Source of the DNA: Planctomycetota bacterium
GTDB taxonomy: Bacteria > Planctomycetota > MHYJ01 > WSZJ01
NCBI GenBank assembly: GCA_016190145.1
Contig: JACPRD010000059.1
Span: forward strand, 1 to 64,000
DNA length: 64,000 nt
Direction of reading: 5' to 3'
Part shown: positions 1 to 64,000 of the stretch, one piece after another
How positions within the stretch are numbered: the stretch's first letter is position 1
How the letters are laid out: every line of letters begins with the position of its first letter
The notes under the pieces: generated by a model
Databases searched by the model: none
The model's input: the letters and a program-made list of their open reading frames with translations, nothing else
What the model was told of the DNA's origin: nothing
Translations under genes and position numbers: made by a program

Positions 1-1
1 G

Positions 2-472
2 GCGGCGGCCGGGCCGGGGCTCGTTTCGACGGCGGCACAGTTCGAGAACGAGGCGGGCGACGACTACCGGGTGCTCGCGGGGGATCCGACGGTGGACGCC
101 GGCGCGCCGGACTCGCCGTACGCGCTCGAGCCCTCGCCGAACGGGGGCCGGGTGAACATCGGGGCTTTCGGGAACACGGGGTGGGCGACGGCGACCCTGG
201 CTCCCGCGGCGGGGACGGAGATCGGGGGAGGTTCGGGAAGCGGCGATTCGCGGTCGAAATCGAACAGCTACTGCGTGGTGGCGACGGCGTCGTTCGGGTC
301 GGCCGGGCAGTCGAGCGTCGCGGAGCTCCGCGAGTTCCGGGACCGGATTCTCCGGCCCCTTCCGGCGGGTTCGGGCGCGGTGGACACCTACGAGCGCGCG
401 GCGGCGCCGGTGGCGCGGGAGGTGCGGAAGAGCGAAGTGCTGCGCGCGCTGGTTCGGGACGTGCTGAGGTAA
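2..472 (+). CDS. C-terminal part of a secreted beta-helix protein with CFI-box sorting tail
   Basis: The reading frame is open from the left edge, so the N-terminus is missing. The first part carries a motif typical of the end of right-handed beta-helix / choice-of-anchor proteins: DPTVDAG, then PSPNGGRVNIGAFGNTG. After a Gly/Ser linker comes a tail starting CVVATASFGS, followed by LREFRDRIL and ending in an Arg-rich helix. This matches the CFI-box C-terminal sorting domain (usual core C-F-I-A-T-A-x-Y-G-S), which probably directs surface attachment. TAA stop at 470-472. Function of the missing part is unknown. Confidence 0.75.
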   Translation, partial: AAAGPGLVSTAAQFENEAGDDYRVLAGDPTVDAGAPDSPYALEPSPNGGRVNIGAFGNTGWATATLAPAAGTEIGGGSGSGDSRSKSNSYCVVATASFGSAGQSSVAELREFRDRILRPLPAGSGAVDTYERAAAPVAREVRKSEVLRALVRDVLR

Positions 473-510
473 GAGCGCCGACGTATTGCGCCGAGGCCTC
501 CCGCGTGCGG

Positions 511-581
511 GTTGGGCGTTCGGAGTTCGGAGTTCGGCGTTGACGCCGACGCTGTTGAGCTGAACGCCGAACTCCGAACGC
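511..581. repeat. Intergenic inverted repeat built of GTTCGGA heptads
   Basis: The 340-base gap between 472 and 814 holds this element and the fur promoter. Heptads of the form GTTCGGA/GTTCGGC run to 541. A perfect 17-nt inverted repeat has arms 525-541 and 563-579. A 31-nt string (516-546) recurs exactly at 38283-38313. Confidence 0.8.
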
Positions 582-747
582 CAGACGCCGAACCCGACGA
601 AGGGACTGGCCGACCGAGCGGGTGGGGGCGGGTTGGGGTGTTTTCCGTAGCTAGGCGCGGAATCCTGCGCACAAATGCACCGCAACTCGGTCCTATTCAC
701 GCGCCGGCGCAGGGCACGGAAATTGGATTGGTTTAGTCCAAATAAAC

Positions 748-797
748 TTGACATCGGGTACCTCGATCCCGATATTGAGACTCAGTCTCAGTCTCAA
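748..797 (+). promoter_or_regulatory. fur promoter with Fur-box-like 7-1-7 operator
   Basis: TTGACA at 748-753 and GATATT at 771-776 are separated by 17 nt, a good sigma70-type promoter. A perfect 7-1-7 inverted repeat, TGAGACT-C-AGTCTCA, lies at 776-790 against the -10 element, with a further AGTCTCAA half-site to 797. Size and symmetry match Fur-family boxes (7-1-7), so autoregulation by the downstream Fur is inferred. Confidence 0.65.
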
Positions 798-813
798 CTT
801 CAGGAGAAATCAC

Positions 814-1275
814 GTGGGCGACGAAGTCCAGACCTTCGAAGAATACCTCCGGAAACACTCCCTCCACCTCACCTCCCCCAGGAGAACCGTCCTCCAGAAA
901 GTCTTCTCCACACAGGTCCACTTCACCGCGGACGAACTCATCGCCCAGCTCGATAAGGACGGAACCCCCGTCTCCAAAGCCACCGTCTATCGCACCCTGG
1001 CCCTCCTCCGCGACTGCAACCTCCTCATCGAACATGATTTCGGCATCGGCAAGGCCTACTACGAACACGCCTCCGCCCTCGAACACCACGGCCACTTCTA
1101 TTGCGTCGACTGCGGCAACATCGCCGAGTTCTACGACGCCCGCCTGAACGCCATGCAGGAAAAAATCAGCCAGCAGGAGGGCTTCCAGCCCGTCCAGTTC
1201 GTCGTCAAGATCCACGGGTACTGCCCGGTCTGCCAGTCGAAGCGCGCCCGCCACCAGCAGGGGTCGGCGAGCTGA
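814..1275 (+). CDS. fur: Fur-family metal-dependent transcriptional repressor
   Basis: 153-aa protein from GTG at 814, chosen because AGGAG (802-806) sits at normal spacing. The winged-helix part includes LTSPRRTVL and VSKATVYRTLALL, the Fur recognition helix. The metal-binding half has HHGHFYCVDCG (His91, His92, His94, Cys97, Cys100) and a second pair CPVC (Cys137, Cys140), the structural zinc site of many Fur/PerR proteins. It probably senses Fe(II) and represses the iron genes that follow; the next gene starts 2 nt after its stop. PerR or Zur specificity cannot be excluded from sequence, but the P19/FTR1 context favours iron. Confidence 0.93.
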   Translation: MGDEVQTFEEYLRKHSLHLTSPRRTVLQKVFSTQVHFTADELIAQLDKDGTPVSKATVYRTLALLRDCNLLIEHDFGIGKAYYEHASALEHHGHFYCVDCGNIAEFYDARLNAMQEKISQQEGFQPVQFVVKIHGYCPVCQSKRARHQQGSAS

Positions 1276-1277
1276 TC

Positions 1278-2645
1278 ATGAAACAACTCACCCTGGGGCT
1301 CGCCCTGCTGGTCCTCGTCGCAGGCTGCGATCGCGGAAAACCCGCCACGCCGCCGGCCCAGCCGGCCGCGAAGAACGACAACACTCCGCTTTCCGCGTTC
1401 GAGAAGAACCTCGCCGAGCTCGTCGGTAATCTCAGGTTCCTCAATAACGAGTACGCCGGCGCGGTCAGGGACGGGCAGATCGTCGATGAAACCGAGTACC
1501 GCGAGTCCACCATGGCCGCCAACGACGCGGGACGCGTGTGGAACCAGGTCGCCGCGGAGCTCGAGGCAAAGGACGCCGCCGCGGCGAAGTCGGCCGAAGC
1601 CGGAATCGCCTCCCTGCGGAAACTGGTCAAGGAAAAGGCCGCGCCCCCCGAGGTCGCCGCGCTCGTCGCGTCCCTCACGAAAACCCTCGAGTCTCACATC
1701 GAAGGCGGCGTTTCTCCCACCGTCCGCGCCACCGCCGCTTCCGTCAGAGCCGCCGACGCCGACATCAAGGGCGAATTGACCGTCGGGGAGTACCGGCTCG
1801 GCCTCGTGGCGTTCGCGCCGCGCGCGTTCGGCTTCTACGATGACGCCGGCAGCTGGACCGAGATGCCCCGCATGGGTGAGCTGACGCACCTGATCGGAGT
1901 CGTCGTGCGGGAACAGGGCACGAAGCGCCCGCTCGCCTCGGCCAAGGTCACGGCGCGGTGGGATTCGAACAGCGTCACGCTCGAGCCCGTCTGGGGCGAC
2001 TACCTGTTCTATGGCAGAAACGTCTCGCTCCCCGAAGGCACCTTCACGCTCTCCGTCGACGTCGCTCCCCCGCAGATCTGCCGGCACGGCGACGCGATGT
2101 CCTCCTGGGTGGAGCCTGCGCACGCCGAGTTCCGCGTCACGCGCAAGGGGGCGGAGGTCACGGTCGAGGCGCCCAAGCCCGCGCCCGGAAACGCGGACTA
2201 CCGCGTCGGCGAGGACGTCGAGCAGGCGCTGGCCGAGTCGATCTTCGTCCGCGACGAGGGCGACTACCGCATCGGGTTCATCGCCGAGGCGCCCGAGCCC
2301 ATCTGGGTCTGGGAAAACGGCGCGCTCGTGTCGAAGCCCGCGCGCGACGAGGACACCCATCACCTCGAGATCGCTCTTCTCGAGCGCGGCACCAACCGCA
2401 TCGTGATGGCCGCGAAGGTGACGCTCGTGCTCCGGAACAAGGCGACCGGGGAAATTCTGACCGTCCCGATGGTCAACCTGCTGTCCTCCTTCGCCCACTA
2501 CGGAAACACCCTCAAGGTGCCGCCGGGAGACTACGAGGTGACCGCGACGATCGTCCCGCCGCGGTGGATGCAGTTCGAGAAAGGGCGGTTTGCGAAGCCG
2601 GTAACGATCGTGTTCGCGTGGGACGGGAAGCCCAAACAGGAGTGA
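1278..2645 (+). CDS. Tandem P19-type periplasmic iron-binding lipoprotein
   Basis: 455 aa. N-terminus MKQLTLGLALLVLVAGC is a lipoprotein signal with Cys17. Residues about 30-165 are helical and charged. Two copies of an Ig-like Fe2+ transport (P19/Tp34-type) domain follow, about 170-300 and 325-450. Each has the pattern YR(L/I)Gxxxx(A)P, a central HHL- or THLI-type strand and late VxPP and histidine residues. P19 proteins bind Fe/Cu and deliver iron to FTR1-type permeases, and the next gene is FTR1. Two P19 domains in one chain are unusual, since family members are normally single-domain proteins of about 160-180 aa. Located in the operon right after fur. Confidence 0.75.
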   Translation: MKQLTLGLALLVLVAGCDRGKPATPPAQPAAKNDNTPLSAFEKNLAELVGNLRFLNNEYAGAVRDGQIVDETEYRESTMAANDAGRVWNQVAAELEAKDAAAAKSAEAGIASLRKLVKEKAAPPEVAALVASLTKTLESHIEGGVSPTVRATAASVRAADADIKGELTVGEYRLGLVAFAPRAFGFYDDAGSWTEMPRMGELTHLIGVVVREQGTKRPLASAKVTARWDSNSVTLEPVWGDYLFYGRNVSLPEGTFTLSVDVAPPQICRHGDAMSSWVEPAHAEFRVTRKGAEVTVEAPKPAPGNADYRVGEDVEQALAESIFVRDEGDYRIGFIAEAPEPIWVWENGALVSKPARDEDTHHLEIALLERGTNRIVMAAKVTLVLRNKATGEILTVPMVNLLSSFAHYGNTLKVPPGDYEVTATIVPPRWMQFEKGRFAKPVTIVFAWDGKPKQE

Positions 2646-2647
2646 CC

Positions 2648-3850
2648 GTGAAGACACTCGCCTTCGTCCTGATGACCTCGCTGGCCGCCGTGGCGTCGAA
2701 CCACGACGCCGAAGTGGCGGATCTCAGGTCCCACGTGGACGCGGCGGCCGCGCGGATGGCCGCGGGGGACGCCGACGGCGCGGCGGGCGCGGCCGTGCGC
2801 GGGTTCCGGGCGTTCGAGGACACGAACCTGCACAACGCGCTCGCCGCGAAGGACAATGATCTCTACAAGAAGCTCGAGACGGACTGGCTGGACCTCGTCG
2901 AGGCGTACGAGGGCGGCGACGCCGCCGCGGCCGCTTCGCGGCGCGAGGCGCTGAACGCCGATTTCGAAGCGGCGCGGAAGCTGTTCGCGGAGCCTGTCTC
3001 GCCGCGCGCGTCGGCGGTCAACGCGTTCGTGATCCTGTTCCGCGAGGGATTCGAGGCGCTGCTCATCCTGGGCGCGATCATCGCCACGCTCCGCAAGCTC
3101 GGCCGCCGCGACATGGGCCGCGTGGTCTGGGGCGGCGCGGCCGCCGCCGTCGGCGCCTCCTTCGGCCTCTACTTCCTCTCGCTCTCCGTCCTCAGGATCA
3201 GCGGCGCCGGTCAGGAGATTCTCGAAGGCGTCACGATGCTCATCGCCGCCGCAGTCCTGTTCTGGATGAGCTACTGGCTCATCTCGAAGATCGAGGGCCG
3301 CAGGTGGCAGCAGTTCATCCAGGACAACGTGAAGGCGGCTCTGTCGCGCGGAAGCGCGGTCGGGATCGCTTCGCTGTCGTTCCTCGTCGTCTTCCGCGAA
3401 GGATTCGAGACCGTGCTCATGATCCGCGCGCTCGAGATGGGCGGCGCGGGCTGGGGGGCGATCCTGGCGGGCCTCGGCGTCGCCTCGGTCCTGCTGGTGG
3501 GCGTCTTCGCCGCGATCATTGTCGCGGGTCTCAAGCTGCCGATCCGGGCGTTCTTCGCGGGCACGAGCGCCATCATGCTCGCGCTCGTGTTCAAGTTCTC
3601 GGGCGACGGGATCCTGGAGCTGCAGGAAGGCGGCGCAGTCGGGAGGCATCCTGTCGGCTGGATCCCGGACGGCGGATTCCTCGCGACGTGGCTCGGCGTC
3701 CACCCGACGGTGGAGGGCGTCGCGCTCCAGGCGGTCGTGCTCGCCGTCATCGCCGCCGGCCTCGCCTGGACGTTCCTGCGCAAGTCCGCTCCGCCCGTGC
3801 CGAAGGCGCTTCCGGTGTCCGTGCCTGCACCCGTGGAGGTCGCACCATGA
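2648..3850 (+). CDS. FTR1-family high-affinity iron permease
   Basis: 400 aa. GTG 2648 is preferred over GTG 2642 because it follows AGGAG (2638-2642) and opens a clean signal peptide (MKTLAFVLMTSLAAVA). A helical extracytoplasmic domain of about 120 aa precedes seven or so membrane helices. Both diagnostic REGFE motifs are present: FREGFEALLI in the first membrane helix and FREGFETVLM in the second half. These glutamates coordinate iron during transport in FTR1/EfeU. The stop overlaps the next ATG (ATGA), so translation is coupled to the cytochrome. Together with P19 it forms an FtrAB/EfeU-like uptake route. Confidence 0.92.
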   Translation: MKTLAFVLMTSLAAVASNHDAEVADLRSHVDAAAARMAAGDADGAAGAAVRGFRAFEDTNLHNALAAKDNDLYKKLETDWLDLVEAYEGGDAAAAASRREALNADFEAARKLFAEPVSPRASAVNAFVILFREGFEALLILGAIIATLRKLGRRDMGRVVWGGAAAAVGASFGLYFLSLSVLRISGAGQEILEGVTMLIAAAVLFWMSYWLISKIEGRRWQQFIQDNVKAALSRGSAVGIASLSFLVVFREGFETVLMIRALEMGGAGWGAILAGLGVASVLLVGVFAAIIVAGLKLPIRAFFAGTSAIMLALVFKFSGDGILELQEGGAVGRHPVGWIPDGGFLATWLGVHPTVEGVALQAVVLAVIAAGLAWTFLRKSAPPVPKALPVSVPAPVEVAP

Positions 3851-4293
3851 GCCTGTCCCGCGGCCGTGTCCTCATCACGCTCATCGCCATCGTCGCCGCC
3901 TCGGCGTGCCTCACCGGCGGCGCCTGGATCCACCATCGCTTTGCCGAGCCCCGATTCAACGAGCCCGAGCTGCCCCAGGAGTTCCGCGCCCTCCGCAATC
4001 CGTTCGCGGGCGACCCGAACGCGGCGGAGGAGGGGAAGGGCTACTTCCTGAAGGGCTGCGCGCCGTGCCACGGCCCGAACGCCGACGGGCACGGTCCGGC
4101 CGCGCGCGGGCTCGACCCGGCGCCCGCGGACTTCCGGTTCGGCCCCATTCTGCGCGAGCATTCCGACGCCTACGTCTTCTGGCGGATCACCGAAGGGAAG
4201 CACGGGACGGCGATGCCGCGCTGGAACGGCGTCTACGACGCCCGTCAGCGCTGGACGATCGTGACGTACCTGAGGAGCCTTGAGGGGAAATAG
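3847..4293 (+). CDS. Membrane-anchored monoheme cytochrome c
   Basis: 148 aa. One N-terminal membrane helix (residues 8-27) is followed by a class I cytochrome c domain: heme motif CAPCH in GYFLKGCAPCHGPNADGHG and a likely distal Met in HGTAMPRW. ATG overlaps the FTR1 stop (ATGA). A cytochrome coupled to FTR1 suggests oxidation or reduction of iron at the membrane face during uptake, replacing the copper oxidase of yeast FTR1 or the EfeB/EfeO pair. That role is inferred from context only. Confidence 0.9.
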   Translation: MSLSRGRVLITLIAIVAASACLTGGAWIHHRFAEPRFNEPELPQEFRALRNPFAGDPNAAEEGKGYFLKGCAPCHGPNADGHGPAARGLDPAPADFRFGPILREHSDAYVFWRITEGKHGTAMPRWNGVYDARQRWTIVTYLRSLEGK

Positions 4294-4340
4294 GAGCGGG
4301 TGGTCCGCTCCGGGGACGGGCAAGAGCCCGGACCGATGGC

Positions 4341-4372
4341 AAAAAAATGGCCCCTTCCTGCAAGAAGGGGCC
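4341..4372 (-). terminator. Leftward-pointing intrinsic terminator hairpin
   Basis: Perfect 9-bp stem, GGCCCCTTC (4349-4357) and GAAGGGGCC (4364-4372), loop 6 nt. The run of seven A at 4341-4347 becomes a U-tract only on minus-strand transcripts. No minus-strand gene ends here. Confidence 0.55.
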
Positions 4373-4440
4373 GCAGCCGGTGGAAGCCGGCTGGTCCAAC
4401 GGGACACCGGTACGATACGCCTTGAGTAGAGGCGGTGTCA
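4373..4440 (+). promoter_or_regulatory. Structured leader of the porin gene
   Basis: Two further hairpins follow the terminator-like stem: CAGCCGG/CCGGCTG around 4374-4394, and GACACC...GGTGTC around 4405-4440 with an inner CGCC/GGCG pair. They lie just upstream of the porin ribosome site. A cis-acting RNA is possible; no known riboswitch class is recognised. Confidence 0.35.
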
Positions 4441-4457
4441 ACCGGGGAAGGAACGGG

Positions 4458-5732
4458 ATGAAAGGGACCTTGTTGGGGGCCGCGCTGTCGCTCGTTTTCG
4501 CGACGGCCGCGGCGGCGCAGGAGAAGACGCCCGCCGAACGGCTCGATGAAATGGAGAAGGAAATCCAGGAACTGAAGGAGAAGCTGGAGGCGAAGGACGG
4601 GAAAAAGGCCCACACGGAAGCGGCAAAGTCCGAGACCGAGGCGCTCAAGGAGAAGGAGCGCGGGCGCATCAACGCCCTGAGCCGGATCATCAACCGGACC
4701 CGCATCGGCGGCTACTTCGACATCGAGTACGAAGACTACCGCCGGCAGATCTCGGAGTTCGACAATCACCACCTCATCCTCCAGGTCTCCAGCTACCTCC
4801 ACGAACGCGTCTTCTTCAACAGCGAAATCGAGTACGAACACGCCGCGAAGGAACTCAAGATCGAGCAGGCCTACCTGGATTTCCTGATCGACGACTTCAT
4901 CAACTTCCGCGCCGGCGCCCTCATCGTCCCCGTCGGCAAGCTGAACATGCTGCACGACAGCGATTTCCGCGACCTCACCCTGCGGCCGATTGCCGAGACG
5001 ATTCTCGTGCCCTCGACCTGGACCGAGGTCGGCGCGGGCTTCTTCGGGTCCTTCTACCTGGGCCCTGTGACCGTCAACTACGAGACCTACATCGTGAACG
5101 GCCTCACAAACAACTTCACCGTGAAGAACGGCTCGCGCGACGCCCGCCCGGACCTCGAGGACGATAACAACAGCGACAAGAGCTACGTCGCCCGCGTCGA
5201 GGCGGTCGCGTTCGAGAGCGCGCTCACGGTCGGCGTCTCCGCCTATCGCGGCCGCGTCGACGATGAGCCCGGCGACGACACCGTTTTCATGTACTCGACC
5301 GATATCACTCTTGCGATCCCCATGCCGGAAGCCGGCGGCTGGATTCCCGGCCCCCTCGAGCTGCGCCTCGAGGCGTCGCGGTTCACGCTCGACGAAACGC
5401 TCAACAACGCCGGCGTCGAGGCCCCCCACTGGGGCAAGGGCGCCTTCGCCCAGCTCTCGTTCCACTTCTTCCCGCCCTTCCTCAAGGAGTCGTTCCTCGG
5501 CCTCGGTTTCGAGAAGCCGACGTTCACGCTGGTCCTGCTCTGGGACGCCGTGGTGATCCATGCTCCCGACGCCCCTCACGACAACCACCAGCGCCGGCTC
5601 TCGTACGGACTCAACTTCCGCCCCATCGAACAGGTCGCCTTCAAATTCGAATACGTCGACGAGGACAGCGATGAGATCTTCGGAAACACGGAGAAAGACG
5701 GCTTCGCCCTCTCGGTGGCCGTGGGGTTCTGA
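4458..5732 (+). CDS. Outer-membrane porin with N-terminal coiled coil
   Basis: 424 aa. Signal peptide MKGTLLGAALSLVFATAAAA, then a coiled coil (about 22-70, heptads rich in E/K) of the kind that anchors planctomycete-type porins in the periplasm. The rest is alternating beta-strand sequence ending in aromatic SVAVGF, the C-terminal signature of barrel insertion. Resembles the phosphate-selective porin O/P family. ATG 4458 follows GGGGAAGGAA. Position behind P19-FTR1-cytochrome suggests passage of a metal or chelate across the outer membrane, but substrate is not readable from sequence. Confidence 0.75.
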   Translation: MKGTLLGAALSLVFATAAAAQEKTPAERLDEMEKEIQELKEKLEAKDGKKAHTEAAKSETEALKEKERGRINALSRIINRTRIGGYFDIEYEDYRRQISEFDNHHLILQVSSYLHERVFFNSEIEYEHAAKELKIEQAYLDFLIDDFINFRAGALIVPVGKLNMLHDSDFRDLTLRPIAETILVPSTWTEVGAGFFGSFYLGPVTVNYETYIVNGLTNNFTVKNGSRDARPDLEDDNNSDKSYVARVEAVAFESALTVGVSAYRGRVDDEPGDDTVFMYSTDITLAIPMPEAGGWIPGPLELRLEASRFTLDETLNNAGVEAPHWGKGAFAQLSFHFFPPFLKESFLGLGFEKPTFTLVLLWDAVVIHAPDAPHDNHQRRLSYGLNFRPIEQVAFKFEYVDEDSDEIFGNTEKDGFALSVAVGF

Positions 5733-5782
5733 GCCGGGCCGTGGGAGAACCTCGGGACTTCTGGAAGTCCTGCGCGGCTCGG

Positions 5783-5846
5783 CTCACCCTGAGCGAGCCC
5801 GCCCTGCGACTCGCCCTTCGGGCTCGCTCAGGGCGAGTCGAAGGGT
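5783..5846. repeat. Palindromic CTGAGCGAGC/GACTCGC-type repeat
   Basis: Perfect 14-bp inverted repeat, arms 5787-5800 and 5820-5833, followed by GCGAGTCGAAGGG. Belongs to the same family as copies at 39746-39797, 41236-41262 and 43734-43761. Sits between the porin stop and the next start, where it may end transcription. Confidence 0.7.
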
Positions 5847-5866
5847 GCCAGGGCTGGGAGGAGAGC

Positions 5867-6166
5867 ATGCTTAGAAAGCGAAGTCCTGCTCGTCTGAAAT
5901 TCGCCATCGCCGCCCTGGCGGGGCTCGCCCTCTGGGCGGGCGCCGCCGGGTGCGGAAGCGCCCCCCTGCAGCCCGGCGACGCCGGGGCGGGGAGGGCTCT
6001 GTTTGAAGCCCGCTGCGCGGCGTGCCACGAGCTTCCCGAACCCTGCGAGTACTCGCCCGTGGAATGGCGCGGCCTGATCCGCCAGATGGGCCCGCAGGCG
6101 GGGCTCGACCGGCGGCTGCAGGGAGACGTTCTGGCGTACGTGCTGGAGGAGGCCGCCATCGAATGA
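5867..6166 (+). CDS. Small lipoprotein cytochrome c
   Basis: 99 aa from ATG 5867 (GGGAGGAG upstream). Lipobox LWAGAAGC, then a single heme motif CAACH in ALFEARCAACHELPEP. Candidate axial Met in LIRQMG. The domain is about 60 aa, small for class I cytochromes but with the usual spacing. Stop overlaps the next ATG (ATGA). Likely an extracytoplasmic electron carrier of the same metal locus. An in-frame upstream extension would read through the palindromic repeat and is rejected. Confidence 0.82.
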   Translation: MLRKRSPARLKFAIAALAGLALWAGAAGCGSAPLQPGDAGAGRALFEARCAACHELPEPCEYSPVEWRGLIRQMGPQAGLDRRLQGDVLAYVLEEAAIE

Positions 6167-6681
6167 AGATCTTCCTTCCACTGATCGCCGTTCTCGCGGG
6201 CTGCGCTTCCGGCCCCAGCCCTGATCGTCCGCACGCGGTCGTCGTGCGTCTCGAAGAAGAGGCCGGGCAGGTGGAACTTCAGCGGCCGATCCTCGCGCGG
6301 CTTTTCGGCGAGGAGCGGCAATCGCTCGGCCGGATGCTGGAGGAACTGGTGACGGAGGAGTTGGTGGGGCAGGGGCAGAGGGTGCTCCCGTGCCCGGCCG
6401 AAGGATCGACGCCGGAGGAACTCGCGACCGTGCTGCGGGAAGCGGGCGGCGCGGACGGCATCGTCTGGATCCGGATGGGGCGATGGAACCTCGACGGTGT
6501 GGCCAGCGGAGGAAACGTGACCGTGGCGCACGAGGTCGTGCTGTACCGGACGGCGGACGCGGCGCCCGGGTGGGCGTGGCGTGTACCGTCGCGGACGATG
6601 CGGCTGCGGGCGGGGGAGCAGAGGGACATCCGGGCGTTTCTGGAGCGCCTGGTGGTCGACGGGCTGCGGGGATATCCGTAG
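6163..6681 (+). CDS. Hypothetical lipoprotein
   Basis: 172 aa. Lipobox LIAVLAGC in MKIFLPLIAVLAGCASG. The mature part has alternating helices and strands (RPHAVVVRLEEEAG; LEELVTEELVGQG; GGADGIVWIRMGRWN) and resembles periplasmic lipoproteins that bind or assemble other proteins, but I do not recognise the family. Translationally coupled to the small cytochrome by ATGA overlap, so it probably works with it. Confidence 0.7.
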   Translation: MKIFLPLIAVLAGCASGPSPDRPHAVVVRLEEEAGQVELQRPILARLFGEERQSLGRMLEELVTEELVGQGQRVLPCPAEGSTPEELATVLREAGGADGIVWIRMGRWNLDGVASGGNVTVAHEVVLYRTADAAPGWAWRVPSRTMRLRAGEQRDIRAFLERLVVDGLRGYP

Positions 6682-6779
6682 GTATTCGAGGGAGGCGACC
6701 GTTGGAACGAAAAGCGCTGGCTCGTGTGGCGGCTGAACGTGGAAGGGCTGCGGAGTCTCGAGTTCGGGAAAGAGGGATC

Positions 6780-7670
6780 ATGCTGTTGAGACACGAGTGG
6801 GTCGGAGCCGTGCTGCTTCTGGTCGGCTGCGCGCAGACGGGCGAAAAGAAAACTTCGGACGACGCCCGCTGGGGTATCCTCGTCCTCGCCCACGGCGGCG
6901 ACGCCGATTGGAACGAAGCCATCGAGGACACGATCGCGCCGCTCCGCCCGAATCACGCGGTCGAGGTCGCCTACGGCATGGCGGAGTGCCGCACGATCCA
7001 GAAAGCGATCGACCGCCTCGAGGAGCAGGGCTGCGCAAAGATCGCCGTCGTCCGCCTCTTCGTCCGCTCGGAAAGCTTCGAGTCCCGGATCGAGTACCTC
7101 CTCGGCCTCCGCGAATCGCCCCCTGAGGGCGCTTCCATGCAGAGCGACCACTGCTCGGGCGGCGAGCCGCACGTCTGCACGCCGGTCCGCAGGCGCGTTG
7201 AAATCGTGCTCGGCCCGGCGCTCGACGGCGACCCGGACATCGGCGCGATCCTCGCCGACAGGGCGCTGGCGATGAGCCGGGTACCGGAGCGGGAAGTGGT
7301 GCTGCTGCTCTCGCACGGCCTGGGCGACGAGGCCGTGAACGCCCGCCTGGTCGCGGACATGGAGCGCGCCGCAGCGACGGTGCGCGAGAAGGGCGGGTTC
7401 CGGCAGGTCGCGGTCGAGACGCTGCGCGAGGACTGGCCGGAGCTGCGCGAGGCTGCCGAGAAACGCATCCGCGAGCGGGTCCGGCGGGCCGACGCCGACG
7501 GGTTGCGGATGATCGTCGTCCCCTACCGCGTGGCGGGGTTCGGCCCGTACAGGGAGGTGCTGGAGGGGTGTGCCTACGAGGCGGACGGCCGCGGGTTCTG
7601 CCCGGATCCGCGGATGACGGCGCTGATTCAGCGCCGGCTCAGGGAAGTGGAGGAAGTCGCGGAGAGGTGA
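6780..7670 (+). CDS. CbiX/sirohydrochlorin-chelatase-like lipoprotein
   Basis: 296 aa. Lipobox LLLVGC (Cys16). The body has the chelatase pattern: GILVLAHGGDADWN (cf. LLxxHGS), YGMAECRTIQKAIDRLEEQG, then a second half with EVVLLLSHGLGDE. CbiX/CbiK-type enzymes insert Co2+ or Fe2+ into sirohydrochlorin or other tetrapyrroles, using His residues of such motifs. Export to the envelope as a lipoprotein is unusual; periplasmic CbiK forms act in metal or heme handling. In this Fur-linked locus a role in binding metal or heme outside the membrane is inferred. ATG 6780 follows AAAGAGGG. Confidence 0.7.
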   Translation: MLLRHEWVGAVLLLVGCAQTGEKKTSDDARWGILVLAHGGDADWNEAIEDTIAPLRPNHAVEVAYGMAECRTIQKAIDRLEEQGCAKIAVVRLFVRSESFESRIEYLLGLRESPPEGASMQSDHCSGGEPHVCTPVRRRVEIVLGPALDGDPDIGAILADRALAMSRVPEREVVLLLSHGLGDEAVNARLVADMERAAATVREKGGFRQVAVETLREDWPELREAAEKRIRERVRRADADGLRMIVVPYRVAGFGPYREVLEGCAYEADGRGFCPDPRMTALIQRRLREVEEVAER

Positions 7671-7700
7671 GCCGCAGGGGCCCCTTCCGCAAAGAACACC

Positions 7701-7916
7701 ATGATGAAGACAACTTCTGAAATCGGCCGGTCTTCGATGTGGCTGAAGCTGGAGGATGTCGTCGAGGATCTTCTCCGGCATTCCGGCTTCGGCGAGATTC
7801 GGATTTCCATGCGTTGGGTGAGCCGGGGCAGGAAGGAAGTGATCATCTCCTATGGAAAGGAGTTCAGATTCGTGCTCGACGCCGCATTGCCGGCGGAGCC
7901 GGTTTCGAATCCGTGA
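7701..7916 (+). CDS. Small hypothetical protein
   Basis: 71 aa, one amphipathic helix (WLKLEDVVEDLLRHSGF) followed by two basic strands (IRISMRWVSRGRKEVIISYGKEF). No clear ribosome site. Codon use is compatible with its neighbours, but the call is weak. The next 204 bases (7917-8120) hold no gene; a GAAGGAG site for the next gene lies at their end. Confidence 0.4.
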   Translation: MMKTTSEIGRSSMWLKLEDVVEDLLRHSGFGEIRISMRWVSRGRKEVIISYGKEFRFVLDAALPAEPVSNP

Positions 7917-8120
7917 AGTCAGGTCCGGCGGGGCTGTGATGCAGCCTGGCCGCGGGGTCTGTTCCGGAAGGCGGAAAGCCCCCTGGAGGCCGTTCGCAGG
8001 TGCACGCCGGGTGGACCGGCGGCGCCGGCCGGCGCTCCGGAACTCCTTGCAGGTCCCTTGCACGTCGGTCTTCGGACGCGCCCGGCACGGGCGGTCGCGG
8101 GACGCTGAAGGAGCAGCTCC

Positions 8121-9095
8121 ATGCATCCGTTTCACGGCGCGGCACGCCGCCGCGCGGTCCTGGTCCCCGTCTTGATCGCTCTCGCCGCCGTCCCCGCGGC
8201 CGCGGGAAACGACGGGTTCTTCACGACCTACACGCACCACGTCGAAAAGGGCGAAGCCGAGCTGATGATCATGTCCGACTTCACCAACCCCTCCAAGTTC
8301 AAGCGGGAGGAGGGGCAGGGGGACTACTTCTCCCAGATGATCGAGTTCGAATACGGGCTCACCGAACAGCTCGCGGTCGAGCTCATGCTCGAGGCCTTCG
8401 AGGACGTGGAAACGGGCGAGGCCGAGTTCACCGGATACCGGCTCGAGGCGCGGTACCGGATCTTCAAGCAGGACGTGCCGCTCAACCCGATGGTCTACGT
8501 CGAGTACGAGGATCTCCACCCGGAGACGCGGTTCAAGATGGAGGTGAGCGGCTGGATTGATCCGCCGTACCACGAGGACGAGGAGGAAGAACCGGTCCGC
8601 GAGCGGATCCTGGAATCGCGGCTGATCCTGTCGCAGGAAATCGGGCCGGTGGTCGTCGCGTTCAACGCGATCTTCGAGACTGACGTGCACGGAGGCGGGA
8701 CCGCGTTCGGGTACAGCATCGGCGCCATGTACCACCCGGGCGGCTGGGGCGGGCACGGTCATTCCCACATCGCGGTTGAAGCCGGCGAGGACAAGAAGTC
8801 GGACGGCTGCGCCTGCGCGACCGAGATGAAAGGGTGCCGCTGCGCGCACTGCGCCGACGATGAAGGCGAGTGCCCCTGCTCCCACGCCGGATCGTGGGCG
8901 ATCGGGATCGAAATGTATGGAGCCCTCGGCGACACGCGGAAGTTCGGGTGGAACGGCGACCGGCAGGAGCACTACCTCGGGCCGGTGTTCATGTATCACT
9001 TCACGCCGCAGGTCGGCGTCCACGTCGCGCTGGGCATCGGATTGACGAACGCCAGCGATGACCTCTTCCGGCTGGCGCTCGCGATCGAGTTTTAG
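8121..9095 (+). CDS. Outer-membrane beta-barrel with Cys/His-rich metal-binding loop
   Basis: 324 aa. Signal peptide to about residue 28 (LAAVPAAAG). The rest is amphipathic beta-strands (IEFEYGLTEQLAVELMLEAF, YRLEARYRIF) ending LALAIEF, a barrel-type C-terminus. Inserted between strands is a polar loop with HGHSH (about 211-216) and seven cysteines at 230-253 in CAC, CRCAHC and CPC clusters. This is a likely metal site exposed on one side of the membrane. No family recognised for the insert. GAAGGAG lies just before ATG 8121. Last gene of the metal locus. Confidence 0.72.
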   Translation: MHPFHGAARRRAVLVPVLIALAAVPAAAGNDGFFTTYTHHVEKGEAELMIMSDFTNPSKFKREEGQGDYFSQMIEFEYGLTEQLAVELMLEAFEDVETGEAEFTGYRLEARYRIFKQDVPLNPMVYVEYEDLHPETRFKMEVSGWIDPPYHEDEEEEPVRERILESRLILSQEIGPVVVAFNAIFETDVHGGGTAFGYSIGAMYHPGGWGGHGHSHIAVEAGEDKKSDGCACATEMKGCRCAHCADDEGECPCSHAGSWAIGIEMYGALGDTRKFGWNGDRQEHYLGPVFMYHFTPQVGVHVALGIGLTNASDDLFRLALAIEF

Positions 9096-9105
9096 TCGAA
9101 CAGGC

Positions 9106-9133
9106 CGCCGTCCCGTCCGGGACGGCGGCCCGC
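9106..9133. terminator. Bidirectional terminator between convergent genes
   Basis: Strong GC hairpin, GCCGCCGTCCC paired with GGGACGGCGGC, in the 43-base gap between the stop at 9095 (+) and the stop at 9139 (-). No T-tract, but the position fits termination of both genes. Confidence 0.65.
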
Positions 9134-9138
9134 CTTCG

Positions 9139-9903
9139 TCAGTCGATCCACGTCCCCTGCCGCGCGCGCCGGACCTCGAGGTTCGGGACGACGCGGTGCC
9201 AGCCGTTCAGGTGAATGGAGTCGTGGTCGGCATGGCGCACCGTGCCCTGCACGAACACGATCGGACCCTTCTCGCTCCGCTCGACCGCCATCCGCGAAGC
9301 CACGTGCGGCTTCCCGGGACGGCCGGGGATGCGCTGCTTCTCCCGCACCAGCGTCAGGCGCCGCGCGATCCGGTTGTCCAGGTCGCGGGCCTCCTGCGCC
9401 GGCAGGGGCAGGAACAGCCACTCGCCCTGCCGCACCGCCTTCTTGCCGCGGTTCTCGCGGCGCGACTCCCAGTCCACCACCTCCCCGGGCCGCAGCGCCC
9501 GGTGCGCTTCCTTCACCGTCGTCACCGGGCGGGGCAGCTCGGCCATGAAGTACGACCGCTCGTCCATCCCGACCAGGTAACGGCGCGTCTCCCCGGGCGT
9601 CCGCTCCGTGCGCTCGATCCACTTGCGGCCCACGGAGTCCCAGACGCGCTGCGTGAAGGCCCGCTCCGGCTCCTTCACCAGCAGCACCGCCTGCTTCACG
9701 ACCGGCGACGCATCCAGCACCTCGAGCCGCTCCGCGCCGCCGGGGAACAGCCGGAACCGCTCCCGGTCGTCCTTGCCGACCCGCTCGACCGACATCGAGA
9801 ACACGTCGCCGCGCACGCCACGACGCTGCCCGCCGTCGACCGTGAGGTCGAGACCGGCCGCGCGGAAGCGCTCCAGCAGGCGGGCGATGTTCGTGGACGA
9901 CAT
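9139..9903 (-). CDS. Hypothetical protein
   Basis: 254 aa, cytoplasmic, highly charged. Reads as mixed alpha/beta: LLERFRAAGLDLTVDGG at the start, LFPGGAERLEVLD, an Arg-rich centre, and FVQGTVRHADHDSIHLNGWHRV near the end, which resembles a small beta domain. I recognise no family and no catalytic motif. The preferred strand is set by coding quality and by the convergent terminator at its 3' end. Confidence 0.65.
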   Translation of the reverse strand: MSSTNIARLLERFRAAGLDLTVDGGQRRGVRGDVFSMSVERVGKDDRERFRLFPGGAERLEVLDASPVVKQAVLLVKEPERAFTQRVWDSVGRKWIERTERTPGETRRYLVGMDERSYFMAELPRPVTTVKEAHRALRPGEVVDWESRRENRGKKAVRQGEWLFLPLPAQEARDLDNRIARRLTLVREKQRIPGRPGKPHVASRMAVERSEKGPIVFVQGTVRHADHDSIHLNGWHRVVPNLEVRRARQGTWID

Positions 9904-9924
9904 GGGGGGCTCCTGAACGAAAGC

Positions 9925-9956
9925 GGCGCCCCGAAGCGGGGCGCCGTGTTTCTTTC
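9925..9956 (+). terminator. Hairpin with T-rich tail upstream of the minus-strand gene
   Basis: Stem GGCGCCCC (9925-9932) / GGGGCGCC (9938-9945), 5-nt loop, followed on the plus strand by a T-rich stretch. It would stop plus-strand read-through; it is also the leader of the gene starting at 9903. Confidence 0.4.
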
Positions 9957-9995
9957 ATCGTGCGGCGGGGAGGAGGGTTCGAGAATTGCGGGTGG

Positions 9996-10076
9996 GCAGT
10001 GGCCGGTTGCCAGTGGCCAGTGGCCAGAAGCCGCCGCGTGCGGTGCGCTCATGGCTTCTGGCTGATGGCTTAAGGA
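9996..10076. repeat. CCAGTGG heptad repeat with inverted partner
   Basis: Five 7-nt units of the CCAGTGG type run from 9996 to 10030, then GGCTTCT, GGCTGAT, GGCTTAA units follow. A perfect 10-bp inverted repeat has arms 10023-10032 and 10053-10062. Confidence 0.75.
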
Positions 10077-10104
10077 GGCGTGCGCGACACTCACCAACCC
10101 CGGT

Positions 10105-11142
10105 CTATTTCTTCGGCTGCCGATCCTTCACGATCACCTTCGTCTCCGGCACCGGCCCGAGCTTCGCCTTGCGCGTGAGCGGAAGCAGGGCCATGTCCTT
10201 CTTGTGGAACTCACGGATCGCGCCCCAGCAGGACTTCCCGGGGGGGCCCTTGTGGTCGCCGTCGTCGCAGAGCCGGGAAGCGGTCGGGTCGCTGCTCATG
10301 ATGCAGTGGTGGCAGTTGTCGCAGTGTTCGGGGCGGCGGTACTTGAAGTGGATGAGCTCGTGGAAGAAGGTGTACGCGAGGATTTTTCCGGGGGCCTCGA
10401 TGGTGTCCGAGAGAGTGATCGCGTAGTACTCGCCGGGCTTCGCCTTCGTCAGGTCCTTGTTGACGATCGTGAAGTCCGCGGGGCCGCCGTTGTCGGTGAT
10501 CGTGATCTGCGCGACGTACATCTGGCCCTCGGTCAGCTCCCACATGAACTGCGAGGCTTCCTTGGTCCGCTCGCCCCAGGATTCGAGGAAGGCGGCGTCG
10601 GCGTCGCCGCGATAAGCGGCCGTCAGCACCCAGCCCTGCGCCGGATGGCGCGCGCGACGGATCTTCGCGATCGCGTCCGGCGGGATCCACTTTCCCTCGA
10701 AGAATTCCAGGCCCTTTGCCTTCTGTTGATCCTCGAACGTCGTCCAGGCGTCTTTGATTTTCTTGTCGCCCAGCGCCTTCCGCGCGGCCTCGTTCTCCGG
10801 ATCCAGCTCAACCGCCTTGCGCCATTCGATCCGCGCCTGCCAGGTCAGCCCCTTGTCGCGGCACCAGTTCCCGAGCTTGAGGTGGCCGTCCGCGGTGTCC
10901 TCGAATTCGCCCTTTTTCGCTTCGAAGTCCCCGTAGAGCGACTTGCCCGCCTTGCGCGAGCGCACGTCCGAGAGCCGTACGTCGACGGGGCCGTCCTTGT
11001 AGGTCAGGACCGTCAGCTCTTCCTCGGTCTCGCCCGCGATCGTCCCCACGAGCTTGCGCCCGTCGGCCGTGATGACTTCGTCCGGCGACGCGACGGCGGA
11101 AAGCAGCGGCAGGATGCACGCCACGACGGCAAACCTGAGCAT
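10105..11142 (-). CDS. Secreted HELIH metalloprotein, TPR-like
   Basis: 345 aa from ATG 11142, with GAGGAGGA just upstream. Signal peptide ends near LLSAVASP. Residues about 20-60 form an SH3-like strand set (TADGRKLVGTIAGETEEELTV), then a helical TPR-like stretch (LKLGNWCRDKG, WRKAVELDPENEAARKAL). Near the C-terminus is FFHELIHFKY, a zincin HExxH motif, followed by a Cys-rich segment (HCDNCHHC, RLCDD, KSCWG) that could bind a second metal. Probable zinc metallopeptidase of the cell envelope; substrate unknown. The TPR-plus-protease plan recurs in this window at 26043-27242. Confidence 0.7.
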   Translation of the reverse strand: MLRFAVVACILPLLSAVASPDEVITADGRKLVGTIAGETEEELTVLTYKDGPVDVRLSDVRSRKAGKSLYGDFEAKKGEFEDTADGHLKLGNWCRDKGLTWQARIEWRKAVELDPENEAARKALGDKKIKDAWTTFEDQQKAKGLEFFEGKWIPPDAIAKIRRARHPAQGWVLTAAYRGDADAAFLESWGERTKEASQFMWELTEGQMYVAQITITDNGGPADFTIVNKDLTKAKPGEYYAITLSDTIEAPGKILAYTFFHELIHFKYRRPEHCDNCHHCIMSSDPTASRLCDDGDHKGPPGKSCWGAIREFHKKDMALLPLTRKAKLGPVPETKVIVKDRQPKK

Positions 11143-11181
11143 CGGACTCCTCCTCAACCCCGGCGGCGGGTCCCCCCGGGC

Positions 11182-12177
11182 ATTCTACGGGGAAGGGCCC
11201 GCCGTTCTTCCCGCCGTCTTGCCATTGAAGCGGCGCCGCCGCCGGCCGACGGACTCCGCCCCTCGAAGGACAAGCCCGGCCCGACGGACAGGCCCGCTTC
11301 CAATCCGCCCCCGGAGCCTCCGCCCGATCCCCGCATCGGGAGCGACGCCGACGCGCTGCGCCTCCTCGCCGGATCCGCGGAGGAACGCGGGGCCGCCGCG
11401 AGCTGGTTCCGCAAACGCCTCCTGACCGCTTCTCCGGCCGAGCTGGCCGACCTCGACTCGCGCATCGGCGACATCGCCGCCGCATGGGCCCCCGGCGAGC
11501 GCGCCCGCCATCTCCATCTCCTCTTCAAGTGCGAGGGTTTTCTCGGCGAGAAACCAGGCCCGCCGCTGTTCGAGGGCCGCCTGCGCCGCCTGTTTTTCGA
11601 CACGATCTCGGCTATTCCCGAGGGCGACGAGCATACGCATCTCGTCGAGACCCTGTCGTCGCAGCTCTCGACGGAGAACGGGGCGCACTGGTCCCAGTTG
11701 AGCGAGGTACTGCAGACGACGCTGTCCGCGGAGCGCCTGCGGCTGCTGGGCGCGCGTTCGCCGCTGGGCGACGAGGCGTCCGCCGTGCTCGCGCGCGAGA
11801 TGGAGCGCTTCGCGGAATCGCGCAAGGACGACCGGCATTACGAGATGTGGTCGCTGATCGGATTCGCGGGGAACGGCGCGAGCGAGACGGACCGGAAGAC
11901 GCTGATGCGCTACGTCTCGGAGTACCCGCAGTCCCAGCCGCGGCAGGTGGCGCTTCTCGCCATGACGACGGTCGGACTCTCACCGGAGCTGGACGAATTC
12001 TGCGCGGGCATCGCAGCGGATTCGAACCGTCCCCTGGCGGAGCGCCTGCTCGGGTGTCACCGGTTGAAGAAGCAGGGAAGAGACGACCTGCTGTCGACGG
12101 CGGCGGAGAACGAGATTCTGAGGCTCTGGGAGGAGTCGGGAGAGGAGTCGATGGGGGACGTGATCGACATCAAGTAG
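11182..12177 (+). CDS. Hypothetical protein, start uncertain
   Basis: The coding signal is clear from about 11240 to the TAG at 12175, but no ATG, GTG or TTG with a ribosome site opens the frame; 11182 (ATT) only marks the first plausible codon. A Pro-rich linker (ASNPPPEPPPDP) is followed by about 280 aa of helices (ALRLLAGSAEERGAAASWFRKRLL; AVLAREMERFAESRKDDRHYEMW) that resemble HEAT-type repeats. Family not recognised. Either the true N-terminus was lost by a frameshift or sequence error, or it uses a non-standard start. Its 3' end overlaps the convergent gene by 8 bases. Confidence 0.5.
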   Translation: MLRGRARRSSRRLAIEAAPPPADGLRPSKDKPGPTDRPASNPPPEPPPDPRIGSDADALRLLAGSAEERGAAASWFRKRLLTASPAELADLDSRIGDIAAAWAPGERARHLHLLFKCEGFLGEKPGPPLFEGRLRRLFFDTISAIPEGDEHTHLVETLSSQLSTENGAHWSQLSEVLQTTLSAERLRLLGARSPLGDEASAVLAREMERFAESRKDDRHYEMWSLIGFAGNGASETDRKTLMRYVSEYPQSQPRQVALLAMTTVGLSPELDEFCAGIAADSNRPLAERLLGCHRLKKQGRDDLLSTAAENEILRLWEESGEESMGDVIDIK

Positions 12178-12808
12178 CCGGCGCGTGCGGAATCTCAAAG
12201 ATTACGGGCGGATTCACCGGCTGGTAGCGCAGGTCGCAGGCCGAGGCGTTGACGAACGTCGTATTTCCGGCGCGGGTCGTCCCGTAGCCCTCGTGGATGT
12301 GGCCGAAGACGTGGAGGCGCGGCCGGAGATTCTCGACGACTTCGAGCAGGTCCGCACAACCCGCCTTCTGTCCGCGCGACGTCCGGTCGCCGTGCCCGAA
12401 CGGCGGGCCGTGGGTGACCAGGACGTCGGTTCCTTTCGGAATCAGGTTCCATTTCTCGCGGATCGCAGGCCCGCGGTCCAGGTTGAACGCGAGGTCGCAG
12501 AACCGCGGCTGCCAGGGGGAGCCCCAGAAACGAACGCCTTCGATCGTGATGCCGGAATCCTGGAGGTAGGTGCAGGACTTCAGAAGCGCCCTCGCGTCCT
12601 GCGGCTGTCTCTCGAATCCGAAATCGTGGTTGCCCGCGATCACGAGCTTGTGGCGGTGCGGCAGCTTCCGGATCCACGCGTCGAACGCCTCCACGTCCTC
12701 CAGCGCGCCCCAGTCCGTCAGGTCGCCGGCGTGCACGAGGACGTCGCCGTCCGGCACCTTGACCGCCCCGTGGAGCGTGTGCGTATCGGAGATGCAGACG
12801 ATCCGCAT
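12170..12808 (-). CDS. Calcineurin-like metallophosphoesterase
   Basis: 212 aa. All signature motifs are present in order: ISDTH (residues 5-9), GDxxD-type HAGDLTDWG, GNHDFGF, VTHGPPFGHGD and FGHIHEG. These bind two metal ions for phosphodiester or phosphomonoester hydrolysis. The short form with GHIHEGYG resembles the MPPED/239FB-type phosphoesterases. ATG overlaps the stop of the upstream LRR gene, so both are co-translated. Cytoplasmic; substrate unknown. Confidence 0.85.
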   Translation of the reverse strand: MRIVCISDTHTLHGAVKVPDGDVLVHAGDLTDWGALEDVEAFDAWIRKLPHRHKLVIAGNHDFGFERQPQDARALLKSCTYLQDSGITIEGVRFWGSPWQPRFCDLAFNLDRGPAIREKWNLIPKGTDVLVTHGPPFGHGDRTSRGQKAGCADLLEVVENLRPRLHVFGHIHEGYGTTRAGNTTFVNASACDLRYQPVNPPVIFEIPHAPAT

Positions 12809-14178
12809 CAGCGCCGGACCTCGCAGCCCGGAAGCGTCTCCCGCAGCTTCGCGACGCCGGCGTCCGTGACCTTGCGGCATTTGCGCAGGTCCAGCGACTT
12901 CAGTCCCTTGAGCACGGCGAGCGACGCCACGCCTTCGTCGGTGATTTCCGGGCACTCGGAGAGGCCGAGCGTGCGCAGGCCCTGCATGCGGAAGAGGTGT
13001 TTCAGGCCGGCGTCATGCAGTTTTGAACTGTCGCCGCAGTCGAGCACCGTCAGATCGAGGCGGCTGAGAGCCTCGAGCGCTTCGTCCGTGACGTCGCCGC
13101 CGAACAGGTCGAGTTCCTGGAGGTTCGGGTGGGTGGAGAGGGATTTGATGCCTTCGGAAGTAAAGTCGTGCCAGCGGAGGAGGAGGCGTTTCAGGGTCGG
13201 GATCTGCGCGAGGCAGGCGAGGCCCGCGTCGCCGATGTGGTTCGCGGTATCCCAGTCGTACTCGTATTCGACGGCTCCCAGGACGATGGTCGTGAGGGAA
13301 GGGCAGTCCTTGAGGCCCGCGAGCGACCTGTCGTCGAGTCCCGAATTCACCAGCCGCAATTCCTGCAGGGCGGGGAGCAGCGCGAGCGATTTCAGGGATC
13401 CGCCCTTGAAGCCGGGGCAGTAGCTGAGGTCGAGGATCCGGGCCCTGGTCAGCGTCTTGAGCGACGCGAGCCCTTCGGCGGAGAGGCGCGGATTGAAGGA
13501 CAGGTCGAGTTCCTCGAGGGAGGTCCGGCTCGAGAGCGCGGCGAGCGCCGCGTCGTCGAGATTCGTGCCGCGGACGGTTTTCACGTCGGCGGGAAGCGTT
13601 TCGATGTCGGCCTTCCCGTGCACGACCGGCGCGCGGTTCTTCGACTCCACGGCGATGGCCACGGCCCGGCTCACGGCCCTGCCGGTCCAGAACTTCCCGG
13701 AATCCGCTCCGCGTTCGTAGGAGATCCGCGCCTTGTACCGGCCGGGTGGGAGGACTTTCCGGTAGTCCCAGTCGTCGCCGGGCCTGCGGTCCGGGATGAT
13801 CCGCAGGAATTCGTGACCGTCGTCGTGCAGCACGATCTTCTTCGTCCACGTTTCTTCCGCGGCCAGGGTCACATCCGCGCTCGAGGAGTAGTCCCTGTTG
13901 AGGCGCGAGCCGCCGAGGAACGACTCGGCGCCGTCGGCGGTTTCGAACGTGACGTGGAGGAACCAGGTGTGTCCAAGGTCGTAGAGGTTCAGCGGATCCT
14001 TCGTCCCATTGCGCACGCGGACGGTGAACGCGATCGGCTCGCCCTCGGTCCAGGTCTCTCTCGCAGCTTCCAAGCCGACCGAAATCCCGGCGACGGGTTC
14101 TCCCCATCCCTCGTCCGCGCCCGCGGCGGCCGCAGCCACGAGAAGCAGGCCCGTTACGGCAAACGTCCGGATGTTCAT
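12808..14178 (-). CDS. Secreted leucine-rich-repeat protein with Ig-like N-terminal domain
   Basis: 456 aa. Signal peptide to about residue 20 (LLLVAAAAAGA). Residues about 25-190 form a beta domain (GEPIAFTVRVRNGTKDPLNLYD) like intracellular proteinase-inhibitor/BsuPI Ig folds. From about 215 there are seven or so LRRs of the Cys-containing type, such as LEELDLSFNPRLSAEGLASL and LRTLGLSECPEITDEGVASL, as in planctomycete LRR proteins. Probably exported for protein binding. GGGAGAAAG precedes ATG 14178. The downstream phosphoesterase overlaps its stop. Confidence 0.8.
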   Translation of the reverse strand: MNIRTFAVTGLLLVAAAAAGADEGWGEPVAGISVGLEAARETWTEGEPIAFTVRVRNGTKDPLNLYDLGHTWFLHVTFETADGAESFLGGSRLNRDYSSSADVTLAAEETWTKKIVLHDDGHEFLRIIPDRRPGDDWDYRKVLPPGRYKARISYERGADSGKFWTGRAVSRAVAIAVESKNRAPVVHGKADIETLPADVKTVRGTNLDDAALAALSSRTSLEELDLSFNPRLSAEGLASLKTLTRARILDLSYCPGFKGGSLKSLALLPALQELRLVNSGLDDRSLAGLKDCPSLTTIVLGAVEYEYDWDTANHIGDAGLACLAQIPTLKRLLLRWHDFTSEGIKSLSTHPNLQELDLFGGDVTDEALEALSRLDLTVLDCGDSSKLHDAGLKHLFRMQGLRTLGLSECPEITDEGVASLAVLKGLKSLDLRKCRKVTDAGVAKLRETLPGCEVRR

Positions 14179-14301
14179 GGCTTTCTCCCTCGAGGCTCGA
14201 GCGAAACCATCGTTTCCGTCCCCGATTCTCCGCCTCCGGACCCGGTTCGCAAAGAAGTCCGTGAAGGGGCGAGCCGTCCGCCCGTACCATGCAGGGATGC
14301 C

Positions 14302-14997
14302 GTGCGACTGGAGGTCCGGACCCTGAGGCGTCCCCTCGTGGCGGCGGTGGCGTGCGGCGTCGCGGTCCTCGCGGCGGCGCTCGCGGCGCCGCCGGGCGCG
14401 GAGCGCGGGGCATTCGCGACCGGGATGGCGCCCGCGCTGATCGCGCTTCTCGCCCCTTTCGGCATCGCCATGGAACGTTCCTGGCGGAACGACCTCGTCC
14501 TCGCCGCCACCGCCTGCGCCGCCTCCTTCCTCGTGCTGTTCGGCTTCCTCCTGAAGTCGCCGGGCTTCGGCGCCGCGATCGGCGTCGGCGTCCTGCTCGG
14601 TGCCTGGACCGTCCTGATCGCAGGCGCCTTCCGCGCGGGCTCGCGTTTCGGCCCCGCCGGCGGCCACCTCGCCGCTTCGGGCCTCGGCCTTGTCCTCTGC
14701 GCGACGCACCTCCTGGCCGACCCCGTCGTCTCCGCCGTCGAGAAGCAGCCCGGGCTGCGGAAGTTCGTGATCGCGACGACACTTCAGGTCAATCCCTCCC
14801 TCGTCCTCTCCGCCGCATTCTGGGACCGCGACCTCCTCAAGACGGCGTACGGGTATGCGCGAAGCGAGATCGGGTCGTTCCACGGCTACACGTATGCGGC
14901 GTGGGGCTGGGTGGCGCTGGCGTACGTGGCGTGCGGGGTGGCGTTCTGGCTGGCGGGGCCGCGGGGCGAGGCGTTGGCGGAAGGGGAGGCCGCGTGA
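14302..14997 (+). CDS. Multi-pass membrane protein
   Basis: 231 aa from GTG 14302, placed after GCAGGG. Six hydrophobic segments: VAAVACGVAVLAAALAA; MAPALIALLAPFGIA; LVLAATACAASFLVLFGFLL; FGAAIGVGVLLGAWTVLIAG; HLAASGLGLVLCATHLLA; WGWVALAYVACGVAFWLAG. Resembles ABC-2 type permease or unknown integral proteins; no signature residue supports a firm call. GTGA overlap with the following deoC indicates one operon, so a link to deoxynucleoside use is possible. Confidence 0.65.
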   Translation: MRLEVRTLRRPLVAAVACGVAVLAAALAAPPGAERGAFATGMAPALIALLAPFGIAMERSWRNDLVLAATACAASFLVLFGFLLKSPGFGAAIGVGVLLGAWTVLIAGAFRAGSRFGPAGGHLAASGLGLVLCATHLLADPVVSAVEKQPGLRKFVIATTLQVNPSLVLSAAFWDRDLLKTAYGYARSEIGSFHGYTYAAWGWVALAYVACGVAFWLAGPRGEALAEGEAA

Positions 14998-15797
14998 CGC
15001 GCGAGTGGATTCACGGCCAGTGCGTCGGGTGCCCGGTGCCGGGGGAGTGCGGGAAGAGGTGTCCGGACCTGCTGGCGGACCTCTCGGGGCTGGCGCTGGG
15101 CTGGCTGCCGGGCGGGCGACTGCCGGCGTCGGCGGAGGATCTGGCGCCGCTGATCGACCACACGATCCTGCTGCCCGAGGTGACGCGCCCGATGGTGGAG
15201 CGCGCGTGCGAGGACGCGGTGCGCTACGGGTTCGCGGCGGTCTGCGTGAATCCCGCGTGGACGGAGCTGTGCGCGGCGGAGCTGCGCGGGACGCGCGTGA
15301 AGACGTGCGCGATGGTGGGATTTCCTCTGGGCGCCTCGACGCCCGAGACGAAGGCCTTCGAGGCGCGCGACGCCGTGAAACACGGCGCGGCCGAGCTGGA
15401 CATGGTCCTCAACGTCGGCCGCCTACGGAACCGCGAGGACGCCGACGTCCGCGACGAGATCCGCGCCGTCGTCCGTGCCGTGCCGGGGACCACGGTGAAG
15501 GTGATCCTCGAAACCGCATGTCTGACGACCGACGAAAAGGTCCGCGCCTGCCGCGCCGCCGTCGAGGCGGGCGCGCATTTCGTCAAGACTTCCACGGGCT
15601 TCGGCCCCGATGGCGCGAACCTCCGCGACGTCTCGCTCCTCCGCAGTACCGTGGGCCTCGCGCTCGGCGTCAAGGCCAGCGGTGGCGTCCGCGACTACGC
15701 CATGGCCATGGAGCTGCTCCGCGCCGGCGCGAGCCGCCTGGGGTCGAGTTCGAGTGTGAAGCTCGTCTCAGGGGCGGGAATAATGAAATGGACTTAA
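14994..15797 (+). CDS. deoC: Deoxyribose-phosphate aldolase with N-terminal Cys cluster
   Basis: 267 aa. Converts deoxyribose 5-phosphate to acetaldehyde and glyceraldehyde 3-phosphate. DeoC features: IDHTILLPEVT, AAVCVNP, MVGFPLGAST, ELDMVLNVG, and the Schiff-base lysine in HFVKTSTGF (Lys198), then GVKASGGVRD. A family-typical DeoC is about 220-250 aa; here residues 1-40 add CVGC and a later C-x3-C (Cys10, 13, 19, 23), a probable small metal site. Starts at GTG 14994 overlapping the membrane-protein stop. A second, longer DeoC is encoded at 34428-35423. Confidence 0.93.
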   Translation: MTREWIHGQCVGCPVPGECGKRCPDLLADLSGLALGWLPGGRLPASAEDLAPLIDHTILLPEVTRPMVERACEDAVRYGFAAVCVNPAWTELCAAELRGTRVKTCAMVGFPLGASTPETKAFEARDAVKHGAAELDMVLNVGRLRNREDADVRDEIRAVVRAVPGTTVKVILETACLTTDEKVRACRAAVEAGAHFVKTSTGFGPDGANLRDVSLLRSTVGLALGVKASGGVRDYAMAMELLRAGASRLGSSSSVKLVSGAGIMKWT

Positions 15798-15809
15798 CTA
15801 TTAAGAGAC

Positions 15810-15842
15810 TTGCAATTTGCCAATCGGGGGGGGGGGTAACCT
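15810..15842 (+). promoter_or_regulatory. AT-rich promoter region with 11-nt poly-G tract
   Basis: TTGCAA (15810-15815) or TTGCCA (15817-15822) could serve as -35, and TAACCT (15837-15842) as -10, with a run of eleven G (15826-15836) in the spacer. Slippage would alter spacing. Confidence 0.35.
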
Positions 15843-15888
15843 CTCGATTCGTTCCGCTGATGCCACTCTTCCTTCTCGGAGGCCGCCA

Positions 15889-17859
15889 ATGCTGCGACAC
15901 CTTCTTTGCGCCGTTTCCCTTGCCGTTGTCGTCACCCCCGCATTTGCACAAGCGGAAGACCCGGGACAGGGTCTCTCACCTAACCAGAAGACCGCCGTAG
16001 ATAACGCAATATCCATCATGGAGAAGATGGGGAAGGACGAGGCGGCCAAGAAGGACGGCTCCGTGGAACAGGAGGCCGGCAAGGTCGGTGAGAAGCTCCG
16101 GGAGGCACTCAAAGAGGGCCGGATCCGAGAGGACTACCGTAAAGGCAAGGCGGGACGGACGACCTTCTCGTCGAAGTTCTCGGGCTCAAAACTGGTGCTG
16201 ATTTCGGATGCGGTGTTGCCTCTCCGGGAGGCGCCGGTGGCAATGCCTCCCTGCCATCCCGATTTTCCAAAACTCCTGGAGACACTCTTCCACGAGGGCT
16301 TCCACGTTGCGCATCATGATCTCACCAATCCTGATGATCTATTCGATCCTCTGAAGACGCTCGACGCGAAACTCAAGGCCATCCAGGACGAACTTGAGGC
16401 ATTCAACGCGGAGGCGGCCTTCAAGCGAAAGATCGACCTCGTGCTGGGGAAGATCCTGAACAACAAGAATCCCAACAACGTGCCCGAGAGCACCCCCGCT
16501 TGGGCGGAGGACTGGGTTGGTTGCAGTGTTTCGCTTCTTGATGCCATGAAGAAGAATATCGCCAAAGAACTGGCCGGCGTTAACGACTGGATCTCGTTCC
16601 TCTCCGGGTTTGCGAACGCCAAAGGAAACGTAAAGAGCCCCGGCGACCTGCTGGACAAGAAACCAGGCGACACCGTAACCGATGACGAAAAAAAGGACCT
16701 GGTCAAGAAGCTAGATGAGAATGAAAAGCTAGTTGAAGTCACCGGCGTCAAGGGCATCCCGCCTTCTCAGAAGAACATCGTCATACAAGGCGCGAGCGAC
16801 AACCCCATCTTCACGGTGGACGGCAAGCCACTGGATACAGGCATTCCTCACCCCCAGGACGCAGTGTTCTTTGCGGATACCCAAGCTCGATCCTGGATCC
16901 TCTTCGCGGGCAACACGGGGGATCAGACCGGGCCCGTTCTCAGGGCGCTTCGGCTCGAGTTTGAGGATGATGGCTTCACCGTCGCGGAGACGCGGGTGCT
17001 TGCCGACCCTTTCAGCCGCCTGGGATACGTCACGTCCCTCGCGAGGACCGACGGAGGACGCTTCTACGCGATGGATGTTCGGGGCCCGGGCGTCTATCGG
17101 ATCGAAGACAGCGATGCCGACGGCGTCCCCGACACGATCGGGTCCCTCGCGATCCCTGCGGAATCCGCCACCCTCCTCGTCGAATTCGCTGAGTTGACGT
17201 CGACGGGGAACTCACTTCTCGCCGAAATGCGACCGATACGCCCCTTTAACGGAAACCCGCCGCTGGTGACGCTGAAGGATGCCGACCAGGACGGCCATTT
17301 CGAGACGGTCCAGAAGTTCCACGTCAGCGAGGTCGGCACGATCCCGCCTCGCTGGCCCGTTGCGCCGACCGCCGGGGCGACTTCGTTGCTCGTCGCCGGT
17401 CCGCACGGCCATCTGCTGGTGGTCCTGAGCGGCGGCGAAAATGGCCAGCCCATCGGGCAGGCTCAGGTCCCGCAATTCCCGACGGGTGAAGTTCTCGTCA
17501 CGCTCAGCAGACCGCTTCAGCAGGGTGAATCGCTTGCCATCAGAAACGCCACGAACGGCGTCGTGTCTGCGATCCGCCAGGTCGAAGAACACAGACCCGT
17601 CGTCTACGGCATCGTGGGAGAACCCGTGCAGCCCGGTACCGAATCGACTCTGACTCTCTCGGGGACAGGATTCGAGGCCGTCCAAGGCGTCCGGATCGAC
17701 GGCAAGAAGGCCGACATCCTCGCGCAGTCCGCTACGAGCCTTACGATACGGACGCCGAAGCTCCACCGTGAACTCCGGTGGAAGCTGGAATTCGAACTGC
17801 CGGGCAAGAACCTGCTCGAGGCCAATGTCGAAATCGAGCCCACGCTCTACGATCCGTAA
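15889..17859 (+). CDS. Secreted HExxH protein with C-terminal IPT/TIG domain
   Basis: 656 aa from ATG 15889 (CGGAGG upstream). Signal peptide to about 22 (AVVVTPAFAQ). A helical domain with LFHEGFHVAHHD (HExxH) follows; WAEDWVG downstream could hold a third ligand. The middle (about 300-530) reads as a beta-propeller/FG-GAP-like part with calcium-type acidic loops (DSDADGVPD, KDADQDGHFE). The end, VQPGTESTLTLSGTGF, is an IPT/TIG Ig-like domain. Probable extracellular metallopeptidase-like protein. Its base usage is slightly less GC-rich than its neighbours. Confidence 0.7.
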   Translation: MLRHLLCAVSLAVVVTPAFAQAEDPGQGLSPNQKTAVDNAISIMEKMGKDEAAKKDGSVEQEAGKVGEKLREALKEGRIREDYRKGKAGRTTFSSKFSGSKLVLISDAVLPLREAPVAMPPCHPDFPKLLETLFHEGFHVAHHDLTNPDDLFDPLKTLDAKLKAIQDELEAFNAEAAFKRKIDLVLGKILNNKNPNNVPESTPAWAEDWVGCSVSLLDAMKKNIAKELAGVNDWISFLSGFANAKGNVKSPGDLLDKKPGDTVTDDEKKDLVKKLDENEKLVEVTGVKGIPPSQKNIVIQGASDNPIFTVDGKPLDTGIPHPQDAVFFADTQARSWILFAGNTGDQTGPVLRALRLEFEDDGFTVAETRVLADPFSRLGYVTSLARTDGGRFYAMDVRGPGVYRIEDSDADGVPDTIGSLAIPAESATLLVEFAELTSTGNSLLAEMRPIRPFNGNPPLVTLKDADQDGHFETVQKFHVSEVGTIPPRWPVAPTAGATSLLVAGPHGHLLVVLSGGENGQPIGQAQVPQFPTGEVLVTLSRPLQQGESLAIRNATNGVVSAIRQVEEHRPVVYGIVGEPVQPGTESTLTLSGTGFEAVQGVRIDGKKADILAQSATSLTIRTPKLHRELRWKLEFELPGKNLLEANVEIEPTLYDP

Positions 17860-17864
17860 TTGGG

Positions 17865-18092
17865 ATGCCGAAGAGATACGTGCTCAGTGATGGGAAGCTG
17901 AGGCTGACGATCGAGGAATCAGGCGCAGGCCGGTTCACGGTTACTGCGCCTCTCGATCCCGGCCTTGTCAGCCAGGGACGATCGCTGAAAGAGGTCTTCG
18001 CGATGGCGAGGGATGCCCTCGACCAGCTTTGGAAAGCCGACGTTGTCATCCGGCGCGAGCTACCGGCATCCCGGCGCAAGAGTCGGCGTTGA
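17865..18092 (+). CDS. HicB-like small protein
   Basis: 75 aa, ATG 17865, 5 nt after the previous stop. The order of YVLSDGKLRLTIEESGAGRF, then VTAPLDPGLVSQGRSLKE and FAMARDALDQL matches the HicB N-terminal fold (Y-x-V-x3-ED-GGG-Y...P-D-L-PG-x2-S-x-G). No HicA toxin gene is adjacent, so it is an orphan antitoxin-like protein or a stand-alone HicB relative. The basic tail (PASRRKSRR) may contact nucleic acid. Confidence 0.55.
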   Translation: MPKRYVLSDGKLRLTIEESGAGRFTVTAPLDPGLVSQGRSLKEVFAMARDALDQLWKADVVIRRELPASRRKSRR

Positions 18093-18137
18093 TTCCAGCA
18101 GGGCTCATCACTCTGGACAGGTCCCCGCCTGCACGAA

Positions 18138-18163
18138 ACGAAGAACGGAGAACGGGGAACGAA
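18138..18163. repeat. GAACGGA heptad repeat
   Basis: Three 7-nt units (GAACGGA, GAACGGG, GAACGAA) in the 188-base gap before the mutase gene. A related GGGAACG string occurs inside the kinase gene at about 40327-40350. Confidence 0.6.
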
Positions 18164-18280
18164 AAGCCAGCCGGGGGCTAGTTTCCTGGCAATCGTCTTC
18201 AACCCTTGCTGCGTCATGCCTTTCCTCCCAACCGTCGCCGTTTACTCCGCCGCCGAAATCGTGCAGCATTGCCCCCCATC

Positions 18281-19666
18281 ATGAACCCCGAAAAACCCAA
18301 GCTGTTCGGCACCGCCGGAATTCGCGGCCGCACCAACATCGAGATCACTCCGCTTCTCGCGCTCCAGATGTCCCGCTGCTGGGGGGACCTGATCGGGAAC
18401 GACGGGACCGCGGGGCTGGGGCGCGACACGCGTCCGGGAAGCGACATGCTGGCGCGGGCCGCGGCGGCGGGGCTGCAGGCGGCGGGGATCCACGTGCAGG
18501 ACTGCGGGATCATCCCGACGGGCGGGCTCGCCACGTGGGTGCGCGCGCAGAAATGCGACGGGGCCGTCCTGATCACGGGCTCCCATACGCCGCCCGACCG
18601 GAACGGGTTCATCATCATGAACGAGCACGGCGGGTACCTGCCCGACGACGAGGCCGTGCAGCTCGAACGCATGTACGCCGCGGCCGGACAGCGCGCCGAG
18701 ACGCTCGGCCACGAGCGCCTCGGCTCGTACACGCTCGCGCGGAATCCGCTCGGCGTCTACCGCGAGGCGCTCGTCAAGGCGTGCGACCCGCGCGCGGTCT
18801 CGGCGAAGAAGTTCCGCGTGATGTTCGACCCGTGCAATGGCGCCGCGTGCTACATCTTCCGCCAGCTCTTCGAAGTCCTCGGCGTCACGGGCGTCCCCTC
18901 GAACGCCGATCCCAAGCCCTTCCCGGACCGCGCCACCGAGCCGCGCGCCGGCAATCTCCGGGACATCGCCAACCTCGTCCCCGCCGAAAAGTGCGACTTC
19001 GGCGTCGCCACCGACATCGACGCCGACCGCGTCCTCTTCATCGATGAAACCGGCCGCGTCCTCTCCGAAGACCTCGCCGGCGCCCTCTTCGCCCACGCCA
19101 CCCTGAAAAAGGGCGGCCTCTGCGTGACGCCCATCAACTCCTCGAACCTCATCGAGGAAACGTGCGAGCAGATCGGCGCGCGCCTCGAGTTCTGCCGCGC
19201 CGGGCAGCCTGCGACCGTCGAGAAGATCCTCGCGCTCAAGGCGGACTATGCGTACGAGGAATCGGGGAAGTACTACTTCGCGAAGGACGCGACGTGGTGC
19301 GACGGAGTGCTGGCGACCGTGAAAATGCTCGCCCTCCTCACGGCATCCGGAAAGAAACTCAGCGAGCTCGCGGAGGCGCTTCCGAAGTACGCCCAGGTGA
19401 AGGAAATGGTGACCTGTCCCGACGGCGCGAAGGCGACGCTGATGGAGAAGGTGCGGGCGATCTGGGAAACGGAAGGTGTCAAGGGGCGGAAGGCGGACCT
19501 GACGATCGACGGTTTGAAGCGGACATACGAGGACCGGTCGTGGGTGCTGATCCGGAAGAGCGGGACGGAGCCGGTGATCCGGGTGTACAGCGACGCGCGG
19601 ACGGAGAAGCGGGCGCGGGAGCTGGTGGAGTGGGGCAAGGGGGTGGTGGCGAGGGCGATTTCATGA
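18281..19666 (+). CDS. Phosphohexomutase-family enzyme (phosphomannomutase/phosphoglucomutase-like)
   Basis: 461 aa. Alpha-D-phosphohexomutase domains are in order: LFGTAGIRGRTN at the N-terminus, active-site serine loop ITGSHTPPDRNG, metal loop TDIDADR, sugar-binding ESGKYYF, phosphate-binding RKSGTEPVIRVY. The usual TASHNP and DGDGDR sequences are altered, as in divergent members. It overlaps a nucleoside phosphorylase gene, so it may interconvert ribose or deoxyribose 1- and 5-phosphates (phosphopentomutase role) rather than hexose phosphates. This is inference from context; sequence alone supports the family only. Confidence 0.87.
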   Translation: MNPEKPKLFGTAGIRGRTNIEITPLLALQMSRCWGDLIGNDGTAGLGRDTRPGSDMLARAAAAGLQAAGIHVQDCGIIPTGGLATWVRAQKCDGAVLITGSHTPPDRNGFIIMNEHGGYLPDDEAVQLERMYAAAGQRAETLGHERLGSYTLARNPLGVYREALVKACDPRAVSAKKFRVMFDPCNGAACYIFRQLFEVLGVTGVPSNADPKPFPDRATEPRAGNLRDIANLVPAEKCDFGVATDIDADRVLFIDETGRVLSEDLAGALFAHATLKKGGLCVTPINSSNLIEETCEQIGARLEFCRAGQPATVEKILALKADYAYEESGKYYFAKDATWCDGVLATVKMLALLTASGKKLSELAEALPKYAQVKEMVTCPDGAKATLMEKVRAIWETEGVKGRKADLTIDGLKRTYEDRSWVLIRKSGTEPVIRVYSDARTEKRARELVEWGKGVVARAIS

Positions 19667-20511
19667 AGCGTGGGAAGCGGACGTTCGAGTCGGCGGAGGT
19701 GCTGCGGACGGCCGCGGGGCGGCAGTACCACATCGGGCTCGGGCCGGGGGACGCGGCGCCGTACGTGCTGCTGTGCGGCGATCCGGCGCGCGCGCGGCGG
19801 TGCGCGGCGAAGTTCGCGAAGGTGACGGTCGAGAAGGCGAACCGTGAGTACCTGACGCTGACGGGGGAGTGGAAGGGGATTCCGGTGAGCGTGATTGCGA
19901 CGGGGATGGGGCCGGACAACACGGAGATTGCGCTGGTCGAGCTGTCGCAGATCGGGAGGCCGACGCTCTTGCGGATCGGTTCGTGCGGGGCGCTGCAGCC
20001 GGAGATTCCGATCGGGTCGATCGTGGTGTCGAGCGGGGCGGTGCGGCTGGAGAACACGTCGACGTACTACGTCCCGGAGGGATTCCCTTCGGTGGCGCAT
20101 CTCGAGGCGTCGCTCGCGCTGTTGCAGGCGGCGCAGGATCTGAAGCTCACGGCGGCGTACGGGCTGACGGCGACGGCGCCGGGGTTCTACGGGGCGCAGG
20201 CGCGGGAGGTGCCGGGGTTTCCGCCGCGCTGGCCATCGCTCGACGCCGATCTCGCGAAAATCGGCGTCCTGAACCTCGAGATGGAGGCCTCGGCGCTGTT
20301 CACGCTCGCGTCGCTCGGGCGCATGCGGGCGGGGTGCGCGTGCGCGGTGTTCGCGAACCGCCCCGCGAACCGGTTCATCGACGAAGACGCCAAGCACCGG
20401 GCGGAGGACGACGTGATCGCGGTGGGGCTGCGCGCGGTGGAGATCCTGGCGCGGATGGACAAGGCGCGGGGGAAGGCGCCGGTGTGGCTGCCGGAAATGG
20501 GATTGCGGTGA
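19663..20511 (+). CDS. udp: Nucleoside phosphorylase, uridine-phosphorylase type
   Basis: 282 aa. Family motifs: HIGLGPGDAAPYVLLCGDPAR (phosphate loop, split here by normal spacing), IATGMGPDNTEIA, LRIGSCGAL, and LNLEMEASALFTLA, which in uridine phosphorylases holds the ribose-binding Glu and Met. Cleaves nucleosides with phosphate to base and (deoxy)ribose 1-phosphate. Overlaps both neighbours by ATGA/GTGA, giving a mutase-phosphorylase-porin operon that would feed DeoC. Base specificity is uncertain. Confidence 0.85.
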   Translation: MKRGKRTFESAEVLRTAAGRQYHIGLGPGDAAPYVLLCGDPARARRCAAKFAKVTVEKANREYLTLTGEWKGIPVSVIATGMGPDNTEIALVELSQIGRPTLLRIGSCGALQPEIPIGSIVVSSGAVRLENTSTYYVPEGFPSVAHLEASLALLQAAQDLKLTAAYGLTATAPGFYGAQAREVPGFPPRWPSLDADLAKIGVLNLEMEASALFTLASLGRMRAGCACAVFANRPANRFIDEDAKHRAEDDVIAVGLRAVEILARMDKARGKAPVWLPEMGLR

Positions 20512-21803
20512 GGGCGGCCGCGGTCGTGCTCGGGTGCCTGTTCGGCGGTCTTTCCGCGCGGGCGGACGACGCCGATCTCGAGCGCAGGCTGCGCGCGCTC
20601 GAGCTCGAGGTCGAAGGCCCCGACCCGGCCGGGCGCGGCCGCGAGCCCGTCGAGGCCTGGTTCGACCGCGGACTCCGCTTCAAAACCGCAGACGGTTTCT
20701 TCAGGGCGCGCCTCGGCGGCTGGCTCATCGCGCAGGCGTTCTTCCATTCGCGCCTGAACGAACGCGACGCGGCGGACACGTTCCGGATCAAGGAGGCGAC
20801 GCTCGAGCTGGGCGCGCGGCTCGACGGGTCGTGGGAGGTGTTCGTGTCGCCGGTGTTCCTGGGCGGCGGCTCGCGGCTGCTCTACGGCTGGGTGGAATTC
20901 AACCGGTGGGAGTGGCTCAGGATCCGCGCGGGGCAGTTCAAGGAGCCGTTCTCGATGGAGGTGCTGGAGGAGACGCGCTGGTGGGACTTCCCGGAGAACT
21001 CGGTCGTCTACATGCAGGCGCCGGTGCCGGACATCGGGATCATGGCGCACGGATCGGTTGCGGACGGCCTGGTGCGCTACGCGCTGGGCGCGTTCAACGG
21101 CAACGGGTCGGGAACCAGCCGGGATGAGAACAGCGACAAGGACCTCGCGGCGCGCCTCGCCGTGCACGCGGCGGACGCGATCGGCTGGGAGCCGCTCCTC
21201 CACCTCCACGCCGCCGTCTCCGCCACGCACGGCCGCCAGCGCCGCGACGCGCCCGCCACGCCGTTCCCGATGTTCGATCCCACGACCGGAACGGTCTTCC
21301 ACTTGAATCCCGCCGCGACCGGCTACGAAGTCGAAGACGTGAGCCGCGTCGGCGCCGAGGCGGCGGCGCTCGCGGGGCCGGTCGAACTGAAGAGCGAATT
21401 CTCCTGGCACCGCTCGCGCCTCGATTTCGGCGACGCCCGCCGCGTGTTCCGGTCCACGGGCTGGTACGCGCAGGCCGGCGTCTGGCTCGGCGGCCGCCGC
21501 GTGCCGTTCGGGATTCCGGAAGTGGACGACCCGCTGTTCGGCGGCGGGGCCGGGGCGTTCCAGTTCGCCGTCCGCTACGCCCACCTGCGGATGGACGACG
21601 ATCTGGAGGAGCACGCGGGGTTCACCGGCGCGCGAAGGGTCGACGAGATCAGCGCGGTCCTGAACTGGTTCCCGAATGCAAACGTGCTCGTGTCGGTGGA
21701 GTACGTGTGGGTCGGGTACGGGCACGGGCGGGTGGTTCTGCCTTCGGGGAAGGACATCGACGAAGAGGACGTCGTGGCGTTCCGGATGCAGATCGGGTTC
21801 TGA
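20508..21803 (+). CDS. Porin of the O/P type in a nucleoside operon
   Basis: 431 aa from GTG 20508 overlapping the phosphorylase stop. Signal peptide to about 20 (GGLSARA), a short coiled coil (LERRLRALELEVEG), then barrel sequence: FFRARLGGWLIAQAFF, IRAGQFKEPFSMEVLEETRWW, ending FRMQIGF with a terminal Phe. GQFKEPFS-type motifs are typical of phosphate-selective porins O/P. The operon suggests nucleosides or nucleotides as cargo; this is not shown by the sequence. Confidence 0.8.
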   Translation: MRAAAVVLGCLFGGLSARADDADLERRLRALELEVEGPDPAGRGREPVEAWFDRGLRFKTADGFFRARLGGWLIAQAFFHSRLNERDAADTFRIKEATLELGARLDGSWEVFVSPVFLGGGSRLLYGWVEFNRWEWLRIRAGQFKEPFSMEVLEETRWWDFPENSVVYMQAPVPDIGIMAHGSVADGLVRYALGAFNGNGSGTSRDENSDKDLAARLAVHAADAIGWEPLLHLHAAVSATHGRQRRDAPATPFPMFDPTTGTVFHLNPAATGYEVEDVSRVGAEAAALAGPVELKSEFSWHRSRLDFGDARRVFRSTGWYAQAGVWLGGRRVPFGIPEVDDPLFGGGAGAFQFAVRYAHLRMDDDLEEHAGFTGARRVDEISAVLNWFPNANVLVSVEYVWVGYGHGRVVLPSGKDIDEEDVVAFRMQIGF

Positions 21804-21834
21804 AGTCACCGGAGGCGGGACGGCAGCCGTCCGG

Positions 21835-21993
21835 CGACATCCGCTTTCATCCTCCTTTATCCCCACCAGGCCTTTCCTATTCTCTTAGATCACGCCTTTC
21901 ATCTGCCCTTGCTGAATCCCGGGAGGAAGGACTGGGTCAAGGGCAAAAAAGAAAGGCCTGGCTGGGGATAAAAGCGGATAAAGGCGGATGTCG
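21835..21993. repeat. Long imperfect palindrome with ATCCGCTTT-type units
   Basis: Arms of about 43 nt at 21835-21877 and 21951-21993 pair with four mismatches and a one-base gap, around a 73-nt loop. Arms contain ATCC-spaced units of about 10 nt. It fills most of the 230-base gap between the porin and the histidine kinase. Confidence 0.75.
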
Positions 21994-22033
21994 TCGTTGC
22001 CGCGGCCCCGTCCCCTGTTACGCTGTCCTCCTC

Positions 22034-24741
<2,708 letters not shown>

Positions 24742-24745
<4 letters not shown>

Positions 24746-26013
24746 GATTCCTGTTCGTGACGAAGGAAGCGCTGGCGGTGGACCTCGCGTGGAAAGTGAA
24801 GCGCGAGGGGCACGAGGTGTGGTTTCACGTGGGGGCGAAGTCGGAGCGGGACATCGGCGAGGGGCTGCTAGAGAAGGCGGACGACTGGGAGCCGCGTGCG
24901 GAAGCGGCGGACGTGGTGGTGTTCGACGACGTGGGGCACGCGGCGGAGGCGGAGCGGCTGCGGAAGAAGGGGAAGGCGGTGATCGGGAGCAGCGCGTACA
25001 CGGACCGCCTGGAGCTGGACCGCGACTTCGGCCAGGACGAGCTGCGCGCGGCAGGGATGACGACGCTTCCCGACTGGGACTTCGAGTCCTTTGACGCCGC
25101 GATCGCGTTCATCCGCGAGAAGCCGGACCGGTACGTGGTGAAGCCGAACGGGAAGGCGCAGAACGAGAAGGTGCTGTCGTACGTGGGGCAGGAGGAGGAC
25201 GGCCGGGACGTGATCGAGATGCTGGAGCATTACAAGCGCGGCTGGGCGGCGCGGATCAAGTCGTTCCAGCTGCAGAAGCACGCGACGGGCGTCGAGGTGG
25301 CAATCGGGGCGTTCTACAACGGGAAAGAGTTCGTGCTCCCGGCCTGTGTGAACTTCGAGCACAAGCGCATGTGTAACGGCAACATCGGTCCCTCGACCGG
25401 CGAGATGGGGACGTCGATGTTCTGGACCGCGCGCAACCCGCTCTACGAGGCGACCCTGGCGAAGGTCGAGCCGCGGCTGGCGGGAAGCGGCTACTGCGGG
25501 TACGTGGACGTGAACTGCATCGCGAGCGGGCGCGGGATCGTGCCGCTGGAGTTCACGTGCCGGTTCGGGTACCCGACGATCAACATCCAGATGGAGGGAG
25601 TGCTGTCGCCGTGGGGGGATTTCCTGGCGGCGGTGGCGCGCGGGGAGAAGTACGCGCTTCGCACGAAACGCGGCTTCCAGGTGGGCGTCGTGCTCGCGGT
25701 CCCGCCGTTCCCGTTCGTGGACGCCGACGCGTTCCGCAAGTACAGCGAGGACGCGGTGGTGATGTTCAAGCGGCCGGTGACGGACGGTTTTCATCCGTGC
25801 GACATGAAGCTGGTGGAAGGGGACTGGCGTCTGGCGGGGTCGAGCGGCTACGCCGCGGTCGTGACGGGCGACGGGACGACGATGGAGGAGGCGCGGCGCG
25901 AGGCGTACAACAAGGTGAAGGCGATCATGATCCCGAACATGTTCTACCGGACCGACATCGGCGAACGCTGGAGGGAGGACGGGGACCGGCTGCAGGCGTG
26001 GGGATACGTTTGA
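24742..26013 (+). CDS. ATP-grasp ligase resembling phosphoribosylamine-glycine ligase
   Basis: 423 aa, similar in length to PurD. N-terminal Rossmann-like part (MRFLFVTKEALAVDLAWKV), ATP-grasp lysine region YVVKPNGKAQNEKV, then FEHKRMCNGNIGPSTGEMGT and PLEFTCRFGYPTINIQ, which correspond to the PurD substrate/ATP loop and metal-ligand segment. The N-domain lacks the usual GxGGREHA start, so it is a divergent GARS-fold ligase rather than certain PurD. Overlap with the histidine kinase gene (ATGA) suggests co-expression. Confidence 0.7.
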
Positions 26014-26042
26014 CGGCAGGGGGCGGTGGTGAGGGGTGAGGG

Positions 26043-27242
26043 GTGAGGAAGGGCGCGCGAAAGACGGGGATGGGCGGGTTGCTGTGCCTCGCGGCGGTCC
26101 TGGCCTGCCGCGCGGAGGAGCCGCCGGCCGGGACCGTCGCGGGGCGAGTGAAGTACGTGAAAGACGGCGTCGAGGTGGCGGGGAAGAAGACGGTCTGGAA
26201 AAGCCTGACGTCGCTCGAGGACACGGATCCGGCAGCCGAGGAGGTCCGGGCCGAGTTCGAGAAGCGGCTGGCGAAGCGCGCGGCGGAAGTTCCGGAGCAC
26301 CTCGCGCTCGGCCGCTGGTGCCGCGAGAACGGGCTCGCCGAGGAGGCGTCGCTCGAATTCGAGGCGGCGCTCGCGCTCGCGCCGGAGAATCCGGAGGCGC
26401 GAAAGGGGCTCGGATGGGTCCGGTCGGGGAAAGAGTGGCGCAAGGTCGCGGAGGTGTTCGAGGAGAAGCGCGCGGCGCTCAAGCCCGGCGCGCGGCAGCC
26501 GGCGCTCGACCTCGCGAAATGGGCCGCCGACAACGGCTTCCCCGACGGCGAATGGCGCCTCCTCAAGGCGGCCGCCGTCGCGGACGCGTTCGACAAGGGC
26601 ATGATCGCGCGCGTCCGCCCGCGCATGGAGCGCCGGCGCGACGCGACGGTCCTCGCGCCGCCGCTCGCCGGCCGCTGGAAAGCTCTGGAAGACAACACCG
26701 GCCACCACCAGGTCAAGGTCTTCGCCACTTTCGCGATCGATTTCGTCCGGATCGGCGACGGCGGCGCATCGTGGAAAGGGACCGGCCGCGCGCTCGAAGA
26801 CCACTTCGCCTGGGGCCAGACCATCTACGCTTGCGCCGCCGGGACCGTGACGTTCGCCGAGGACGGCTTCGACGACAACCCCATCGGCACGCCCGGCGCC
26901 TTCGACAAGGCCAACTTCGTCTGCCTTCAGCACACCGACGAAGAATACACCGCCTACGGACACATTCAGAAGGGCAGCGCCCTCGTCGAGCCGGGCGAGC
27001 GCGTGAAAGCCGGCCAGCCCATCGCCCGCGTCGGGAATTCCGGCGCCTCCGGCCTCCCCCACCTCCACTTCACACTCCAGCTCCCGGTTTTCGACGACGC
27101 CGGCAAGGGCGGCTGGGTCGGCATCCCCTGGCGCCTCTCGGGCTTCCGTGTGACCGAGGCCGCCGGCGCCGGGTGCGATTTCGAGGTGAAGCGGGCGCGT
27201 GTGGCGGAGGGGTGGGTGATGGATTTCGGGGAAAGGAAGTAA
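26043..27242 (+). CDS. M23-type peptidoglycan peptidase with TPR-like N-terminus
   Basis: 399 aa from GTG 26043; an inner ATG at 26070 would also give the signal peptide (MGGLLCLAAVLAC, possible lipobox). The middle is helical and TPR-like (LALGRWCRENGLAEEASLEFEAALALAPENPEARKGL, given here as two repeats of that plan). The C-terminal domain has LysM-free M23 motifs: HFAWGQTIYACAAGTV, YTAYGHI and LPHLHFTLQ, the HxH end of the zinc site. The first site normally reads HxGxD and here is EDHFAWG, so activity is uncertain. Envelope-located. Confidence 0.75.
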   Translation: MRKGARKTGMGGLLCLAAVLACRAEEPPAGTVAGRVKYVKDGVEVAGKKTVWKSLTSLEDTDPAAEEVRAEFEKRLAKRAAEVPEHLALGRWCRENGLAEEASLEFEAALALAPENPEARKGLGWVRSGKEWRKVAEVFEEKRAALKPGARQPALDLAKWAADNGFPDGEWRLLKAAAVADAFDKGMIARVRPRMERRRDATVLAPPLAGRWKALEDNTGHHQVKVFATFAIDFVRIGDGGASWKGTGRALEDHFAWGQTIYACAAGTVTFAEDGFDDNPIGTPGAFDKANFVCLQHTDEEYTAYGHIQKGSALVEPGERVKAGQPIARVGNSGASGLPHLHFTLQLPVFDDAGKGGWVGIPWRLSGFRVTEAAGAGCDFEVKRARVAEGWVMDFGERK

Positions 27243-27303
27243 GTCGCTGCCAGGAGTGACCGGCGCCGCGCCCCTTCCGGCCTTTTCATGTTACACTACC
27301 ATT

Positions 27304-27321
27304 TACACAGAACGCTGTGTA
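27304..27321. promoter_or_regulatory. vapBC operator
   Basis: Perfect inverted repeat TACACAG/CTGTGTA, 4-nt spacer, between TACACT (a -10 candidate) and the AGGAG of vapB. Fits the usual autoregulation by VapBC. Confidence 0.6.
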
Positions 27322-27332
27322 GGAGACCTCAA

Positions 27333-27536
27333 ATGGCCACGAACCTCGCCCTGGACGACCGCCTCATCGCGACCGCGCTGAAACTCGGCCGGCACAAGAC
27401 CAAGAAGGAGGCCGTCACCGCGGCTCTCGAGGAGTACGTCGCGAAACGCCGGCAATGGGCAATGCTCGAGGCCGAAGGCACCGTCGACTTCGACCCGAGA
27501 TACGACTACAAGGCCGAGCGGCGGAGGGGGCATTGA
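27333..27536 (+). CDS. vapB: VapB-type antitoxin
   Basis: 67 aa from ATG 27333 with AGGAG at 27321-27325. MATNLALDDRLIATALKLG followed by HKTKKEAVTAALEEYV is the ribbon-helix-helix antitoxin pattern of the VapB/DUF2191 type; the acidic-aromatic tail (FDPRYDYKAE) would block the VapC site. Stop overlaps the TTG start of vapC. Confidence 0.9.
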   Translation: MATNLALDDRLIATALKLGRHKTKKEAVTAALEEYVAKRRQWAMLEAEGTVDFDPRYDYKAERRRGH

Positions 27537-27952
27537 GCGTCATCATCGACACGTCGGTGTGGTCGCTCTACGTGCGCCGAAAGCGGCGCCAGCTTCGTCC
27601 GGAACAGCGCAGTTGCGTCGAGGAGGTCAGGCTGCTGCTGCGCGAAGGACGCGCCCTGATGCCGGGCCCGATCCGGCAGGAACTTCTGTCGGGCATTCAC
27701 GACGACGTCGCGTTCGAGCGGATTCGTCTGCTGTCGGAGGGCGTCCCCGACCTCCCCGTCGAGCGCGACGACTACGTGGAGGCGGCCAGGCTCAGCAACC
27801 GGTGCAGGGACAAGGGAGTGGCCGGCGCGCCGATCGACGTCCTGGTCTGCGCGATGGGCCTCAGAAGGGACCTGCCTGTCTTCAGCACCGATGCGGACTT
27901 CGACAGGTTCGAGGCGCTCCTGAAGATCCGAAGGCACCGGCCGACGAAGTAG
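27533..27952 (+). CDS. vapC: VapC-type PIN-domain ribonuclease toxin
   Basis: 139 aa from TTG 27533, overlapping the vapB stop. PIN acidic residues: IIDTSVWS (Asp near residue 6), RQELLSG (Glu), APIDVLVCAMG (Asp) and FSTDADFDRF (Asp). VapC toxins cleave specific RNAs. Complete module; it lies end to end with a minus-strand gene. Confidence 0.92.
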   Translation: MSVIIDTSVWSLYVRRKRRQLRPEQRSCVEEVRLLLREGRALMPGPIRQELLSGIHDDVAFERIRLLSEGVPDLPVERDDYVEAARLSNRCRDKGVAGAPIDVLVCAMGLRRDLPVFSTDADFDRFEALLKIRRHRPTK

Positions 27953-27973
27953 CGCGGGCGAAGGGCCTTCTCC

Positions 27974-28567
27974 TCAGGTTCCCAGCCCGGATTCTTTCAA
28001 GGCTCGATTCAGCAGTTCGTCCAGGCCGAGCGGACGTGCCGTCTCCTCGATGTACTTCAGGTCGAGTCGAGGTCCGCTGACCTTGAGGACGCCGAGAACG
28101 TCGCGCCATTGCCGGTCGCTCACCATCCGGCCACGGCGGTACCAGTCGAGTTTCCTCAATACGATGTCTTCGGCTGATGTGATGCGGAGCTTCCGATCCG
28201 GCGCCTCCTCGAAGGCCGCCGAGACCGCCCGTCGCATCTGGGCGGCGTCCAGTGGATTGCCGCCTTCCTGGAACAGATCGATTTTTCGCATCGTCTTCAA
28301 TTCGATGACGTTGAAAGAGCCCTTCCGCGAGAGCGCCTCGCGGACGGCGGCTTCCTCAACATAGAAGTCCCCTGTCAGCGCCTGCACCAGCGGGCGAACG
28401 CGATCCGCGGAGAGGCGGATCAGGAAGTCCGAATCCTGCGTCGGTCGGGGCTCGCCGTGGATGCCGCAGGCCATCGAGCCGCCGAGGACATAGGGAATGC
28501 CGAGCTTCTCCAGGAGCTCAGCCATGCGGAGGGTCAACTCGACGGCCTCGGAGAGGGGCACGGTCAA
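27974..28567 (-). CDS. Nucleotidyltransferase-fold protein
   Basis: 197 aa. VLGGSMACGIHGEPRPTQDSDFLI holds the GG-S...D-x-D core of the polymerase-beta-like nucleotidyltransferase fold, split here as GGSMA and TQDSDF. RITSAEDIVLRKLDWYRRG is typical of the DUF/AbiEii-related group that uses a K...R helix. Its start overlaps the stop of the small upstream gene by 4 nt. Likely the toxin-like half of a two-gene module. Confidence 0.78.
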   Translation of the reverse strand: MTVPLSEAVELTLRMAELLEKLGIPYVLGGSMACGIHGEPRPTQDSDFLIRLSADRVRPLVQALTGDFYVEEAAVREALSRKGSFNVIELKTMRKIDLFQEGGNPLDAAQMRRAVSAAFEEAPDRKLRITSAEDIVLRKLDWYRRGRMVSDRQWRDVLGVLKVSGPRLDLKYIEETARPLGLDELLNRALKESGLGT

Positions 28568-28851
28568 TACCCCTCTTTGACCGGATCCCAGGCGAAGACC
28601 TTGAGCATGGTCTCCCGGTCCAGGCGCAGAGATGCCACTCGAAGCTGGATCTCCCGCTCCGATGCCGCCGGATGACGCATGCGCACGCCGGCGCGAGCCA
28701 GCTCCTCACAGGCCAGGTTCATGTCCCGGATCAACTGCACCTTTCGCCAGGAGGGCATCGCTCGCCAGCCCTCGATCAGAATCTGCTCGATCTCGGGCGA
28801 CGTGTCCTCCGCCTGTGTCCGATAGCCCTCCGGTACGGTTGTTCCCGGCAT
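28564..28851 (-). CDS. Small helical partner of the nucleotidyltransferase
   Basis: 95 aa, all helical: DTSPEIEQILIEGWRAMPSW, VQLIRDMNLACEELARAGV, RHPAASEREIQLRVASLRL. I know this pattern as a small protein often encoded with such nucleotidyltransferases; its biochemical role is not established. Translationally coupled (ATGA). A toxin-antitoxin-like pairing is inferred. Confidence 0.65.
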   Translation of the reverse strand: MPGTTVPEGYRTQAEDTSPEIEQILIEGWRAMPSWRKVQLIRDMNLACEELARAGVRMRHPAASEREIQLRVASLRLDRETMLKVFAWDPVKEGY

Positions 28852-28904
28852 GATCTTCAGGATACCAAGCGGCGGCGGTGAGCGCGAATCGGTCAGCGGC
28901 TTGC

Positions 28905-28950
28905 AGTGCGTGCCGTTCCCGTTCCCCCGTTCGCCCTTACCCCGTTCCCC
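28905..28950. repeat. CGTTCCC-type repeat
   Basis: Degenerate units CGTTCCC, CGTTCGC and CGTTCCC with T/C spacers between 28851 and the stop of the dehydrogenase. The reverse complement matches the GGGAACG units at 18138 and 40327. Confidence 0.5.
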
Positions 28951-31296
28951 TTACTCTCCCCCCGGCGTCCAGATGTTCTTCACCTGCGTGGCCTCGCGCA
29001 GGAATTCCGCCCCCTCGCCCTCGGCCGCGTCGACCCAGTTGCGCTTCGCTTTCCACTCGCACCAGGTGCGCTTCATGTTTCCGGCGCTCGCCGCCTCCGC
29101 CACTTTGGCGCTCTCCTGCGAACCAAAGGACCAGATCGCGTCCACGTCGTCATGGCCGGCGAGGACTCTCGCAAGGACGTCGCGTTTTCCGGTGACGATG
29201 TTCACGACGCCGGGCGGGACGTCGGAGGTTTCGAGGACCTGGTAGAAGTCCGTGGCGCTCAGCGGGTGCGTTTCGCTGGGGACCGCAACGACCGTGTTCC
29301 CCATCGCGATCGCAGGGCCGACGAGGGAGACCAATCCCAGAAGCGGGCACTCTTCCGGCGCCACGAGGCCGAGGACGCCGATGGGCTCGATGTGGGCGAT
29401 GGTGAGGCCGCGAAGGGGCGCGCCGTGGACGGCGCCGTCGTACTTGTCGGCCCAGGCGGCGTACGTGAACAGGCGCGAAACGGCCGTGGCGACTTCGGTC
29501 TGGCCTTCGCGCCCCGTCTGCCGCGCGATGCGGGCGGCGAACTCGTCGGCGCGCGCGGAGAGGTTCTCGGCGACGTAGTAGAGGATCTGCGCGCGGCTCG
29601 CCGCCGTCGTGAAGCCCCATCCCTCCGCTGCGTGCGCGGCTTCGACCGCGTTTCGGATGTCCTTGCGGTTCCCGTCGCCGACCTCGCCGATCGCGCGCCC
29701 CGCCGGGTCGTTCACCACGATCGAATACCCCGAGTCCGGCCGCGCCTGCTTCCCGCCGATGAACATCTTCGCCGTCCGGTCCACCGCCGCACCGGCCTTC
29801 GGCGCCCGCGCCGCCTTCGGCGTGAACGTCGAATGCGGCAACACCCGCTTCACGTATTCGTAAATCCCCTCGCGCCCCCCCTCGCGCCCGAATCCCGACT
29901 CGCGGTACCCGCCAAACCCGACGGCGGCGTCGAAGAGGTTCGTGGAGTTGATCCAGACCGTGCCGGCCTTGACCTTGCGCGCGTAGTCGAGCGCGAGGTT
30001 CACGTTTTCGGTCCATATGGAAGCGGCGAGCCCGTAGCGCGTGTTGTTGGCGAGCGCGACGGCCTCGGCGGGGGTGCGGAACGTCATGCTGACGAGGACG
30101 GGGCCGAAGATTTCGACCTGGGCGATGGTGGAAGCGGGGGTGACGTTGGTGAACAGGGACGGCGGGTAGAAGCAGCCTTCCTTCGGGCACGCCCAGGACG
30201 GCTGCCAGAGCTTCGCGCCCTCGTCGACGCCCTTCTGCACGAGCCCCTTGATCCGCTCGAGCTGCACGGGCGCGACGATCGCGCCGATGTCCACGGCCTT
30301 GTCGAGCGGGTCGCCGACGCGCAGTTTTTCCATGCGGTCGCGCAGCTTGCGGATGAGGCGGTCGGCGATGCCTTCCTGGACGAGGAGGCGCGAGCCGGCG
30401 CAGCAGACCTGGCCCTGGTTGAACCAGATGGCGTCGACGACGCCTTCGACGACGGAGTCGAGGTCGGCGTCCTCGAACACCCCGAACGGCGACTTGCCGC
30501 CGAGCTCGAGCGAAAGTTTCTTCCCGGTGCCCGCGGTGGCCTTGCGGAGGATCCTCCCGACGTCGGTCGAGCCCGTGAACGCGATCTTGTCGACGTCCGG
30601 GTGCTCGACGAGCGCGGCGCCCGTCCGCCCGTCGCCCGTCACGATGTTCACGACGCCCGGCGGCACGCCCGCCGCGACGCACAGCTCCGCGAACGCGAGG
30701 GCCGTCACGGAAGTGAACTCCGCGGGCTTGAGCACCACCGTGTTCCCCATCGCGATCGCCGGCGCGATCTTCCAGGCCAGCATGAGGAGAGGGAAGTTCC
30801 AGGGAATGATCTGCCCGATCACGCCCACGGGCGCGTACCCCGCGAACTCCGTCTCCGCCAGTTGCGCCCACCCCGCGTGGTGGTAGAAATGCCGCGCCAC
30901 GAGCGGCACGTCCGCATCCCGCGTCTCGCGGATCGGCTTCCCGTTGTCCATCGTCTCCAGCACCGCCAGCAGCCGCGCGTGCTTCTGCACCTGCCGCGCG
31001 ATCGCGTACAGCACCTTCGCCCGCTCGTGCCCCGGTGTTTTCGACCACGCCGGAAACGCCTTCCGCGCCGCCGCCACCGCCGCATCGACCTCCGCCTTCG
31101 TCCCCTGCGCGACCCGCGCGAGCACCTTCCCTGTCGCGGGATTGAACGAATCGAAGTGCCCCGACCCCCCGACCATCTGCCCGCCGATGAAATGCCCCAT
31201 CGTCCGCTTGCGCTCGTCGAGCCAGCGGTCGGCGATCGACGGCGACTCCGGCGCGGGGCCGAACTCCAGCGTTTCGAGGACTTCGGCGACTTTCAT
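28951..31296 (-). CDS. Double-domain aldehyde dehydrogenase
   Basis: 781 aa, about twice the usual ALDH length minus 200. Domain 1 (about 30-490) is complete: PWNFPLLMLAWKIAPAIAMG, FTGSTDVG, catalytic Glu in LELGGKSP, catalytic Cys in NQGQVCCAGSR, and EIFGPV. Domain 2 (about 505-781) has the NAD-fold part (APEECPLLGLVSLVGPAIAMG) but replaces the ELGG and Cys segments with MKRTWCEWKAK, so it is probably non-catalytic and may serve assembly. Such tandem ALDHs occur with DeoC and would oxidise acetaldehyde released from deoxyribose phosphate. A DeoC gene is 3 kb away on the same strand. Confidence 0.9.
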   Translation of the reverse strand: MKVAEVLETLEFGPAPESPSIADRWLDERKRTMGHFIGGQMVGGSGHFDSFNPATGKVLARVAQGTKAEVDAAVAAARKAFPAWSKTPGHERAKVLYAIARQVQKHARLLAVLETMDNGKPIRETRDADVPLVARHFYHHAGWAQLAETEFAGYAPVGVIGQIIPWNFPLLMLAWKIAPAIAMGNTVVLKPAEFTSVTALAFAELCVAAGVPPGVVNIVTGDGRTGAALVEHPDVDKIAFTGSTDVGRILRKATAGTGKKLSLELGGKSPFGVFEDADLDSVVEGVVDAIWFNQGQVCCAGSRLLVQEGIADRLIRKLRDRMEKLRVGDPLDKAVDIGAIVAPVQLERIKGLVQKGVDEGAKLWQPSWACPKEGCFYPPSLFTNVTPASTIAQVEIFGPVLVSMTFRTPAEAVALANNTRYGLAASIWTENVNLALDYARKVKAGTVWINSTNLFDAAVGFGGYRESGFGREGGREGIYEYVKRVLPHSTFTPKAARAPKAGAAVDRTAKMFIGGKQARPDSGYSIVVNDPAGRAIGEVGDGNRKDIRNAVEAAHAAEGWGFTTAASRAQILYYVAENLSARADEFAARIARQTGREGQTEVATAVSRLFTYAAWADKYDGAVHGAPLRGLTIAHIEPIGVLGLVAPEECPLLGLVSLVGPAIAMGNTVVAVPSETHPLSATDFYQVLETSDVPPGVVNIVTGKRDVLARVLAGHDDVDAIWSFGSQESAKVAEAASAGNMKRTWCEWKAKRNWVDAAEGEGAEFLREATQVKNIWTPGGE

Positions 31297-31326
31297 TTCA
31301 AGGCTCCGGGGAATGAAGGGTGGGTT

Positions 31327-31672
31327 CGTGTGTCGTGCTTCGTGCTTCGTGCGTCGTGGTTCGTTCCTCGTTATTCGTTACTCGTTTCTCGTTTCGGCGC
31401 TGCGCGGGCGAGCGGCAAGGCGACATGAGAACCTGCGGGGAAGGGGGGATCAATTGGAATCAGGCCGACGCTTGCGGTGTCGACCCGGCGCGGCGCAGCC
31501 GCGCCCCCTTTACCTTTCCCTGTCGTTTGCGCGGACGAACGACAGGTAAAGGTAAAGGGGAAAGGTAGAGTTCAAGGGGGCCGCTTCGCGGCCTCGCGCT
31601 GCGGGGTGGGTTCCACCCGAGGATGGGAACACGAGGCACGACGCACGAGGCACGACGCACGAAACTTGACTT
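31327..31672. repeat. Nested inverted heptad repeats (CGTGCTT / CACGACG)
   Basis: The 480-base gap 31297-31775 contains no gene. Ten consecutive 7-nt units, all beginning CGT, drift from CGTGTGT to CGTTTCG at 31327-31396. Five CACGAGG/CACGACG units at 31630-31664 are their reverse complements. Between them is an inverted repeat of TTTACCTTTCC type (about 31509-31565). Confidence 0.85.
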
Positions 31673-31775
31673 CGCAAGTGTCAACCGCCTTTCCACCCTC
31701 CATCGCCTCCCGAATCGTAAGTCCTTTCACCGCAACGCCTGCTCCATGGCACGCGGGATGCACTCGCCTCCCCCC

Positions 31776-32630
31776 ATGCGCCTGATTCTCTTCCTCGCCC
31801 TCTCCCTCCCCGCCGCCGCCCAGGACGCGCCCTCCTGGCGCTTCCGCGCGGGCGACCGCTTCACCTGGGAATGCCGTTCCGAGTACACATTCTCCTCGAT
31901 GCGCACGCGCGACGGCGTGACGAGTCGGGTGACGAGCCCGCAGGTCGAGGCGCTGACCGTCGTCGCGGACGTCGAGTCGGTCGGCGACGATGGCGCGGCG
32001 CGGCTCGCGTTCGAGGTCACGGCGCTTTCGATCGACGCGGTCTGGCACGACACGGGGATGCGGGCGCGGTGGGACTCGAAGGAGGACAAGGACGTCGTCG
32101 CGGGGTTCGTGAGGTACGCGGCGATCGTCGGGCACCGGTTTCGGGCGCTCATCGCCGCCGACGGCGCGATCCGCGAGCTCGACGGCGGCGAATGGCCGAA
32201 GGACCGGGATCTGCCGCGGAAGAAACGGACGAGTCAGGGCGAAGAAAAAGCGGCCGACACCGCGCGCGACCCGACGCCGGCCCGGACGTGGCTCGAGCTC
32301 ATGTTCGCGACGACGCCGCGGCGCGAAGCGGCGTGGGAGAAGCTGCTGGTCGTGCCGGCGCCGGAAGCGTTCGCGTTCGCGGCGGACGGACGCGACAAGG
32401 CGGGGCCGCACGACTGCGCACGCACGAAATTCGGGACGCGGGCGAAGGCGGAGGACGGGAAAGAGGTGCCGGTCGAGAACCGGAAAAAGGGAAGGTCGTG
32501 GTGGTCGGGGAGGATGGGGGCTGTCGTGAAGGCGGAGGTGGAGGGGAGGGAAGAGGCGGTGAGGTACAGGCCGGGGGAGTACGGGGAGGTGAGGGCGGAG
32601 GTGGAGATGAAGAAGAGAGAGGGACGGTAG
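31776..32630 (+). CDS. Secreted hypothetical protein
   Basis: 284 aa from ATG 31776, which opens a clean signal peptide (MRLILFLALSLPAAAQ); upstream ATGs at 31746 and 31758 are alternatives and no strong ribosome site is seen. The mature part is beta-rich at first (WRFRAGDRFTWECRSEYTF, VTVVADVESVGDDGAARL-like), then charged. Family not recognised; it resembles planctomycete exported proteins of unknown role. Confidence 0.65.
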   Translation: MRLILFLALSLPAAAQDAPSWRFRAGDRFTWECRSEYTFSSMRTRDGVTSRVTSPQVEALTVVADVESVGDDGAARLAFEVTALSIDAVWHDTGMRARWDSKEDKDVVAGFVRYAAIVGHRFRALIAADGAIRELDGGEWPKDRDLPRKKRTSQGEEKAADTARDPTPARTWLELMFATTPRREAAWEKLLVVPAPEAFAFAADGRDKAGPHDCARTKFGTRAKAEDGKEVPVENRKKGRSWWSGRMGAVVKAEVEGREEAVRYRPGEYGEVRAEVEMKKREGR

Positions 32631-32644
32631 CGAAGGGCAATTTT

Positions 32645-32674
32645 GAATGTTGAGTTGTGAATGTTGAATTTGAG
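32645..32674. repeat. GAATGTT heptad repeat
   Basis: Units GAATGTT, GAGTTGT, GAATGTT, GAATTTG in the 54-base gap between convergent genes. Confidence 0.6.
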
Positions 32675-32684
32675 ACGCAGACGG

Positions 32685-33182
32685 CTAGTGAGCGCCGGGC
32701 AGCGCGTCCGCGGTCAGGAGGCCCACTCCTTTTCCCTCGACGATCAGGCCCGTGATCTTCCCGGACTCGACCTCGATGCGAACGGGGTGCGATTTACCGT
32801 CCTTCCCAGCGATGTTGAAATTCAGGATCGCGTGCTCCGTCCTGTGAAACCCGTCCCAGCCCAGCGTCAGGCCGCCCGTGGAGCTCATCGACGTCGTGCT
32901 GCACGCGCCCGCCCAGATCTCGGGATGCCCGCGCCCGAACGACTCCAGCGAGGCCGCGACCTCCGGAGCGGCCTCCGCGCCCGCCGCGGCCCAGTTCCCC
33001 GCCGCCATCTCCGCGAGGAACCGTTTCGCCACGTCCCCCGGCCTGACCGCCGAGGACGTCGCCGTCACGAGGACTCCCACCGCGACCGCGCCCGCGACGA
33101 GGCCGGCGCCGCCCAGCAGGAGCAGCACGATCAGCACCGCCTTGAATGTCGATGGCCCCTCCCGCTTGAATTCGGCGTCCAT
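32685..33182 (-). CDS. One-TM protein, paralog 3 of 3
   Basis: 165 aa. MDAEFKREGPSTFKAVL precedes one membrane helix (IVLLLLGGAGLVAGAVAVGVLV). The outer domain ends GKSHPVRIEVESGKITGLIVEG, a two-strand close typical of Coa1/Tim21-like or NTF2-like small domains. Shares start and plan with the gene at 33552-34136 (MNAEFHP..., FLREM/FLAEM, VTEIW/ITGLI). Spaced 2 nt from the next gene upstream. Function unknown. Confidence 0.65.
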   Translation of the reverse strand: MDAEFKREGPSTFKAVLIVLLLLGGAGLVAGAVAVGVLVTATSSAVRPGDVAKRFLAEMAAGNWAAAGAEAAPEVAASLESFGRGHPEIWAGACSTTSMSSTGGLTLGWDGFHRTEHAILNFNIAGKDGKSHPVRIEVESGKITGLIVEGKGVGLLTADALPGAH

Positions 33183-33184
33183 CG

Positions 33185-33547
33185 CTAGCGCCACTCCATG
33201 TCGCCGGGCGAGTACGGACGCCCGTCGACCTCGATGCCCGTCACCTCGTCCCCCTCGATGCACACCTCCACGACGTGCTTCACGCCGCTTCCGGACTGGA
33301 TCGTGTACGTGTAGCGGGAAGGGGATCCCGCGCGGCCGGTGCGCGCGGCGATGGGGACGGTCGAGCGGGAGACCATCGTGGGGGCGGCGTGTCTGATCTC
33401 CGGGCGCGAGTGAATGCGGGCCGGCGCGAGGAGGAACCAGCCGACGGCCAGGGCGGGGATGGAGAAGACGGACGCCCATGCCAGGACGACGACGACGAGG
33501 ACGGCGACCCAGGCGGAGGAAGCGGGGCGGGGGGAGGGGGCGACCAT
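33185..33547 (-). CDS. One-TM protein, paralog 2 of 3 (short)
   Basis: 120 aa. One long membrane helix (VLVVVVLAWASVFSIPALAVGWFLL), then a domain reduced to YTYTIQSGSGVKHVVEVC and EVTGIEVDGRPYSP, the same terminal strands as its two neighbours. It lacks the central helical part, so it is a shortened paralog. Function unknown. Confidence 0.6.
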   Translation of the reverse strand: MVAPSPRPASSAWVAVLVVVVLAWASVFSIPALAVGWFLLAPARIHSRPEIRHAAPTMVSRSTVPIAARTGRAGSPSRYTYTIQSGSGVKHVVEVCIEGDEVTGIEVDGRPYSPGDMEWR

Positions 33548-33551
33548 GGAG

Positions 33552-34136
33552 TTACCGTTCCTCCTCGGGCTCGACGACCGGGCTCGGGGGCTCGATGGCT
33601 TTCGGTGCCGGCACGGTGATGGAAGGGGGTTCCGGCGCGACGGGCAGGACGCACTCGCCGCCGATCCAGATTTCGGTGACGACGCCCGACTCCAGAACGA
33701 GTGCGACGTCGCGCTTCTGTCCGTCCTTGCCTTCGACTTCCCACAGCGACTCCACGCGTTCGACGGCGCGGATGCCGCGCTCGCCGAGGACGAGGTCGCC
33801 GGTGCAGTGGCGGGAGCGCAGGCGGAATTTCGGGCCCCAGACGCCGGCCTGGGACTTGGCCACGGCTTCCAGGCCCGACGCTACGGCGGGCGAGGTCAGG
33901 GTTGCGGCGCGCGTCGCGCGTCCCCCGCTCATTTCGCGGAGGAAGTCTTCGGCGGCGTGGTGTCCGTGCCGGGCGGGTTTTTCGACGGCGAGGGCGATGC
34001 CGGCGACGCAGGCGACCGCTCCGGCTCCGACGAGGCCGAGGGCGGCGACGAAGCCGAAGGCGAACCAGAGGATGCGCGAAGGTCCGCGGTGGAGTTTGGC
34101 GACGGGCACGTTTTCAGGATGGAATTCCGCGTTCAT
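33552..34136 (-). CDS. One-TM protein, paralog 1 of 3
   Basis: 194 aa. Cytoplasmic start MNAEFHPENVPVAKLHRG, one membrane helix (ILWFAFGFVAALGLVGAGAV), a helical segment (AAEDFLREMSGG), then strands WEVEGKDGQKRDVALVLESG and VVTEIWIGG, and a Pro-rich tail ending PEEER. First gene of a three-gene minus-strand operon of related proteins. Function unknown. Confidence 0.65.
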   Translation of the reverse strand: MNAEFHPENVPVAKLHRGPSRILWFAFGFVAALGLVGAGAVACVAGIALAVEKPARHGHHAAEDFLREMSGGRATRAATLTSPAVASGLEAVAKSQAGVWGPKFRLRSRHCTGDLVLGERGIRAVERVESLWEVEGKDGQKRDVALVLESGVVTEIWIGGECVLPVAPEPPSITVPAPKAIEPPSPVVEPEEER

Positions 34137-34253
34137 GATCCTCGTCCTCCCTCAAGGCGCTCCGCTGCGGACTGCAGGGGGCTGTGAGAAGAAGAGGTAA
34201 TCGTGAGGCGGTGGCTTTTGAGGAATCTGGAGGGGAGTGTTGAGCGGGGTGGA

Positions 34254-34412
34254 GCCATAAGCCATAAGCCATAAGTCGCCGCCGGGCGGACGGTTCATCC
34301 GAGGTTGGCGGCTCCGACTGGAGCCCGATGTGCGTCGTTCCAGCCACAAGCGCAGATGTCGCGCAACCCCCGCTGCAGCCGTCGCTTATGGCTTATGGCC
34401 TATGGCTTATGG
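34254..34412. repeat. Inverted heptads GCCATAA / CTTATGG
   Basis: Three GCCATAA units (34254-34274) and four CTTATGG/CCTATGG units (34385-34412), reverse complements about 110 nt apart, in the 291-base gap between the TM operon and deoC. No gene in the gap. Confidence 0.8.
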
Positions 34413-34427
34413 CTCGCCCGGCAGCGT

Positions 34428-35423
34428 CTAAACCATGGGATGATGATGCGCCGCGGAATACTCTCCCGTGATGAAATGCGATAACTGCCGCTCAATGTCA
34501 CTGAGCAGCGTACTCGCCCCCAGCCGGAAAAGACCCGGCTCCAGCCAGTCGTTCCCCAGTTCCTCTTTCATCAGAATCATCCAGTCCAACGCCTGCTTCG
34601 CCGTGCGGATACCGCCCGCGGGCTTGAACCCGACCCGATGCCGCGTGTCCGTCAGGTAGTCCCGAATCGCCCGCGTCATCACCAGCCCGAACGGCAGCGT
34701 CGCGTTCACCGACTCCTTCCCCGTCGACGTCTTGATGAAGTCCGCCCCCGCCTGCATCGCCACGTGGCTCGCCACCGCGACGTTCCGCAGCGTCCCCAGC
34801 TCGCCCGTCGCGAGAATCACCTTGAGATGCGCAGGGCCGCACGCCTCGCGGAAAAGCTTCACTTCGTCGTAGAGCCCCTTCCAGTCGCCCGTCAGCACGT
34901 GCACGCGCGAAATCACCACGTCGATCTCGGAAGCCCCCGCAATCACGCTCCGGCGCACTTCCTCGATCTTGAGGTCGAGCGGCGTCTGCGCCGCCGGAAA
35001 TCCCGTGGAGACCGCGGCGACCGGAATGCCGCTTCCGCGCAGCGCCTCGACCGCGACCGGCACGAGGTTGTGGTAGACGCACACGGCGCCGGTCGTGATG
35101 CGCCGGCCGCCGAGGCCCATGGCCTCCAGCAGGTCCTCGCGGACGGGGCGGCGCGCCTTGGCGCACAGGCGCTGGACGTTGCTCGGCGTGTCGTCGCCGG
35201 CGAGCGTCGTGAGGTCGATGAGCGTCACGGCCTTCACGAGCCACGCGGCCTGCCATTCCTTTTTCACCGTGCGGCGCGCAGGGAGCGACGCCGCGCGCCG
35301 CTCGACGGCGCTGCGGTTGATGCGGAGCCCCGCGAGGCGGTCGAGGTCGAGAGGCACGCCCGGGTTGCGGGGGGCTTCGGGGATTCTGGAAGCGGTCTCG
35401 GCGCGCTGGAGGCTGACGGGCAT
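34428..35423 (-). CDS. deoC: Deoxyribose-phosphate aldolase, long form
   Basis: 331 aa, the long eukaryote-like DERA form (about 310-330 aa) as against the 267-aa copy at 14994. Motifs: VTLIDLTTLAGDDT, VCVYHNLV, AAVSTGFPAAQTPLDLK, EIDVVISR, Schiff-base lysine in ADFIKTSTGK (Lys231), and GFKPAGGIRT. Splits deoxyribose 5-phosphate; acetaldehyde could pass to the double ALDH upstream on the same strand. The 280 bases beyond its start (35424-35665) hold a palindrome and no gene. Confidence 0.93.
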   Translation of the reverse strand: MPVSLQRAETASRIPEAPRNPGVPLDLDRLAGLRINRSAVERRAASLPARRTVKKEWQAAWLVKAVTLIDLTTLAGDDTPSNVQRLCAKARRPVREDLLEAMGLGGRRITTGAVCVYHNLVPVAVEALRGSGIPVAAVSTGFPAAQTPLDLKIEEVRRSVIAGASEIDVVISRVHVLTGDWKGLYDEVKLFREACGPAHLKVILATGELGTLRNVAVASHVAMQAGADFIKTSTGKESVNATLPFGLVMTRAIRDYLTDTRHRVGFKPAGGIRTAKQALDWMILMKEELGNDWLEPGLFRLGASTLLSDIERQLSHFITGEYSAAHHHPMV

Positions 35424-35485
35424 GGGGGCGAATGATACGCCATTTCAGCCGGTCTCCTCAATCCGGAAGCCGGAACGCAGAAGAA

Positions 35486-35619
35486 GCGCGAATGCCCAAG
35501 GGCCAGGAAAACTGTCGATTCACAAGAAATCAAGCCCAGGTCGCGGATCCGAGGTCGGCCCGGGTTGGGAATTGAAACGTCGACGGTTTGTACGTTTCCC
35601 TGGCCCTTGGGCTTCGCGC
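35486..35619. repeat. Inverted repeat with CCCAAGGGCCAGG core
   Basis: Arms 35486-35512 and 35594-35619 pair over about 26 nt with few mismatches around an 81-nt loop, between two divergent genes. Confidence 0.75.
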
Positions 35620-35665
35620 TTTCCGACTTTCCGCCATGTTTCGCGGTACCATGGGCGGTCAGCCC

Positions 35666-36847
35666 ATGCGCACACTGACCGCCCTCCTTCTCACCCTCCT
35701 CGCCGGCTGCGGCCCGTTCTCCCACAACGACACCGACGCCGCCTGGCTCGTGCCCGAAACCCGCCGCGCGAGCCGCGAACTTCCGGACCTCGATCCCGCG
35801 AAAACCTTCCGCGTCGCCGTCTACGGCGACGTCCACTGCGGCCGCCTGGAGCACCGCGCCGTCGTCGCGGCCATCCGGCGCGAGAAGCCCGACCTCGTCG
35901 TCTACATGGGTGACGCGCTCGACTGCCGGCCGCTGGGGCACTTGCCGGATTGCGGGGAAGCGGCGTACGCGATTCCGCTCTGGCCGCAGTTTTATCGCGG
36001 GCGGCCGGCGTTCAGTTTCCTTTCCTTCGTGCCGTTCCCGGCGGTCGTGCACGAGCTCCTGCTCAACGGCCCCTGGCCGATCCGCCACGCCAACGGCCTC
36101 AACGACTTCCTCGAGGACTCCGCGCCGCTCCGGCTCGAGGACGGCGTTCCGTTCCTGTTCGTGCCGGGGAACCACGACGTCTTCCACGAATTCGACCGAG
36201 GGGAGATCGCGCGGCTGTTCGGCGAGCCGGGGGGCGAGGGCGGGCGCGACCCCGAGGCGCTGTGGTTCGCGACGGACGCCGGCGGCGTGCGGTTCGTCGT
36301 CCTGAACACCGGCACCGACACTCCCTGCGACGGCGAGCCGCTCGCGGAGGACGGCGCGCAGCTCCGCTGGCTCGACGCGCAGCTCGCCGGCGCCGAGGCC
36401 CGCGGAATGACCGCGGTCGTCTGCGCCCACCTCCCGCCCCGCTCCTCCGGCACGAACGACCCGCCGCGCGAGGCCGTGACCGTCCGGTTGACGCAGCGCG
36501 TCATGGCCCACCCCTGCGTCCGCCTGGTCCTCTCCGGCCACATGCACGAGTACGAACGTGTCGAGCTCGCGCGCCGCAAAGGGCCCCCCGCGACCTTCGT
36601 CGTGACCGGCGGCGCCGGCGGCGTGTTCGACCGCGAGCCCGAGGACCGCGTCGGCGGCTCGCAGATCCTCATCGAAGACCGCCACCACTTCGTCCTCCTC
36701 GAATTCCGCGCCGCCGACGTCCACGGGAAATTCGTCGCCGTCGACGAGCCGCCGGACCGCACGGCGGGCGCCTCGCGGGACATCCCTCTCATGAGGAGCC
36801 CGCCGCCCTCGGACGAGTTCACGATCCCGCTGGTTTCGCCCCGCTGA
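35666..36847 (+). CDS. Lipoprotein metallophosphoesterase
   Basis: 393 aa from ATG 35666. Lipobox LLTLLAGC. Calcineurin-like motifs: YGDVHCG, YMGDALD, VPGNHDVFHEF, CAHLPPR and LSGHMHEYERVE, giving the two-metal centre. Extracytoplasmic purple-acid-phosphatase/calcineurin type. Fourteen bases separate it from the caspase gene, so the two are probably one transcript. Confidence 0.85.
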   Translation: MRTLTALLLTLLAGCGPFSHNDTDAAWLVPETRRASRELPDLDPAKTFRVAVYGDVHCGRLEHRAVVAAIRREKPDLVVYMGDALDCRPLGHLPDCGEAAYAIPLWPQFYRGRPAFSFLSFVPFPAVVHELLLNGPWPIRHANGLNDFLEDSAPLRLEDGVPFLFVPGNHDVFHEFDRGEIARLFGEPGGEGGRDPEALWFATDAGGVRFVVLNTGTDTPCDGEPLAEDGAQLRWLDAQLAGAEARGMTAVVCAHLPPRSSGTNDPPREAVTVRLTQRVMAHPCVRLVLSGHMHEYERVELARRKGPPATFVVTGGAGGVFDREPEDRVGGSQILIEDRHHFVLLEFRAADVHGKFVAVDEPPDRTAGASRDIPLMRSPPPSDEFTIPLVSPR

Positions 36848-36860
36848 ACCGGAGAAGCCG

Positions 36861-37967
36861 ATGCGCACGTTCGTCCTGCTGCTCGTCCTGTCGACCGCCG
36901 CCGCCGCCGACCCCGGCCGCTGGGAACCCGCCAATACCTGGGTCTTCATGGCCGGCGTCCTCGAGTGGCAGGACAAGAACCTGTCCCCCTTCCCCAAAAA
37001 GGACCGCAAGGACCGCGTGCTCGAAACGAAATTCAAGGAAGCGGGCGTCCCCGCCGGCCAGATCGTGTTCCTCGAGGACGCGCAGGCGACCCAGAAAGCC
37101 ATGCAGCAGGAACTCCGCAAGCTCGCCGAGGCCGCGCCCGAGGGCAGCACGTTCGTGTTCTACTACGCGGGCCACGGCATGCAGGACGACGGCGGCGAGG
37201 TCTACCTCGCCAACCACGACGCCGACACCGGCAAAAAGAAGGCGACCTGCGTCGCCATGGCCGACGTCGAACGCATCCTCTCGAAGAACTTCAAGGGCGC
37301 GCGCCTCTTCTTTCTCGCCGACTGCTGCTACTCCGGCGCGCTCGCGAAGGTCGTGAAGTCCTTCGACGGCAAACCCGCCGCCTGCCTCACCAGCGCCACC
37401 GCCTCCAACGTCTCCACCGCCGAATGGACCTTCACCGACTCCCTCGTCTCCCTCTTCGACGGCGACGGCGCCCTCGACACCAACGCCGACGGCTCCCTCA
37501 CCCTCCGCGAAGCCGACGCCTGGTCCGCCGGCGAAATGCGCTTCAAGGAGGGCCAGCTCACCCGCGCCGCCCTGACCCCCCAGTTCGACGTCGACTTCGT
37601 CTTCGGCGCCGTCGACCCCGCGCTCAAGCCCAAGGAGATCCCGGGCCCCTGGAAATTCCACGACTACTGCGAGGTCGAGGAAAAAGGCGTCTGGTACCGC
37701 TCCCAGGTCCTCGACGGCCGCGAAGGCGAATGGTTCATCCACTACCTCGGCTGGGAGGCCAAGTACGACGAATGGGTGCCGGCGAAGCGCATGCGCAAGC
37801 CGCAGGGCATCGGGCTGTCCGGCGGCGACGCGGTGAAAGTCGAGTGGAAGGGGAAGTGGTACCCGGCCAAGGTGATGAAAGTCGAAGGCGACTTCGCCTT
37901 CATTCATTACGACGGGTTCGGGGCCGAGTGGGACGAGTGGGTGACGGGGAAGCGGGTGAAGAAGTAG
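36861..37967 (+). CDS. Secreted caspase-family peptidase with two Tudor/chromo-like barrels
   Basis: 368 aa. Signal peptide to about 16 (LLLVLSTAAAA). Caspase domain: His105 in FYYAGHGMQDDGG and Cys156 in LADCCYSGAL, the catalytic dyad of C14 peptidases. A calcium-type acidic loop (DGDGALDTNADGSL) follows, as in metacaspases. C-terminal residues about 260-368 hold two SH3-like barrels, each with W-Y-(R/P)-(S/A)-x-V...F-I-H-Y...W-D/Y-E-W-V, resembling Tudor-knot/MBT-type modules usually found in eukaryotes. A degraded copy of the last barrel lies at 44438-44524. Overlaps the convergent zinc-ribbon gene by 68 nt. GGAGAAG precedes ATG. Confidence 0.85.
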   Translation: MRTFVLLLVLSTAAAADPGRWEPANTWVFMAGVLEWQDKNLSPFPKKDRKDRVLETKFKEAGVPAGQIVFLEDAQATQKAMQQELRKLAEAAPEGSTFVFYYAGHGMQDDGGEVYLANHDADTGKKKATCVAMADVERILSKNFKGARLFFLADCCYSGALAKVVKSFDGKPAACLTSATASNVSTAEWTFTDSLVSLFDGDGALDTNADGSLTLREADAWSAGEMRFKEGQLTRAALTPQFDVDFVFGAVDPALKPKEIPGPWKFHDYCEVEEKGVWYRSQVLDGREGEWFIHYLGWEAKYDEWVPAKRMRKPQGIGLSGGDAVKVEWKGKWYPAKVMKVEGDFAFIHYDGFGAEWDEWVTGKRVKK

Positions 37968-38187
37968 CCTCCTGTTCGGCGCGCTCCCGCTCTTCGATGT
38001 ACCCGTCCACCCACGCGGTCCAGCCCTTCGGAAACGGTTTCTTCATCTCCAGCCCGCACCCCGGGCAGATGGCGTAGGCCACGGCGCCGCAGAGGGCCGC
38101 GCGGAACGCGACGTCCGCGCGTTGCTCTTCGTTATGCAGCTTTCCGCAGACCTCGCACTTCGTCCCGTCGAGAATTCTGTCTGACAT
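37900..38187 (-). CDS. Small zinc-ribbon protein
   Basis: 95 aa. Two Cys pairs, CEVCG and CPGCG, form a likely zinc ribbon, followed by FPKGWTAWVDGYIEERERAE. The C-terminal 22 residues are encoded opposite the end of the caspase gene. A degenerate copy with the same DGTK-EVCGK start at 44643 supports the call. Role unknown. Confidence 0.6.
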   Translation of the reverse strand: MSDRILDGTKCEVCGKLHNEEQRADVAFRAALCGAVAYAICPGCGLEMKKPFPKGWTAWVDGYIEERERAEQEATSSPASPSPTRPTRPRTRRNE

Positions 38188-38270
38188 GGCAGGGATCTCC
38201 AGGAAGAAGAGTGGAACCCGTTCGCGCGCGGGGAGGATTCTAACCTGCGGGGTCCGATTTCAAAGCGCGG

Positions 38271-38313
38271 GTTCGGAGTTCGGCGTTCGGAGTTCGGAGT
38301 TCGGCGTTGACGC
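38271..38313. repeat. GTTCGGA heptad repeat, second copy
   Basis: Shares an identical 31-nt string (38283-38313) with 516-546. Lies in the 261-base gap 38188-38448, which holds no gene. Confidence 0.8.
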
Positions 38314-38448
38314 GTAGCGCCCGGGCGGCCGACATCTGGTTGTGTCTGGTGCTGGCGGGAGTCATCCTCACGAGCGCGATTGTGCTCGCGTCCGTGTTCC
38401 GCCTTCGCTCTTCGAGCTACCGCGGACGGGCTGCCCCGGCCATCGCCT

Positions 38449-38784
38449 TCAGTAGAGGCAGGCATCGAGAAGGGACAGCACTTCCTGCAGGACCTCTTCG
38501 GGCGCTCTGCCGATGCATCTGGCCTTCCGAGCGCGGAAATCGAGGGCCTTGACTTGTTCCACCATGACGAAACCGGTCACGCCCAGGTTCTCAGGGATGT
38601 GCACGTGGAATGGGTAGTCGCGATGCGTGTGAGTGATGGGGCAGACGATGGCAAGGCCTGTGTGACGGTTGAAGAGGTCGTTGCTGACCACCAGTGCGGG
38701 GCGGCGGCCACGCTGCTCGTGGCCGGACTGAGGGTCGAAGGTGACGGCAACAAAGTCCCCTTTCCGTGGGAAGTACTCCGCCAT
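38449..38784 (-). CDS. mazF: MazF/PemK-type endoribonuclease toxin
   Basis: 111 aa. MAEYFPRKGDFVAVTFDPQSGHEQRGRRPALVVS, read as PxxGDxVxxxFDP then GHEQxGRRPALVVSN, is the MazF signature; VCPITHTHRDYPFHV and GFVMVEQVKALDF complete the fold. Cleaves mRNA. ATG follows the mazE stop directly. Standard toxin order, antitoxin first. Confidence 0.95.
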   Translation of the reverse strand: MAEYFPRKGDFVAVTFDPQSGHEQRGRRPALVVSNDLFNRHTGLAIVCPITHTHRDYPFHVHIPENLGVTGFVMVEQVKALDFRARKARCIGRAPEEVLQEVLSLLDACLY

Positions 38785-39033
38785 CTACCAGACCTCCTTG
38801 CCGACAGGTCGACCCCAGTCCATCTCCCGGGTCCTGCGGTTCCGGGGAATACGTCTCACCAGTTCGCGCAGATCGTGCTTGCCTCGAACCAGGCGAACGG
38901 GCTTGACAACAATGACTCCGTCGCGCGCCACCACGTCCACGGTGTCCCCCACACGTATCGCGACCTCCGAGAGCAACTGCTTGCTCAGGCGAAGCCCCTG
39001 ACTGTTGCCCCATTTCTGGACTTTTGTGGTCAT
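38785..39033 (-). CDS. mazE: MazE-type AbrB-fold antitoxin
   Basis: 82 aa from ATG 39033, set by TAGGAGG (39041-39047) at 7 nt. TTKVQKWGNSQGLRLSKQLL is the AbrB/SpoVT swapped-hairpin domain that binds the operator; the rest (RELVRRIPRNRRTREMDWG) would wrap the toxin. Confidence 0.93.
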   Translation of the reverse strand: MTTKVQKWGNSQGLRLSKQLLSEVAIRVGDTVDVVARDGVIVVKPVRLVRGKHDLRELVRRIPRNRRTREMDWGRPVGKEVW

Positions 39034-39040
39034 GGCCCGA

Positions 39041-39064
39041 CCTCCTAGGGATATCCGAAGTATA
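39041..39064 (-). promoter_or_regulatory. mazEF promoter -10 and Shine-Dalgarno
   Basis: TATACT on the minus strand (39064-39059) and a full TAGGAGG (39047-39041) give a short leader. Confidence 0.55.
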
Positions 39065-39169
39065 GCCATGACTGCCCCTCGGGTCCATCGAGTTCCGAAA
39101 TCCCAACATCGAGCCGTCGCCCGGGGCCGGTGCTATCATCATTCACGGGACCTGGTGAGGGGGCGTCGA

Positions 39170-42100
39170 ATGTCGCGCGAATCCGATCTGCTGTTCGGCC
39201 TGCTGGCCTTGCAGATGAATTTCGTGTCGAAGGAGCAGCTCCTCGAGTGCGCGGCGGTCTGGATGAACGATCGGTCGCGCGATCTGGGGAAGCTTTTTCT
39301 GGAGCGCGGATTCCTGAAGGATTTCCAGCGTGCGGCGGTGCGCGCGATGGTCGAGGCGCAGCTCCGGTCGAACGGGGGCGACGCCGAGCGGTCGCTGGCC
39401 GGACTGGCGTCGCCGAAGGCGGTGCTGGAGTCGCTCCTGGGGCTGAATCCGCCGCCGGACGTGGAGCGGTCGATCGCGGCGGTGAAGGCGCGAGACGTGA
39501 ATCAGACGGTGATCGTGGCGCCTCCGTCGCCGGACCGGTACCGGCTGGGTGCGGAGATCGCGCGGGGCGGACTGGGGCGGGTGATGGAAGCGTTCGACGC
39601 GACGCTGGGGCGGAACGTGGCGGTGAAGCTGGTGCTGGACGACCTGGCGCCGGACCTTGCGGAGCGGTTCGAGCGCGAGGCGAAGCTGACGGGACGGCTG
39701 GAGCACCCCAACATCGTCCCGATCCACGATTACGGGACCCTCTCCCCCTCGACGGGCTCGGGGCAGGGGGGCCCTTCGACAGGCTCAGGGCAGGGCAAGC
39801 GGCTTTTCCTGAGCATGAAGCGGATTCGCGGACGGGATCTCGGGAAGCTGCTGAAGGCGATCGCGGAGGGGGACAAGGACGCGCGGAGGACGTATTCGCG
39901 GGCGCGGCTCCTGCGGATGTTTCAGGACATCTGTCTGGGGATGGCGTTTGCGCACGATCACGGCGTGATCCATCGTGACCTCAAGCCCGCGAACGTCATG
40001 ATCGGCGACTACGGCGAGACGCTGATCGTGGATTGGGGGCTGGCGAAGGTGCAGGGCGAAAGGGGGGAAGGGCGGAAGGGCGGAACGACATCGTCGGTCT
40101 CGCCGGAGTTGACAATGGAGGGCGAAGTCGTCGGGACGCCGGCGTACATGTCGCCGGAGCAGGCGGCGGGGGAGATCCACGAGGTGGACCATCGGAGCGA
40201 CGTCTACTCGCTGGGGGCGATCCTGTACCAGATTCTGACGCTGCACGCGCCGTTCGAGGGGAAGACGGCGCGGGAGATCATCAGCAAGGTGCGTTCGGGC
40301 CGGATCACTCCTCCTTCGCACAGAGTGGGGAACGGGGGAACGGGGAACGAGGACCCGGAACGGACGGTCGTGAAGGCCCCCTCGACTCACACGGTGGCGG
40401 ACGCGATCCCGCAGGAACTGGACGCGATCTGTCTCAAGGCTCTGGCGTTCAAGCGCGAGGACCGCTACCAGACGGCCACCGAGCTTCACGACGAGATTCA
40501 GCTTTTCCTCGAAGGCGTCAAGGAGCGCGAGCGCAACCACGCGTTGGCCGAGGCGGCGGTGGCGAAGGCGAAGGAGCTGGCGGCGCGGCAGAACCGCCTG
40601 CGGGAGGAAGCCAGGTCTGCGGCGGAGGAGGCGAAGAAGAAAGAGAAGGACGTCAAGCCGCACGAGGACAAGGCGGCGCTCTGGGCGGGGCAGGACCGCG
40701 CGGGGGAGCTGGAGCGCGAGGCGGTGGGCGCGTTCGCGGAGGCGAACGCGGCGCTCACGGTCGCGCTCGGCCACGAGCGGGAGCACGCCGAGGCTCGGCG
40801 GCTGAAGGCGGAGCTATTCTGGGGGAAGTACCTGGAGGCGGAGGAGAAGGGGGACAAGAAGGACGCGTTGCTCCACCGCAAGATGGTGGAGCAGTACAAC
40901 GACGGCCCGCTGGACGCGCTGCTGAAAGGCGACGGGACGCTGACCGTGCGGACGCGGGCGTATCCCTGCCGGTGCCTGGTGGACAGGCGCATCGTGAAGC
41001 CCGAGGAACTGGCGTGGATGGGGTATCACCCGTTTTCGGGCCGCGCGCTGGACGGAATGAAAGGGGCCGAGGGCCTTCCGGACCTGGAGCCGAAGGAGCC
41101 GGTGCATCTCAAGGTCCACGGCCCGGACTGCGAGCCGCTCGCCGTCGAAGGCGCGGACGTCTGGCTGTTCCGGTACGAGGAAATCGAGCGGCGACTCATG
41201 CCGGTGACACCCGACTTGCGCGCAGCGCAAGTCGGCCTGAGCGAGCGAAGCGAGTCGAAGGGCCCTCCCGTGGACGCACTGTTTGCTTCGGATTCGCCGT
41301 ACCGCCCGCAGGGCTCGGGCCTGCACCTCGGCCGAACGCCGATCGAAAAGCGCACGCTGCCGATGGGCTCGTATCTGCTCCTGGTGGCGCACGAAGGCCG
41401 CGCACCGCTGCGCGTCCCCGTCTCTATCCCGCGCTGCGGCTCCTGCGAGCAGGACGTGACGCTGTTCCGCCCGGACGAGATCCCGCCGGGCATGATCCCG
41501 ATCCCCGCGGGGCCGTTCGGGTACCAGGGCGATCCGGAGAATCCGCACGCCGGTCCCGCGGAAACGAAGGTCGTGGACGACGTCTTCATCGCGCGGCACC
41601 CCGTCACCTGCCGCGAATACTGCGAGTTTCTCAACGACCTCGCGAAGGTACACCCCGACGAGGCGGCGAAGCGGGTCCCGCGCCAGGTGGAGGAAACGGG
41701 TTTCTACTGGGCGGGGCCTCCGTACGCTGTTCCGACCGCCGACGGGCTCGCGGCGGCGTCCGTCGAGCTGAAGGCGAAGGCGAAACGGCTCCAGAACAGC
41801 CCGGTGGACTGGGAAGAGGACTGGCCGGTCCTCAGCGTCTCCTGGGAAGACCTGATGACGTTCTGCGCTTGGCAGCGAGCGCGTGATGGCCGCGTCGTGA
41901 CCCTCCCGCACGAGGAAGCATGGGAAAAATCGGCGCGGGGAACGGATCGGCGGTTCTTTCCGTTCGGGAGTCATCTTGACGAGCGGTGGTGCAACAATCA
42001 GCGTTCCCATCCCGGAGGTTCGAGACCGGTGCGCGTGCAGGAGTTCGCGGGCGACGAATCGCCTTACGGCATTCGTGGATTGGCGGGCAATGCGCAGGAT

Positions 42101-42280
42101 ATGTGCCTGAACTCTCCAGGAGCGGAGTACCCCGGCTGGCGGCTGTTCCGCGGCGGCCTCTGGAGCCTCACGGGAATCCTCTCCCGCGCCACGTACCGCA
42201 CGGGCATCACGACCCGCCTTGTTTTCTGGAGCTACGGGGGTCGGGTGGTCGCGCCGTGCCGTCTTGCGAGGACTCCTTAG
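39170..42280 (+). CDS. Ser/Thr protein kinase fused to FGE/C-type-lectin domain; DGR variable protein
   Basis: 1036 aa from ATG 39170 (GAGGGGGC upstream). Residues 1-100 form an N-terminal helical domain common in planctomycete kinases (SKEQLLECAAVW). The kinase domain (about 123-430) has ARGGLGRV, Lys153 in VAVKL, HRDLKPAN (Asp270), and DWG at 288-290 in place of DFG. A coiled coil spans about 445-560. The FGE-sulfatase-type domain starts near 775 (GMIPIPAGPF) with VSWEDLMTFC, EEAWEKSARG, YGIRGLAGNAQDMC. Residues 989-1015 are the diversified part (GWRLFRGGLWSLTG...). No signal peptide or membrane segment. Several repeat elements sit in frame inside it. The frame is intact, so the protein is probably expressed; ligand unknown. 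Confidence 0.92.
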   Translation: MSRESDLLFGLLALQMNFVSKEQLLECAAVWMNDRSRDLGKLFLERGFLKDFQRAAVRAMVEAQLRSNGGDAERSLAGLASPKAVLESLLGLNPPPDVERSIAAVKARDVNQTVIVAPPSPDRYRLGAEIARGGLGRVMEAFDATLGRNVAVKLVLDDLAPDLAERFEREAKLTGRLEHPNIVPIHDYGTLSPSTGSGQGGPSTGSGQGKRLFLSMKRIRGRDLGKLLKAIAEGDKDARRTYSRARLLRMFQDICLGMAFAHDHGVIHRDLKPANVMIGDYGETLIVDWGLAKVQGERGEGRKGGTTSSVSPELTMEGEVVGTPAYMSPEQAAGEIHEVDHRSDVYSLGAILYQILTLHAPFEGKTAREIISKVRSGRITPPSHRVGNGGTGNEDPERTVVKAPSTHTVADAIPQELDAICLKALAFKREDRYQTATELHDEIQLFLEGVKERERNHALAEAAVAKAKELAARQNRLREEARSAAEEAKKKEKDVKPHEDKAALWAGQDRAGELEREAVGAFAEANAALTVALGHEREHAEARRLKAELFWGKYLEAEEKGDKKDALLHRKMVEQYNDGPLDALLKGDGTLTVRTRAYPCRCLVDRRIVKPEELAWMGYHPFSGRALDGMKGAEGLPDLEPKEPVHLKVHGPDCEPLAVEGADVWLFRYEEIERRLMPVTPDLRAAQVGLSERSESKGPPVDALFASDSPYRPQGSGLHLGRTPIEKRTLPMGSYLLLVAHEGRAPLRVPVSIPRCGSCEQDVTLFRPDEIPPGMIPIPAGPFGYQGDPENPHAGPAETKVVDDVFIARHPVTCREYCEFLNDLAKVHPDEAAKRVPRQVEETGFYWAGPPYAVPTADGLAAASVELKAKAKRLQNSPVDWEEDWPVLSVSWEDLMTFCAWQRARDGRVVTLPHEEAWEKSARGTDRRFFPFGSHLDERWCNNQRSHPGGSRPVRVQEFAGDESPYGIRGLAGNAQDMCLNSPGAEYPGWRLFRGGLWSLTGILSRATYRTGITTRLVFWSYGGRVVAPCRLARTP
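39746..39797 (+). repeat. Palindrome-family repeat inside the kinase gene
   Basis: Two tandem copies of a CTTCGACAGGCTCAGGGCAG-type unit, translated as STGSGQG twice, inserted between kinase strands. Confidence 0.75.
41236..41262 (+). repeat. Palindrome-family repeat inside the kinase gene, second site
   Basis: Encodes LSERSESKG in frame between the coiled coil and the FGE domain. Its reverse complement matches 43734-43761. Confidence 0.8.
42133..42212 (+). other. DGR variable repeat (VR)
   Basis: 80 nt in the kinase-FGE gene, codons 989-1015, aligned without gaps to the TR at 43784-43863 (offset 1651). Ten mismatches by my count: nine at TR adenines and one T/C. All adenine changes are in the first two bases of six AAC codons (now CTC, AGC, CTC, CTC, TAC, ATC). 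Confidence 0.95.
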
Positions 42281-42683
42281 CCCTTTACGCTCTTGCCCTT
42301 TTACCCTCTTTCACCGGGGAGGCCACGGGCCGCAGGATCTGGAGGTCTTCGCCCGTTTGTACGACGCCCTGCTCTGGCTGGTGCCGGAGATCGGAAAATT
42401 CCCGAGGAGTTTCCGCTTCACGTTGGGCGAGAAGCTCGAGAGCATGCTGTACGGCACACTGGACGATCTGGTCCGGGCAAGATACGCACGCACCGCCACG
42501 AAAAAGGAGATCCTTGGCGGTGTCAACGTGCGCCTCGAGCGCATTCGCGTGTTCTTCCGGCTGAGCAGGGATCTGAAGGTGATCGGCCACGACAAGCACG
42601 AGCGGGCGATCCGCGACGTGGATTCGGTCGGCCGGCAGGTCGGCGGTTGGATCAAGTCGTTGGAGGGGGGTGTCCGGCCATGA
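42264..42683 (+). CDS. avd: Avd-like DGR accessory protein (four-helix bundle)
   Basis: The core from about 42336 matches Avd proteins: DLEVFARLYDALLWLVPEIG, then KFPRSFRFTLGEKL, ending in helices DVDSVGRQVGGWIKSLEGG. Avd forms a pentameric barrel that binds RT and template RNA. Placed between VR gene and RT as in known DGRs; stop overlaps the RT ATG. No ATG or GTG opens the frame. TTG 42264 lies inside the end of the kinase gene; CTG at 42339 is closer to the expected N-terminus but lies 15 nt from GGGGAGG. Start therefore uncertain. Confidence 0.8.
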   Translation: MRGLLSPLRSCPFTLFHRGGHGPQDLEVFARLYDALLWLVPEIGKFPRSFRFTLGEKLESMLYGTLDDLVRARYARTATKKEILGGVNVRLERIRVFFRLSRDLKVIGHDKHERAIRDVDSVGRQVGGWIKSLEGGVRP

Positions 42684-43783
42684 ACCGTGTCGGCGGACTG
42701 TTCGATCGGATCTGGTCCTTCGAAAACCTCTGGGAGGCGGCGCGGCGAGCACGCCGGGGGAAACGCTATCGCGCGGCCGCCCTGGAGTTCGATTTTAACC
42801 TCGAGCACGAGCTGCTCAGGCTGGAACAGGTTCTTGCGGCCGGCTCCTGGCGGCCGGGGCCTTTCCGGGAGTTCCGCATCTTCGAGCCAAAAGAGCGGCT
42901 GATCAGCGCGCCTCATTACCCGGATCGGGTCGTCCATCACGCCGTGATGCGGATCGTCGGGCCGGAGCTGGATCGCCGGTTCGTGAGCCAGAGCTACGCC
43001 TGCCGAAAGGGAATGGGGACGCACCGGGCGATTCTTCGATGCGCCGAACTCTGCTGCAGCCACCCGTATGTTCTGCGGTGCGACATTCGTAAATTCTACC
43101 CCAGCGTGGATCAAGCGATCCTGAAAGCGAAGTTCCGGCGGGTCTTCCGCGAACCCCGCTTGCTGCAAGTCCTCGACGCGATCGTGGACGGGTCCAATCC
43201 ACAAGACCCGACACCGTGGATTTTTCCGGGAGATGACCTCTTCACCTCCGCTGAACGGCGCCGAGGCCTGCCGATCGGCAGCCTGACAAGCCAGTGGTTC
43301 GCCAACCTCACGCTCAACGATCTGGATCACTACGTCGTCCGTGTCCTTCGGCCCGCGGGGTACGTCCGGTATATGGACGATTTCCTGCTCTTCGGAGAAG
43401 ACCCCGAGACCCTCGCCCGCCATCGCGAGACCATCCGGGTCTTCCTTCAGGCCGAGCGCCTCAAATTGCACGAAACAAAGTCTGTCGTTCTCCCGACCTC
43501 GCGCGGCGTGCCCTTCCTCGGATGGAGGGTATTTCCCGGATTCCGCCTTCTCCGAAGCGAGAACAAGCGCCGGGCCCGGCGCCGCCTGCGCCGGCTCGCG
43601 CGAGACTTCAGGCGCGGCGACTCGTCGGTCCAAAACGTCCGGCAGTCGGTCACCGCCTGGATCGCCCACGCATCATGGGGCGACACCTGGCGCCTGAGAA
43701 AGGAGCTGATCGAAAAGACGACGTTCCGCAGTGCCATTCGACTCGCTACGCTCGCTCAAGGCAGTCCCGGCGTCCGCCGGTGA
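42680..43783 (+). CDS. DGR reverse transcriptase
   Basis: 367 aa. RT motifs: RCDIRKFYPSVD (Asp135), GLPIGSLTSQWFANLTLND (the IGxxxSQ form, residues 199-205, that marks DGR RTs in place of QGxxxSP), and GYVRYMDDFLLFG (YMDD 231-234). These put it in the DGR group rather than group II intron or retron RTs, and no maturase, endonuclease or intron RNA is seen. The ATG overlaps the avd stop. The last 17 or so residues (IRLATLAQGSPGVRR) are encoded by a palindrome-family repeat (43734-43761), so the C-terminus is secondarily altered. The stop is immediately followed by the TR. Confidence 0.95.
   Translation: MNRVGGLFDRIWSFENLWEAARRARRGKRYRAAALEFDFNLEHELLRLEQVLAAGSWRPGPFREFRIFEPKERLISAPHYPDRVVHHAVMRIVGPELDRRFVSQSYACRKGMGTHRAILRCAELCCSHPYVLRCDIRKFYPSVDQAILKAKFRRVFREPRLLQVLDAIVDGSNPQDPTPWIFPGDDLFTSAERRRGLPIGSLTSQWFANLTLNDLDHYVVRVLRPAGYVRYMDDFLLFGEDPETLARHRETIRVFLQAERLKLHETKSVVLPTSRGVPFLGWRVFPGFRLLRSENKRRARRRLRRLARDFRRGDSSVQNVRQSVTAWIAHASWGDTWRLRKELIEKTTFRSAIRLATLAQGSPGVRR
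43734..43761 (+). repeat. Palindrome-family repeat at the RT 3' end
   Basis: Near reverse complement of 41236-41262; reads into the RT C-terminus and ends 23 nt before the TR. Confidence 0.75.
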
Positions 43784-43863
43784 CGGCTGGCGGTTGTTCC
43801 GCGGCGGCAACTGGAACAACACGGGAATCAACTCCCGCGCCACGAACCGCACGGGCAACACGA
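43784..43863 (+). other. DGR template repeat (TR)
   Basis: 80-nt copy of the VR beginning at the base after the RT TGA. It has 19 adenines; twelve are the first two bases of six AAC codons (when read in the VR frame), the classic DGR design that allows broad amino-acid change without stop codons. A small hairpin (CTCCC/GGGAG, about 43869-43884) follows. Confidence 0.95.
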
Positions 43864-44017
43864 GTCCACTCCCCTGCAAGGGAGGGCCGGCAGGCGCCCG
43901 TCTGTTCCGGTGCGATCGGAGCGGCGAACATGAAGATGGCCCGGCGGATCCTGGTAGCCGGCCGAAACCCGAGCGCACAGCGCTCGAGGCGAAGGTCGGC
44001 GAACGCCTCCGCCGGGC

Positions 44018-44437
44018 CGGTTCGCGCTTCCCAAGAAGCAGGCGGATCGTCACGAAGAGGAGCACGAGAAGGCGGCGCGGGGCGTCGATGGGCGCGTTTA
44101 CCCCTGGGGCGACGACTACGACGGGTCGTACTCGCACACGAGCGTCTCCATCCCCGGCGGAATCCGACCGATGCCCGTGGGGTCGTTCGCGACGGACGAG
44201 TCGCCCTTCGGCGTCGCGGACCTGGCGGGCGGCGTGCAGACGTGGCTTCTCAACGCGGCCCAGGTGCCCCATCGTTACCTCTGCTGCCAGCGCGGGGGCT
44301 CGTGGACCCTGCCGGAGAGGAACGCCCGCGCGGCGTTGCGTCAGGGCTATCCCCAGACGAACGTCCTCCGGTCCATCGGCTTCCGCCTGGCGGTGCGACC
44401 AATGAATCAGGCTCGGCTTCCCTCGGTGGCAACCTGA
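44018..44437 (+). pseudogene. Degraded FGE-sulfatase/C-type-lectin fragment
   Basis: In one frame: FALPKKQADRHEEEHEKAARG, then GRVYPWGDDYD, SPFGVADLAGGVQTW, RGGSWTLPERNARAALR and IGFRLAVRP. This is the C-terminal half of an FGE-type domain (cf. LPTEAEWEKAARG...GNVWEW...RGGSW...GFR). The start of the fold (SANASAGPVRAS-like) is in another frame just upstream, so the copy is frameshifted. Probably a dead relative of the kinase-FGE gene. Confidence 0.75.
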
Positions 44438-44524
44438 TGGAAAGGGAAGTGGTACTCCGTGAAGGTGATGAAGATCGAAGGCGACTTCGCGTTCACCCAT
44501 TACGACGGGTTCGGGGTCGAGTGG
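44438..44524 (+). pseudogene. Remnant of the caspase-gene Tudor barrel
   Basis: 87 nt aligned to 37845-37931 with 11 mismatches (hand count, 87% identical), encoding WKGKWYSVKVMKIEGDF and THYDGFGVEW. No start or catalytic part remains. Confidence 0.8.
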
Positions 44525-44643
44525 ATGGCGCAGGCCACCGCCCCATGCAGCATCCCGTATCCCGCCAGTCTGCCGCGCTGTTTCTCGTCGTGCTGTTTCC
44601 CGCAGACTTCGTATTTCGTCCCGTCAGCGAATCCGTTCTGCAT
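44524..44643 (-). pseudogene. Remnant of the small zinc-ribbon gene
   Basis: Matches the 5' part of 38187-38068: DGTKYEVCGKQHDEKQR against DGTKCEVCGKLHNEEQR. One Cys of the first pair is Tyr here, and the second Cys pair and tail are missing. A deletion of about 137 nt relative to the intact locus joins it to the barrel remnant. Confidence 0.7.
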
Positions 44644-44798
44644 GGCCAGCCTCCCATTCATTCGCGCAGCAACCGCTCTTGGCGCGGTGCGCCAGCGATC
44701 AGGCGGGACGCACAATTCGCGGCATGTTTGATTCCGAGTCGTTCACCTGACTATGATCCTCGTTCATGAGGCGATCACAGCCGGTCGAAGCGTAGCGC

Positions 44799-46475
44799 AT
44801 GCCCCCTGCCTCCAGCAACGCGCTCATCGTTCAGAGCGACAGCACGGTGCTCCTGGAAGTGCATGCTCCACGCGCGGAAGAGGCGCGGGAGGCGCTCGCG
44901 CCGTTCGCCGAGCTCGTCAGAAGCCCGGAGCACGTGCACACCTATCGACTGACGCCGCTCTCCATCTGGAACGCGCGTTCCGCGGGGCTCTCCGGTGCCG
45001 CGATGGTCGCCGCCCTGCGCGAGCATTCGAAGTACCCGGTGCCGGGAAACGTCGCGACCGAAGTCGCGGAGCTGGCGGCGCGGTACGGGCGAGTGGTGCT
45101 CACGAAGAATGGAGAGGCGCTCATGTGTACCTGCTTCGACCGTTCCACGGCGGAGCGGCTCGCGCGCGACAAGGCCGTCGGTCCGCACCTCGAAGACCGG
45201 ATCGACGCGACCCGCTTTCGCGTGCTTCCGGCCGCGCGCGGCGTGCTCAAGCAGGCGCTCGTCGCCGCGGGTTTCCCCGCGGAAGACCTGGCCGGTTACG
45301 CGGCCGGCGAGGAAATGCAGGTCGCCCTTCGCGAAAGGTGCCGTTCGGGCGCCTCGTTCGAGGTGCGCGACTACCAGCGCGGCGCCGCGGACGCGTTCCA
45401 TCTCGCGGGTTCGGACCGGGGTGGCAGCGGCGTCGTCGTGCTTCCCTGCGGTGCAGGAAAGACCATCGTCGGCATGGTGGCGATGGCGGCGGTCGGGCAG
45501 ACGACGCTCATCGTGGCCACCAGTCTCACCTCGGTGAAGCAGTGGCGCCGGGAGATCCTGGACAAGACGACACTTCCCGAGGATGCGATCGCGGAGTACA
45601 CGGGCGAGTCGAAGGCCATCGGGCCGGTGACGCTCACGACCTACCAGGTGCTGACATGGCGGGCCGCTCGAGAGAGCGAGTTTCCACACCTGGCGTTGTT
45701 CCGGGCCCGGTCCTGGGGGCTCATCATCTACGACGAAGTGCACCTCCTTCCCGCGCCGGTCTTCCGCGTCACGGCCGATCTTCAGGCCCGCCGCCGCCTC
45801 GGGCTGACGGCGACTCTGGTGCGCGAGGACGGCCGCGAGGGGGACGTGTTCGCGCTGATCGGGCCCAAGCGCTACGACGTCCCGTGGCGGGAGCTGGAGC
45901 AACGCGCCTGGATCGCGACGGCGGTCTGCACCGAGGTGCGCGTCCCGATGACGGAGGCGCGGCGCATGGAGTACGCGCTCGCCGAACGCCGCGGGCAATT
46001 CCGCATCGCGGCGGAAAACCCCGAAAAGGCCGCGCACGTGCGCGCCGTGGTGGCGAGTTGCCCGGAGGGCCGCGTGCTCGTCATAGGCGAGTATCTTTCC
46101 CAACTCGAGTCCCTCGCTCGCGAGATGTCCGCCCCGCTTGTGACCGGCAAGACGCCGCAGGTCGAGCGGGAGAAACTCTACGACCGGTTCCGCCGCGGCG
46201 AATTGCGCCACCTGATCCTCTCCAAGGTGGGCAACTTCGCCATCGATCTGCCCGACGCGGACGTCCTCATCCAGGTTTCGGGCATGTTCGGGTCGCGTCA
46301 GGAGGAGGCCCAGCGGCTCGGCCGCATCCTTCGGCCGAAGGCGAACGGTCGGACTGCGCACTTTTTTTCCCTGGTGTCGCGCGACACGCGCGAGGAGGAT
46401 TTCGCCCACCATCGAAAGCTCTTCCTCACGGAGCAGGGTTACTCCTATCGCATCGAGATCGTCCCCGGAGCCTGA
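44799..46475 (+). CDS. XPB/Ssl2-family DNA helicase
   Basis: 558 aa. N-terminal damage-recognition-like part (about 1-190), then SF2 motifs: Q-like FEVRDYQRGAADAF, Walker A PCGAGKT (218-222), YDEVH (Asp312, DEVH as in XPB rather than DEAD), LGLTATLVREDGRE, and motif VI QRLGRILRPK. Bacterial XPBs of this size occur in actinobacteria and others and unwind 3'-5'. The next two genes are part of the same run (4-nt gap, then ATGA-type overlap). Confidence 0.92.
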   Translation: MPPASSNALIVQSDSTVLLEVHAPRAEEAREALAPFAELVRSPEHVHTYRLTPLSIWNARSAGLSGAAMVAALREHSKYPVPGNVATEVAELAARYGRVVLTKNGEALMCTCFDRSTAERLARDKAVGPHLEDRIDATRFRVLPAARGVLKQALVAAGFPAEDLAGYAAGEEMQVALRERCRSGASFEVRDYQRGAADAFHLAGSDRGGSGVVVLPCGAGKTIVGMVAMAAVGQTTLIVATSLTSVKQWRREILDKTTLPEDAIAEYTGESKAIGPVTLTTYQVLTWRAARESEFPHLALFRARSWGLIIYDEVHLLPAPVFRVTADLQARRRLGLTATLVREDGREGDVFALIGPKRYDVPWRELEQRAWIATAVCTEVRVPMTEARRMEYALAERRGQFRIAAENPEKAAHVRAVVASCPEGRVLVIGEYLSQLESLAREMSAPLVTGKTPQVEREKLYDRFRRGELRHLILSKVGNFAIDLPDADVLIQVSGMFGSRQEEAQRLGRILRPKANGRTAHFFSLVSRDTREEDFAHHRKLFLTEQGYSYRIEIVPGA

Positions 46476-46479
46476 GTCC

Positions 46480-46746
46480 ATGGTCGATTCCGCTCACCCG
46501 CTGGACCCGTTCCTTCCGTTGCTCCAGGCCGCCCGGCCCGCGATCCTCTCGAACGCGACCCTGCTGGAGGTCCAGGACCTCGCGCAGATGCTCGAGCTGA
46601 GCCGCGATCCGCGCATCGGTCGCCACCTTCTCGCGCGGCTCTCGGATACGGTGGCGATCGTCGACCCTGGCGCGGAGGAACTCCTTGTCAAAGCCCTGCG
46701 CACGGCGGGACACACGCCCAGGACGGTGAAGGGAGTCGAACCGTGA
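46480..46746 (+). CDS. Small hypothetical protein between XPB and its partner
   Basis: 88 aa, helical: FLPLLQAARPAILSNATLLEVQ, LAQMLELSRDPRIGRHLLARL. Starts 4 nt after XPB and overlaps the next ATG. No family recognised; placement suggests a linker subunit. Confidence 0.7.
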   Translation: MVDSAHPLDPFLPLLQAARPAILSNATLLEVQDLAQMLELSRDPRIGRHLLARLSDTVAIVDPGAEELLVKALRTAGHTPRTVKGVEP

Positions 46747-49013
46747 GCCGGGCCGCTCTTCCGTTTGTCCTCGCCGGCAAGCCTGCGCAAGCCGAGCCCA
46801 ACCTCGAGTATGTCAGCTCTGAGGAGGCCCGGAAGGCCGCGCGCTTCTGGGTCGGCAAGGAGGCGAATTCTCTGCGCAAGGCCGAATGCATGGAGCGGCT
46901 CCTCCGCGCCTGGCGCGATCCAAGGCGAGCCGCCGAAGTCGTGGAGGCGCTCCGGCCGGATGAACGCGCCGCGCTGGCCGTCGTCCGGCGCTTCGGCGGG
47001 TCCATTTCGGGGGAGATCCTCCGGCGCGAGCTTCTCGCCAGAGAAGTCGTCAAGGAGAAAAAGCGGGGAGACCCCGACTACTACCGCAGGGACGACGATC
47101 CGGTGCTCAATCTGTGCGAACGCTTCGTGCTCATGAGGGAAGCGGGAACCTGGGACTCCTATTCAGGCGGTCTCTCGGTCCGATACCCGGGCGTCGCGTT
47201 GCCCGCCCGGGTAGCCGCCCTGATCGAGCCGGCCGCTTCGCTCGATTGGAAGGCATCGGCGCCCGCCGGCAAGGCACCGGAATCGGCCGTCGGCCGGGCG
47301 CCCGCGCAGGTGATGGTCGATCTGGAGCAGACGGCCGGAGCTCTGCGGGCCATGGGCGGCTGGAAAGTCAACCAGGGCGGAGCGCTGCCCGCCGCGGCGC
47401 GAAACCGGCTGGGCAAGCTGCTGCCTTCGGCGGGGAAGGACCCGCTCGAACCGCCGGACCGGTGTGTCCTCGATTACGCCCTGCTGTGCGCCCTCGGAGC
47501 CGTCGAGATCGACGGGGCCGAGGGGCGGCTTGAACCCGAGCGCGCGGAGCGCCTGCTGCAACTTCCTTGCGAAGCGCAGGCGTCCGGGTGGATTCGCGCG
47601 TGGATGACCCTGCGCATCTGGCAGGATGCCATCGGCGGGGTGCCCGACCGCGACAACCGGGAGGAATCCACGCGCATCGACCCGAACTCGATGCGCAAGG
47701 CCCGGGAGCTTCTTGTCTGGACGCTCACGCGCGTCGCGCACAGCGGCATCGGCTGGCTCGATCTCGAGACGTTCCTCCTGGATCTCTATGTGGCCGCCGG
47801 CGAGTACGGCTTCTCTTTCTACTGGCACGATTACGCCTGGACGCCTCGTCTTGCCTCGGCCGCCGGGAAGGACGCGCTGCCGGCCGGGTTCGAGCGCTCG
47901 CGCGCCTTCTGGATGGACGACGGGGGTGTCTGGGCGGCGAACGCGCTGCTCTCCACTTTCGTCCACCTCGGCGTCGTCGAGCGGGGACGCAGCGGCGGCG
48001 CCCGTTCCGAGCGCTGGTCTTTCCGTCTCACCGAAATCGGCATGGCCGTCTTCGGCGCTCCCGAAGTCCGGCGCCCGAGGGCACCGGAGAGCGAAAAGTG
48101 CCTCACCGTTCAGCCGAACCACGAAATCCTGCTCTATCTCGACGCCGCCGACGGGGCGGCCGTGACGACGCTCGGGCGAATCGCGTCGCGGGCGTCCACG
48201 ACCGGCGTCGTCCAGACTTTCGAATTGACGCGCGACTCCGTGTACGGGGCGCTCGAGGGAGGAATGACTGCCGACGCGATCGAGTCGTTCCTCGCCGAAC
48301 GGAGCCGCAACAGCCTGCCGGCGAATGTCGCCCAATCCCTCGCCGACTGGTCGCGCAAACGCGATGCCCTCGTCGTGCGCGGCGGAGTCGCCGTCGGGGC
48401 GAATCTGCCCGAAGGCCAGGATGTCCTCCGGGGCCGCGCCGTGGGGAAGCGATTCGTCCTCGCCTCGGCAAGGGCGGCGGGCAAGGAGGCGCAGGCTGTG
48501 CGCATCGCAGCGGAGTCCGCGGTTCCGCCGCGCAACTGGATGATCAACGAATACGGAGTCGTCTCGCCGGAAGAGCCGATGTCTCTCATCGGCGGCGCCC
48601 GGATGCGCCGCTTCGCCGTCTCCTCCGGGAACTCCTGGCGGATCACTCGCGAGTCCGTTCGCGCGGCGCGCGAACTGGGCATCACGAGCGACCAGATCCT
48701 CGCCTGGCTGGAAGCGCACCTGAGCCAGGAGTTGCCGCCGGTTCTGGCGGCTGCCATCAGGAACTGGGCGGGCGCGCGCGCGAAGTCATTCCTCGGCGAC
48801 GTGGTTCTTCTTCAGGTCGACGACCCCAAGGCGTTCGACGCGCTGCGGCGGAGCGCGCGTCTCCGCCCGTTCCTCCAGGGCACGCTGGCCCCCGGTTGCT
48901 TCATCGTGGCGGCGAACATGCGCGACGAGGCGAGCAAGCTTCTGGGTGAGCTGGGATTCGCGCTCGACGGGCCCTGCAAGCTCGAAGGGGAGGCCCCGGG
49001 GACGGGGTTTTGA
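46743..49013 (+). CDS. Helicase-associated XPB-partner protein (Helicase_C_3 type)
   Basis: 756 aa. N-terminal helical winged-helix stretches, then the segment CLTVQPNHEILLYLDAADGA...IASRASTTGVVQTFELTRDS...ALEGGMTADAIESFLAERS, which is the XPB/Ssl2 N-terminal helicase-associated (Helicase_C_3) domain. A similar protein next to XPB is found in mycobacteria (the Rv0861c-Rv0862c pair, from memory). Likely a DNA-binding or nuclease-type partner for XPB in repair or defence. No obvious nuclease motif seen. Confidence 0.8.
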   Translation: MSRAALPFVLAGKPAQAEPNLEYVSSEEARKAARFWVGKEANSLRKAECMERLLRAWRDPRRAAEVVEALRPDERAALAVVRRFGGSISGEILRRELLAREVVKEKKRGDPDYYRRDDDPVLNLCERFVLMREAGTWDSYSGGLSVRYPGVALPARVAALIEPAASLDWKASAPAGKAPESAVGRAPAQVMVDLEQTAGALRAMGGWKVNQGGALPAAARNRLGKLLPSAGKDPLEPPDRCVLDYALLCALGAVEIDGAEGRLEPERAERLLQLPCEAQASGWIRAWMTLRIWQDAIGGVPDRDNREESTRIDPNSMRKARELLVWTLTRVAHSGIGWLDLETFLLDLYVAAGEYGFSFYWHDYAWTPRLASAAGKDALPAGFERSRAFWMDDGGVWAANALLSTFVHLGVVERGRSGGARSERWSFRLTEIGMAVFGAPEVRRPRAPESEKCLTVQPNHEILLYLDAADGAAVTTLGRIASRASTTGVVQTFELTRDSVYGALEGGMTADAIESFLAERSRNSLPANVAQSLADWSRKRDALVVRGGVAVGANLPEGQDVLRGRAVGKRFVLASARAAGKEAQAVRIAAESAVPPRNWMINEYGVVSPEEPMSLIGGARMRRFAVSSGNSWRITRESVRAARELGITSDQILAWLEAHLSQELPPVLAAAIRNWAGARAKSFLGDVVLLQVDDPKAFDALRRSARLRPFLQGTLAPGCFIVAANMRDEASKLLGELGFALDGPCKLEGEAPGTGF

Positions 49014-49127
49014 GCCGGCGTGTCTGATCGAAGGCGAGGCCGTAACGGCGTTCCATAGCCGCCCGACATCGTTCGCATGCATGGAGAAATCACTGGCGGG
49101 ATGGGAGGATGAAAATGCGATCCAATG

Positions 49128-49155
49128 TGTAGGTAAATATGAATTAGTACCTACA
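49128..49155. promoter_or_regulatory. Operator of the first AbiEi-type gene
   Basis: Perfect 8-bp inverted repeat TGTAGGTA / TACCTACA with a 12-nt AT-rich spacer, 45 nt before ATG 49201, in an AT-rich patch (49014-49200). AbiEi antitoxins bind such inverted repeats. Confidence 0.7.
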
Positions 49156-49200
49156 GTTTGTGCTTCATTCCTACTTCTTCTTCTGTCAGAATCGCTGGTG

Positions 49201-49785
49201 ATGAAACTCGATCTGGCCCAACTGCCCGCCATCCTTCGACCCGCGGATGTCGCCGGGGCAGGCCACGCCGGCAGTCGCCTCAGGCCGCTCCTTCGCAGCG
49301 GGAGCGTGACCCGCCTTGCGCGCGGCGTCTACCTGAATCACGCCGCCGCGCCATCCGAGCTCGCCACCGTCGCCGCAGTCTGTAGCCGGGTGCCTGACGC
49401 CATCGTCTGCCTCTTCTCCGCACTGCTGATCCATGACATCGGAACCCAGCTTCCCCACGCGGTCTGGATCGCCGTTCACCCCAAGGCCCGGAAACCAAAC
49501 CTGACGAGCCTATCCACGAGGATCGTGCGCTTCTCCGGCCCATCGGCAACCTACGGCGTCCTCCATCGAACGGCCGATGGCATCCCCTTCCGCATCACCT
49601 CCCCGGCCCGCACGATCGTGGACTGCTTCCGCTACCGCAACAAGCTCGGACTCGACGTTGCGCTGGAAGCGCTGACGGACGGCGTTCGGCGGAAGAAGGT
49701 CCCCGTCGCCGAGATCGACAGAGCGGCGGACGTGCTCCGCATGAGGAACGTCATGCGGCCCTATCTGGAGATGCTTCTCGCGTGA
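49201..49785 (+). CDS. AbiEi-type antitoxin/transcriptional regulator, no toxin partner
   Basis: 194 aa from ATG 49201. Winged-helix start with LRPLLRSGSVTRLARGVYL, then SPARTIVDCFRYRNKLGLDVALEAL, the AbiEi C-terminal pattern. Ends DVLRMRNVMRPYLEMLLA. No AbiEii gene directly follows; a second AbiEi starts 103 nt later. Orphan, or a regulator of the pair behind it. Confidence 0.85.
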   Translation: MKLDLAQLPAILRPADVAGAGHAGSRLRPLLRSGSVTRLARGVYLNHAAAPSELATVAAVCSRVPDAIVCLFSALLIHDIGTQLPHAVWIAVHPKARKPNLTSLSTRIVRFSGPSATYGVLHRTADGIPFRITSPARTIVDCFRYRNKLGLDVALEALTDGVRRKKVPVAEIDRAADVLRMRNVMRPYLEMLLA

Positions 49786-49844
49786 ACCGAAGGGGTTGCA
49801 ACCACGCTGCATCTGCGCGATATCGTCGACAGTCCACCCCCGGT

Positions 49845-49919
49845 TGCCGACATTTTTGGGTTGAAGGGGTCGTCCAGATTTCAGATAATGTCGGCACTGA
49901 TGCATAGTATGCCGACATT
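49845..49919. promoter_or_regulatory. Operator array of the second AbiE module
   Basis: AATGTCGGCA (49887-49896) and TGCCGACATT (49910-49919) form a perfect 10-bp inverted repeat with a 13-nt spacer; a third TGCCGACATT half-site lies at 49845-49854. The repeat overlaps the start codons of the AbiEi gene. Confidence 0.75.
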
Positions 49920-50541
49920 TTCAGGAAAGAACGACTCGGGAGAGATTCCCCTCACGCTCGACCGCCTCCGACGCAGCGGCCTGGGGGCCGTCTTTCGCCC
50001 CGGCAAACTGGAGGCGGCCGGGATCAGCTACGATCAGCTTCGCTCCCTCGTCCGCTCGGGGAAAATCGAGCGCATCGCACGCGGGCTCTACCACCTCACC
50101 GACTCCGAGCCTACCGAGCGCCACCACCTCGCCGCCGTCTGCGCCCGGGTGCCGAACTCCATCGTGTGCCTCCTGTCGGCGCTCCAGTTCCACAGCATCG
50201 GAACTCAGCTTCCCCGGGAAATCTGGCTGGCCATCCCGCACAAGGCCCGGCCTCCAAGACTCCCCGGTTTCAAGACGCGACTGCTCCGGTTCTCCGGTGC
50301 ATCCTGGAGGTACGGGATCCTCGATGTGGAATTCGAAGGAGTTCCGGGGAAGGTCACGAATCCGGCCCGGACCGTCGTCGACTGTTTCCGTTTCGAACGC
50401 CTCATCGGGCGCGAAGCGGCGATGGAGGCGCTGCGCGAGGCTCTGCGGCAGAGGAAGGTGACGGCGGACGCCCTGTATCGGATCCTGGGAGTCCTGCCGT
50501 GCCGAAGACTCGTCTCGATCCTCGAGGCGACCGCTCCATGA
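49888..50541 (+). CDS. AbiEi antitoxin of a type IV toxin-antitoxin system
   Basis: 217 aa from ATG 49888; ATG 49900 and 49909 are in frame and within the operator. LDRLRRSGLGAVFRPGKLEAAGIS, then LVRSGKIERIARGLYHL, is the AbiEi winged helix; NPARTVVDCFRFERLIGREAAMEALREAL the C-terminal part. About 40% like its upstream neighbour by eye. Stop overlaps the toxin ATG. Confidence 0.9.
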   Translation: MSALMHSMPTFSGKNDSGEIPLTLDRLRRSGLGAVFRPGKLEAAGISYDQLRSLVRSGKIERIARGLYHLTDSEPTERHHLAAVCARVPNSIVCLLSALQFHSIGTQLPREIWLAIPHKARPPRLPGFKTRLLRFSGASWRYGILDVEFEGVPGKVTNPARTVVDCFRFERLIGREAAMEALREALRQRKVTADALYRILGVLPCRRLVSILEATAP

Positions 50542-51458
50542 GCCCCAACATCCCAGCTTCAATCAAGGGCCGGCTGCTAAACATCGCCCGAGAGAAGGGC
50601 GAGGAGTTCGAGTTCTTCCTCGTTCGGTTCGCCTGCGAGCGATTCCTGTACCGGCTCGGCGCCTCCCAGCTTCGCAACCGATTCATCCTCAAAGGGGCTG
50701 CGCTGCTGGCCCTCTGGATGAAAGACCCGTATCGGGCGACGCGCGACCTCGATTTCCTGGCGACCGGCCCGAGCGATGAAGCGGCGATTCGCGACGTGGT
50801 GCGGGCGATCTGCTCCGTCCCGTGCCCGGAAGACGGAATGACATTCGATCTTGAGAATCTCGAAATCTCGGAAATCCGCGCCGAGCAGGAATATCCTGGG
50901 CAGCGAGCCGTGCTGATCGCGCATCTGGGCAAGTCGAGAATCCGCCTGCAAGTCGATTTCGGTTTCGGCGACGCGGTCACACTGGGGCCCCAGCCCACCG
51001 AATATCCCACGCTCCTGCCAGGGCTGGCGTCGCCTCGCCTGCGGACATACCCCAGGGAGTTCGCCATCGCCGAGAAGTTCGAGGCGATGGTCAAGCTGGG
51101 CAGGAGGAACAGTCGGATGAAGGACTTCCACGACATCTGGGCACTCTCGTCGCAGTTCGCGTTCGACGGCGCGGCGCTCCAGGCCGCTGTATCCCGGTGC
51201 TTCGAACGGCGTGGCACCGCCTGGACTGCCGAGGTTCCCGACGTGCTCACCGCGACGTTTTACTCAGACGCCGCCCTGCAGTCGCGCTGGGCCGCCTACA
51301 AGCGAGCGGGGGCGTCCCGAACGCCGCCGCCCTCTGAATTCGACGAGATCGGAGAGCTCCTGCGTCAATTCCTGGGGCCGGTGCGAGACAGCATCATGTC
51401 GGGAAATGTTCTGGGAAGATCCTGGCGCGCGGACGGACACTGGGAGGTGGCATCGTGA
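50538..51458 (+). CDS. AbiEii nucleotidyltransferase toxin
   Basis: 306 aa, normal length for AbiEii/AbiGii. LKGAALLALWMKDPYRATRDLDFL holds the GG-like...D-x-D nucleotidyltransferase core (here KGAAL and RDLDF), and EKFEAMVKLGRRNSRMKDFHDIW the conserved K...R...KDF-D helix. Such toxins transfer nucleotides (GTP-dependent in AbiEii; CTP to tRNA in MenT relatives) and abort phage infection. Antitoxin directly upstream. Confidence 0.92.
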   Translation: MSPNIPASIKGRLLNIAREKGEEFEFFLVRFACERFLYRLGASQLRNRFILKGAALLALWMKDPYRATRDLDFLATGPSDEAAIRDVVRAICSVPCPEDGMTFDLENLEISEIRAEQEYPGQRAVLIAHLGKSRIRLQVDFGFGDAVTLGPQPTEYPTLLPGLASPRLRTYPREFAIAEKFEAMVKLGRRNSRMKDFHDIWALSSQFAFDGAALQAAVSRCFERRGTAWTAEVPDVLTATFYSDAALQSRWAAYKRAGASRTPPPSEFDEIGELLRQFLGPVRDSIMSGNVLGRSWRADGHWEVAS

Positions 51459-51498
51459 GCGAAACGCAGAATCGCGCGCGGGATGCCGGGCAGCGGTC

Positions 51499-51588
51499 GA
51501 GGTTCCAGACGAGGAGATCGACCGCGCGGTGGACGTGCTCCGCGTCCGGAACGTCATGCGGCCCTGTCTGGAGGATTCTCTCTCGTGA
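51499..51588 (+). pseudogene. 3' remnant of a third AbiEi gene
   Basis: EVPDEEIDRAVDVLRVRNVM followed by RPCLEDSLS and a TGA. Aligns over 77 nt with the end of the first AbiEi (49709-49785), about 83% by hand count. No 5' part. Confidence 0.75.
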
Positions 51589-52604
51589 ACACGCGCATCC
51601 ATCAGTTTCTCGTCGTGGCCGAGAAATTCCAGACGGGGTTCGACGAACCGCTTCTCCACACCATGTACGAGGACAAGAAGCTCGACTGCGTCCACGCGGT
51701 GCAGACGCTCTCCCGGCTGAACCGCGTGGCCCCTTCCAAGGGCGAGACGATGGTGCTCGACTTCGTCAACGACGCCGAGGACATCCAGAAGGCGTTCGAG
51801 CCGTACTACGAGAAGACGATGCTGACGGAGGCCACGGATCCCAACAAGCTGTACGACCTCGAGCGAAAGCTGAAGGAGTTCCATGTCATCGAAGAGGCGG
51901 ACCTCCTGACGTTCTCCGAACTCTATTTCAGGAACGCCACGCAGGACCGGCTGTTCGCGGCTCTCGCGCCGGCGGTCGAACGCGCGAAGTCGCTCGACCC
52001 GGAGGAGAAGGCGGACTTGCGGGGGAGCCTGAAGGACTACGTCCGACTCTACGCCTTCCTGTCGCAGGTTCTGACCTTCTCGGATCCGGGACTCGAGCGG
52101 CTCTACCAGTTCGCCCGATACCTGTGGCGGCGACTCCCGGCGGATGACGACAAGCTCCCCCTCGAGGTTCAGCAGGCCATCGACATCGATTCCTATCGCG
52201 TCCGCGAGACCCGTCGCGGCAAGATCGCGCTCGAGCGCGGCAACGGCGACCTCGATCCGATGACCATGGAGACCCCGCACCTCGTCCCCGCGGAGGACCT
52301 GGAGCCGCTCTCGGCGATCATCCGCGAGCTCAACGAGCGCTTCGGCACCGACTTCTCAGAGGACGACAGGGTCTCGATCCACGCCCTGGAGCAGCGCCTC
52401 GCGACGGACGAGTCCCTCAAGACGAGCGTCCGCGTCAACACCACGGAGAACGCGCGCCTGACCTTCGATCACATCGTCGGCGACAAGCTGCAGGACATGG
52501 CGGACACGGACTTCAAGTTCTTCAAGCGCGTGAACGACAACCCGCAGTTCGCGAAGTTTCTGCTGGACTGGCTGTTCGAGAGATACAGGAAGTCGGTGAC
52601 CTGA
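51585..52604 (+). pseudogene. hsdR: Type I restriction HsdR, C-terminal part only
   Basis: 339 aa if translated from GTG 51585, which overlaps the remnant's TGA. Helicase motif V region FLVVAEKFQTGFDEPLLHTMY and motif VI VQTLSRLNRVAP are kept; then the HsdR C-terminal helical domain (FDHIVGDKLQDMADTDFKFF). The nuclease and helicase domain 1 are missing (full HsdR is about 1000 aa), and no hsdM or hsdS lies nearby. A broken restriction locus. Confidence 0.85.
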
Positions 52605-52633
52605 TTCTGGAAGACGTCGATGTCCCCCCGCCC

Positions 52634-53818
52634 TCAACTTCCCCCCGAGCGATGGCGCTTCAGCTTCTCCAGAGCGCTCCGAAGCACCGGATGTCCCGGA
52701 GCGAGCTTCAGCGCTTCCTCGATCAGCGGGATGGCGCTCCCGTGATCGCCGAGCAGGCTCAAGACACTCGCGAGATTTGCGAGCACGGGAACGGACGTCG
52801 GGCGGTCGCGGCGGGCGATCTCGAAATAGCGGCGTGCCTGAACGAGCGAGTCGCCCGGATCGAGGTTGCGGCGGGTGAGGAGCGTGTGGCGCATCAGGAA
52901 GGCGGCGCCGTGGACGGACGCGCCTGCGGAGGGATCGCCGCTGCGATGCTCGAGTTCGTCCACAATCGAGATGATTTCGTGGACGACACGAAGGGCCGCA
53001 TCGTCGGCGGGATCGCTGTCCTGGACGACGGCGAGTGCGGTGTGCCAGTCGGCCAGCGGATCGCCATCGGCCTGGGCGCGGGCGACTCCCACTTCGAACA
53101 GGACAAGGCCCAGGCGGCCGCGGAGGTCCTTTCGGAGAGGATCGAGCGTGAGGGCGCGCCCCAGGTCGTCGGCGATCGACTGGGCCTCCGCAAGCGGGAG
53201 AACGGGCGTCTTGTCGAGTCCCTTGTGCAGGTGCAGGCGCATGAGCGCCCTGCCGTCGTAGAAGCCGGATTGACCGGGTTCGAGCCGGATCGCTTCTGAG
53301 TAATCGTTCACCGCTGCGAGGCAGATTTCTCGGGCAGCCGAAAGGTCATCCATGAAAAAGACGAGACGCCACCGGGCGAGGCCGAGCTGGGCGTGGTACT
53401 CGGCAATGGAGGCCTCGAGTCGCACGGCCTCGATCCAGTCGGCGATGGCGGCCTCAATGTGTGCCCTCGCTCCGGGGAGCGCTGAACCCTGCGGTCCGGC
53501 GAGCAGGAAGTTCGCCAGCGCCCTGCCGTTGCGGTACACGGGACTCGCCGGGTCGTGTCGGACGAGGTCTTCGTAATCCGAGAGCGCGCTCCGGAGCGCG
53601 GAATCGCCTTCCTCGCCGGCCTGGCGGCCCTTTTCGAGGCAGGCGAGGGCTCGTCCCCACCGCGCCGCCACGTCTCCCGCGTTCTCGTGAAGCCGTTGAC
53701 CGAAAGCGGCGATCGCGGCGCGCAGTTCGCGCGGACTGCGGGCCTCGGCGTCCACGGATGCGCGGAGGTGGCGGGCGCCGCGGAGGAGAGGGTCATCGGC
53801 CGGGGACGGTGCGGTCAT
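52634..53818 (-). CDS. TPR-repeat protein
   Basis: 394 aa, no signal peptide. Helical pairs of TPR type: ALSDYEDLVRHDPASPVYRNGRAL, CLAAVNDYSEAIRLEPGQSGFYDGRAL, ALTLDPLRKDLRGRLGL, ANLASVLSLLGDHGSAIPLIEEALKLAPGHP, each given here in part. Cytoplasmic scaffold. Placed after the restriction remnant in opposite direction. Specific role unknown. Confidence 0.75.
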   Translation of the reverse strand: MTAPSPADDPLLRGARHLRASVDAEARSPRELRAAIAAFGQRLHENAGDVAARWGRALACLEKGRQAGEEGDSALRSALSDYEDLVRHDPASPVYRNGRALANFLLAGPQGSALPGARAHIEAAIADWIEAVRLEASIAEYHAQLGLARWRLVFFMDDLSAAREICLAAVNDYSEAIRLEPGQSGFYDGRALMRLHLHKGLDKTPVLPLAEAQSIADDLGRALTLDPLRKDLRGRLGLVLFEVGVARAQADGDPLADWHTALAVVQDSDPADDAALRVVHEIISIVDELEHRSGDPSAGASVHGAAFLMRHTLLTRRNLDPGDSLVQARRYFEIARRDRPTSVPVLANLASVLSLLGDHGSAIPLIEEALKLAPGHPVLRSALEKLKRHRSGGS

Positions 53819-53915
53819 GTCGGGAACATGTTACAGCATGGGCCGTTCAGCGCTGAGTGCCCGACGTTCGGAGTTGAGGGCGTGGCCCTCCCACCCGCGC
53901 CCGTGACAGGCAACT

Positions 53916-54815
53916 TCACCGTCCGCAACACCTCTTGAACTTCCGGCCCGAGCCGCACGGGCACGAGTCGTTGCGCCCCGGGGGAGCTTGCGATGCGGCC
54001 GGGAGGGCCTCTGCCTCGACCCCGCGCTGGACGGTGATCTCGCGGAGGTCGATCCGGCAGGCGGGTTTGGACCGTGCCTGGATTTCCGTTTCGAAAATCA
54101 GGCGGCGACGCCCTGCTTCGCGGATGAGGCCCCGGCGGCGACTGAGTTGGAATTTCCAGTCGCCCAGTGACGCCTTGAAGGCTTCGAGCAAGGACTCCGG
54201 CGGCGAATTCCGCGCTTCCTTCGGAAGTCCGACGCCGGCTGTCCCCAGGTCCAGCGCTGCCGTGAACTCGGCATCGGGGCTCCCCTTGTTCGGCTCGTTC
54301 AGGAAGAAGGACAAGTTCACGTCCTCGCAGTCGCAGCTCGGGTTCACGCAGTACTGTTCGATGACGACCCACTTCCGCTTCTCGTGGGAAAAGTGAATCG
54401 CAAAGGTCTCGTGGATAGGCGAGAACTCCTCGAATGCGTAGAGGCGATTCGCGGCGGGCCGCCGTCTCGCGTTGAGCCGCGCGAGTCCCCATGCGCGGAC
54501 GGCCTGGTGACGCAAATCGATCGCGGCGCGGGTGCGCGGGTCCACGAACAGCTCCTTGGCGAGCGCGAGTTCTTCGGCCGACCAGTCCGCGGGGCTCGAG
54601 AGCTGCGCCGCCGCCAGATCGACCGAGAAATCGAGCGCCCGGTGCGTCGATTCTCCGGCCGTCAGCCGTATGTGCACTTCGCAGCCGCCGCAACGCGGGT
54701 TGTCGCAATGCGTGTCCACCACGGCCCGTGGGACGCTTCCCCCGTCCGCGAGGAACTTGTACACGGGAGTCGCGTCGGGATCTTCGCGGAAGAGGTCGCA
54801 GAAGCGCCGCATCAT
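53916..54815 (-). CDS. SEC-C motif protein
   Basis: 299 aa from ATG 54815, overlapping the helicase stop. N-terminal DNPRCGGCEVHI and YCVNPSCDCEDVNL Cys sets suggest zinc sites; C-terminus PGRNDSCPCGSGRKFKRCCG is the SecA-C zinc motif (C-x-C-x8-C-C). SEC-C domains recruit proteins or nucleic acids. Co-translated with the SNF2 helicase, so a helicase cofactor is inferred. Confidence 0.85.
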   Translation of the reverse strand: MMRRFCDLFREDPDATPVYKFLADGGSVPRAVVDTHCDNPRCGGCEVHIRLTAGESTHRALDFSVDLAAAQLSSPADWSAEELALAKELFVDPRTRAAIDLRHQAVRAWGLARLNARRRPAANRLYAFEEFSPIHETFAIHFSHEKRKWVVIEQYCVNPSCDCEDVNLSFFLNEPNKGSPDAEFTAALDLGTAGVGLPKEARNSPPESLLEAFKASLGDWKFQLSRRRGLIREAGRRRLIFETEIQARSKPACRIDLREITVQRGVEAEALPAASQAPPGRNDSCPCGSGRKFKRCCGR

Positions 54816-57800
54816 GAGCGCTGCTCGTCCCTGATGAGCGCGATCAGTTCCTCCGAACTCATCCGCCCCGCCGCGTCCGTGCCCGCCAGAACGCCCGCAA
54901 TCAGCTCGCGTTTCGACGCGTGCAGCGCGAGGATGCGGTCCTCGATTGTGTCGGCGGCGACGAGGCGGTAGATGGTGACGGGGCGGGTCTGGCCGATGCG
55001 GTGGGCGCGATCGGCGGCCTGGTCTTCGACGGCGGGATTCCACCAGGGGTCGAGGATGAGGACGTAGTCGGCGGCGGTGAGATTCAGGCCCGTGCCGCCG
55101 GCTTTGAGGGAGATGAGGAAGAGGTCTCCTTCGCCGCGCTGGAAGGCGGCGACGGCGGTCTCGCGGGCGGCGGGCGGGGTGGAGCCGTCGAGGTACTGGT
55201 AGGAGATCTTTTCGGCGTCGAGGGCTTCGCGGACGAGGGCGAGGTACGTCGTGAACTGCGAGAAGACCAGGGCGCGGTGGCGGCCGCCGCGAAGTTCGGC
55301 GACGGTTTCCATGAACAGGCGCAGCTTCGCCGAAGACGGGGGAGCGTCGTGCATGACCAGCCGCGGGTGGCAGGCGAGCTGGCGGAGGCGCGTCAGGGCG
55401 GCGAGGATCTGGATGCGCTCCTGGGGGTCGCCGGTGGAGCCCCTATCGAACCGCGACGCGGCAACGAGGCGGGCCTGATCGTAGAGGGCGCGCTCGGCGG
55501 GGGAGAGCTCGGCGCGGAGCACGATTTCGGTGCGCGCGGGGAGCTCGCGCAGGACCTCGCCCTTCGTCCTTCTCAGGATGAAGGGGCGCACGAGCCGGGC
55601 GAGGGCCTGGCGGCGCACGGCGTTGCGGTCGCGCTCGATGGGGGCGGCGAAACGTTCGCGGAAGGTGTCCCACGAGCCGAGGAGCCCGGGGGAGAGGGCG
55701 CGGAAGAGGGACCAGAGGTCGCCGAGGTGATTTTCGACGGGGGTGCCGGTGAGGGCGAGGCGCCAGTCGGCGGGGAAGCGGGCGATGGCGGCGGCGGTCT
55801 TGGTACGGGAGTTCTTGACGAACTGGGCTTCGTCGAGGACCAGAGTGGACCACGAGACTTTTTCGAGGCGGTCGGCGTCCCGGAGGGCGAGGCCGTAGGT
55901 GGCGACGACGAGGTCGCCGGGGGCGAAGGCGGGCGGCCCGGTTCGGTCGGTCTCACGGTAGAGGACGGCGCGGAGCGTCGGGGCGAACTTCGCGGCCTCG
56001 GCGATCCAGTTCGCGCCCACGGACGTAGGGGCGACGACGAGCGCGGGGCCGAGCGGCGCGCGCTCGATGAGCGCGGCGAGCGCCTGGACGGTCTTGCCGA
56101 GCCCCATGTCGTCGGCGAGGCAGGCTCCGGCGCCCCACGCCGCGAGGCGCGCGAGCCAGCGGAATCCCTCGACCTGGTAGTCGCGCAGTTCCGCCGTGAG
56201 CGTCGCCGGCGGGACGGGATCGAGGGCCATGGCGTCGCGGAAACGCCGTTCGAGCGCCGTCCACGCCTCCACGACGTCGAGATGCCCGGCCTCGCGCAGC
56301 GCCTCCGCTGCCGCCGGGACCGCGACCGGGGCGACGCCGAGCCCTTTGCGCGCGGGAAGCGCGACGTCGGCAAGCGCGTCGAGGCGCCGGCGGAACTCGT
56401 CGGTGATCGCGAGCCACCGGTCTCCCTCGACCCGCACGAATCTCCGCCCGTCGCGAAGCGCCTCCACGAGCGCGCCCAGCGAAACCGAGCCGCCTTCGAC
56501 GCGCAGCTCGCCGTCGAGTCCGAACCAGTCATTCCGCTTTTCGACGGTCACGCGCAGCTCGCGCGCGTCGGAGGCCGTGAGATGGAGGCGGCGCTCGCCC
56601 GCCCACTCGACGCGGACGTCCGCCGGCGTGTTTTCGCGGAGACGCTCGAGGACCGTGAGCGCATCCTCGTCGCGCGGCACCGTCCAGCACCAGGGCGGCG
56701 CCTCGCGGTGCTCCGCCAGCCCCGCGGCCTCCGCGATCGCCCGGCCGCGTTCGACTTCCAGCGGCAGCCGGCGCCTCACGAACTTCCGCTTTCCTTCCGA
56801 CTCGAAGCGGAGGATCGGCATGCCCGCGCCCGGATCCGCCGTCGCGGAACCCTCGTGCGGACGCACGCCGAGGACCGCTTCCAGCCCGCCCTCCACGCCG
56901 CGCGCGAGCCGCAGGACCCAGGACGGCGTGGCGGCAACCTCCTCGCCGCCCAGCGTCGGGTCCGCCATGACAGGAAGCAAGTGTTCGAGAGCGTCGAGCC
57001 GCTCGACGACGCCCGGGGTGGCCTCCGGGGGCAGCGCCGGCGGGAGGCGCAGGAGCGCGTGGATGGCCGCGACCGCCGAACCCGTCGCGCGCGCGACGAG
57101 GATGCGCCGCTCCTTTGGGTCGATCCACGCGACGCCTTCGCGGCCGTACTGCCACGATCCGCCGGGGCCTGGCGCCGTGCCTCCCAGCAGAACGCGCAGG
57201 CACACGCCGCCGGAGGCGTCGCGCGCCGCTTCGCAGCGGACCTCGGTCTTTTCGATTCGCGCCGCATCCCCGGTCTGCGCCCAGAACAGGTCCGGCACGC
57301 GCGAAAGCGCTTCCAGCGCCCGCACGAGCGTCTCCGGCGAAAGCCCGACGGGGTCACCGTAGCGGCTCCAACCGCGCCCCTGAAGGATGGCTTGCGCGGC
57401 CTCGATGTCGGGATCTGAGGCGCTGCCTTCCTGCCCGAGAGCCTCCAGCGCAATCCGCCGGCCCGTCGTCCACTTTCCCTTCTTGCCCGACTTCTGCGCC
57501 AGCGCGGACACTTTGAGGCCCTCTTCAGACTCGAACACTCTCCACACGAGCCGCTGGGGCGCCGCCGCGTCCATCCGCGCCGCGGCGGGCGCGCGCGCGA
57601 TCGCGCGGTCGAGGTCCGCGAGGTGCCATTCCCAGGCGGGGCGGACGAGTGCCTTTCGGAGGCTTTCCACGAGCTCCGGGTTCGCGTCGCGAAGTGCGAT
57701 CGGCAGGATTTCCAGCGCGGCCACGGCGTGGGCGCAGGGTTCTCCCACGGCGCCGAGGCTGCAGCTGCACCGGGCTGCCGGCGCCGTCCCGGCGCCGCGG

Positions 57801-58825
57801 ATCGCGACGCGCACGCGGGCGATTTCCCACGCGCGCCGGACCACCTCGACGACCAGTTCGTCCTGATCCCGGGACCAGCCCACGCCCCGGATCGCGAAGG
57901 TCCGCGCCTCCTGCCTCACGTATTCAGGGGCGCGCGCCGCGGAGCCCCGGCATTCGATTCCGAATCGGTGAACCTCCTGGGGGAGCGGGCCCGGCCGGCG
58001 CGGTTCCGGCTCCGGGCTTTCCCAGCCGAAAACGACGCGGTCGGCCAGGTCGAACGCTTCCGGCCCGTCGGCGTTGACAAGAATGCGTCCGAGAGGGCCG
58101 ATGGCGCGGAGCGTCGGGAGATCGTCCCACGCCTGGGCCAGAACGTGGAGAATCTGCCGCTCCGCGTCGAGCGGCCCCGGTGGCGGCTCTTCCACGACCA
58201 CGCCCAGAATGTCCGTCAGCAGCCGCATCTCGTCGCCCGTCATCCGATCCGATTTGTTTTCGATGGGGAGCAAATCGAAAACGCCGGCATCGAAATCGAC
58301 GCAGCGCGCGGAATAGAGGCCGCGGAAGGTGTCGGCTCGGGGACCCTGGGGAAAGACCAGCGCGTCGGCGCGCACGAGGGGCGAATCCCCCGGTCCGCGC
58401 GCCGCGCCCCGCGCGTCCGGGGCCAGGAGACTGGTCGCCTGCAAGGCCGTCTCCTTCCGCACCCTGAGAGTTCTTCGCTCCAGTTCCCTGCCGTCCGAAT
58501 CCCGGAGCTTGAGCGTGCGCGAATCCCGCTCCGGGAATTGAAACCCGAAGAACCTGTGCCCCGGGATCAGGAACCCCGACATCCGCTCGTCGTCGAGCAG
58601 CATCACCCGGCATGCGAATCGCCGCGCCACCATCCGCGCCGAAAAGAAGCGGTCGTCCGCCAGGGCGAAGGAGCGGTGCGCGGCGAGCGACTCCTTCAGG
58701 TCCGGCACGACTTCGACCCCGAGCGGCGCGCGCGCCTGCCGGGCCGTGAAAGGCTCGTCCTGCGCGAGGGCCCAGTTCAGGACCTCGGAGGGGACGGCGC
58801 GGGGAGAGGTGCGGGAGGAGGTCAT
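54812..58825 (-). CDS. SWI/SNF2-family helicase with SWIM zinc finger
   Basis: 1337 aa. SWIM-type CSCS...PCAHAVAAL around residue 350. The SNF2 core starts near 870: ELRDYQVEGFRWLARLA, ADDMGLGKTVQ (about 905), VLDEAQFVKN (DEAQ, about 1000), LTGTPVENHLGDLWSL, FSQFTTYLALV, GTGLNLTAADYVLILDPWWN, and motif VI DRAHRIGQTRPV. A long N-terminal part precedes it. Typical of bacterial HepA-like/SWIM helicases in defence or repair contexts. Both ends overlap neighbouring genes, giving a three-gene operon. Confidence 0.93.
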   Translation of the reverse strand: MTSSRTSPRAVPSEVLNWALAQDEPFTARQARAPLGVEVVPDLKESLAAHRSFALADDRFFSARMVARRFACRVMLLDDERMSGFLIPGHRFFGFQFPERDSRTLKLRDSDGRELERRTLRVRKETALQATSLLAPDARGAARGPGDSPLVRADALVFPQGPRADTFRGLYSARCVDFDAGVFDLLPIENKSDRMTGDEMRLLTDILGVVVEEPPPGPLDAERQILHVLAQAWDDLPTLRAIGPLGRILVNADGPEAFDLADRVVFGWESPEPEPRRPGPLPQEVHRFGIECRGSAARAPEYVRQEARTFAIRGVGWSRDQDELVVEVVRRAWEIARVRVAIRGAGTAPAARCSCSLGAVGEPCAHAVAALEILPIALRDANPELVESLRKALVRPAWEWHLADLDRAIARAPAAARMDAAAPQRLVWRVFESEEGLKVSALAQKSGKKGKWTTGRRIALEALGQEGSASDPDIEAAQAILQGRGWSRYGDPVGLSPETLVRALEALSRVPDLFWAQTGDAARIEKTEVRCEAARDASGGVCLRVLLGGTAPGPGGSWQYGREGVAWIDPKERRILVARATGSAVAAIHALLRLPPALPPEATPGVVERLDALEHLLPVMADPTLGGEEVAATPSWVLRLARGVEGGLEAVLGVRPHEGSATADPGAGMPILRFESEGKRKFVRRRLPLEVERGRAIAEAAGLAEHREAPPWCWTVPRDEDALTVLERLRENTPADVRVEWAGERRLHLTASDARELRVTVEKRNDWFGLDGELRVEGGSVSLGALVEALRDGRRFVRVEGDRWLAITDEFRRRLDALADVALPARKGLGVAPVAVPAAAEALREAGHLDVVEAWTALERRFRDAMALDPVPPATLTAELRDYQVEGFRWLARLAAWGAGACLADDMGLGKTVQALAALIERAPLGPALVVAPTSVGANWIAEAAKFAPTLRAVLYRETDRTGPPAFAPGDLVVATYGLALRDADRLEKVSWSTLVLDEAQFVKNSRTKTAAAIARFPADWRLALTGTPVENHLGDLWSLFRALSPGLLGSWDTFRERFAAPIERDRNAVRRQALARLVRPFILRRTKGEVLRELPARTEIVLRAELSPAERALYDQARLVAASRFDRGSTGDPQERIQILAALTRLRQLACHPRLVMHDAPPSSAKLRLFMETVAELRGGRHRALVFSQFTTYLALVREALDAEKISYQYLDGSTPPAARETAVAAFQRGEGDLFLISLKAGGTGLNLTAADYVLILDPWWNPAVEDQAADRAHRIGQTRPVTIYRLVAADTIEDRILALHASKRELIAGVLAGTDAAGRMSSEELIALIRDEQRS

Positions 58826-59352
58826 GGGGATCGGCGTATTCTCTCCGCACGGGCGTGGACGGCAATGAACTGCGCGTCGGCTGCCACCCGGCGACTTGCC
58901 TCCAGCGCCTCTCCCCGGCTCAGGCCATGCCCGACCAGTGCCGTTTCGAGGGCCTTCGCGGCGCGTGCAGTCAGGCGGGCGGCCGCGGCACTGTCGCGAT
59001 CTTCCAGGAACACGGCCATCACCGACATCGCTGCCGCGATGGCCGCCTCGACACGCGACGCCGTTTCGGGCAACTCGATTGACGGTCGCAGTGGCCGTGC
59101 TGCGCGCGGACCGAATTCGCTGTCCGGCAGGAGCGACGGGGGAACGAGCACTTTCAGGGATCGCGCCATCCCCGGCACCCGCGAAAGCAACCCGCGCCGC
59201 TCGAGCATCTTGATCATCCCGTTGACGCTGGGCGTGCTGGTGCCGAAATGCGACGCGATTTCCCCGAACGAGGGGGAGACGCCGTGTTTCACGGAGAAGC
59301 GATGGATGAAGGCCAGCGTTTCTCCCTGGCGAGCCGTGAATGGGTGTTTCAT
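58822..59352 (-). CDS. LexA-like DNA-binding regulator without peptidase domain
   Basis: 176 aa from ATG 59352. MKHPFTARQGETLAFIHRF, then GVSPSFGEIASHFGTSTPSV, matches the LexA winged-helix domain (LT.RQ..il.fi...GxxPSxxEIa). The remainder is helical (AAAMSVMAVFLEDRDSAAA) with none of the S24 Ser/Lys autoprotease motifs. It may repress its own helicase operon without LexA-type self-cleavage. Stop overlaps the helicase ATG. Confidence 0.75.
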   Translation of the reverse strand: MKHPFTARQGETLAFIHRFSVKHGVSPSFGEIASHFGTSTPSVNGMIKMLERRGLLSRVPGMARSLKVLVPPSLLPDSEFGPRAARPLRPSIELPETASRVEAAIAAAMSVMAVFLEDRDSAAAARLTARAAKALETALVGHGLSRGEALEASRRVAADAQFIAVHARAERIRRSP

Positions 59353-59355
59353 CGC

Positions 59356-59367
59356 GGAGGATCCTCT
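59356..59367. promoter_or_regulatory. Palindrome in the divergent promoter region
   Basis: GAGGATCCTC lies just upstream of the LexA-like gene within the 140-base divergent region 59353-59492. Possible operator; weak evidence. Confidence 0.3.
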
Positions 59368-59492
59368 CCGAGAAGCAGGGCGAGGGTCAAGATTCGATGC
59401 TGTCGACGCTTGCGCGAGCGAGCCCGCGAACGTAGCCTCGTCCCTTCGAATCGGCCGCGGCACTGCCGCGAATCCCCGGAGGGAGGAATCTC

Positions 59493-62400
59493 ATGAAACC
59501 GAAGTGTCGTCGGGTCAGTCTCCTGGTGCTGGCCGCGATCGCGTTCCTCGGCTGGCCGCCCGTTTCCGCGCAGGATCCCTTTCCCGAGCGGGAACCCGGT
59601 GTGGCGTCGCCCTCCGACATGATCGTCGCGGTGCTCGACACCGGCGTCGACTCCAACCACAAGGACCTGGAAGGCTCGGTGCTCAAAGGCTGGAACGTCG
59701 TGGACGGAAGCGACGACACCGAGGACAAGGTCGGCCACGGGACGCTCGTCGCGGGGCTCATCGCGGCCAGGGGCGACGGGAAGGATTCCCCGCGCGGCCT
59801 GGCGCCGGGAGTGAAGATCCTGCCCGTCAAGGTCGTCGCGGATTCGACGCGGACGGCCATCGGGCCGACCGTCGCGATCGGCATCACCTGGGCGGTGAAA
59901 CAGGGCGCGAAGATCATCTGCATCCCTCTCGGCTCCCCGCGGGGGACCGGCTCGCTGGAAGAGGCGATCGACGAGGCGCGCGAGAAGGGCGTGCTGGTCA
60001 TCGCGGCGGCCGGGATCGCCTCGGGGACGCAGGATTTCTGGCCGGCGGCGCATCCGTGGGCGGTGTCCTGCACGGCGGCGTCGGAGTCGATTCTGAAAGC
60101 GAGCGACGGGGCGCCGGTGCGGATCATGGCGGTTTCGGCGCGCGCAAATCTCTCGGGCAAGACGGAGCTGGCGGGCGATCCGAGCGCGATGAGCTGCCGG
60201 CCGGACGACACGTACGGGCCGTTGGAGGGGACGAGCGCGGTGGCGGCGCGAGCGGCGGGTGTTGCGGCGCGAATCTGGACCGAGCATCCGACGCTCACGG
60301 CGGCCGAAGTGCGGCGCATCCTCGTCGAGAGCGGCCCGCGCATGGGGACGCCGAACTTTCACGGCGTGTACCCGACGCACCTGCTGGATCTGGAGGCCGC
60401 GCTCTTCTGCGCGGATCCCGACCTTGCGGACCTCGCGGTGAGGAGCGCGACTCTGCGCCCGTGGCCATGGCATCCGGGGGAGAAGCGGCTGGGCGAGGCC
60501 GAGGTCCTGAACTGCGGCGTCACGCCGGCCAAGGGCGTGCTGGTGGTGGATATCGACAAGGCGTATCGCTTCGACGTTCCCGAGATTGCGCCCGGCGAGA
60601 CGCGGGTCGTGGCGTTCGAGATTCCTGCGGAAGCCGACCTGTCGTCCGGTCGCGCGCGGGTCTCCCTCGATGGCGTGGCAAAGGAGAAGAACACCGCGAA
60701 CAACGCGCTCAACATCTCCGTGTCCGAGCGCCCCCGCGAGCGCCCCTGCGTGATGTTCCAGTCCGCTGGTGTCGAGCGGCTCGACACGGATCCCGGCAAG
60801 GCGGTCCTTTACGCGCGCCTCCGAAATCTCGAGACGTCCGAGGAGTTCCCGGCCGACATCCGGCTCCGCATCGGTGCGCAGACATGGACCCGCGCCGTAC
60901 GCCTGAAGCCCGGCGCGGACGGCAGAGTCGAGTGCGAGTGGACGTTCCCCGACGGAGAGAAAGCGGTCCGCCTGGAGGCGGAAGTCGAGGTCAAGGGGCA
61001 GGTCACGGACAAGGTCCGGGTCGGACTTCTCATCGAAGATCGTCCCGTCGAGATGCAGTATGCGGACGTGTGGGACCGGAACGAGATCATCTTCGACATG
61101 CCCTGGGGAATCGTGGAGGGGCGCAAGGAGATACCGCTGCTGGTGTTCGCCCCGGAGACGGGCAACTGGGGGATGGCGGTGGACGGGATTGTGCTCAAGG
61201 ACATCAAGGTGTATCGAGGTCAGGCACGCGGGATCTGGGAATTCAAGCCGGATGTTTCATGGTGGGGAGAAGGTGAGACCCCGATTTTCGGGGCCACTTG
61301 TGGCAGCTTCCGTGTGAGCCCAGACAAAGGAAACGTCGTCGCACAGGGCGGCGCATGGCCGCAATTCAAGGGCATCGTGATTGAGGACGAACTGGGCGCG
61401 CTGCTGACTGCACGCGATCTTGACACGGCCACACCGGCCGGCGTCGTCGGCTACATCGACCGCGCCTGCTGGCATCGCATCGTACGCCTCCCTGTCGTCA
61501 CTCCCGAGCCAGAGATGTACTTCACTGCCCGCGCGGTAACTACGACTTACCGATTCCGTGCCCCGACGGACTGGGATTTACCGGTGCTCGACCAGGACGA
61601 GGTCACAATCAAGGTGCTCAGGGTTCTGCTGCGCAAGGCCATGCCGAAACTGTCGGAAAAGGGCCGCTATTTTGACGTCCATGTCCACACCGCGGCCGAG
61701 TACAGCAAGGAACTTGTCGACCCCCGCCTGGCCTGGGGAGGTCCACCCCGCATGCTGCTCTGGTCGGCCTACTCGCTGGGCATGATCGATTCGCCGGCGC
61801 CCGGCGCGGCCCTGAACCAGGTCTTCACCACGGATCACAACTGCTTTTTCAGCGACAAGGACGTCCCGGATTTCCCTCCGTTCAGGACTGGCGCACCTGA
61901 AGACGAATTCCTCACCTTGCGCGAACTCCTGGGCATGCGTACTACCGGTCAGGAGGTTTCCCTCTTCAGGGGCGATACTCCGCTCGGTGGGCCGCACGCG
62001 CTCCTCCACGAGCACGACCGGTTCCTCCCGGGACCCTGGTTTGGCGACCGCTCGGGGGTCCAGTGGTACATCCAGTTCTTCTCGGAGCTGGAAAGCGCGC
62101 TCTGGATGACTCGGGAATTGCTCAAGAAGGAGAAGGTCCCATTCTTTCTGACCGGAATCAAACTTGGCGAATTCGCCTGGTCGGCAGCGGAGAAGGACCC
62201 GCTCTGGGGCGAACTGGTCGACTACGTCACGAGGGCGACGAAGACACAGCAGACCTACGAGAAGGTCCGCCAGAGCCTGCGCCTCGCTTCCTCCCTCGAC
62301 GAAAAGAAACTCCACCGGCTCCACTCCGAGGCGAATCGAATCAAGGACAACGTCCAGCGGACCAGCTTTGCGAACAACAACACGATCCGCAATGTCCTGG

Positions 62401-64000
62401 GCTGGACCCGCACAACCCCCGCGCACATGTTCGCGGCGCATCCCAAGGCGGGAGACTTCACCTGGACGCCCGAGGAAATCGAGGACGCGTGCAATTTCGT
62501 CGCGGGAACGCGGACGCGCGCGTTCACGAAGGAAGGGGAGTTCACGTTTTCGGGTTTCCAGGTCTGGAACGAGCCCAAGCAGCACATGGCTCGTCTCGAT
62601 TCCTCCGGCGACATCTTCACGCTCAATCCCATGGGGCGATGGATCGCGGACCGGCGGTGGCACTGGGAGCTGTGCGCGGGGCTCAAGCTTTTCACCGAGC
62701 AGTCGCGGCGGGGTCTCAAGTTCGCGTTCGACGACGATCCGGACAGGGTGACATTCATCCGCAAGCTCTACGTCAGTGCGGGAAGCGACGCGCACGGCGA
62801 TTTCAATTACGCGACGGGTGTGACGGCTTCGGTCATGTCGCACCACGCGGTCGAGCCGTATCTCAAGCTCTGGAAGAACACCGGTTCAGGCGCGTACTCC
62901 AGCGACGCGGCCTTCGCCCGGTGCCGGACGTACGCGCTGGGCGGGGAAATCGACGACGTCCATCACGGCCGCACGGCGCTCACGAACGGCCCGCTCGTGA
63001 CGTTCGCGCTGGACACGGATCTCAAGTTCGACAGCGCCTCACTGGAGTGGCATGACAGCTGGATCAAGGCGAGCCTGGCCCAGAACGACGACGGGCGGAT
63101 CGGCGGAGAGGGAAGGTTCGACGGAGGGCGCACGGCCCTTGTCAGAAAAGCGTGCCCTGACATGGTCGCGCGCGTCCGCGTGGCGACCGACACGGACTGG
63201 GGCGGCGATCTCGACTCGCTCGATGCGTGGTGGTGGGACAAGGAACGGGAAGCAGCGTTCGTTGCCGAGGGGGGCGTCGACGTGCCGGCCCCTTCACAGA
63301 AGTTGAAGCCCCTCCGCAAGGCCGGCAACCGCGGGCTCGGCCTGGCGCCCTCCGAGACCGGCGCGGTGATGTTGCTCGCCCAGGCTTCGCCGCATGGGGC
63401 CTGGCACCCCGATGGGACAATCTGCCTGACGAATCCGGTGTGGTTCACGCCGATGGACATCAAGCCGGAGGTCATCGCCGTCGAGCCGGTGGACGGCAAG
63501 CCGATCATCCCGAAAGAGAGATTCTGGGTGTCGTACACCTCGGACATTTCCATGCAGAAGCGCAAGAACCGGATTTTCATTCAGCAGCTCAGCGAACAGG
63601 GCGATTCCACGGGTCCGCGGATTGCACTGGTCCACAAGGAATCGGTGGGGTGGCTGGATCGCAAGGCTTCGGACGACCGGACCGTGATTCTGAAGCAGTG
63701 CCTTGCGAGCGCGACGAACGAGACGCCGATCCCGCTGGGGGAGCCGTGGTATCCGCGGCCCGGCGTGGTGACGTTCGCGGTGGTGCTTGAGGATCCCGAA
63801 GACGCGAATGGCAACCGGCTGAATCCGGTCGCGGCGACGATCGCGGTGTCGGTTCCGCCGGAGTTCGTGCGGGATCCCGACAAGATGGACGATCCCCCGG
63901 CAAAGGGCGACCCCAAGGCAACGACGCCGGGGGGCGGGCCGGGAGACCAGGGGCTGGGGAACACCCCGACCGAAACCTCGGTCGTCTGCGTGCGCGCGGG
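59493..64000 (+). CDS. Secreted subtilase-PHP fusion protein, truncated by the window end
   Basis: At least 1502 aa; the frame is open to the last base. ATG 59493 follows GGAGGGAGGA. Signal peptide to about 26 (WPPVSA). S8 domain (about 42-310): Asp49 in AVLDTGVD, His82 in GHGTLVAG, Ser248 in LEGTSAVAA; the oxyanion Asn expected in AAGN is Ile175. CARDB/Ig-like strands follow (about 320-470). A PHP-type metal phosphoesterase-like domain spans about 720-1110 with DVHVHT (727-732), TTDHN (about 780) and GSDAHGD (1097). A Gly/Pro-rich linker near 1475 suggests a further domain beyond the window. Substrate unknown. Confidence 0.85.
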   Translation, partial: MKPKCRRVSLLVLAAIAFLGWPPVSAQDPFPEREPGVASPSDMIVAVLDTGVDSNHKDLEGSVLKGWNVVDGSDDTEDKVGHGTLVAGLIAARGDGKDSPRGLAPGVKILPVKVVADSTRTAIGPTVAIGITWAVKQGAKIICIPLGSPRGTGSLEEAIDEAREKGVLVIAAAGIASGTQDFWPAAHPWAVSCTAASESILKASDGAPVRIMAVSARANLSGKTELAGDPSAMSCRPDDTYGPLEGTSAVAARAAGVAARIWTEHPTLTAAEVRRILVESGPRMGTPNFHGVYPTHLLDLEAALFCADPDLADLAVRSATLRPWPWHPGEKRLGEAEVLNCGVTPAKGVLVVDIDKAYRFDVPEIAPGETRVVAFEIPAEADLSSGRARVSLDGVAKEKNTANNALNISVSERPRERPCVMFQSAGVERLDTDPGKAVLYARLRNLETSEEFPADIRLRIGAQTWTRAVRLKPGADGRVECEWTFPDGEKAVRLEAEVEVKGQVTDKVRVGLLIEDRPVEMQYADVWDRNEIIFDMPWGIVEGRKEIPLLVFAPETGNWGMAVDGIVLKDIKVYRGQARGIWEFKPDVSWWGEGETPIFGATCGSFRVSPDKGNVVAQGGAWPQFKGIVIEDELGALLTARDLDTATPAGVVGYIDRACWHRIVRLPVVTPEPEMYFTARAVTTTYRFRAPTDWDLPVLDQDEVTIKVLRVLLRKAMPKLSEKGRYFDVHVHTAAEYSKELVDPRLAWGGPPRMLLWSAYSLGMIDSPAPGAALNQVFTTDHNCFFSDKDVPDFPPFRTGAPEDEFLTLRELLGMRTTGQEVSLFRGDTPLGGPHALLHEHDRFLPGPWFGDRSGVQWYIQFFSELESALWMTRELLKKEKVPFFLTGIKLGEFAWSAAEKDPLWGELVDYVTRATKTQQTYEKVRQSLRLASSLDEKKLHRLHSEANRIKDNVQRTSFANNNTIRNVLGWTRTTPAHMFAAHPKAGDFTWTPEEIEDACNFVAGTRTRAFTKEGEFTFSGFQVWNEPKQHMARLDSSGDIFTLNPMGRWIADRRWHWELCAGLKLFTEQSRRGLKFAFDDDPDRVTFIRKLYVSAGSDAHGDFNYATGVTASVMSHHAVEPYLKLWKNTGSGAYSSDAAFARCRTYALGGEIDDVHHGRTALTNGPLVTFALDTDLKFDSASLEWHDSWIKASLAQNDDGRIGGEGRFDGGRTALVRKACPDMVARVRVATDTDWGGDLDSLDAWWWDKEREAAFVAEGGVDVPAPSQKLKPLRKAGNRGLGLAPSETGAVMLLAQASPHGAWHPDGTICLTNPVWFTPMDIKPEVIAVEPVDGKPIIPKERFWVSYTSDISMQKRKNRIFIQQLSEQGDSTGPRIALVHKESVGWLDRKASDDRTVILKQCLASATNETPIPLGEPWYPRPGVVTFAVVLEDPEDANGNRLNPVAATIAVSVPPEFVRDPDKMDDPPAKGDPKATTPGGGPGDQGLGNTPTETSVVCVRA

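Follow-up and report, generated by a model that had tools for sequence, protein, structure and literature searches.

A genuine diversity-generating retroelement (DGR), with its target gene, avd, reverse transcriptase (RT), template (TR) and RNA stem, occupies positions 39170–44021 of the window, the 64,000-nt stretch of DNA analysed here, and has probably stalled recently, because a deletion of about 40–70 nt appears to have taken the 3′ end of TR together with the adjoining part of the spacer, which would freeze the current variant of its target. The window, contig C6, belongs to a draft metagenome assembly (5.35 Mb, 217 contigs, 85% complete) from a Planctomycetota bacterium. We observed a TR-directed pattern of substitutions in the variable sequence (VR), a TR that is too short, a conserved RNA stem behind it and the remains of a second DGR on contig C134 of the same genome. 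From these we infer the deletion, and loss of activity and fixation of a variant would be its consequences.

Table 1. Features of the DGR locus (window coordinates).
Feature	Position	Strand	Comment
Target gene: Ser/Thr kinase + FGE-sulfatase/C-type-lectin	39170..42280	+	Pkinase 117 bits, FGE-sulfatase 76 bits
VR	42133..42212	+	Six TR AAC codons rewritten, residues 997, 999, 1000, 1004, 1009, 1013
Second variable cluster, residues 1017–1022	42218..42235	+	Variable among paralogues; TR coverage presumed from relatives; outside the window TR
avd accessory gene, ORF	42219..42683	+	Likely start TTG 42264; stop overlaps RT start (ATGA)
DGR-type RT	42680..43783	+	Motifs IGSLTSQ, YMDD; RVT_1 domain
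22-bp dispersed repeat	43737..43758	+	Between putative original RT end and TR; extends RT frame
TR, 80 nt, 3′ end missing	43784..43863	+	VR identity stops at 43863
Putative deletion junction	43863..43864	+	TR 3′ end and part of spacer, together some 40–70 nt, probably lost
Conserved DGR-RNA 3′ stem	43924..44021	+	Internal GGTAG ... GCGAAC; covariance model

The original prediction placed four DGR parts in this order on a single strand, and both the profile searches and the VR/TR alignment agree with it, all of them being on the + strand. In the target protein, a kinase domain (residues 124–377) with the K, HRD and DWG motifs is joined through a long linker to an FGE-sulfatase/C-type-lectin domain (residues ~773–1030); the lectin assignment rests on the FGE-sulfatase profile, the AlphaFold model of this domain having been set aside (mean pLDDT 54.7). 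Because no membrane segment was found in the protein, its sequence suggests that the kinase sensor is probably cytosolic. The accessory protein, predicted as Avd-like, exceeds the cut-offs of both NF033474 DivGenRetAVD (NCBIfam; 84.9 bits vs 80) and Pfam bAvd (55.9 vs 40). The RT could likewise be assigned to the DGR type, as predicted, by its motifs, by its position in the tree and by its matches to phrog_1423 (E = 2e-110) and to the family of PDB 8ub7 (E = 3e-53), a molecule that carries the name 'Reverse transcriptase' and nothing more specific, and which we take to be the DGR RT of phage BPP-1. The three frames had been described as intact: those of the RT and avd are indeed open, but avd has neither an ATG nor a GTG start, possible starts being TTG 42264 and TTG 42219, and the final ~16 codons of the RT frame pass through a dispersed repeat. 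The first of these TTG codons is usable, and start loss was consequently dropped as a sign of decay. The 22-bp repeat, TTCGACTCGCTNCGCTCGCTCA, has 22 copies in the genome at ≤2 mismatches (control, 0); besides the one in Table 1, the window contains a copy at 41238–41259 on the − strand, in frame within the target gene.

A search for RTs over viral and genome collections yielded 160 loci, and a script looking for near-repeats with adenine-favouring mismatches identified TR/VR pairs at 129 of 173 RT loci; it also recovered two controls, the window pair and the TR and VR of BPP-1 as annotated. The RT-profile and near-repeat searches suggested with the original prediction thus returned a DGR-type RT together with its repeats, and in the tree the window RT groups with RTs accompanied by TR/VR pairs of their own, as befits an element that is a DGR. 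Its sisters are five RTs from cyanobacterial plasmids (45–47% identical), with weak support (SH-aLRT 77). As had been proposed, TR lies directly behind the RT gene, starting at the base after its stop codon, an arrangement also present in elements from Nostoc, Fischerella, Microcystis and Anabaena.

VR and TR differ at 10 of 80 positions, nine of them TR adenines and the tenth a silent T/C change; the probability of at least nine of ten mismatches falling on the 19 adenines of TR is 3.5e-6 (hypergeometric). Six AAC codons of TR appear in VR as CTC, AGC, CTC, CTC, TAC and ATC, and the six rewritten residues are probably ligand-facing. Of the 61 positions that are not adenines in TR only 1 differs, which suggests that the last homing event was recent. 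No other direct repeat within the surrounding 8 kb comes near this pair in length, and a search with the adenines free and ≤3 mismatches found exactly two copies of the sequence in the 5.35 Mb genome. Additional VRs were consequently rejected, there being one VR and one TR among the 217 contigs. VR had been described as 3′ in the target; it is close to the end of the gene but stops 68 nt short of it.

In DGRs, Avd and RT bind the TR/stem RNA, reverse transcribe it with errors at A and write the cDNA into VR. At this locus, Avd and RT would thus have copied the TR RNA with adenine errors into the 3′ portion of the target gene, changing six residues; the outcome is visible in VR and TR, and the individual steps are presumed from the established mechanism. 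Rewriting of VR would retune the binding face of the kinase sensor, and the kinase would presumably signal on ligand binding.

The window TR is, however, unusually short: 80 nt, where 122 relatives have a median of 118 nt and a 5th percentile of 105, with 5 identical nt past the last A-mismatch vs a median of 19 in the same set. In those relatives that we inspected, the translated TR goes on through another group of Asn codons and closes with a GFR-like end matching VR; the VR protein of the window has both this second cluster (residues 1017–1022) and the end, whereas its TR has neither. Nothing resembling the VR end was found in the 147 nt behind TR, and shuffled sequences aligned just as well with the 3′ terminus of the target gene (P = 0.60). 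The invariant TR terminus that corresponds to the end of VR (IMH*/IMH) is therefore absent from the element; a 13-nt identical run near the end of TR, in the low tail of the relatives (minimum 11), is a possible substitute for it. Short TRs were also detected in two further relatives (L242 and L295), one of them adjoining masked sequence.

The structured RNA that adjoins TR in other DGRs is present, although with a shortened spacer. A recurrent stem with internal GTAG...CGAA lies behind the TR of phage and chromosomal relatives (e.g. L335:7291–7371 and L143:5904–5984). In the alignment, 81.7% of the cells pair, vs 37–47% when the partners are slid, although placement of the stem used pairing energy, which biases these counts toward it; the covariation score was 0.77, vs 0.15–0.28 when slid. 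A covariance model built from 59 relatives, leaving out the window and C134, detects this stem at 36 of 86 RT loci outside its building set, some of them near-copies of model rows and all on the RT strand, and its best match among 29 sources is the window stem (24.3 bits, E = 0.0012). The distance from TR start to stem is 140 nt in the window vs 179–300 nt in the 59 relatives. An Rfam search of the window and C134 gave nothing credible, and RT-14 (RF02921) went unmatched even at E = 10; among the DGR loci tried, this family matched three only, phage-type relatives in which it spans the TR–RT stretch that holds the modelled stem. The possibility that the hairpin behind TR was a dispersed repeat was rejected, since it is unique in the genome.

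Because TR is short and its start lies so close to the stem, ~40–70 nt of its end and the spacer are probably missing, and a single deletion across the end of TR and the start of the spacer, leaving the 3′ stem in place, is the simplest account. In BPP-1, cDNA synthesis begins at the 3′ junction of TR, at IMH* (PMC12875486), and an IMH region at the end of VR is a condition for a DGR target (PMC3240598); by analogy, a TR without its 3′ end should home poorly or not at all. Its cDNA copies would neither start normally nor find VR, and the sensor variant would remain frozen. The element had been described as complete and possibly active. Completeness is doubtful, because TR does not have the 3′ end that matches the VR end in relatives, and activity finds no support in an element with this end absent, followed by sequence unlike VR, and a TR start-to-stem distance below those of all 59 relatives. 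Against stalling, the 13-nt identical run could still act as an anchor, RT and avd both keep open frames, and short TRs were likewise obtained from L242 and L295; also, with homing so recent, the stalled state must be very young.

Some of these points favour a DGR that is complete and functional although its TR is unusually short, in which a GC-rich run near its end, ACCGCACGGGCA, serves as the anchor and only the first cluster is diversified; the near-identity of VR and TR outside adenines, the open frames, the 13-nt run and the conserved stem all fit with it. Nevertheless, we consider it unlikely, given that both the length of TR and its distance to the stem are at, or even outside, the lower limit of the relatives, and that the inspected relatives span the second cluster and the GFR-like end, including even a Prosthecochloris TR with an internal deletion. 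This last TR (L341:7021–7122, on a plasmid of Prosthecochloris aestuarii) is internally deleted with respect to both of its VRs and retains its 3′ end. An assembly error concealing a full TR, and an active DGR, is improbable: the assembly is a draft metagenome in 217 contigs and near-identical VR and TR sequences may confuse assemblers, but a mix-up between them would leave VR-like sequence past the junction, where we find instead DGR RNA with its conserved stem. The genome is just 85% complete and a related locus (L235) has tandem TR-like units, which would be compatible with a complete second TR in the missing ~15% feeding the window VR, the local one being a spare; this is very improbable, with neither another TR nor a second DGR RT found among the 217 contigs. 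Finally, that VR and TR are ordinary remains of gene duplication next to an unrelated RT is, in our view, refuted by the A-directed mismatches, the DGR-specific Avd, the grouping of the RT with TR/VR-bearing RTs and the DGR RNA stem taken together, in spite of the large target family, of an FGE gene fragment behind TR (44050–44440) and of the top NCBIfam match of the RT being a group II model, far below its cut-off.

The region directly behind the DGR RNA (44050–44646) contains the FGE-type gene fragment, 80% identical to C168:20201–20403, followed by a partial duplicate of 37845–38190, the tail of a caspase-like gene. This gene (36861–37967) codes for a caspase-like peptidase (Peptidase_C14) whose C-terminus carries Tudor-knot/chromo-like repeats, a pairing that is unusual in bacteria. 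Immediately upstream of the target gene there is a pair coding for a MazF/PemK-like toxin and a MazE-like antitoxin (38452–39069, − strand), and further downstream (44799–49013) an XPB/ERCC3-like helicase gene followed by one for a Helicase_C_3/Tfb2-like protein; a second copy of the XPB/ERCC3-like helicase, 59% identical, is on contig C145.

Contig C134 holds what looks like a decayed sister DGR. The nearest paralogue of the target gene, C134:8710–11778 (73% identity over its full length), is followed by MESGKEMEIVARYYDMLLWAVP, which resembles the N-terminus of Avd (E = 0.005, in a small local set), and 3′ of this stump there is sequence homologous to window positions 43897–44028, with the RNA stem inside it, which scores 15.4 bits (E = 0.0022 when 1.7 kb is searched, E = 0.27 across the 29 sources). 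Each of these two pieces is modest on its own; nevertheless, both of the closely related target genes are trailed by this pair of DGR pieces, ordered alike, for which descent from one DGR is the best explanation. We rejected the common segment as a dispersed repeat, because its ~40 other matches in the genome are short and in unrelated sequence. The C-terminus of avd, the RT and TR would thus have been lost from C134, which, with only target gene, avd stump and stem left, may represent a later stage of the kind of decay seen in the window. We also tested for overwriting from the window TR: the VR of C134 differs from it by 13%, and the C134 flanks from those of the target by 31%, other paralogues being nearly alike.

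The target belongs to a family that is abundant throughout the genus. The window genome and four congeners (G000–G004) have a very large kinase family with many FGE-type ends (94–206 protein-level matches per genome), and from 19 to 54 FGE domains each, 35 of them in the window genome. No DGR-type RT was found in the four congeneric genomes (81–89% complete), all of which contain the target family, nor any Avd remains elsewhere in the genus past weak matches. Among 13 close paralogues, none has a neighbouring RT and DGR remains occur at C134 only. Variability in these paralogues is high at the AAC sites of TR: five of the six are in about the top 5% of the 270-residue domain, with residue 999 in the 84th percentile. 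Considering ten expected sites (the six TR AAC sites plus four of the second cluster), codons that are free to vary end in C in 41 of 64 cases, vs 886 of 2136 elsewhere (P = 4e-4). Residues that NNC cannot encode (K, E, Q, M, W) are rare, 5/129 vs 565/3375. The synonymous C-ending signal was not significant at the six TR sites alone (P = 0.25), and more distant paralogues showed no clear NNC bias (P = 0.08). It is conceivable, and we propose it tentatively, that a DGR diversified a kinase-lectin sensor whose copies were duplicated across the genome, the machine then disappearing from one locus after another until a fixed multigene repertoire of sensors remained. Differences within the repertoire would then sit at the AAC codons of the old template, a notion that is equally tentative and that we keep secondary to the stalling of the window element. 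Past template-directed change would fit the variability and the codon pattern, but selection on the binding face could explain most of both.

DGRs are usually catalogued as present or absent, and the interest of this locus is that one genome seems to show two stages of loss, a freshly broken element and a stump, alongside a large sensor family without the machine. That bacteria might freeze a useful variant by losing the diversifier has been raised for cyanobacteria (PMC7517822), and at these loci it becomes a testable proposal. As a caution, an open RT frame together with a TR/VR pair does not suffice for calling a DGR active; the end of TR and the RNA stem need checking as well.

The DGR of Bordetella phage BPP-1 has the same parts and the same adenine-directed difference between TR and VR, with an RT that is 36% identical, but its TR, of 134 nt, is situated between avd and the RT gene and its target is a phage tail protein. 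Closer are the elements of the cyanobacterial plasmids (L335–L339), whose RTs are the nearest found to that of the window and which in four of five cases have TR right behind the RT gene; however, TR is 125–137 nt in the four nearest, vs 80 nt, their hosts are not planctomycetes and the targets on these plasmids carry different N-terminal domains. A different organization occurs in a related DGR from the metagenome-assembled genome Candidatus Desulfovibrio intestinipullorum (L235:3864–5965 in DXHV01000083.1), in which avd and the RT gene are separated by ~6.5 tandem units of ~306 nt. The conserved stem is present in six units and a TR-like stretch in every one, of which the last TR alone clearly matches VR (91%, with 8 of 11 mismatches falling on A), the rest having diverged; such a tandem template array would be unusual.

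As in the window genome, DGR loci in Thiohalocapsa PB-PSB1 are duplicated and their components have been degraded, there by short repeats, and CLec sensors are borne on signalling domains; several of those loci were proven variable in nature (PMC10907252). Two Planctomycetota DGRs (L219 and L263; RTs 41–46% identical) share with the window a kinase + FGE target and a TR behind the RT gene, but this TR is 127–130 nt long and has a full 3′ end. The kinase-lectin architecture of the target is already known, because cyanobacterial DGRs with kinase-CLec targets and many RT-less paralogues have been described (Vallota-Eastman et al., 2020, PMC7517822), and the window DGR, with its Ser/Thr kinase fused to a CLec-type domain, is not novel in this respect. 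Unlike those systems, the window genome retains DGR remains next to a paralogue, at C134.
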